Notes: generated by a model from the sequence alone, not told the origin. Shown: positions 1 through 20,709, counted from the first letter of the stretch. The stretch: DNA of 20,709 nt from a virus (IMGVR_UViG_3300034071_000526:1-20709), one strand, 5' to 3'. Translations and numbers: made by a program.

Positions 1-407
1 CTTGGGTTAATCTCACTCAAGAAGAAGTGAATGACTTGAGAAATAAAAAGTTTGAACTTACTGAATACGGCAAAGAAAAACTGAGGAAACTTATGAACAA
101 ACCTATTGAAGCAAAAGTATCTGATGAAGATTTCAATAAAATCGTAGATGCTTTCAATAATCCACAACCATACCCAGATGCGATGTTTGAGGAAGCAGAG
201 AAACGTGAGAAACTCAATGCTGGTTTCAAACAAGACGCTGATGGTAATTGGTATCGTCCCACACTACAAGAACTCACACGAAATGAGCGTATTGAACTTG
301 CCGAAAAAGAGATCGCTTACATTGTGATGGGTGGGCAAGATGGAAGAGAGTATGCAAACTCTATTGCTTTTATTCTTAAAGTATTGGATAGTTTGAGAGA
401 TGACTAA
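1..407 (+). CDS. Hypothetical protein, 5'-truncated by window edge
   Basis: The reading frame is open from base 3 with no stop upstream. The GTG at 27 is therefore probably an internal valine, and the gene most likely begins outside the window. The visible part is hydrophilic, rich in Lys and Glu, with no membrane segment or recognisable catalytic motif. It ends in TAA at 405-407, overlapping the ATG (400) of the next gene by 8 bases, as in a translationally coupled operon. I do not recognise the family; function unknown. Confidence 0.75.
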   Translation, partial: WVNLTQEEVNDLRNKKFELTEYGKEKLRKLMNKPIEAKVSDEDFNKIVDAFNNPQPYPDAMFEEAEKREKLNAGFKQDADGNWYRPTLQELTRNERIELAEKEIAYIVMGGQDGREYANSIAFILKVLDSLRDD

Positions 408-621
408 AAAACTCTGTAAGGATTGTAAGTATTATCGTAAAGATTGGTTGTCTCATCTATTTGGAATGGGAAACAGACACGATACTTGTTCGTCACCAAA
501 TACTTCTGAGAACCTTGTAACTGGTAATGAGCAAAGATTTTGTGATATGCTACGTGCTAAATGCTGGGAAAGTCTTGATTACTCTTGTAGACCTGATGGT
601 AGATTTTATGAGGCAAAATGA
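400..621 (+). CDS. Small cysteine-rich protein, probable zinc binder
   Basis: This 73-aa protein has six cysteines (residues 6, 9, 30, 48, 55, 63), including an N-terminal CxxC, plus His19 and His27. The pattern suits a structural zinc site. The tail reads CRPDGRFYE, like the CG-x-x-G-[RK]-[FY]-[FY]-E ending I recall in small Cys-rich cyanophage proteins. The start overlaps the previous stop and the end overlaps the next ATG (618), so it sits inside a tight operon. The zinc role is inferred from cysteine spacing only. Confidence 0.85.
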   Translation: MTKKLCKDCKYYRKDWLSHLFGMGNRHDTCSSPNTSENLVTGNEQRFCDMLRAKCWESLDYSCRPDGRFYEAK

Positions 622-803
622 ACAAGACCCAAAAGAACCCCGATGAGATTGTACTCAAAGATTTGGATATGTTCCATCTTGAAAGTATGAATGAACGTAC
701 ACTATGGATTGGTGTGTATACTCAAAGCAATAAAATCTATCACTTGAACATTTCTGCAGATGGTGATAAACTACGTTATTATTGGAGTCAAGAGGCACCG
801 TGA
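618..803 (+). CDS. Hypothetical protein, 61 aa
   Basis: A small soluble protein with an N-terminal Lys/Asn-rich stretch followed by a beta-rich segment (LWIGVYTQSNKIYHLNIS). There are no cysteines, membrane segments or known motifs. ATG at 618 overlaps the TGA of the upstream gene (619-621). Its TGA (801-803) overlaps a GTG at 800. Not recognised. Confidence 0.8.
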   Translation: MNKTQKNPDEIVLKDLDMFHLESMNERTLWIGVYTQSNKIYHLNISADGDKLRYYWSQEAP

Positions 804-1156
804 GATTTAAAGAACCAACAAAATGGGAACTCTTCCTTGATGGTTTTCGTAATGTCTTGTATATTCTTGACTGTTATAATGATGGTGATGAGTGGGGATA
901 TGATGAGTTTTGGGAATCTTTAAGTATCGGTTGGATGCAAGAATATATCTATCCTTATGATGATCCATACAATCTCACTATCAGTCCTGAACGCAAGTTG
1001 AGATTATCACAAGAACTACCAAAGATTACTCTATCAGTAGAGGATTATGATGAACTTGTGCGAAGAATCAATGAACCACCAAATCCTGCTGTGGCGGAAA
1101 GAATTAAAGAACTTATGTCTAGAAAAGCACCTTGGGATGATAATGATGACACCTGA
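800..1156 (+). CDS. Hypothetical acidic protein, 118 aa
   Basis: I chose GTG at 800 because it forms a GTGA overlap with the preceding TGA, the junction type also seen at 5865 and 6020, and AGAGG lies just upstream (791-795). A TTG at 782 would give six extra residues. The protein is acidic, rich in Trp, Tyr and Asp, with an aromatic first half (EFWESLSIGWMQEYIYPYDD) and a Lys/Arg-rich helical tail. No membrane segment or family recognised. Confidence 0.8.
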   Translation: MRFKEPTKWELFLDGFRNVLYILDCYNDGDEWGYDEFWESLSIGWMQEYIYPYDDPYNLTISPERKLRLSQELPKITLSVEDYDELVRRINEPPNPAVAERIKELMSRKAPWDDNDDT

Positions 1157-1379
1157 AGATAAGTATGCTCTCAAAGAGTTGCTCCGTGGTGTTGGTGTAT
1201 TTGCTGGTGCCTCTGCTGTATTCATTGTTATTCTGATTATACTTGCTCATTTTGCCTCAGGTGGTAAACCATTGGAACCCTCATTTGAAGTGGTTGATAA
1301 GTACAAAGAGTGTGATGTGGTAAGATATGCCCCACATCAGGTTGCAGAATACAAATATTTTTTATATTGTCCCAAATGA
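1146..1379 (+). CDS. Single-pass membrane protein, 77 aa
   Basis: A charged N-terminus (MTPEDKYALKELL) is followed by one clear transmembrane helix at about residues 13-37 (VGVFAGASAVFIVILIILAH), then a polar C-terminal domain with two cysteines. In-frame ATGs at 1137, 1143 and 1146 are all possible. I chose 1146 because it gives the shortest overlap with the upstream stop (1154-1156). Likely a host inner or thylakoid membrane protein of unknown role. Confidence 0.8.
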   Translation: MTPEDKYALKELLRGVGVFAGASAVFIVILIILAHFASGGKPLEPSFEVVDKYKECDVVRYAPHQVAEYKYFLYCPK

Positions 1380-1549
1380 CTGAAAAATCTAAAATTTTTT
1401 TCGGTGTTTGGAAATGTGCCTATCAAAGACGCTGGTTGTATAAAGGAACACCGAGAGAGCACAGAGAACATACTACAATCCGTATGTGTCTAGATATGAA
1501 AGACGTTAAGTTCTACCAGTTTGATACAGAGAAACCTCATTATGTCTAA
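1376..1549 (+). CDS. Hypothetical basic protein, 57 aa
   Basis: ATG at 1376 makes a 4-base ATGA overlap with the previous stop. The product is basic and aromatic (FFGVWKCAYQRRWLYKG near the N-terminus), with two cysteines and no membrane helix. Its end overlaps the next ATG (1542) by 8 bases. Function unknown. Confidence 0.8.
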   Translation: MTEKSKIFFGVWKCAYQRRWLYKGTPREHREHTTIRMCLDMKDVKFYQFDTEKPHYV

Positions 1550-1889
1550 GAAACCAACAAAAACTACATTAAACTGGTGGGAATATTGGATCGGTCATTG
1601 TTGGATGATGGGATGGCAAAATATTCGTGGATCTTTTCGTATCTGGAAAGATCTAATGACTGGTAATTATAACGATTATGCACTAATGTGGTATGATGAT
1701 CCTTATGAGGAATGTGTTAATTGGTTCTGGGGAACTCTTGGTGATGACGATACATTGCCTAAAGAATTTCTTGAGGGATTGTTAGTTCAAGTAGCACAAA
1801 TTGAAAGTGGTGAAGTTAAAACATATCCTATGGAAGATGTTATGAAGGAACTGAATGACCTCGATGGTGACTTAGAGGAGGAAGACTAA
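1542..1889 (+). CDS. Tryptophan-rich acidic protein, 115 aa
   Basis: The N-terminal half is unusually rich in Trp (WWEYWIGHCWMMGWQNIRG and beyond) and the C-terminus ends in an acidic run (LNDLDGDLEEED). I took the ATG at 1542 because it overlaps the preceding TAA. A TTG at 1521 would create a longer overlap. The codons for the acidic tail also form the GAGGAGG ribosome-binding site of the next gene. Not recognised. Confidence 0.82.
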   Translation: MSKKPTKTTLNWWEYWIGHCWMMGWQNIRGSFRIWKDLMTGNYNDYALMWYDDPYEECVNWFWGTLGDDDTLPKEFLEGLLVQVAQIESGEVKTYPMEDVMKELNDLDGDLEEED

Positions 1890-2275
1890 TGGGGATGTTT
1901 GACCATATCCGTTCTTCTTATGACTTAGGAGAACATTTCACCAATGTTGAAATGCAAACCAAAGGTCTTGCTTGTGCAATGACTCGTTATTGGATTTCCA
2001 CTGATGGTTGTCTGTATGAATTAACTTATAGAGAAACTCACGATTTTGTAGAAATTGGAGAAGATGACGAACGATACGATCCTAAAAAAACATTTTTGAA
2101 TTTTGAGTGGATTCCAACGGGAAAGCACGGTAAAGTAGAACCGTGTTATGTGACTGATTATGTTGAGGTTTATCCTGCTACTTGGAATCAATCTTGGGAA
2201 TCTTGGCCTGCATTAAAATTACATTTCAAACTGGGAAAACTTATTGATTATGAAGACATCACAGGACAACGTTGA
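1889..2275 (+). CDS. MGMFD-type conserved phage protein, 128 aa
   Basis: The protein opens MGMFDHIRSSYDLGEHF and continues with VEMQTKGL. This arrangement (MGMFD.IR...QTK) recurs in small conserved proteins of cyanophages and other T4-like phages; the function is not known to me. A strong Shine-Dalgarno GAGGAGG (1876-1882) precedes the TAATG junction. No membrane segment; rich in beta-prone and aromatic residues. The family match is by eye only. Confidence 0.87.
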   Translation: MGMFDHIRSSYDLGEHFTNVEMQTKGLACAMTRYWISTDGCLYELTYRETHDFVEIGEDDERYDPKKTFLNFEWIPTGKHGKVEPCYVTDYVEVYPATWNQSWESWPALKLHFKLGKLIDYEDITGQR

Positions 2276-2573
2276 ACTATTCCCTTATGAATCTTTTGGT
2301 GTAAGATTAGAACATATAAATGAAAAAAGGATTTGCTGGTTCAAGGATGATTATGAGTTGCAAAAATATCTAGAAAGGTATAAACTGGATAAGAGAACTA
2401 TTAAAATTGATTATCGTGATGGAGAACCCGTTGTACGCAGTAAAAAACACAAGGGAAGTGTGGAACAAAAGTCTAAACCAAAAAGTGACGGAGGTGCAAG
2501 TCCAGTTCGCAAACGAAAACCCAGCGTGGATTCCACTAGAAACACTTCTCGCACTACAAAACGCAAAAAATGA
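2250..2573 (+). CDS. Conserved cyanophage protein with basic low-complexity tail
   Basis: This 107-aa protein has two parts. Residues 1-60 look globular (LFPYESFGVRLEHINEKR, then ICWFKDDYELQKYLERYKL), and residues 65-107 form a Lys/Arg/Ser/Thr-rich disordered tail ending TTKRKK. The globular part resembles a family I recall from cyanomyoviruses. The tail suggests nucleic-acid binding, which is inference. ATG 2250 overlaps the previous gene by 26 bases; a TTG at 2244 is the alternative. Confidence 0.85.
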   Translation: MKTSQDNVELFPYESFGVRLEHINEKRICWFKDDYELQKYLERYKLDKRTIKIDYRDGEPVVRSKKHKGSVEQKSKPKSDGGASPVRKRKPSVDSTRNTSRTTKRKK

Positions 2574-2719
2574 TACAGGTAACTGAAAATGAAGACGGAT
2601 CGTTCACTATCTCCTGGGATGAAACTTCTCCTACAGAAAGTATTCTCAACACCTGGACCGAAGAAGACTTTATCAATGCGATTATGCAATCTATTGAAAA
2701 CCTGAATAAAAATGACTGA
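2570..2719 (+). CDS. Small acidic conserved protein, 49 aa
   Basis: ATG 2570 forms an ATGA overlap with the preceding stop. The product reads MIQVTENEDGSFTISWDE followed by ILNTWTEEDFINAIM. It is acidic, with a predicted beta-hairpin then a helix. The SWDE...W(T)EEDF pattern matches a small protein I recall from several cyanophages. Function unknown. Confidence 0.82.
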   Translation: MIQVTENEDGSFTISWDETSPTESILNTWTEEDFINAIMQSIENLNKND

Positions 2720-2861
2720 TCAAACAAAACTTATTCTTGCTATGATTCAAATTGATAATCTCACAGAATTGTTGAAAGATAATGAGTATCAGAAGTTTTT
2801 ATATGGACATTTGATTAGCGTAAAAATAGAACTACAACGGCAACTAAGTCATTATGAGTAA
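2712..2861 (+). CDS. Small helical protein, 49 aa
   Basis: ATG 2712 overlaps the preceding gene by 8 bases; TAA ends at 2861. It is almost entirely alpha-helical with a heptad-like leucine pattern and contains DNEYQKFLYGHL and ELQRQL, which I recall from small conserved cyanophage ORFs. A dimeric coiled coil is likely. No function known. Confidence 0.82.
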   Translation: MTDQTKLILAMIQIDNLTELLKDNEYQKFLYGHLISVKIELQRQLSHYE

Positions 2862-3072
2862 ACAATTTTATGACGATAATGCTTTCTATGTGGAGCAGAA
2901 AAAGTATGGACTATGGCAGTCACACTATCCAGACGATAAAGGTATTATTACTTCATTAACTGAAGACCAATGTGTAACTGCTACTCGTTGGTATTTGAAA
3001 GCAAAGCAAGAAGGTGAATTTGACAAATCACCTGAAAAGAGTTATTCTGGAGAAGTTGGAGGAAAACTATGA
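2854..3072 (+). CDS. Conserved small cyanophage protein, 72 aa
   Basis: ATG 2854 overlaps the previous stop by 8 bases. The core KYGLWQSHYPDDKGIITSL and the segment CVTATRWYLKAKQEG look like a conserved cyanophage family (W-S ... TRWYLK-KQEG). It is soluble, with one Cys. Function unknown. Confidence 0.83.
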   Translation: MSKQFYDDNAFYVEQKKYGLWQSHYPDDKGIITSLTEDQCVTATRWYLKAKQEGEFDKSPEKSYSGEVGGKL

Positions 3073-3236
3073 CTATTCGCAATTTTGTAGATAAAAATGG
3101 AAACTCTTGGGAGTGGGAAGAGACTACAGAAACTGTAGAAGCAGTACAAAAACTTGCAAAGTTTGCTGGAAATTATCCTGGTCCTTTATATGCGCCACAT
3201 CCCGACTTAAGCAATGAAAATGCGTCTAACACCTAA
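3069..3236 (+). CDS. Hypothetical protein, 55 aa
   Basis: ATG 3069 gives an ATGA overlap with the preceding TGA. Residues about 13-30 form a Trp/Glu-rich amphipathic segment (SWEWEETTETVEAVQKLA), and the C-terminus is Pro/Asn-rich. No recognised family. The 3' end overlaps the next gene by 23 bases. Confidence 0.78.
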   Translation: MTIRNFVDKNGNSWEWEETTETVEAVQKLAKFAGNYPGPLYAPHPDLSNENASNT

Positions 3237-3387
3237 TCAACAGATGTGGGCTAATGTGTTTCGATGTGCTGTAGAAAGGTCTAATCTTTACTTTGCAGAT
3301 AAAGACTTAGAAAGACAAGCAAGAGAACATACAACTGTGGTATTAGCACTTCAAAAAGGCGAACAGTTCTGGAAAGAATTGATATGA
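3214..3387 (+). CDS. Small helical protein, 57 aa
   Basis: In-frame ATGs at 3214 and 3220 are both usable; 3214 is listed. The sequence is helical and amphipathic (ending LQKGEQFWKELI) with a mid-section YFADKDLERQARE. Not recognised. It ends in the ATGA overlap used by the next gene at 3384. Confidence 0.78.
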   Translation: MKMRLTPNQQMWANVFRCAVERSNLYFADKDLERQAREHTTVVLALQKGEQFWKELI

Positions 3388-3521
3388 GTGATACTGACCC
3401 AACTGCTCCTTGGTATGAGTTTATTTCTTATTGTCGCTGCTGTGAAAGTTTAGGTGTTCCCATTCGTCTTCAATCATTTATGCGTTATCGCCAATATCTT
3501 AAAGAAATAGGTATAATATGA
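3384..3521 (+). CDS. Small Cys-containing protein, 45 aa
   Basis: ATG 3384 overlaps the preceding stop. The product contains CRCC at residues 17-20 (SYCRCCESLGVP) and a basic helix (FMRYRQYLKE). The cysteine cluster could bind a metal, but four close cysteines with no partner His are not diagnostic. Its last codons contain TATAAT (3512-3517); I see no matching -35. Confidence 0.75.
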   Translation: MSDTDPTAPWYEFISYCRCCESLGVPIRLQSFMRYRQYLKEIGII

Positions 3522-3751
3522 GTGACTCTTATTGGTTTCATAAAAAGTGGGGATTGAATAACAAATCCCTTGAAGATAGGATTACAACATTAGAAGATCT
3601 TGTAAAAGAACTTCAGCAACGTATTGAAGCACTTGAAGCAGAGAATGTAGAGAACAGTAATTGTTTCTACGAACTTTCTAATTGTATTGATGCAGTTGAT
3701 GCACGTATAGATATTCTAACTCTTGAAAGTTGGAATAAGAAAGATGTATGA
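3518..3751 (+). CDS. Coiled-coil protein, 77 aa
   Basis: Residues about 17-45 form a regular heptad coiled coil (LEDRITTLEDLVKELQQR followed by IEALEAENVE). The N-terminus is aromatic and basic (SYWFHKKWG). Likely oligomeric. Start overlaps the upstream stop by 4 bases (ATGA). No other motif seen. Confidence 0.82.
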   Translation: MSDSYWFHKKWGLNNKSLEDRITTLEDLVKELQQRIEALEAENVENSNCFYELSNCIDAVDARIDILTLESWNKKDV

Positions 3752-3923
3752 ACTTGATTCTTTCGAACGAGCACTCGCACACTTTGGAACGCGAGTAGAT
3801 ATTATCATCGCACTGGAGATGGGAGGAAAACTTGATGCTGACTCTGCTTACAAAAATATTAAGGCTGAACTTAAAGAACTCAAAAAGATCCGAAAGTCTA
3901 TCAAAAAAGACAAGGATATGTGA
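3744..3923 (+). CDS. Small conserved helical protein with Lys-rich tail
   Basis: This 59-aa protein starts at ATG 3744, overlapping the upstream stop by 8 bases. It has a helical N-terminus (FERALAHFGTRVDIII) and a basic helix at the end (LKELKKIRKSIKKDKD). The pattern F..AL..FG.R and GGK....AY matches my memory of a small cyanophage family. Near the 3' end a run of six A (3903-3908) lies just before the next frame takes over; see the zinc-ribbon entry. Confidence 0.8.
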   Translation: MYELDSFERALAHFGTRVDIIIALEMGGKLDADSAYKNIKAELKELKKIRKSIKKDKDM

Positions 3924-4041
3924 TAAGTGTGGAATTGAAAAACCGCTTGACAAAGACCATTACCAGGTTGTAAAATACTTCCGTGATGGTTTCTCCTATT
4001 ACTGCCACGACTGCTCTAAACCTAAACCAAGAAATGACTGA
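3835..4041 (+). CDS. Zinc-ribbon (CxxC/CxxC) protein, start uncertain
   Basis: The convincing part is the last 40 residues: ICDKCGIEKPLDKDHY, then about 24 residues after the first CxxC a second, YYCHDC. This is a zinc ribbon of the CxxCG-x-EKP-L type common in phage HNH-associated and stand-alone small proteins. The only ATG in frame is 3835, which would overlap the preceding gene by 89 bases with an odd leader peptide. No ATG, GTG or TTG lies between 3838 and the zinc ribbon. The domain may be expressed from a non-canonical start or as a +1 frameshift fusion after the A6 run at 3903-3908. A sequence error is also possible. Confidence 0.6.
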   Translation: MLTLLTKILRLNLKNSKRSESLSKKTRICDKCGIEKPLDKDHYQVVKYFRDGFSYYCHDCSKPKPRND

Positions 4042-4597
4042 CTTTAATTACAAAAAGTATTCACTCGAAAACCTTGAAAATTGGTTGCATGATGCAATGT
4101 CTTGTGGTGAAACAACACCTCAAGAAATCTATGATGTCATTGTTGGTGTAGTGAAGGAAAACTATTATATCTACAAACACCAAACGTCTCAAGCATATGA
4201 ACTTCTTGCACTTTTGAATAGTGGAGTTGACAATAACAAATATCAGGATTATCTAAATGAAATCCTGAGTTGTGATAAAGATGATCCTTCACCCGAATGT
4301 AAAGGTGCTTGGAATGATTTTTGGGAGAGCAATAATACTGTGGAATATGATCTGAGAGAGGCAGAATATTATAATAAAGAAGTATTTGTAAGCGAAGACG
4401 GAGACATCTATCCCACGAGAGATAAAGTAGTAAAGTGGCAACTACCTGTCGAAGTTGATGGGTTAACTGGAGAGTGTTTTATTCAATTACCAGATGATTT
4501 GTTAGAAGCAGCAAATCTAAAAGAGGGCGATCAAGTAGAATGGATTGATAGAAATGATGGTAGTTTTGAATTGAGGAAAGTAAATGGCACTAAGTGA
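4034..4597 (+). CDS. Protein with C-terminal AbrB/MazE-like domain, 187 aa
   Basis: Two parts are visible. Residues 1-100 form a helical domain (LENWLHDAMSCGETTPQEIY near the N-terminus) similar to a protein I recall from cyanomyoviruses. Residues about 145-183 read ECFIQLPDDLLEAANLKEGD followed by VEWIDRNDGSFELRKV. This is a good SpoVT/AbrB swapped-hairpin pattern: beta strand, PxxLLxxxxLxxGD, beta strand. Such domains dimerise and bind DNA, often in antitoxins and transition-state regulators. No toxin gene is evident next door. ATG 4034 overlaps the previous stop. A DNA-binding regulatory role is inference. Confidence 0.85.
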   Translation: MTDFNYKKYSLENLENWLHDAMSCGETTPQEIYDVIVGVVKENYYIYKHQTSQAYELLALLNSGVDNNKYQDYLNEILSCDKDDPSPECKGAWNDFWESNNTVEYDLREAEYYNKEVFVSEDGDIYPTRDKVVKWQLPVEVDGLTGECFIQLPDDLLEAANLKEGDQVEWIDRNDGSFELRKVNGTK

Positions 4598-4808
4598 ATC
4601 TGTAGAAACAAGTTTGAAAGAAGCAGAAGCAAGTTTGCGTAATGCTCTTGCATATGCTGCACGACAAGAAAGACCAATGGTTTGTAGTGTGATTGCTGAT
4701 ATGATTAGTCGCATTGAATCACTGCAAACAACTGATTCCATCCTTGATAAGTTAGAAGGTAGGAAACCTGGTGATAGTGGTTCTTTTGGATCTTTCTTTA
4801 ATGATTAA
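4584..4808 (+). CDS. Conserved helical protein, 74 aa
   Basis: It starts at ATG 4584, inside the end of the AbrB-domain gene (14-base overlap). It is helical, with SVETSLKEAEASLRNALAYA then ARQERPMVCSVIADM, followed by a Gly/Ser-rich tail. It resembles a recurrent small cyanophage ORF. No membrane segment; function unknown. It is followed by a 92-base gap, the first break in the overlapping run from position 1. Confidence 0.83.
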   Translation: MALSESVETSLKEAEASLRNALAYAARQERPMVCSVIADMISRIESLQTTDSILDKLEGRKPGDSGSFGSFFND

Positions 4809-4900
4809 GTTTTGTTGCAACACTCTAAAGACAATATTAAGGAATCGCACATCCACATTAAATACTGTTAGGATTTGAACATAAACACGGGAGCAACAGT

Positions 4901-5065
4901 ATGACTCTTCCATCAAGGGGACAAGAGAATCTAACAGAAGATGAATGGCTTGAGATGGATGCACTTAGAAAGGTTATTTCTCAAAGACCTCAGGCACTTG
5001 TTCCCGAGAAAATGGAAAAGTTCTCTGAATACTTTGTTCGAAGTTTGAAGGAAAGGGGTGGTTGA
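4901..5065 (+). CDS. Conserved small cyanophage protein, 54 aa
   Basis: ATG 4901 follows a Shine-Dalgarno-like GGGAG (4889-4893). The product contains ENLTEDEWLEMDALRKVI and VPEKMEKFSEYFVRSL, a pattern (LTEDEWLEM.AL......PEKMEKF...LVRSL) I recall from many cyanomyoviruses. Soluble, helical and acidic; function unknown. It ends 3 bases before the first copy of the repeated promoter-like element. Confidence 0.85.
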   Translation: MTLPSRGQENLTEDEWLEMDALRKVISQRPQALVPEKMEKFSEYFVRSLKERGG

Positions 5066-5068
5066 TAC

Positions 5069-5108
5069 TTACTCTGGGGCCTTGAAAGTGTCCCTATAGT
5101 GTAAGCAC
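5069..5108 (+). promoter_or_regulatory. Repeated promoter-like element, copy 1
   Basis: Matches the 13-copy consensus: GGGGCCTTGAAAG box, TATAGT at 5095-5100 as -10, then GTAAGCAC. The following start codon (5117) lies downstream of the element, compatible with transcription starting near 5107. Confidence 0.75.
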
Positions 5109-5116
5109 TCAACTCA

Positions 5117-5527
5117 ATGGCAACCCGCGCACGAATCGGTCTCGAACTGAAGAACGGTAGCGTTCTGTCTGTCTATCACCACTGGGATGGTTATCCTGAG
5201 TGGTTGGGTCGTATTCTCACCACTCACTACAACACTCGTGCTAAAGCAGCAGAACTGATTGATGGTGGAGATATGAGTTCTGCGTGGACTAATGCTGGTT
5301 TCAATAATGAAACTGTCGCACAAGGTCCTCTGTATTATTCTCAACGTGGCGAAGATCTTCCTCCTCGTTTAGATCAGGACCTGTGTGAGTTTCTACTTCC
5401 TGATAATAACGAAGAGTTTGCATATGTCTTCCGCAATGGTGAGTGGGTATGTTATAATATGAATCAGTTTGATGATTCCAAACTTCCTGAAGTTGTTGAA
5501 ATCCCCTCTGGAGCACTTGCAGTATGA
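5117..5527 (+). CDS. Conserved cyanophage protein, 136 aa
   Basis: The protein begins MATRARIGLELKNGSVLSVY and continues HHWDGYPEWLGRIL, then GGDMSSAWT and a C-terminal YVFRNGEWVCYN. This arrangement is familiar from conserved proteins in cyanophages and other large phages (a small beta-rich protein with an HWDGYP motif). The role is unknown. It is the first gene behind element copy 1; the leader has no Shine-Dalgarno sequence. The ATG at 5524 of the next gene overlaps its stop. Confidence 0.87.
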   Translation: MATRARIGLELKNGSVLSVYHHWDGYPEWLGRILTTHYNTRAKAAELIDGGDMSSAWTNAGFNNETVAQGPLYYSQRGEDLPPRLDQDLCEFLLPDNNEEFAYVFRNGEWVCYNMNQFDDSKLPEVVEIPSGALAV

Positions 5528-5673
5528 ACACTTATGAGTTCTGGAATGAATCTGCAGACGAAACTATTGAGATTGAAGCTGATGGATTTGAGGAAGCATC
5601 GAACATTATGTTTGGTGATGGGGAATATGACTCCAAAGACTGGACCCTTCTAACTGTAAATGGACAATATTAA
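5524..5673 (+). CDS. Small acidic protein, 49 aa
   Basis: ATG 5524 forms an ATGA overlap with the upstream stop. The product is acidic (YEFWNESADETIEIEADG) and ends LTVNGQY. It looks like a small globular beta-alpha protein of the type clustered in cyanophage early regions. Not recognised. Confidence 0.78.
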   Translation: MNTYEFWNESADETIEIEADGFEEASNIMFGDGEYDSKDWTLLTVNGQY

Positions 5674-5676
5674 ACT

Positions 5677-5868
5677 ATGAAAACTACTACTGCTTTTGGT
5701 GTTCTTTTTATTGCTGTTGTTCTTGTAACAGCAAGTCTATTTTTTGAGGCATGGTTGCTTGGACTGATTCTTTCTTGGTTTAACGTATCTTTAACCTTCT
5801 GGCAGAACTTTGCTATCATTGCCCTCGCTAATTTGATTTTCAAACCTACTGGAGTATCTTCAAAGTGA
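5677..5868 (+). CDS. Hydrophobic membrane protein, 63 aa
   Basis: Two hydrophobic segments are visible: residues about 6-33 (FGVLFIAVVLVTASLFFEAW then LLGLIL) and about 40-55 (FWQNFAIIALANLIF). A double-spanning membrane microprotein with short polar ends is likely. The next gene starts at a GTGA overlap (5865). Function unknown. Confidence 0.82.
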   Translation: MKTTTAFGVLFIAVVLVTASLFFEAWLLGLILSWFNVSLTFWQNFAIIALANLIFKPTGVSSK

Positions 5869-6023
5869 ACCGCAAGTATGTCATCACTTTTGCATTGGGA
5901 TTCCTTGCTATCATTGGATGGAATGTGTTTCTAATCCAACGTGATGAGAAACTCTATGATTCATACTATCGCGCAAAAGCAATAGAGAACCTCAAACAAC
6001 CTCCAAGTAATCAGATCAGGTGA
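5865..6023 (+). CDS. Single-pass membrane protein, 52 aa, GTG start
   Basis: GTG 5865 overlaps the previous TGA (GTGA). The product has a basic N-terminus (VNRKY), one membrane helix at about residues 6-24 (VITFALGFLAIIGWNVFLI) and a charged tail (QRDEKLYDSYYRAKAIENL). N-in topology is expected from the positive-inside rule. There is no in-frame ATG, so the GTG start rests on coupling to the neighbour. Confidence 0.75.
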   Translation: MNRKYVITFALGFLAIIGWNVFLIQRDEKLYDSYYRAKAIENLKQPPSNQIR

Positions 6024-6112
6024 TTTACTTTCTCCTCATTTCTGCAGCATTTGGATGGTTCTTTTTTGTATTATTTTCTAAACACTTTGATTACCTAGAC
6101 AAAAACAAATGA
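6020..6112 (+). CDS. Membrane micropeptide, 30 aa, GTG start
   Basis: GTG 6020 overlaps the upstream TGA and its own TGA (6110-6112) overlaps the ATG of the next gene. The peptide is one hydrophobic helix (VIYFLLISAAFGWFFFVLF) plus a charged tail (SKHFDYLDKNK). Coupling at both ends supports it as a real gene despite its size. Function unknown. Confidence 0.65.
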   Translation: MIYFLLISAAFGWFFFVLFSKHFDYLDKNK

Positions 6113-6246
6113 TTCCGAAACGCATCCGAGAACTGATTATGAACTCAGAACGTGAAAAGATTGCCCGTGAGTTTTGGGAAGAGATTGAACGTGAAGCCGC
6201 ACGTTTGGAGATACCAGTAGATTATTATCTTGCTGAGTTCTATTGA
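6109..6246 (+). CDS. Small charged helical protein, 45 aa
   Basis: ATG 6109 makes an ATGA overlap with the micropeptide gene. It is a highly charged helix (IRELIMNSEREKIAREFWEE) ending in an aromatic tail (PVDYYLAEFY). No cysteines or membrane segment. Not recognised. Confidence 0.78.
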   Translation: MIPKRIRELIMNSEREKIAREFWEEIEREAARLEIPVDYYLAEFY

Positions 6247-6294
6247 CAAAGACACCAATCAATTCTAAAATCAAGGAGTAATTTTCAAGAAACA

Positions 6295-6531
6295 ATGAAA
6301 TATCTTTATATCGTTGATCACTACATTCCCTTTCCCTCCAGTGAATATGGTGGTCTTTGGAATGTAATTGCAGAAGACGATGACGAATGTTTTGATTTGA
6401 TTTCTGCTGAAGATAATGGAAACTTCTATGAGCAGCATTATACAACTCTTCGTGAAAACATTCTTAACTCAAGGACTTATGCTCTTGCTGAAGATGTAGA
6501 ATCTACTGTAGTTGAATCCTTTACGACCTGA
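6295..6531 (+). CDS. Conserved small acidic protein, 78 aa
   Basis: An AAGGAG (6272-6277) lies upstream of ATG 6295, a little far at 17 bases. The protein reads MKYLYIVDHYIPFPSSEYGG then LWNVIAEDDDECFDLI, an acidic alpha/beta protein of the kind common in cyanophage early clusters (W.VIAE.D.EC.DLI). Function unknown. The stop overlaps an ATG at 6531. Confidence 0.83.
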   Translation: MKYLYIVDHYIPFPSSEYGGLWNVIAEDDDECFDLISAEDNGNFYEQHYTTLRENILNSRTYALAEDVESTVVESFTT

Positions 6532-6692
6532 TGATTAACACCACAATGAATCGCCTGGAGTTTGATTTGAAACAACAATACCAGGAACGTATCAATCATC
6601 TACAAGAGAAGATTATTGAACAACAACATGAAATCCTAAGACTTCAAGAGCAAATCAAATACATCTCTAAAGACCGATTTTATGATTGCTGA
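6531..6692 (+). CDS. Coiled-coil peptide, 53 aa
   Basis: ATG 6531 overlaps the previous TGA (TGATG). Residues about 8-45 form a coiled coil rich in Gln, Glu, Ile and Leu (HLQEKIIEQQHEILRLQEQI). Likely a dimer or an assembly partner. An in-frame ATG at 6546 is an alternative start. It overlaps the next gene by 11 bases. Confidence 0.75.
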   Translation: MINTTMNRLEFDLKQQYQERINHLQEKIIEQQHEILRLQEQIKYISKDRFYDC

Positions 6693-6963
6693 GTTTCCGC
6701 ATAAAGCCCCAAAAGATTACAGTTATGAGTTTGAAGAGTTTAAGCGTGGTGTGGTCGCTATTTGGTTGCGTTGTAATCGCAAGTTTGATTACAATAATGG
6801 TGCCTCAACCCGAACCATCTGGGGGTTTTACAAATCCAAAACCAGAGAATACTTTGCCCCAATTAACAGTAAGACCATCGGTTCTCGTGTGAGAATTGAA
6901 GATACAAGACCCTGGACTTCTATGAAGATAAATTATCAAGGAGTAGAACAGTTCTTTGTATGA
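6682..6963 (+). CDS. Conserved cyanophage protein, 93 aa
   Basis: The central part reads FKRGVVAIWLRCNRKFDYNN, then STRTIWGFYKSKTREYFAPI and a TRPWTSMKIN motif. I recall this family (W.FY..KT..Y.APINSK..G, TRP.T.M) in cyanomyovirus early regions. It is predicted to be a small beta-rich soluble protein. ATG 6682 overlaps the previous gene by 11 bases and the stop overlaps the next ATG (ATGA at 6960). Confidence 0.86.
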   Translation: MIAEFPHKAPKDYSYEFEEFKRGVVAIWLRCNRKFDYNNGASTRTIWGFYKSKTREYFAPINSKTIGSRVRIEDTRPWTSMKINYQGVEQFFV

Positions 6964-7223
6964 CTTACGAACCACAAGTTAATGACTACGTTGTCTGGAC
7001 AAAAGGTGTGGAAGGGTGGGTTTATTTCAAGGATAAAGAATATATTACTATCGAGCGTATTGTTCGTCCAAAAGATGAAATAAACCTTGAATGTTGCCCC
7101 ATTCACAGAAACGAAAGATTACTTGTGATTTGTTATAATAATCAATGGAAAGAACTACAGTACATTAAGTCTCGTCAATCAATTTATGAAGAAACAGAAA
7201 ACTGCTTGGCGTCTTGTTTGTAA
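6960..7223 (+). CDS. Conserved cyanophage protein, 87 aa
   Basis: The N-terminus YEPQVNDYVVWTKGVEGWVY looks like a small beta-barrel. The middle has CCPIHRNERLLVICY and then NNQWKELQYIKSR. I recall this pattern (NDYV.W...EGWVYF, LVICY...W.EL.YV) in cyanophage conserved ORFs. Function unknown. The last 38 bases overlap the next gene in another frame, and the C-terminal residues there (CLASCL) may be poorly conserved. Confidence 0.85.
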   Translation: MTYEPQVNDYVVWTKGVEGWVYFKDKEYITIERIVRPKDEINLECCPIHRNERLLVICYNNQWKELQYIKSRQSIYEETENCLASCL

Positions 7224-7464
7224 GGCGCTCGGAGAAAAGGCAAGTAAATGTGATAAGGAAGCAGATAGGGTAGCACTCATTCGCCTACTCATCACTCTTC
7301 AGATTCTTGTCACAAACTTCTTCATCATCTATGGAGTAATTCGAGTTAATCATTTCCCAATAGATAAACAACAAAAAGTTGAAGTTGTAATTGATAGTTC
7401 TGTGCTTCCAGAGTATCAACCTCCGCCAAGGAGAGAACTAAACAAACCATTTGAGTTTGAATAA
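7186..7464 (+). CDS. Single-pass membrane protein, 92 aa
   Basis: A basic N-terminal region (KKQKTAWRLVCKALGEKASK) is followed by a membrane helix at about residues 33-53 (LLITLQILVTNFFIIYGVIR) and a Pro-rich polar C-terminus (SVLPEYQPPPRRE). The layout resembles a cyanophage membrane protein I recall (TAWRL..KALGEKAS ... VTN.FI..G). The stop codon GAATAA also forms part of a late-promoter-like AATAAATA. Confidence 0.82.
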   Translation: MKKQKTAWRLVCKALGEKASKCDKEADRVALIRLLITLQILVTNFFIIYGVIRVNHFPIDKQQKVEVVIDSSVLPEYQPPPRRELNKPFEFE

Positions 7465-7467
7465 ATA
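7460..7467 (+). promoter_or_regulatory. T4-type late promoter AATAAATA
   Basis: AATAAATA closely matches the T4-family late -10 box TATAAATA and lies 20 bases upstream of ATG 7487. The context TAAATACTCAAAAAGT is shared, with one base gapped, with the region before the second MKTF gene (8405-8419). It should bind polymerase carrying the phage late sigma factor. Confidence 0.65.
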
Positions 7468-7486
7468 CTCAAAAAGTGCTGTAAAG

Positions 7487-7963
7487 ATGAAAACCTTTAG
7501 TCAACTTACCGAAGATATTGCTAAAAGAAGACTGGAACTTCGTCAGAGACAGTTAAAGCAAATGTCTGCACAAAAAGAAAGAGTTGCATCGTATCAATCT
7601 GCACAGAAAGAAAGACAAGCAGCAGCACAAGAAAGAGAAGCATTAAAGAAAGAAATCAAGAGAGAGTTGCAGACAGAGCAAGTTCCTCAAAAATCTGTAG
7701 AAAGTGTTGATGAAAATGTATCAAGTGGTCGTGCTAAGGTAAGAAATGTAAAACAAAGAGTAAGTTCTGCGGAAGTTATTACCAATACTGAAAGACAAAA
7801 TCAAGTTGCAAAACATTTTGCCGATCATGCTTCCAGAAAGAAAGCATCTGGTGATGAAGCACATGCAGCAGCAACAAAAGCAGGAAAGAGTCCTATGGAA
7901 GCAGAAACTGCACGACAAAGAGCACATAGAAATTATGAAAAACAAATGAAAAACGGTCTTTGA
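7487..7963 (+). CDS. Putative internal head protein, basic coiled coil, 158 aa
   Basis: I chose ATG 7487 because it lies just downstream of the late promoter; the longer frame from 7451 begins inside the promoter. The N-terminus MKTFSQLTEDIAKRR resembles the T4 internal-protein capsid-targeting sequence (MKTYQEFIAE). The prohead protease site (L/I-x-x-E) is imperfect here (QLTE). The rest is Lys/Arg/Gln/Glu-rich coiled coil (LELRQRQLKQMSAQKERV and beyond), then an Ala/Lys-rich tail. A basic, helical, late-expressed protein of this form fits packaging with DNA in the capsid. This role is inferred from the N-terminus and composition. Confidence 0.82.
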   Translation: MKTFSQLTEDIAKRRLELRQRQLKQMSAQKERVASYQSAQKERQAAAQEREALKKEIKRELQTEQVPQKSVESVDENVSSGRAKVRNVKQRVSSAEVITNTERQNQVAKHFADHASRKKASGDEAHAAATKAGKSPMEAETARQRAHRNYEKQMKNGL

Positions 7964-7965
7964 TA

Positions 7966-8005
7966 AAACCCTGGGGCCTTAAAAGTGTACCTATAATGTA
8001 ATCAC
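7966..8005 (+). promoter_or_regulatory. Repeated promoter-like element, copy 2
   Basis: A divergent copy (AACCCTGGGGCCTTAAAAGT, then GTACC) with a perfect TATAAT at 7992-7997 and GTAATCAC. It follows the stop of the MKTF gene by 2 bases. The next ATG is 8015, downstream of the predicted transcription start near 8004. Confidence 0.72.
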
Positions 8006-8014
8006 CCACACACT

Positions 8015-8149
8015 ATGGATTGGTTCGACGACATTCAAATTGAAGAACTTGAGAACTTTGACTTTATTGAAGAGGACATTTCTGAACTTGTTGAAGAAAC
8101 AAAAAACTTCAATATGAACGAATATCTTAACTCTAACATTGACTACTGA
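8015..8149 (+). CDS. Very acidic small protein, 44 aa
   Basis: ATG 8015 is the first start after element copy 2; no Shine-Dalgarno sequence is present. The product has 15 Asp/Glu and one Lys in 44 residues (DWFDDIQIEELENFDFIEED near the N-terminus). Strong negative charge and aromatic spacing are compatible with a DNA-mimic or a polymerase-binding protein, but this is only charge-based inference. A perfect hairpin overlaps its stop codon. Confidence 0.75.
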   Translation: MDWFDDIQIEELENFDFIEEDISELVEETKNFNMNEYLNSNIDY

Positions 8150-8165
8150 CAGTTTCCGAACTGTC
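8148..8165 (+). other. Perfect 7-bp hairpin with TCCG loop
   Basis: GACAGTT (8148-8154), loop TCCG, AACTGTC (8159-8165). The hairpin begins within the stop codon of the acidic gene and has no following T-run, so it is not a standard intrinsic terminator. It may stabilise a 3' end or act as a processing or attenuation site. Confidence 0.6.
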
Positions 8166-8206
8166 CACCAAACTCCCCACACTGACTACTTTTCCTTTAT
8201 TATCAA

Positions 8207-8407
8207 ATGACTGAACAAATCCCCAACGTGCTCGTCCACATTAACGATCTTAAGGACACTTGGCGTCGTCAAGATTTCATGTTTACAAAGCAACAACAGG
8301 AAGAATACGATTTGCTTCTTGCTACTCGCCGCGAACGTGTAAAACAATTCTATGCTGAAGGTCGCGTATTCAAAGGTTCCTACAAAGCAAAGGAAGAGGA
8401 GATCTAA
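8207..8407 (+). CDS. Small charged protein, 66 aa
   Basis: ATG 8207 follows a C/T-rich leader without a Shine-Dalgarno motif. The protein reads MTEQIPNVLVHINDLKDTWR, then a Gln/Glu/Arg-rich helix (TKQQQEEYDLLLATRRERV). Soluble and helical; function unknown. Its stop codon (8405-8407) is part of the late-promoter-like TCTAAATA. Confidence 0.82.
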   Translation: MTEQIPNVLVHINDLKDTWRRQDFMFTKQQQEEYDLLLATRRERVKQFYAEGRVFKGSYKAKEEEI

Positions 8408-8410
8408 ATA
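8403..8410 (+). promoter_or_regulatory. Late-promoter-like TCTAAATA
   Basis: TCTAAATA matches T4 late TATAAATA at six of eight bases and continues TAAATACTAAAAAGT, nearly the same as before the first MKTF gene. It lies 24 bases before ATG 8435. Weaker than the 7460 copy but supported by the shared downstream context. Confidence 0.5.
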
Positions 8411-8434
8411 CTAAAAAGTAGTGTTTAGATAACA

Positions 8435-9043
8435 ATGAAGACATTTCAGGAGTTTATGATTCTTGCCGAAGCAACTTATGATCCAGAGATTCAGGGACGT
8501 TCTCAAATAACTGGTCCTTCTGCTCCTGGTGGGAAAATAGGACAAAATCGCAAAAAATCTGCTCCTGAAATGCGTAGAATGAAGCAAGCAAAAGCAGGAG
8601 AAGAAAGAAAACCAACAGAATATAAACCACGCAAAGATATTGGAACACAACGTGCTGCATCTACAAGACAACAGCAACCCGAACAAGAAAGAGGTTCTGC
8701 TAGAGAAAGACAATTAGCAGCAGCAAAAGAAGAGAGAAAAAAAGCAGCACAAGCAAGGGCAGCAGCAAAGAAAGCAGGTGGAACTGCCCCAACAACAAAA
8801 CCTAAGGCAAAAGAAGTTGCGAAAACAGCATCAAAACTGCTTACAAAGAAGAAAACTGAAGTAGATTTAAGACCTTCTGATCAACCAAAACGTCCTGTTG
8901 TTGGTATGTCAAGAGAGAAAAGAAAGGATATTACAAGAAGAGGTCATAGAAAACTTGAAACACTTGTAAGACAATCTGAAGCAGAAAAGCAAGGTAAGAA
9001 ACCAGAGCAAGTTCAACTTAAGCACGACTACAGACCTAAGTAA
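8435..9043 (+). CDS. Putative internal head protein with T4 IP-like leader, 202 aa
   Basis: The N-terminus MKTFQEFMILAE closely resembles the T4 internal-protein capsid-targeting sequence (MKTYQEFIAE) and ends in ILAE, a good (L/I)-x-x-E site for the T4-type prohead protease (cleavage after residue 12). The mature part is very basic, low complexity, rich in Ala, Lys, Arg and Gln (ERQLAAAKEERKKAAQARAA), with a C-terminal segment GMSREKRKDITRRGHRKLE. It is preceded by a late-promoter-like sequence. Together these suggest a co-packaged, possibly injected internal protein. Packaging is inference; the leader and motif are directly visible. Confidence 0.83.
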   Translation: MKTFQEFMILAEATYDPEIQGRSQITGPSAPGGKIGQNRKKSAPEMRRMKQAKAGEERKPTEYKPRKDIGTQRAASTRQQQPEQERGSARERQLAAAKEERKKAAQARAAAKKAGGTAPTTKPKAKEVAKTASKLLTKKKTEVDLRPSDQPKRPVVGMSREKRKDITRRGHRKLETLVRQSEAEKQGKKPEQVQLKHDYRPK

Positions 9044-9045
9044 TC

Positions 9046-9085
9046 TAACTCTGGGGCCTTGAAAGTGTCCCTATAGTATAAGCAC
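9046..9085 (+). promoter_or_regulatory. Repeated promoter-like element, copy 3
   Basis: Near-consensus copy with TATAGT at 9072-9077 followed by ATAAGCAC, which lacks the in-element ATG. It begins 2 bases after the stop codon of the upstream gene. The next gene starts at 9096. Confidence 0.76.
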
Positions 9086-9095
9086 TTCCTTCATA

Positions 9096-9299
9096 ATGGA
9101 CCGAATCGAAATCCAACGCGCACTCTATGATGCTCGCAATGAGTATGCGAAGGCAAAGAAATCTGTAGAGTTTTGGACTCGTGAGATTTCTTTCCTGAAA
9201 GAGTGTGAAGACAACCTCAATAAAGGTCGCACTGGAGATTGGTTGTTTAATGAAATGTTTGGCGATACTCCACTCGCTGAAGAAGTTTATGGGGGTTGA
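9096..9299 (+). CDS. Small charged protein, 67 aa
   Basis: First gene after element copy 3, with a short CTTCCTTCATA leader and no Shine-Dalgarno sequence. It is helical in the first 45 residues (RIEQRAL-type start, IQRALYDARNEYAKAKKSV), then an acidic tail. Followed at once by an intrinsic terminator, so it is probably a one-gene transcription unit. Function unknown. Confidence 0.82.
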   Translation: MDRIEIQRALYDARNEYAKAKKSVEFWTREISFLKECEDNLNKGRTGDWLFNEMFGDTPLAEEVYGG

Positions 9300-9311
9300 T
9301 TAACCTCCACC

Positions 9312-9349
9312 AGCACCCTCCACAGTCCTCTGTAAGGGTGCTATTTTTG
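9312..9349 (+). terminator. Intrinsic terminator
   Basis: AGCACCCT (9312-9319) pairs perfectly with AGGGTGCT (9335-9342). The loop carries an extra ACAG/CTGT helix (9322-9325 with 9330-9333), and ATTTTTG follows. It ends the unit headed by element copy 3. Confidence 0.8.
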
Positions 9350-9376
9350 TCTTTAGATACCAAACCACTGAGAACA

Positions 9377-9574
9377 ATGAATTACATCCAAATCCCTGAT
9401 TATCTCTATGAGCGTATGCTCAAGAGTCTTGAGCATGGCGTTGAAGTGTGCTATAATGTAGATTATTCTTCTGAAGAAACTGAGAAGAGACCAGAGTATG
9501 CAACTGGATACAGTCTCGCTACAATGCGGAGTGTGATCTCTGATCTGAAATACTGCAAAGAGCAACAGAACTAA
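9377..9574 (+). CDS. Small protein, 65 aa
   Basis: I chose ATG 9377 because the longer frame (from 9296) would run through the terminator at 9312-9349. The product reads MNYIQIPDYLYERMLKSLEH and later SLATMRSVISDLKYCKEQQN: a helical protein with a tyrosine-rich middle. No promoter is evident between the terminator and this gene, so it may depend on readthrough. Its stop lies inside the start of element copy 4. Confidence 0.8.
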   Translation: MNYIQIPDYLYERMLKSLEHGVEVCYNVDYSSEETEKRPEYATGYSLATMRSVISDLKYCKEQQN

Positions 9575-9612
9575 ACTCTGGGGCCTTGAAATTGTCCCTA
9601 TAATATGAGCAC
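9573..9612 (+). promoter_or_regulatory. Repeated promoter-like element, copy 4
   Basis: Overlaps the last bases of the upstream stop. It has a perfect TATAAT at 9599-9604 followed by ATGAGCAC. The in-element ATG (9605) is in frame with the helicase N-terminal ORF, but a second ATG at 9620 lies downstream of the predicted transcription start (near 9611). Confidence 0.77.
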
Positions 9613-9766
9613 CAACCATATGCAAATCAAACTCCGCCCTCACCAAGAACGTGGTGTTGCTGCTATGCAAAAGCACGCCAAAGGTCAAATCATTGTTCCT
9701 ACTGGTGGCGGTAAGACTTTGATGATGATTCAAGACGCAATGATTCAACTTCAACAACAGAACTGA
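9605..9766 (+). CDS. Split SF2 helicase, N-terminal piece (Walker A)
   Basis: This 53-aa ORF carries only the beginning of a superfamily II helicase: a Q-motif-like LRPHQERGV (residues 10-18) and Walker A PTGGGKT (residues 32-38) followed by LMMIQDAM. It then stops (TGA 9764-9766), and the rest of the helicase begins at the overlapping ATG 9766 in the next frame (TGATG). The start could be ATG 9605 inside the repeat element or, more naturally for the fold, ATG 9620 (MQIKLRPHQ). Both give the same motifs. The piece cannot work as a helicase alone. It may assemble with the second ORF, be joined to it by frameshifting, or result from a recent mutation or sequence error. Confidence 0.82.
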   Translation: MSTNHMQIKLRPHQERGVAAMQKHAKGQIIVPTGGGKTLMMIQDAMIQLQQQN

Positions 9767-10866
9767 TGACACAAACTACCCAGACCATTGTTGTTGTTGC
9801 TCCTCGCATTTTGCTTGCTGAGCAACTCTCTGCTGAGTTTCTTGAGTTTATCACCAATGTCGAAGTGATGCACGTTCACAGTGGAGAAACGCATCACTTC
9901 AGTTCCACACGTCCGCGTGAGATTCGCAACTGGGTTGAAGCAAATGCTGGCAATCATCGCCTGATTGTAACCACCTACAACTCTCTGTCGCGTCTTCAAG
10001 TGGCAGAGATTGATGTGGACACAATCTACTTCGACGAAGCACATAACTCTGTTCAGCGTCACTTTTTCCCTGCAACTGAGCACTTTGCTGCTAATGCAAA
10101 GCGTTGCTACTTCTTCACTGCAACGCCGAAACATTCCCTTGCTGTGGGTAAACCAGGTATGAATGATGCTGCTGTTTATGGTCAGGTGATCTGCAAAGTT
10201 CCTGCTCCTGAGTTGGTTCAAGGTGGATACATTGTTCCCCCTAAAGTGATCGTCAAGCAACTGGAGATGGTTAAGGGCAAGCAGACCAACTTCGACCGTG
10301 ATGCTGAGAATCTTCTGGAAACCATTGATGACAATCAAGTCGGCAAGATTCTGATCTGTGCTAAGGCAACCAAGCAAATCGTGTCTCTGGTTTCTGAGAC
10401 TGACTTCTGCTCTGAGTTGGAGTCTCGCGGTTACTCTTGGATGTATATCACGGCAAAGACTGGTGCTGTTATCGACGGCAAGAAAGTGAACCGTGAGGTA
10501 TTCTTCGACACGCTATCTGCTTGGGGTAAGGATAACGACAAGAAGTTCGTTGTTCTACACCATAGCATCCTTGCTGAAGGTATCAACGTCAGCGGTCTGG
10601 AAGCGGTACTCTTCCTGCGTAATATGGACTTCATTGGTATCAGTCAGACCATTGGACGTTGCATCCGTCTGCATCACGATGATGCCAAAGGTATGCGCGA
10701 TGGGCGTATCGAACCTGGCAACCTCAGTCAGTATAGCAAATCGTTCGGTCTTGTTTGTATCCCAGTGTACTCCAAGGTTGGTATTGCTACTGCCCGCAGT
10801 GTGCAGGCGGTGGTAGATACGATCTTTGAAAAGGGCGAACCTGCCGTATCGGTGGTGAGGCGGTGA
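9766..10866 (+). CDS. Split SF2 DEAH helicase, main piece
   Basis: The 366-aa protein continues the helicase from motif Ia onward: VVVAPRILLAEQL (9-21, motif Ia), DEAH at 90-93 (motif II, Walker B), TATP at 118-121 (motif III). The second RecA domain has KILICAKATKQIVSL, LAEGINVSGLEAVLFLRN (motif V) and QTIGRCIRLH (motif VI). Only Walker A is missing, and it sits in the upstream ORF overlapping by one base at TGATG. ATP-dependent DNA/RNA unwinding or branch remodelling, as in T4 UvsW-type helicases, is expected for the reconstituted protein. I cannot say it is UvsW itself. Base use looks more GC-rich than in the small genes of the first 8 kb. Confidence 0.9.
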   Translation: MTQTTQTIVVVAPRILLAEQLSAEFLEFITNVEVMHVHSGETHHFSSTRPREIRNWVEANAGNHRLIVTTYNSLSRLQVAEIDVDTIYFDEAHNSVQRHFFPATEHFAANAKRCYFFTATPKHSLAVGKPGMNDAAVYGQVICKVPAPELVQGGYIVPPKVIVKQLEMVKGKQTNFDRDAENLLETIDDNQVGKILICAKATKQIVSLVSETDFCSELESRGYSWMYITAKTGAVIDGKKVNREVFFDTLSAWGKDNDKKFVVLHHSILAEGINVSGLEAVLFLRNMDFIGISQTIGRCIRLHHDDAKGMRDGRIEPGNLSQYSKSFGLVCIPVYSKVGIATARSVQAVVDTIFEKGEPAVSVVRR

Positions 10867-10994
10867 GTCTCACCGTAGACTCAAGTCCACCACTGGACCG
10901 AAAACCTGATTTTTCTGCAATTCTACCTGGAGGGTGTCATAGGTCATCCGCCGCAACCAAATCAACGATTTTTTAGAAAGTATAGCACAGGGGC

Positions 10995-11022
10995 TTGACA
11001 TCCCTACCCAAGATGTTATACT
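10995..11022 (+). promoter_or_regulatory. Consensus sigma-70 promoter, extended -10
   Basis: TTGACA at 10995-11000, 16-bp spacer, TATACT at 11017-11022 with an upstream TG (11014-11015) as an extended -10. It lies about 40 bases before ATG 11063. It lacks the GGGGCCTTGAAA box, so it should be read by host holoenzyme alone, typical of an immediate-early gene. The 196-base gap 10867-11062 holds this promoter and no gene that I can see. Confidence 0.8.
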
Positions 11023-11062
11023 TAACCTGTTCACTCTACTCCGCAAGTTAGGCGGTAAAACT

Positions 11063-12091
11063 ATGAACTCTATTTTGACTGAAACTCTTGAAGGTCGCAT
11101 TTCTTATGCCGACCTCAAAAATGCTTCTAAAAAAGATTTTCCTTATGTCTTTAAGGGAAGCACTGGAGTAATCCACGAAAGTCGTCAATATATCAAATAT
11201 GATGACATTTTTTGGGGAGAAACTGAAGATAACCCTGCCCGTAAGAAAGGTTCTTCAAAGAAAAACATCAAGGGACTAGCTACATCGCGGGCCCAGGGAA
11301 TTGATCCAAATTGTCCTCTGCCTGCCGTAAGTTTCTGTGCCATTACTGATACAAGTGGAAAGACCTATAACTATAGGGCAGAAAATGGCATTACACGATA
11401 CAAATCCGATAAACTCAATGGATATACCGAAGGTGCATGGTTTGATGTTGTTCGGTTTGTAGAAACTGAAGGACGTTCCGCATCATACAATCGAGAAGTG
11501 TGGTTGCAACTTGAGAATGATGGACTTCCTCAAGAATCTCACTCTATTGAAGATCTTGTCGTAAGTTGCTGCACTCTAATCCAATCAAAAGATCTTCCTA
11601 AAGAGGAAAGTTCTATTCGGGATTTTGTATACGAATCTGCGCCTAATATGGCAACTCAAGATAAGAATGAAGTTGTTCGTATTGTACTCAAAGAAGAAGA
11701 TGTTCCTACCAAGACTATTTCTTGGAGAGATAATGAGTGTAAGGAATGGTTGGAAGAAAAGTGTTTGGATGAACTTGAAGTAGATTATTGTTTCCCATTT
11801 CATTACTTTCAAGACCGCATTTATTCTGTCTTTAAACAGTTCCATGAAACTCAAAAAGTGCAGAAAGTTGTACAGCACTTTGAAAACCGAAGTGATTCTG
11901 ATGAGGTAGTTATTACTGCTCGTGAAGCACAGAAAAAGAAGTGGGAAGAACTTCGCCAGGTTATGAAATCTGTTGCACTGTACATGGTTGCTAATGACTG
12001 GCAACTTCCTGTAGATAAGGATCAGTATTTCCCCCAAATCAAAACGGGCGATAATGCTGACGATTCCAATCGCATTGTATTTGATAACTGA
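11063..12091 (+). CDS. Orphan protein, 342 aa, behind sigma-70 promoter
   Basis: This is the second largest intact reading frame in the window and I do not recognise it. The N-terminal third includes FKGSTGVIHESRQYI and KKGSSKKNIKG. Residues about 85-130 read LPAVSFCAITDTSGKTYNYR then AENGITRYKSDKLNGY, which loosely recalls the G-x-R-R/Y region of ParB-like domains, but not convincingly. The C-terminal half is helical and charged (VVITAREAQKKKWEELRQVM). No signal peptide or membrane helix. Its own strong promoter suggests early expression. ATG 11063 is the first start after the predicted transcription start. Confidence 0.85.
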   Translation: MNSILTETLEGRISYADLKNASKKDFPYVFKGSTGVIHESRQYIKYDDIFWGETEDNPARKKGSSKKNIKGLATSRAQGIDPNCPLPAVSFCAITDTSGKTYNYRAENGITRYKSDKLNGYTEGAWFDVVRFVETEGRSASYNREVWLQLENDGLPQESHSIEDLVVSCCTLIQSKDLPKEESSIRDFVYESAPNMATQDKNEVVRIVLKEEDVPTKTISWRDNECKEWLEEKCLDELEVDYCFPFHYFQDRIYSVFKQFHETQKVQKVVQHFENRSDSDEVVITAREAQKKKWEELRQVMKSVALYMVANDWQLPVDKDQYFPQIKTGDNADDSNRIVFDN

Positions 12092-12108
12092 TGAAAGAAG
12101 GATTCACA

Positions 12109-12267
12109 ATGTTCAAAGACACCTATGCTGCAGTTCCTTATGGGAATCAGTATCTCATCATCCATAATGGGCAGCAACTTGAGAAACTGTGTAGGACTGA
12201 AAGTTCTGCACGAAAATATATCACAGATCATAAGAAAGGTGTGTCATTGGGTAAACTTCCAGTGTGA
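12109..12267 (+). CDS. Small basic protein, 52 aa
   Basis: ATG 12109 follows an AAGAAGG Shine-Dalgarno (12095-12101) and gives MFKDTYAAVPYGNQYLIIHN, then a basic helix (TESSARKYITDHKKG). An in-frame ATG at 12091 overlapping the upstream stop (TGATG) would add six residues. The Shine-Dalgarno favours 12109. Function unknown. Confidence 0.78.
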   Translation: MFKDTYAAVPYGNQYLIIHNGQQLEKLCRTESSARKYITDHKKGVSLGKLPV

Positions 12268-12270
12268 TGC

Positions 12271-12310
12271 TAACTTTGGGGCCTTCAAAGTGTCTCTATA
12301 GTGTAGTCAC
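12271..12310 (+). promoter_or_regulatory. Repeated promoter-like element, copy 5
   Basis: Copy with TTTGGGGCCTTCAAAG and TATAGT at 12297-12302, then GTAGTCAC (no in-element ATG). The next gene starts at 12321. Starts 3 bases after the upstream stop. Confidence 0.75.
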
Positions 12311-12320
12311 CTACTCCCAA

Positions 12321-12590
12321 ATGACTTTTTACTGGACGTTCGTTGATACTCTTGTTAAGAACGTTGCTACCATCAGTGCCATTGTTGTTGGAGTCAGTCA
12401 GTTTCTGATTCGTGCATTTAATGAGAATGATGGTCGTGAGAAAGTTCGTGTTGCAACGCTTCAATTCCTGAAGTTTGTTGATACGCTAATTGAGTTTGGT
12501 AAAACACAACTTTCTCCTACTGAAGTAGTCGAACAACCTCAAGTTGTACCTACTACTGTTACCAAAACCCGCAAGCGTCGTTCCGCTTGA
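12321..12590 (+). CDS. Membrane-associated small protein, 89 aa
   Basis: I chose ATG 12321, the first start after element copy 5. A longer frame from 12264 reads through the element itself. The N-terminal 35 residues are hydrophobic (TLVKNVATISAIVVGVSQFL), compatible with one membrane helix. A charged helix (GREKVRVATLQFLKFV) and a basic tail (KTRKRRSA) follow. It is followed by an intrinsic terminator, so it is probably a single-gene unit. Confidence 0.82.
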   Translation: MTFYWTFVDTLVKNVATISAIVVGVSQFLIRAFNENDGREKVRVATLQFLKFVDTLIEFGKTQLSPTEVVEQPQVVPTTVTKTRKRRSA

Positions 12591-12603
12591 TAAACTGTCA
12601 CAT

Positions 12604-12634
12604 GAGCACTTGCAATTTAGCAGGTGCTCTTTTA
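12604..12634 (+). terminator. Intrinsic terminator
   Basis: GAGCAC and TGC pair with GCA and GTGCTC around one mismatch, with loop AATTTA, followed by TTTTATT. It lies 14 bases after the stop at 12590. Confidence 0.78.
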
Positions 12635-12659
12635 TTGTACTTTTGTTCTTGAAACTCCA

Positions 12660-12863
12660 ATGATTTTCCTTACTGTTGCCGATCACGGATGTGTTTATAC
12701 TCTGTCTCAAGAAGATGGGGATGAGTTGTATTATGCTCCCATTTATGAAAATGGTAGTGTAAATCTTGAAGAGTTTGCTCCTGTAGATCTGGACAGTGTA
12801 GATATGGATCAAATGGAACTCTTTGACATTCGCAATCGTCTTGCCAAACTGATGGAGGTTTGA
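12660..12863 (+). CDS. Small acidic protein, 67 aa
   Basis: ATG 12660 is chosen because the longer frame (12624) begins inside the terminator. The product reads MIFLTVADHGCVYTLSQEDG with acidic stretches (LEEFAPVDLDSVDMDQMELF). No promoter is obvious between the terminator and the gene. It ends just before element copy 6. Function unknown. Confidence 0.8.
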   Translation: MIFLTVADHGCVYTLSQEDGDELYYAPIYENGSVNLEEFAPVDLDSVDMDQMELFDIRNRLAKLMEV

Positions 12864-12865
12864 TC

Positions 12866-12908
12866 TAACTCTGGGGCCTTGAAACTGTACCTATAATATG
12901 AAGAACAC
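12866..12908 (+). promoter_or_regulatory. Repeated promoter-like element, copy 6
   Basis: TAACTCTGGGGCCTTGAAAC, GTACC, perfect TATAAT at 12892-12897, then ATGAAGAACAC, with three extra bases before CAC. The ATG (12898) is the only plausible start of the next gene. Confidence 0.75.
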
Positions 12909-13794
12909 TCACCTGGAACATCCTGAAGATAGCATCCTTACTGGGGATCTATCTGTACTTGATTGGTTCTCTGAACCTGATAGTTTCATCAGTGTAAAGA
13001 TGGACGGTGCCCCAGCATTAGTTTGGGGAACCAACCCTGCGAATGGTAAGTTCTTCGTTGGGACCAAAAGTGTCTTCAACAAAGTTAAAATCAAGATCAA
13101 TCATTCTCATGAAGAAATTGATGCGAATCATGAAGGTAAGGTTGCAGACATTCTTCATGCTGCTTTTGATTGCCTTCCTCGCACAAAGTCTATCATTCAA
13201 GGTGATTTTCTGGGTTTTGGTGGTTCTGATACTTATCGCCCCAACACGATTACTTACGTTTTCCCGCAGGTAATCACTCAGGACATTATCATCGCTCCCC
13301 ATACAATCTATGGTGGTGGGAATGATCTGCGTGAAGTTTCTGCTGCTCCTCTGACTAGCAAACTCTTCGGCACTAATCGTTGCCTGTTCGTGCAACCTTC
13401 TGTGATGCTGAACCCTTATCGTGAGGATCTGGAGGATGTGTGTAAGTTTGCAAAGCAAATGAGCACTCTGTGTGAGTTTGTAAGCGATCGGAAAGCAACA
13501 CAAATCAAAAAAGAGATCAATGCCTGCATCCGTGAGCAAAAGGTCGTGAATGAAGATGAAATTGCAGAAAAATGTGAATGTGACAAGTATCTCATCTCTT
13601 TGTGGAAACTGGTGAAGTCGATCAAAGATGATTTGTTCCTGTTCATTCACGAAATGGATGAGATTGAATGTTATCTGTGGGATGCGCAATCCTTCCATGA
13701 AGGTTATGTCATCGTCAATCAATTTGGGACGTTCAAAGTAGTGGATCGTGAAGTATTCTCTCACGCAAACTTTACTGCAACCAAGAATTGGTGA
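12898..13794 (+). CDS. Putative ligase/nucleotidyltransferase-fold protein, 298 aa
   Basis: The sequence has an apparent covalent-nucleotidyltransferase layout. It has ISVKMDGAPALVWG with K34-x-D-G37 (motif I, lysine for AMP attachment), GDFLGFGG at about 102-109 (possible motif III region), EGYVIV at 268-273 (motif IV, E-G-x-V) and FKVVD with K280 (possible motif V). These are the signatures of ATP-dependent DNA/RNA ligases and capping enzymes, in the expected order. The conserved N-terminal LEHPEDSIL precedes motif I. I recall uncharacterised relatives in T4-like phages. The start ATG 12898 lies inside element copy 6; the next in-frame ATG is Met35, inside motif I, so it cannot be the start. 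A ligase activity is inference from motifs only. Confidence 0.85.
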   Translation: MKNTHLEHPEDSILTGDLSVLDWFSEPDSFISVKMDGAPALVWGTNPANGKFFVGTKSVFNKVKIKINHSHEEIDANHEGKVADILHAAFDCLPRTKSIIQGDFLGFGGSDTYRPNTITYVFPQVITQDIIIAPHTIYGGGNDLREVSAAPLTSKLFGTNRCLFVQPSVMLNPYREDLEDVCKFAKQMSTLCEFVSDRKATQIKKEINACIREQKVVNEDEIAEKCECDKYLISLWKLVKSIKDDLFLFIHEMDEIECYLWDAQSFHEGYVIVNQFGTFKVVDREVFSHANFTATKNW

Positions 13795-13797
13795 ATG

Positions 13798-13837
13798 TAA
13801 CTCTGGGGCCTTCAAAGTGTCCTTATAGTATGAGCAC
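13798..13837 (+). promoter_or_regulatory. Repeated promoter-like element, copy 7
   Basis: TAACTCTGGGGCCTTCAAAG, then TCCT, TATAGT at 13824-13829 and ATGAGCAC. The in-element ATG (13830) is in frame with the next gene; a second ATG lies at 13845. Confidence 0.76.
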
Positions 13838-14261
13838 AACTGTTATGCAAGCACAAGCACAACAAACCATTGCAGAGAATGTGTATAAGCACACTCTAGC
13901 ACTGATTGAAGCACTGAAAGACAATTATCGTCAATATGCTATTCGCGGTCATCAAAAGTTCGTGAATGATTCTGTCACTCAAGACTATCATCAGCGGAAG
14001 ATTGATGAACTCAAGTCTGGTAAATGTGACATTGATTATGTCATTGAAACTGGTAAAAAGTATCACAAAGTCATTATGGTTGATAGTAGCAGCAACCGCA
14101 GTGTTCATTGCTTCATTGATAAAAACACTGGCGAACTGTATAAATCGCAGTCGTGGAAATCTCCTGCCAAAGGTGTTCGCTACGATCTGCGATTGATTAA
14201 AGATCGTGAATGGTTATTTGAGAACGCTGATTGGTCTGCTGGTTACACTTACGCTAAGTGA
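13830..14261 (+). CDS. Conserved cyanophage protein, 143 aa
   Basis: The C-terminal half (HKVIMVDSSSNRSVHCFIDK, then NTGELYKSQSWKSPAKGVRY) matches a family I recall from cyanophages (VHAF.DK.TG.VYKP..W..PAKGVR). The N-terminal half is helical (NVYKHTLALIEALKDNYRQY). Length is ordinary for the family as I remember it. The start is either ATG 13830, inside element copy 7, or ATG 13845, just after it. The family's function is unknown. Confidence 0.85.
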   Translation: MSTTVMQAQAQQTIAENVYKHTLALIEALKDNYRQYAIRGHQKFVNDSVTQDYHQRKIDELKSGKCDIDYVIETGKKYHKVIMVDSSSNRSVHCFIDKNTGELYKSQSWKSPAKGVRYDLRLIKDREWLFENADWSAGYTYAK

Positions 14262-14263
14262 TT

Positions 14264-14509
14264 ATGTATTCCTTCAAACCTTCTGAGTCTGGTGATTACG
14301 TTGCTGCGTTTGATGTTGCAGCAACTTTGGTTATCAAATCCCTCATCAAGAAAGGTGCAAAGTTTATTCGCCTTCATGATGACCTATATGATACATTAGG
14401 AGCAGAGACTAAAGCAGAGCAAACAAGTGTTAGGATGGCAGTTCGCAAAGCAAAGGCATCTGGTTTGCTAGTTAAAACCCAAATTGATACAATTTACGCT
14501 GTAAAATGA
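14264..14509 (+). CDS. Small protein, 81 aa, possible winged-helix-like
   Basis: ATG 14264 lies 2 bases after the upstream TGA (TGATTATG junction). The product reads YSFKPSESGDYVAAFDVAAT, then ETKAEQTSVRMAVRKAKASG and a final LVKTQIDTIYAVK. The last 45 residues look helical then beta, vaguely like a winged-helix DNA-binding unit, but I do not assign it. A GTG at 14258 is the alternative start. Confidence 0.8.
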   Translation: MYSFKPSESGDYVAAFDVAATLVIKSLIKKGAKFIRLHDDLYDTLGAETKAEQTSVRMAVRKAKASGLLVKTQIDTIYAVK

Positions 14510-14742
14510 CTGACTACCAACAAGAAATTAAAGACCTGACTGTAACAAAATCTCTGCGACTTTTGTGTAATGGTTTCAAGAGTGAGTTTGCTACATCCGT
14601 GTTTGCAGATGAGCGAACGACTGAACTTTTTGCTCAACTTGCAAGTGAGTTTGTTCAGTCAAACATTCCTGTGATTGATGATGAGAATCAAATGGAACTT
14701 GCTATGATGCTGTTAGAAACTCTGGACATTATTGCACGATGA
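14506..14742 (+). CDS. Small acidic helical protein, 78 aa
   Basis: ATG 14506 gives an ATGA overlap with the upstream stop. It is helical and acidic, with TDYQQEIKDLTVTKSLRLL at the N-terminus and NQMELAMMLLETLDIIAR at the end. No motif recognised. Confidence 0.8.
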   Translation: MTDYQQEIKDLTVTKSLRLLCNGFKSEFATSVFADERTTELFAQLASEFVQSNIPVIDDENQMELAMMLLETLDIIAR

Positions 14743-14993
14743 CTTACTCTAATCTCTCAAAGATTCGTCCTAAACTGAGAACAACTGGGCGTGTGTCTGG
14801 TAACTTCGGACGCAATAAAGTTTCTGTGGGGTCATCACTCAATGACATCGGTGGTGATGGTAACATAGGTGCCACACAGTCAGAATACTTAAATCGTCTT
14901 TATTATGCGTTTGATAACACTACCGACTCTAAACTTCGTCAGTTCATTTATCAGGAGATCAAAAAGATTCTCATTCAGCAAGGTAAATGGTAA
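14739..14993 (+). CDS. Small protein with Gly/Ser-rich N-terminus, 84 aa
   Basis: ATG 14739 overlaps the upstream stop (ATGA). The first 40 residues are basic and Gly/Ser-rich (RPKLRTTGRVSGNFGRNKV), the rest helical (SKLRQFIYQEIKKILIQQGK). Possibly nucleic-acid binding from charge; not recognised. It is followed after 7 bases by element copy 8. Confidence 0.8.
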   Translation: MTYSNLSKIRPKLRTTGRVSGNFGRNKVSVGSSLNDIGGDGNIGATQSEYLNRLYYAFDNTTDSKLRQFIYQEIKKILIQQGKW

Positions 14994-15000
14994 GCAACAG

Positions 15001-15040
15001 TAACTCTGGGGCCTTGAAAGTGTCTCTATAGTATGAGCAC
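15001..15040 (+). promoter_or_regulatory. Repeated promoter-like element, copy 8
   Basis: TAACTCTGGGGCCTTGAAAG, TCTC, TATAGT at 15027-15032 and ATGAGCAC. The in-element ATG (15033) is the most plausible start of the next gene; the next in-frame ATG is codon 24. Confidence 0.78.
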
Positions 15041-15272
15041 TAACATCGTTTCCGAAATCTACTCCTACCACACCGATTGGAAGGAAGGTAAAGTCAACCA
15101 GATGTGGATTGAGCAGTCTGGTGATGAGAACAAAGGTTATTCCTACGTCGCCGTTGCACACAATCCCCGCAATGGTAAGACGATGGAGATGTCCAACCCT
15201 CGCACATCTTACCAAGAAACTCTCAAATGGGTTCGCGGTTGGTGTGGAACTTTCTGCTCACTTTCTGTTTGA
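15033..15272 (+). CDS. Small conserved-looking protein, 79 aa
   Basis: The product reads MSTNIVSEIYSYHTDWKEGK, then YSYVAVAHNPRNGKTMEMSN and LKWVRGWCGTF. It looks like a compact alpha/beta protein with two Cys at the end. ATG 15033 lies within element copy 8. Starting at codon 24 instead would remove an N-terminal segment that looks like folded protein. Function unknown. Confidence 0.8.
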   Translation: MSTNIVSEIYSYHTDWKEGKVNQMWIEQSGDENKGYSYVAVAHNPRNGKTMEMSNPRTSYQETLKWVRGWCGTFCSLSV

Positions 15273-15278
15273 TTGATT

Positions 15279-15362
15279 ATGATTACTGGAATCCTGGTGC
15301 TGCTTGCTTACTCTTTAGGAGCAGCACAAGTTCTTCTTATTCAACACCTCAATCGTAACTGA
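15279..15362 (+). CDS. Membrane micropeptide, 27 aa
   Basis: ATG 15279 follows two closely placed TGA codons (TGATTGATTATG). The peptide is one hydrophobic helix (MITGILVLLAYSLGAAQVLL) with a short polar end (IQHLNRN). Its stop forms the TGATTATG junction used by the next gene. Small size makes it less certain, but the repeated junction supports it. Confidence 0.6.
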   Translation: MITGILVLLAYSLGAAQVLLIQHLNRN

Positions 15363-15364
15363 TT

Positions 15365-15553
15365 ATGAAACAATCACAAAAGGATAAAGTTCGCCTGTTT
15401 ATTATCAATCAACTTTATGAGTTGAATGATTTAAGGTTGAAACTTGATGAACTTGCTGATACTTATGAAATCGAACCCTTAGAGGCGATGGAGTTCTTTG
15501 AGAATGAAGTAGAAAGGATTAACAAACTCTTCAACTATCCTGGGCAAGAATGA
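15365..15553 (+). CDS. Small helical acidic protein, 62 aa
   Basis: ATG 15365 follows the upstream TGA by 2 bases (TGATTATG). It is helical throughout (FIINQLYELNDLRLKLDELA, then EAMEFFENEVERINKLF). The central region (LKLDELADTYEIEP) could be a helix-turn-helix-like element, but I would not assign one. Stop overlaps the next ATG. Confidence 0.8.
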   Translation: MKQSQKDKVRLFIINQLYELNDLRLKLDELADTYEIEPLEAMEFFENEVERINKLFNYPGQE

Positions 15554-15714
15554 TGAAAAACTATCGCGTAATGGTTGAAACCAACGATGGATGTGTGACC
15601 GTTTGGTATGAGAAATCCAATGCAAAGACTGCGGACAAACTGATACTCAATCGGGTCTATAATCAACTCTGTGGTCTAAACATTAAGGAAATCTCAGTTA
15701 ATCCCTCTGTATGA
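15553..15714 (+). CDS. Small protein, 53 aa
   Basis: ATG 15553 overlaps the upstream TGA (TGATG); ATG 15550 is in frame and equally possible. The product reads KNYRVMVETNDGCVTVWYEK and ends LNIKEISVNPSV, a beta-alpha-beta mini-domain. Similar small RV.VE..DG proteins are common in cyanophages. Function unknown. Confidence 0.78.
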   Translation: MKNYRVMVETNDGCVTVWYEKSNAKTADKLILNRVYNQLCGLNIKEISVNPSV

Positions 15715-15869
15715 CTAAGATAACCGAACTTGAGGAGTTTCTACATGAAAAGTGTATGGAAAGTCCTGCTCTTCTTGCTGTAGTGATTGGCGAATATATT
15801 AAGAGTTTGAATAAATCTCAAATCACACAACTTGAAGACTTTTTAGTCAAAAACTTTGGAGACGATTGA
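15711..15869 (+). CDS. Small acidic helical protein, 52 aa
   Basis: ATG 15711 overlaps the preceding stop (ATGA). The peptide is helical (ITELEEFLHEKCMESPALLA, then QLEDFLVKNFGDD) with one Cys. Not recognised. Confidence 0.78.
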   Translation: MTKITELEEFLHEKCMESPALLAVVIGEYIKSLNKSQITQLEDFLVKNFGDD

Positions 15870-15872
15870 ATC

Positions 15873-16016
15873 ATGAAGTACATCGTTGAATTATACGTGG
15901 GTGGCAAAGTCTTTAAGGAGGAAGTGTATGCTAACTCTCCCAAAGATGCCCGCGTGACTGCACTTGCAAGAAACCCAACTGCAAAGGTTATTGGAGTGAA
16001 TGGAACTTTCAAATAA
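15873..16016 (+). CDS. Conserved small cyanophage protein, 47 aa
   Basis: ATG 15873 lies 3 bases after the upstream TGA. The sequence (MKYIVELYVGGKVFKEEVYA, then ARNPTAKVIGV) matches a pattern I recall from cyanomyoviruses (MKY.V.LYVGGK...EEV.A..P.DA...A.ARNP.AKV). It is predicted to be a small beta-alpha-beta protein. Function unknown. Confidence 0.84.
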   Translation: MKYIVELYVGGKVFKEEVYANSPKDARVTALARNPTAKVIGVNGTFK

Positions 16017-16019
16017 CAG

Positions 16020-16059
16020 TAACTCTGGGGCCTTGAAAGTGTCCCTATAGTATGAGCAC
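16020..16059 (+). promoter_or_regulatory. Repeated promoter-like element, copy 9
   Basis: Exact consensus with TATAGT at 16046-16051 and ATGAGCAC. The in-element ATG (16052) is the only ATG of the following ORF. Confidence 0.78.
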
Positions 16060-16222
16060 AACCTACTCCGTCCGATTCGAGTCACCTTCACTCAACTCTC
16101 CCGAGTATATTGGACCTTTCTACACTGAAGATGCTGCCCAAGATTATGCTGATGATCGCAACAGTTCTTTAGCATTATCTGGTATTCCTTCAAGTGTAGC
16201 ATTTTATTCTGTTGTTTCCTGA
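16052..16222 (+). CDS. Small protein starting inside the element, 56 aa
   Basis: This ORF reads MSTTYSVRFESPSLNSPEYI, then TEDAAQDYADDRNSSLALSG, ending AFYSVVS. There is no other Met, GTG or TTG in the frame, so the ATG inside element copy 9 must be the start if the gene is real. The YSVRFESPS / A..YADDR pattern resembles a small cyanophage protein. It ends in the TGATTATG junction with the next gene. Confidence 0.75.
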   Translation: MSTTYSVRFESPSLNSPEYIGPFYTEDAAQDYADDRNSSLALSGIPSSVAFYSVVS

Positions 16223-16224
16223 TT

Positions 16225-16410
16225 ATGAAGTTCATCGGTAACTGCATTAACTCTTTTGATGAGAATGGTGATTGTATCATTCCTTCACTTCCATTCGCAA
16301 ATGTCACTGAGTTTGCCCAACTTGTTGAAGAAAGTGATAATGTAGAGATTGGTGATTTCATTATTCAATACGACGAAGAAACCGACGTTCATTCATTCTA
16401 CTTTAACTGA
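16225..16410 (+). CDS. Small acidic protein, 61 aa
   Basis: ATG 16225 follows the upstream TGA by 2 bases. It is acidic, beta-rich (FIGNCINSFDENGDCIIPSL) and ends in DFIIQYDEETDVHSFYFN. It has two cysteines. Another TGATTATG junction leads to the next gene. Function unknown. Confidence 0.8.
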   Translation: MKFIGNCINSFDENGDCIIPSLPFANVTEFAQLVEESDNVEIGDFIIQYDEETDVHSFYFN

Positions 16411-16412
16411 TT

Positions 16413-16616
16413 ATGCAATTCCAAGTTACTGAAATTGAGTTTGATTTTGATGATTCTGCTTCCTATGAGAAGACAGATGACTATTTCCAAACTGTCATTG
16501 ATGACACCTTAGGTACAATCTGGGAAGCAGATGATGAAGAAGATCTAGTCGAAGAGATCACATGTGCAACTGGTTGGTGCATTAAATCCATTGATTATCG
16601 TCACATTCTGAAATGA
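16413..16616 (+). CDS. Conserved-looking acidic protein, 67 aa
   Basis: The product reads MQFQVTEIEFDFDDSASYEK, then LGTIWEADDEEDLVEEITCA and TGWCIKSIDYRHIL. The WEADDEEDLVEEI-T--TGWCI-S-DYRH arrangement is familiar from cyanophages. It is strongly acidic, alpha/beta, with two Cys. Starts 2 bases after the upstream TGA. Function unknown. Confidence 0.85.
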   Translation: MQFQVTEIEFDFDDSASYEKTDDYFQTVIDDTLGTIWEADDEEDLVEEITCATGWCIKSIDYRHILK

Positions 16617-16747
16617 GAATTGCTTTTCTGATTGCAACTTTAGCACTGGGACTTCGCCTAGGTTTGAGTGCTCATGCCACAGTGAATGAGTATCAAGAAC
16701 AGCAAGCAGATGGCATCTGTCAGATAGATCCTAACTATTGCAAATAA
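16613..16747 (+). CDS. Small exported protein with signal peptide, 44 aa
   Basis: ATG 16613 overlaps the upstream stop (ATGA). A clear signal peptide covers residues 1-22: basic start (MR), hydrophobic core (IAFLIATLALGLRLGLSA) and an Ala-x-Ala-type site (AHA before TVNE). The mature peptide is about 22 residues, acidic, with two cysteines (GICQIDPNYCK) that could form one disulfide. It would act in the periplasm or thylakoid lumen of the host. Export is inferred from the signal; role unknown. Confidence 0.78.
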   Translation: MRIAFLIATLALGLRLGLSAHATVNEYQEQQADGICQIDPNYCK

Positions 16748-16757
16748 TTTCCATTCC

Positions 16758-16797
16758 TAACTCTGGGGCCTTGAAAGTGTCCCTATAGTATGAACAC
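16758..16797 (+). promoter_or_regulatory. Repeated promoter-like element, copy 10
   Basis: Consensus copy with TATAGT at 16784-16789 and ATGAACAC. The in-element ATG (16790) starts the next ORF; its next Met is codon 20. Confidence 0.78.
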
Positions 16798-16972
16798 TAC
16801 TCCAATCGACTTCCAAACCGACATCACTCCTACACTTCTGGAGTTTATGTGCAACAATCACACTGATCTGAATGACTGTGTAGACTTTGTTTGCTGTCAG
16901 TTTGATCTTGATGCAACTGATGAGTTGATTGATCAAATTGCAGACGAGTTCGAAGCATTTTTCGGCAACTGA
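16790..16972 (+). CDS. Small acidic protein, 60 aa
   Basis: The product reads MNTTPIDFQTDITPTLLEFM, then CNNHTDLNDCVDFVCCQFDL and a helical acidic end (DELIDQIADEFEAFFGN). It is very acidic with four Cys. Starting at codon 20 would cut the first helix. Function unknown. Confidence 0.8.
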   Translation: MNTTPIDFQTDITPTLLEFMCNNHTDLNDCVDFVCCQFDLDATDELIDQIADEFEAFFGN

Positions 16973-16994
16973 TTTCCCACTCATTAACAAACAA

Positions 16995-17177
16995 ATGACA
17001 AACTACAATCCCTACGTTGAAACCCTGATTGAGATGGGTTATGATGAACAAGACTGTCGCAATGTTGCATCAGTAGGTGAATTGAATCCCACTTATCCGC
17101 GTATCATTCACGGTCGCACATTTGCAACTGAAAGTGAATATAAGCAAGCACTTTCTGACTTTATCAATGGACTTTGA
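16995..17177 (+). CDS. Small protein, 60 aa
   Basis: ATG 16995 is chosen; the longer frame (16929) would run 44 bases back into the upstream gene. The product reads MTNYNPYVETLIEMGYDEQD, then GRTFATESEYKQALSDFING. Helical, soluble. The 22-base leader has no Shine-Dalgarno sequence. Function unknown. Confidence 0.8.
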   Translation: MTNYNPYVETLIEMGYDEQDCRNVASVGELNPTYPRIIHGRTFATESEYKQALSDFINGL

Positions 17178-17180
17178 GCA

Positions 17181-17321
17181 ATGATTGAAACTGATTTCTT
17201 TATACTCACTCATGATCAATACCATCAATTCAATTCTGAAGCAACTGAACTTGGTGTGAGTGTTGATTACTTTTTATCTGAGTTTTGTACTGTAGAAGGT
17301 GAGTGGGTTGATGTTGAATGA
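17181..17321 (+). CDS. Small acidic protein, 46 aa
   Basis: ATG 17181 lies 3 bases after the previous stop. The sequence (MIETDFFILTHDQYHQFNSE, then LGVSVDYFLSEFCTVEGEWV) resembles a small conserved cyanophage ORF (Y..EA..L...DYF..EF). Acidic and helical. Its stop codon touches element copy 11. Confidence 0.8.
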   Translation: MIETDFFILTHDQYHQFNSEATELGVSVDYFLSEFCTVEGEWVDVE

Positions 17322-17360
17322 AACTCTGGGGCCTTGAAAGTGTACCTATAGTATGAACAC
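17321..17360 (+). promoter_or_regulatory. Repeated promoter-like element, copy 11
   Basis: AAACTCTGGGGCCTTGAAAG, TACC, TATAGT at 17347-17352 and ATGAACAC. The in-element ATG (17353) is the only Met of the following 95-aa ORF. Confidence 0.78.
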
Positions 17361-17640
17361 CAACGACCTTCTCGATTCCATCAAACTCTCCGAGCAGATT
17401 GCTCTCGAACACTATCAACAACTCAACGGTTTTGTTGATTATCGCCTCCCTGGAGTTTGCAATCACTACTTCGCAAAGTATGACCTGAATGGTACACGAG
17501 ATGGCGAAATCTGCCTAACCTGTAAAGTTTCCAAGACTGTAAAAGGTTCACTTCGTTATACCTTCCAAATCAACGGTAAGCGTATCGCATACAAAGAGAT
17601 TTGGACTAAGTTTAATCTCCTTGGTGCCTTCCGTAACTGA
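17353..17640 (+). CDS. Small protein starting inside the element, 95 aa
   Basis: The sequence contains no Met after the first, nor a GTG or TTG near the N-terminus, so ATG 17353 inside element copy 11 is the required start. It reads DLLDSIKLSEQIALEHYQQL, then GVCNHYFAKYDLNGTRDGEI and CLTCKVSKTVKGSLRYTFQI. A pair of cysteines (CLTC) plus Cys36 and His38 (CNH) might bind zinc. The GxxxYTFQINGKRIAYKEIW end looks beta-rich. Not recognised. Confidence 0.83.
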   Translation: MNTNDLLDSIKLSEQIALEHYQQLNGFVDYRLPGVCNHYFAKYDLNGTRDGEICLTCKVSKTVKGSLRYTFQINGKRIAYKEIWTKFNLLGAFRN

Positions 17641-17679
17641 AACTCTGGGGCCTTGAAAGTGTCCCTATAGTGTAACCAC
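17640..17679 (+). promoter_or_regulatory. Repeated promoter-like element, copy 12
   Basis: AAACTCTGGGGCCTTGAAAG, TCCC, TATAGT at 17666-17671 and GTAACCAC (no ATG). It overlaps the last base of the upstream stop. The next gene starts at 17694. Confidence 0.78.
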
Positions 17680-17693
17680 AACGCTTCCCACAA

Positions 17694-18008
17694 ATGACCC
17701 GCCTAATCGAACGTCAAATGAATCGTGCAATCAGCACTGAGACTGATTGGAAGAAAGACAACACTGAAGTGATCAACATTGAAGGTGTAAGTTTCGTCTA
17801 TCTGTATAGCAATCTGATTGCAATGGTAGGTGATACTTGGTTGGAATTGTTTGATGGTGGACATCAAACTGCAACCACCAAATCGCGTCTTAATGCTATT
17901 CTCTCTGAGCACGGAAATGGAGAGTATGTGTATCAAAAGAACTTCAACTGGTTTGTATCAACAATCGACTGCGTTGTTCCTTTCGGTAATGGTATCAAAC
18001 TCGACTGA
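17694..18008 (+). CDS. Conserved small protein, 104 aa
   Basis: It reads MTRLIERQMNRAISTETDWK, then EVINIEGVSFVYLYSNLIAM and TATTKSRLNAILSEHGNGEY. The alpha-then-beta layout with V.....V.LY.N.IA..... T.STKSRLNAIL..... resembles a conserved cyanophage family I recall. First gene after element copy 12; short CA-rich leader, no Shine-Dalgarno. Function unknown. Confidence 0.85.
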   Translation: MTRLIERQMNRAISTETDWKKDNTEVINIEGVSFVYLYSNLIAMVGDTWLELFDGGHQTATTKSRLNAILSEHGNGEYVYQKNFNWFVSTIDCVVPFGNGIKLD

Positions 18009-18015
18009 TAATACA

Positions 18016-18165
18016 ATGCAAAAAACATTCAAAAAGTTCATCTGGAAAGACTCAAGAACTAATCAAATCAAAACTATCATAGCAAGGTCAGAATACCAAG
18101 CAAGGAAACAAAACTTTGGTAATCTTGCTGGTTATCTTTACTCTCACTCTGTTCCTCTTAAGTGA
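18016..18165 (+). CDS. Small basic protein, 49 aa
   Basis: ATG 18016 (7 bases after the upstream stop) is the natural start; the longer frame overlaps the upstream gene heavily. Basic peptide (MQKTFKKFIWKDSRTNQIKT, then EYQARKQNFGNLAGYLYS). Possibly nucleic-acid binding by charge alone. Stop overlaps the next ATG (TGATG). Confidence 0.78.
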   Translation: MQKTFKKFIWKDSRTNQIKTIIARSEYQARKQNFGNLAGYLYSHSVPLK

Positions 18166-18293
18166 TGTTCACGATTCGTTATTTCACTCCTTATCAACAA
18201 GTCTGGAGAACGCAAAGTTTCTCTACTCTTGATGAAGCAAATAGGATGATTGAGTTTTACAAATCCTGCGGAAGTCCTGCCGAACATGTTTAA
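18165..18293 (+). CDS. Small protein, 42 aa
   Basis: ATG 18165 overlaps the previous TGA (TGATG). The product (MFTIRYFTPYQQVWRTQSFS, then EANRMIEFYKSCGSPAEHV) looks like a compact beta-helix peptide of the ...F.T..EA..M..FY.SCG.PA type. Function unknown. Confidence 0.75.
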   Translation: MFTIRYFTPYQQVWRTQSFSTLDEANRMIEFYKSCGSPAEHV

Positions 18294-18342
18294 TCTTATT
18301 CTGTTCACATCCATCATTGTTCGCTATCACTTTCACCACTAA
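18286..18342 (+). CDS. Possible membrane micropeptide, 18 aa
   Basis: ATG 18286 overlaps the upstream stop by 8 bases and its TAA overlaps the ATG at 18342 (TAATG). The peptide is MFNLILFTSIIVRYHFHH, a short hydrophobic segment. The coupling at both ends is the only support; it may be chance. Confidence 0.35.
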   Translation: MFNLILFTSIIVRYHFHH

Positions 18343-18518
18343 TGATTGAACTTCTCATCTCTTCAACATTCGCTACCGCTCTGTCTTCGACTATCATCGG
18401 TCAGTCTATCATTGGTCCTAATCTTCTTCGTACTGACTATCTCACTCCTACAAATCAAGTCATTACAATTCAAGAAGTCATTCAAGAAGATCCCAACAAT
18501 CAACCGTGCAATCTATGA
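18342..18518 (+). CDS. Small exported-type protein, 58 aa
   Basis: The N-terminus (MIELLISSTFATALSSTIIG) is moderately hydrophobic, signal-peptide-like but without a basic start. The rest is polar, ending in an acidic Pro/Asn-rich tail with one Cys (EVIQEDPNNQPCNL). It may be an exported or membrane-anchored peptide. ATG 18342 overlaps the preceding TAA; the end overlaps ATG 18515 (ATGA). Confidence 0.72.
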   Translation: MIELLISSTFATALSSTIIGQSIIGPNLLRTDYLTPTNQVITIQEVIQEDPNNQPCNL

Positions 18519-18646
18519 GTAAGTTTATCACAGGTATTATTGTTGGTATTGTACTCTCTACTGTAGGGTTCAATGGGTTAGCAAATCTAGGTAATAAAGC
18601 AGTTTATACGATACAATCAACCGCTGAATCTGCCAATTCCAAATGA
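18515..18646 (+). CDS. Small membrane protein, 43 aa
   Basis: Reads MSKFITGIIVGIVLSTVGFN then GLANLGNKAVYTIQSTAESA: a basic N-terminus, one membrane helix rich in Gly and Val, and a polar tail. I recall a similar MSKF..G...G.VL.TVG...... protein in cyanomyoviruses. ATG overlap at both ends. Function unknown. Confidence 0.8.
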   Translation: MSKFITGIIVGIVLSTVGFNGLANLGNKAVYTIQSTAESANSK

Positions 18647-18864
18647 TCACTCCTCTCACTCAATGCCTTCCGTTCATTATCAACAAAGAGAAGGAACATT
18701 CATCAGAAGGTACTTTCTCTCTTTACTTTTATAGTCGAAAGATTATACACAAGAACAAGTTAAGGTATAAGTATGAACCGCTAAGATTTGATGGAGAGTT
18801 AGCACGATTCAAGTCAAGAAAGGATGCAAAGCGTTATGCCCAGTACCGATTAGGGATTGATTGA
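18643..18864 (+). CDS. Small basic protein, 73 aa
   Basis: ATG 18643 overlaps the upstream TGA (ATGA). The product is basic (YSRKIIHKNKLRYKYEPLRF) with a Lys/Arg-rich end (ARFKSRKDAKRYAQYRLGID). Soluble. It is the last gene before a strong terminator and the minus-strand HNH gene. Function unknown. Confidence 0.8.
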   Translation: MITPLTQCLPFIINKEKEHSSEGTFSLYFYSRKIIHKNKLRYKYEPLRFDGELARFKSRKDAKRYAQYRLGID

Positions 18865-18875
18865 TTATACTGTAG

Positions 18876-18901
18876 AGAGGGGATGTAACCCCTCTTTTTT
18901 T
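18876..18901 (+). terminator. Strong intrinsic terminator
   Basis: AGAGGGG (18876-18882), loop ATGTAA, CCCCTCT (18889-18895), followed by an uninterrupted T-run to 18901. It ends the run of + strand genes before the convergent HNH gene. Confidence 0.9.
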
Positions 18902-18905
18902 ATGC

Positions 18906-19436
18906 TTATGGATGAGGTAAAGTATTCATCACTTTTCTTAATCCGTATTGATTGATGTATTGTTCCAATGCACCTTCAATTATACTATTCATAAACTCAT
19001 AAGAGTTAGGAACTGGTAATCCTTTTCTTATACTTGCTGAATGAACTTCTTTCATCTTTGCTAATACAAAGTGATTTACACTAAATCCATTCACAGTGCC
19101 ATTATGTTCTATGTTCTTCTTCTTACTTACCCACTCCAAGTTTTCCAGTCTGTTATCACTACTGTTTCTGTTTCTATGATTAACTTCCATTGTAATATCG
19201 TCGGTTGGGATGAATACGAGAGCAACTAATCTATGAACTAAAAAGTTCTTTTTTCTTCCAGTCTTATCTGTTAATAATACCGTCCTATATCCGTGATTTT
19301 TCTTCTTCCATCCAGGAGAAAGTATCCTTGGTTTGTTATATTTGAAGGACCATACATTACCCTCAGTGTCTACACCATATCCAGGATAATCTCCTAGGTG
19401 TTTTGTATTCTCAAGTCTCAGTAATCTTGCTTCCAT
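18906..19436 (-). CDS. HNH homing endonuclease with NUMOD4-like N-terminus
   Basis: The only minus-strand gene. The 176-aa product has a NUMOD4-like segment near residues 10-25 (LGDYPGYGVDTEGNVWSFKY), then LVHRLVALVFIP and VNHRNRNSSDNRLENLEWVS, the HNH metal-binding core (H-N-R-x-x-x-D-N-x-x-x-N-L). These are typical of free-standing phage homing endonucleases, which cut DNA and spread their own gene. I chose the start at 19436 because a sigma-70-like promoter just upstream (19458-19486) would put transcription start near 19451, leaving the longer start (19526) untranscribed. It looks more AT-rich than the genes nearby, consistent with insertion. Confidence 0.9.
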   Translation of the reverse strand: MEARLLRLENTKHLGDYPGYGVDTEGNVWSFKYNKPRILSPGWKKKNHGYRTVLLTDKTGRKKNFLVHRLVALVFIPTDDITMEVNHRNRNSSDNRLENLEWVSKKKNIEHNGTVNGFSVNHFVLAKMKEVHSASIRKGLPVPNSYEFMNSIIEGALEQYINQYGLRKVMNTLPHP

Positions 19437-19457
19437 TTGAGTAGTTTTACCACTGAA

Positions 19458-19486
19458 AGTATATAGTGGAAAAAGTATTTTAACAA
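19458..19486 (-). promoter_or_regulatory. Sigma-70-like promoter for the HNH gene
   Basis: On the minus strand: TTGTTA (19486-19481), 17-base spacer, TATACT (19463-19458). Predicted start is about 15 bases before ATG 19436. The -35 has one or two mismatches; the -10 is good. No Shine-Dalgarno is visible in the short leader. Confidence 0.6.
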
Positions 19487-19559
19487 GGAGAAAAAATGTG
19501 ATTAAATTGTAGCAAGTAATTAACAAAGAAGTATAATAACTGTGTTATATTGTTTTATA

Positions 19560-19617
19560 CTTAGTGTGTGCTTATAAATGTGCTGAGGTCTTGTCTTCTT
19601 AGCGAGCATACACTAAG
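19560..19617. repeat. 13-bp inverted repeat around a TATAAAT loop
   Basis: CTTAGTGTGTGCT (19560-19572) pairs with AGCATACACTAAG (19605-19617) over 13 bp with one G-T pair, enclosing a 32-base loop. TATAAAT (19573-19579) lies in the loop and resembles a late promoter, but no gene follows. It lies between the HNH gene and the repeat tract; function unknown. Confidence 0.65.
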
Positions 19618-19635
19618 AACCGCAATTTGTCAAGA

Positions 19636-19755
19636 ATAAAGTCACCGCGCCCACATAAAATCTCCCATCCCCGCGTTATCAAATCCCCACAGACGTCGCG
19701 CATAAATCCACCACCCCGAATAAATATCCCCACAGACCTTGACATAAACCCCCAG
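19636..19755 (+). repeat. Six spaced ATAAA/C-rich direct repeats
   Basis: ATAAA (or ATCAA) followed by a C-rich run recurs at 19636, 19655, 19678, 19702, 19720 and 19744, spaced 19, 23, 24, 18 and 24 bases. Two units share TCCCCACAGAC exactly (19684-19694 and 19727-19737). The tract ends over the -35 of the sigma-70 promoter at 19739. It could be an operator, an iteron-type origin or a protein-binding array. With the inverted repeat it accounts for most of the gene-free stretch 19437-19795. Confidence 0.6.
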
Positions 19756-19767
19756 GCATCTTACAAT
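19739..19767 (+). promoter_or_regulatory. Consensus sigma-70 promoter
   Basis: TTGACA (19739-19744), 17-bp spacer, TACAAT (19762-19767). Predicted transcription start is near 19774, followed by the AAAGGAG Shine-Dalgarno (19782-19788) and ATG 19796. The last ATAAA repeat overlaps its -35. Host sigma-70 recognition is expected. Confidence 0.85.
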
Positions 19768-19795
19768 ACTCTCATAACACCAAAGGAGCGCACTT

Positions 19796-19969
19796 ATGTC
19801 AGTTGCTTATCAGTCGGCACAGAAGGTACGTTATAGGATCACACTAGATGTAACCGCGTTTCCTGACTTCGACCCACACCAGATTGATTGGGAGAAGTTA
19901 TTCAAGTTGGAACCTGCAGAGAACTGTGATGCTTACGTTGAGGACTTAAGTACACCTGACCGCTGGTGA
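19796..19969 (+). CDS. Small protein behind consensus promoter, 57 aa
   Basis: ATG 19796 follows a good Shine-Dalgarno (AAAGGAG, 7-base spacing), rare in this half of the window. The product reads MSVAYQSAQKVRYRITLDVT, then FDPHQIDWEKLFKLEPAENC and an acidic end with DAYVEDLSTPDRW. It resembles a small conserved cyanophage protein. Likely immediate-early. Element copy 13 follows 7 bases after its stop. Confidence 0.85.
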   Translation: MSVAYQSAQKVRYRITLDVTAFPDFDPHQIDWEKLFKLEPAENCDAYVEDLSTPDRW

Positions 19970-19976
19970 GTGTTAG

Positions 19977-20019
19977 TAACTCTGGGGCCTTGAAAGTGTC
20001 CCTATAGTGTAAGGGGCAC
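19977..20019 (+). promoter_or_regulatory. Repeated promoter-like element, copy 13
   Basis: TAACTCTGGGGCCTTGAAAG, TCCC, TATAGT at 20003-20008, then GTAAGGGGCAC with three extra bases before CAC, as in copy 6. The next ATG is 20052, the longest leader of the set. Confidence 0.77.
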
Positions 20020-20051
20020 ACCGCTCCGAAAGACTTCCCAAACTCAACACA

Positions 20052-20279
20052 ATGACCATCCTCAAAGATATGTACACTGGCAAAGTTCGTCTCTCCCTTG
20101 TGGAAGATGATGCTTTCCTGAGTGCAATCGAAGGTCTGCAATCCTTCGTTCTTGATACTAATGCCGATTGCGATACTGCATACGATTGGGTATGCGATCA
20201 GTGCAACATTCATTCCTTCGTTGCTGACAACTATGCGTGGGATAAGTTCTTCTGGACCTACCAATCTGCAGTCGCCTGA
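20052..20279 (+). CDS. Small acidic protein, 75 aa
   Basis: Reads MTILKDMYTGKVRLSLVEDD, then CDTAYDWVCDQCNIHSFVAD and ends in WDKFFWTYQSAVA. It has three Cys, is acidic and Trp-rich. First gene after element copy 13; the 33-base CA-rich leader lacks a Shine-Dalgarno sequence. Not recognised. Confidence 0.82.
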   Translation: MTILKDMYTGKVRLSLVEDDAFLSAIEGLQSFVLDTNADCDTAYDWVCDQCNIHSFVADNYAWDKFFWTYQSAVA

Positions 20280-20310
20280 GTTACACTTTTCACCTTAAAC
20301 TTTTCCTGAA

Positions 20311-20565
20311 ATGACTACCACTTACCAACGCAATCTACTCTCTACTGAGTATAATGGTTGGGAGAATTACGAGACCTGGAATGTTGCTCTGTCGATCAAC
20401 AATGACGAAGGTTTGTATCACCTAGCAATGGACTGTGGTGATTACGAAACCCTTGTAAATACCCTCTACAATGAGTATGGAGTGCGTGAAACAAAGGATG
20501 GGGTTAAGTTCAACGACCCTAAGGTAAATATGGTCCAATTGAATAGTGATGTGTTTGATCTCTGA
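20311..20565 (+). CDS. NGWENYETWNVAL-type conserved phage protein, 84 aa
   Basis: Contains YNGWENYETWNVALSINNDE, the diagnostic segment of a widespread small phage family (NGW.NYETWNV.LW..ND) that I believe is listed as DUF7249. Then GLYHLAMDCGDYETLVNTLY. Function unknown; found in many tailed phages. ATG 20311 is 31 bases after the upstream stop, with no Shine-Dalgarno. Confidence 0.88.
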   Translation: MTTTYQRNLLSTEYNGWENYETWNVALSINNDEGLYHLAMDCGDYETLVNTLYNEYGVRETKDGVKFNDPKVNMVQLNSDVFDL

Positions 20566-20601
20566 TTAACACATAACACCCACACAGTTACTAACACTCT
20601 C

Positions 20602-20709
20602 ATGACTCAATCACGCACCGTCACCTTCACTAACGTTCAGGACAATGTAGAGCGTACTGTAGAGTTTCCCACTATCAACCAAGCAATGCAATTTGTCACC
20701 ACTTTGCAT
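20602..20709 (+). CDS. Hypothetical protein, 3'-truncated by window edge
   Basis: ATG 20602 opens a frame with no stop to the end of the window (36 codons seen). It begins MTQSRTVTFTNVQDNVERTV then EFPTINQAMQFVTTLH, a beta-strand-then-helix start. Too little for a family. It follows a 36-base gap with a CA-rich leader like those of other genes in this part. Confidence 0.7.
   Translation, partial: MTQSRTVTFTNVQDNVERTVEFPTINQAMQFVTTLH

What the first reader, a model, noticed from the sequence alone, without database searches (positions are those of the whole stretch)
12866..17360. Start codons lie inside the promoter-like element
In copies 4, 6, 7, 8, 9, 10 and 11 the bases after TATA(G/A)T are ATG, in frame with the next gene. 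Under the -10 model this ATG is at -6 to -4 and would not be transcribed. Copies 4 and 7 have a second ATG just downstream. Copies 6, 9 and 11 have no usable alternative (in copy 6 the next Met lies inside the KxDG motif; copies 9 and 11 have no further Met). So transcription must start upstream of the ATG, or these genes are made only from readthrough mRNA, or initiation uses a non-standard codon. The other copies (GTGTAA, ATAAGC, GTAGTC) lack the ATG and start further down.
Basis: partly seen in the sequence, partly recalled or inferred. Interest (0 to 1): 0.66.

Follow-up and report, generated by a model that had tools for sequence, protein, structure and literature searches.

The report
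Promoter-embedded start codons: probable leaderless mRNAs
In a large family of viruses of marine cyanobacteria, the start codon of many early genes is built into the last bases of a repeated promoter, most likely because the messenger RNA begins exactly at the start codon with no leader in front of it.

Summary
The window is a fragment of a T4-like cyanomyovirus with 13 copies of the element. Seven have ATG directly after TATA(G/A)T, in frame with a gene.

Among 533 non-redundant copies from related viral contigs, the first usable ATG lies at offset 0 (220 copies) or at 14 nt and beyond; only 11 lie between. ATG at offset 0 is in frame with the downstream gene (139 v 11) and is the only possible start in 72 copies from 14 gene families.

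In sister phages the same gene (DUF6267) has a textbook promoter: palindrome, 30-31 nt, -10 box, 6 nt, ATG, so the ATG is +1. Start-codon spacing in those promoters (0 or 15-19 nt from +1) matches the window type only if +1 is at or within about 2 nt of offset 0. Intrinsic terminators directly upstream in five relatives, and single-gene cassettes (50 of 62 loci), argue against readthrough.

Best reading: leaderless mRNAs, with the start codon as part of the promoter. What recognises this promoter, which lacks a -10 box in the normal register, is unknown. No RNA data exist.

The parts
5076..5100 (+). element copy 1 (GGGGCC...TATAGT), non-ATG class; start ATG at 5117
7973..7997 (+). element copy 2, non-ATG class; start ATG at 8015
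9053..9077 (+). element copy 3, non-ATG class (ATAAGC); start ATG at 9096
9580..9604 (+). element copy 4, ATG class; ATG at 9605, second in-frame ATG 15 nt on
12278..12302 (+). element copy 5, non-ATG class
12595..12660 (+). a promoter of the other (palindrome) type: CTGTCAC 12595-12601, 31 nt holding an intrinsic terminator hairpin, TATTGT 12633-12638, 6 nt, predicted +1 at 12645, leader 15 nt, ATG 12660
12866..12900 (+). element copy 6 with ATG 12898 as its last three bases; only usable start of the DUF6267 gene
12898..13794 (+). DUF6267 protein (298 aa); N-terminus MKNTHLEHPEDSIL conserved; single-gene cassette (next element 11 nt after the stop)
13805..13829 (+). element copy 7, ATG class, second in-frame ATG 15 nt on; DUF7717 gene follows
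   Evidence: (1 mismatch)
15008..15032 (+). element copy 8, ATG class, ATG 15033, no nearby alternative start
16027..16051 (+). element copy 9, ATG class, ATG 16052 is the only Met of the protein
16765..16789 (+). element copy 10, ATG class, ATG 16790
17328..17352 (+). element copy 11, ATG class, ATG 17353 is the only Met; single-gene cassette (next element at 17647)
17647..17671 (+). element copy 12, non-ATG class; start ATG at 17694
19984..20008 (+). element copy 13, non-ATG class; start ATG at 20052

Best explanation
The repeated element is a phage promoter whose transcription start is the purine directly after TATA(G/A)T. In ATG copies the mRNA begins with the start codon itself (leaderless, within about 2 nt), and the ribosome would start on the 5'-terminal AUG. 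In the other copies the mRNA begins GUAAGCAC and carries a leader of about 15 nt or more. Some ATG copies also have a second in-frame ATG 15-24 nt on, giving a leaderless start plus a leadered one. Shown by sequence: the geometry, the frame bias, the conserved protein N-termini, upstream terminators, single-gene cassettes and the matching geometry in sister promoters. Inferred: the transcription start, 5'-AUG translation, and recognition by a machinery that does not need a -10 box at -12 to -7.
For: (1) First usable ATG is bimodal: 220 at offset 0, 11 at 1-13, onset at 14, peak 17-18. (2) ATG at offset 0 is in frame with the downstream start in 139 of 150 cases, v 95 of 242 for non-ATG copies; 72 copies in 14 families have no other ATG start; sole-start GTG: 0. 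(3) The DUF6267 N-terminus is conserved from residue 1 in six phages whatever the promoter; in 30 of 58 distinct non-window-type upstream regions a -10-like hexamer ends exactly 6 nt before the ATG, e.g. P-SSM2 TATAAT-AAGAGT-ATG. (4) Palindrome-type promoters have fixed spacing (palindrome to -10 box 30-31 nt) and place the ATG at 0 (23) or mostly 15-19 nt from +1. Window-type leaders fit that distribution with +1 at offset 1-2 (0 nearly as good); offset 6 is far worse. (5) Intrinsic terminators lie just upstream of window-type ATG elements of DUF6267 in L261, L268, L273, L157 and L190; shuffles gave 2 of 300. (6) In 50 of 62 such loci another element follows the stop within 14-36 nt, so the promoter has no other gene to serve. 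(7) Offset 0 is a purine in essentially all of 478 copies and offset 1 is T in 95%. (8) Hosts are reported to have leaderless mRNAs (PMC5607370: 6-8% of primary starts within 10 nt of the start codon in Prochlorococcus MED4; PMC6091082: 19 in S. elongatus).
Against: No RNA 5' ends were available. The window-type element has TGTCCC, not a -10 hexamer, at -12 to -7 if the ATG is +1. TATAGT or TAGTRT looks like a -10 box, and a CA step at offsets 5-6 (C 63%, A 79%) could be a conventional start. The +1 of the sister promoters is itself inferred from standard sigma70 spacing. Most class-A copies (148 of 220) have another ATG that opens a long ORF nearby, so they do not strictly need ATG at offset 0.
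Confidence: 0.72

Rival explanations
1. TATAGT is an ordinary -10 box, transcription starts at the A of GCAC about 6 nt on, and ATG-class genes are translated only from readthrough mRNA of upstream promoters.
For: TATAGT resembles a -10 box and a CA step is conserved at offsets 5-6; genes are tightly packed on one strand; the only strong terminators found between cassettes in this part of the window are at 12604 and 18874.
Against: Terminators directly upstream of such elements in five relatives; 50 of 62 DUF6267 cassettes would have a promoter serving no gene; leader lengths would not match those of sister promoters; orthologues have the ATG at the inferred +1 of textbook promoters.
Confidence: 0.16
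2. The start lies slightly upstream, for example at the G of TATAG as in T7-like promoters, leaving a 2-nt leader; the element would be read by a single-subunit or other phage RNA polymerase.
For: CTATAG followed by a conserved initial sequence resembles T7-family initiation regions (recalled, not tested).
Against: No PF00940 RNA polymerase in five complete T4-like relatives, while the P-SSP7 control scores E = 2.7e-69. The conserved upstream box reaches beyond -30.
Confidence: 0.06
3. ATG at offset 0 is a tolerated promoter variant that merely adds a few residues (MSTxx) when it happens to be in frame; true starts are the second ATG.
For: 148 of 220 class-A copies have another ATG that opens a long ORF within 45 nt, most often in frame at codon 6 (78 copies).
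Against: 72 copies in 14 families have no other ATG start; the frame bias needs the ATG to be seen by ribosomes.
Confidence: 0.06

Closest known systems
Leaderless mRNAs of bacteria and phages (lambda cI type; TA-led genes of PMC3160421; review PMC9031893)
   Same: AUG start with no leader; in the sister phages the -10 hexamer starts 12 nt before the ATG, the published signature; AUG preferred over GUG; CA-rich bases after the start codon, reported to enhance leaderless translation.
   Different: Here the start codon is part of a promoter repeated about 12 times per genome; the window-type element lacks the TANNNT hexamer at -12; no RNA proof yet.
E. coli mRNAs with a 5'-terminal AUG plus a leadered start (5'-uAUG, PMC4965119)
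   Same: Copies with a second start 15-24 nt downstream have the same two-start layout.
   Different: Here the two starts are in frame and give N-terminal variants of one protein; no Shine-Dalgarno motif was seen.
Early regulatory element of Syn9 (Doron et al. 2016, doi 10.1038/ismej.2015.210; recalled, paper not held)
   Same: Syn9 early-region promoters show palindrome, about 31 nt, TATTCT, 6 nt, GTCAAAGG, the palindrome-type layout used here as comparator.
   Different: The window-type box is a different sequence; I could not check whether that paper covers it or notes leaderless starts.
PeSL promoter-terminator cassettes of T4-like phages (recalled; cited in PMC4503421)
   Same: Terminator hairpin followed at once by an early promoter, as at window 12595-12660 and at many DUF6267 loci.
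   Different: Most window-type copies carry no terminator.

Membership tests
Leaderless mRNA gene | Start codon at or within a few nt of the mRNA 5' end | not testable with these tools
   No RNA data; inferred from geometry
Leaderless mRNA gene | TANNNT hexamer starting about 12 nt before the start codon (PMC3160421) | tested here: not met
   Window type has TGTCCC there. Met in 30 of 58 distinct sister upstream regions of the same gene
Leaderless mRNA gene | Homologues share the same protein start | tested here: met
   DUF6267 N-terminus invariant at M1, K2, N3, H5, H8-D11 in six phages; synonymous changes dominate in codons 2-20
Leaderless mRNA gene | AUG rather than GUG/UUG start | tested here: met
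   72 sole-start ATG, 0 sole-start GTG at offset 0
Host sigma70-type promoter with TATAGT as -10 box | Start 6-7 nt downstream of the hexamer, upstream of the first start codon | tested here: not met
   The start codon would be excluded in 72 sole-start copies; leader-length fit is poor at offset 6
Host sigma70-type promoter with TATAGT as -10 box | A recognisable -35 hexamer 16-18 nt upstream | tested here: not met
   Window sigma70-type matches equal shuffles (38 v 35.8) and none coincides with an element
T7-like single-subunit RNA polymerase promoter | Genome encodes a PF00940 polymerase | tested here: not met
   Absent in five complete relatives, positive control found; the window itself is only a fragment
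PeSL cassette | Stem-loop terminator next to an early promoter between genes | tested here: inconclusive
   Met at 12595-12660 and at several DUF6267 loci, not at most window-type copies

The most novel reading that the evidence does not exclude
The window-type element is a phage-specific promoter without a sigma70 -10 box in the normal register. It fixes initiation at the purine just after TATAGT and thereby encodes the start codon of its gene, giving a whole regulon of leaderless early mRNAs and of dual-start (leaderless plus leadered) genes across cyanomyoviruses.
Probability: 0.4. Interest if true: 0.75.

Novelty: new variant of a known kind. Interest (0 to 1): 0.6.

Why it matters
It turns an apparent contradiction in a very abundant marine virus group into a testable case of systematic leaderless expression early in infection. 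It would correct start-site models for cyanophage early promoters, suggest that infection uses direct ribosome loading on 5'-terminal AUG, and point to an unidentified factor that sets initiation next to TATAGT.

Tried and rejected
T7-like polymerase: searched with PF00940; the first run had no valid control, was repeated with P-SSP7 as positive control and was negative in the five T4-like phages. TAAAGT as an alternative -10 box: rejected because most S-SM2 copies have C at its last position and because the first base varies. Anchoring the transcription start on the RTAAGC motif alone: weakened because S-SRM01 has that motif at two distances from its -10 box; the start-codon spacing test was used instead. 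Ordinary sigma70 promoters just upstream of the elements: no excess over shuffles. Ratio of ATG to non-ATG copies in the large set: not used, because two of the three scans asked for ATG or GTA; in complete sets it is 7 of 13 (window), 4 of 12 (S-SM2) and 4 of 12 (SynMITS9220M01). The Doron et al. 2016 paper on Syn9 is not held. No held paper links leaderless mRNA to cyanophages (two hits, not on this topic).

Full report
WHAT IS THERE. The window is a 20.7 kb viral fragment whose genes match T4-like cyanomyoviruses, Kyanoviridae. Thirteen copies of AACTCTGGGGCCTTGAAAGTGTCCCTATAGT lie on the + strand, where shuffles give none. In seven copies the next three bases are ATG, opening the following gene; in six they are GTA or ATA and the gene starts 16-43 nt further on.

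THE ELEMENT IN RELATIVES. Complete phages S-SM2 and SynMITS9220M01 carry about 12 copies each, confined to the same region between a helicase gene and gp25. They share the core AAAG(T/C)GTCCCTATAGT-RTR-AGCAC, but the box further upstream differs between genomes and is constant within each. Four copies in each have ATG at the same place, and those ATGs are the annotated gene starts. Viral-contig scans gave 533 non-redundant copies.

THE ATG IS A REAL START CODON. Counting from the base after TATA(G/A)T, the first ATG that opens at least 35 codons lies at offset 0 in 220 copies, at 1-13 in 11, and then from 14 with a peak at 17-18. When a downstream ATG also starts the gene, ATG at offset 0 is in frame with it in 139 of 150 cases, v 95 of 242 for copies without ATG there (Fisher P = 1e-28). 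In 72 copies from 14 families no other ATG start exists within 45 nt; no GTG serves as a sole start there. The DUF6267 gene at 12898 keeps the N-terminus MKNTHLEHPEDSIL in six phages with different promoters, and synonymous changes outnumber non-synonymous ones in codons 2-20.

SISTER PROMOTERS RESOLVE THE PARADOX. Many relatives use another promoter: a palindrome (TGTGCCAGTTN...AACTGGCACA), a fixed 30-31 nt, a -10 hexamer, 6 nt, and a purine followed by T. Syn9 promoters are of this kind, and one lies in the window at 12595-12660 with a terminator hairpin inside the spacer. In these promoters the first start codon lies at exactly +1 (23 cases) or mostly 15-19 nt from it, with almost nothing between. 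For DUF6267, 30 of 58 distinct non-window-type upstream regions have a -10-like hexamer ending exactly 6 nt before the ATG, e.g. P-SSM2 TATAAT-AAGAGT-ATG and Bellamy TATCTT-AAGAAC-ATG. That is the published signature of leaderless genes: TANNNT about 12 bp upstream of the start codon (PMC3160421). The window-type copies show the same two-peak distribution. Sliding it over the palindrome-type distribution gives the best fit with +1 at offset 1-2, offset 0 nearly as good, and offset 6 much worse (mean log-likelihood -3.52 and -3.62 v -4.18 over 244 copies). So TATAGT most likely occupies about -6 to -1, and the ATG about +1.

READTHROUGH IS UNLIKELY TO BE THE ANSWER. Strong intrinsic terminators (-10 to -15 kcal/mol) sit directly upstream of window-type ATG elements of DUF6267 in L261, L268, L273, L157 and L190 (2 of 300 shuffles gave any). 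In 50 of 62 such loci the next element comes 14-36 nt after the stop codon, as in the window (gene 12898-13794, next element 13805). A promoter that left out the ATG would then serve no gene.

MECHANISM. Shown: geometry, frame bias, conserved N-termini, terminators, cassette structure. Inferred: transcription starts at the purine after TATAGT; ATG-class mRNAs begin with AUG; ribosomes start on the 5'-terminal AUG. Leaderless mRNAs are reported in the host groups (PMC5607370; PMC6091082). CA-rich bases after the start codon, as in ATGAGCACAAC, are reported to enhance leaderless translation (PMC9031893). Copies with a second in-frame ATG 15-24 nt on resemble E. coli 5'-uAUG mRNAs (PMC4965119), but here both starts give the same protein with a short extension (MSTxx).

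WHAT REMAINS OPEN. If the ATG is +1, the window type has TGTCCC at -12 to -7, so host sigma70 would not see a -10 box in its usual register. No T7-like polymerase occurs in five complete relatives, with a valid positive control. The box at -30 to -17 differs between genomes, which hints at a phage-encoded recognition factor; none was identified. No RNA 5' ends were available; a conventional start at offset 6 is not formally excluded.

Noticed in passing
window 9605-10866: The helicase gene (ResIII/DEAD) is split into two overlapping ORFs (9605-9766 and 9766-10866, different frames); in about 40 related loci it is one frame. Either a recent frameshift or an assembly error.
   Followed up: partly
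window 18906-19433 (-): An HNH_3 endonuclease gene lies on the opposite strand to its neighbours, next to a terminator-like hairpin at 18874.
   Followed up: partly
window 12595-12660: A promoter of the palindrome type with a terminator hairpin inside its 31-nt spacer coexists with the GGGGCC-type elements, so two promoter systems share one region.
   Followed up: yes
L001-L258, upstream box of the element: The box 17-30 nt upstream of the start codon is constant within a genome but differs between genomes (GGGGCCTT, GGGGGGTCGCC, TTACTCACCTC, GGATCCTC, CTGAGGCTTC), as if specificity had changed repeatedly while the AAAGTGTCCCTATAGT core stayed.
   Followed up: no
L328, L330, L289, L294, L163 and others (DUF6267 upstream): A further group has ATTATT directly before the ATG after a terminator; it fits neither promoter type cleanly.
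   Followed up: no
window 3983-4597: A 204-aa protein with a borderline MazE/AbrB-like domain at its C-terminus.
   Followed up: no
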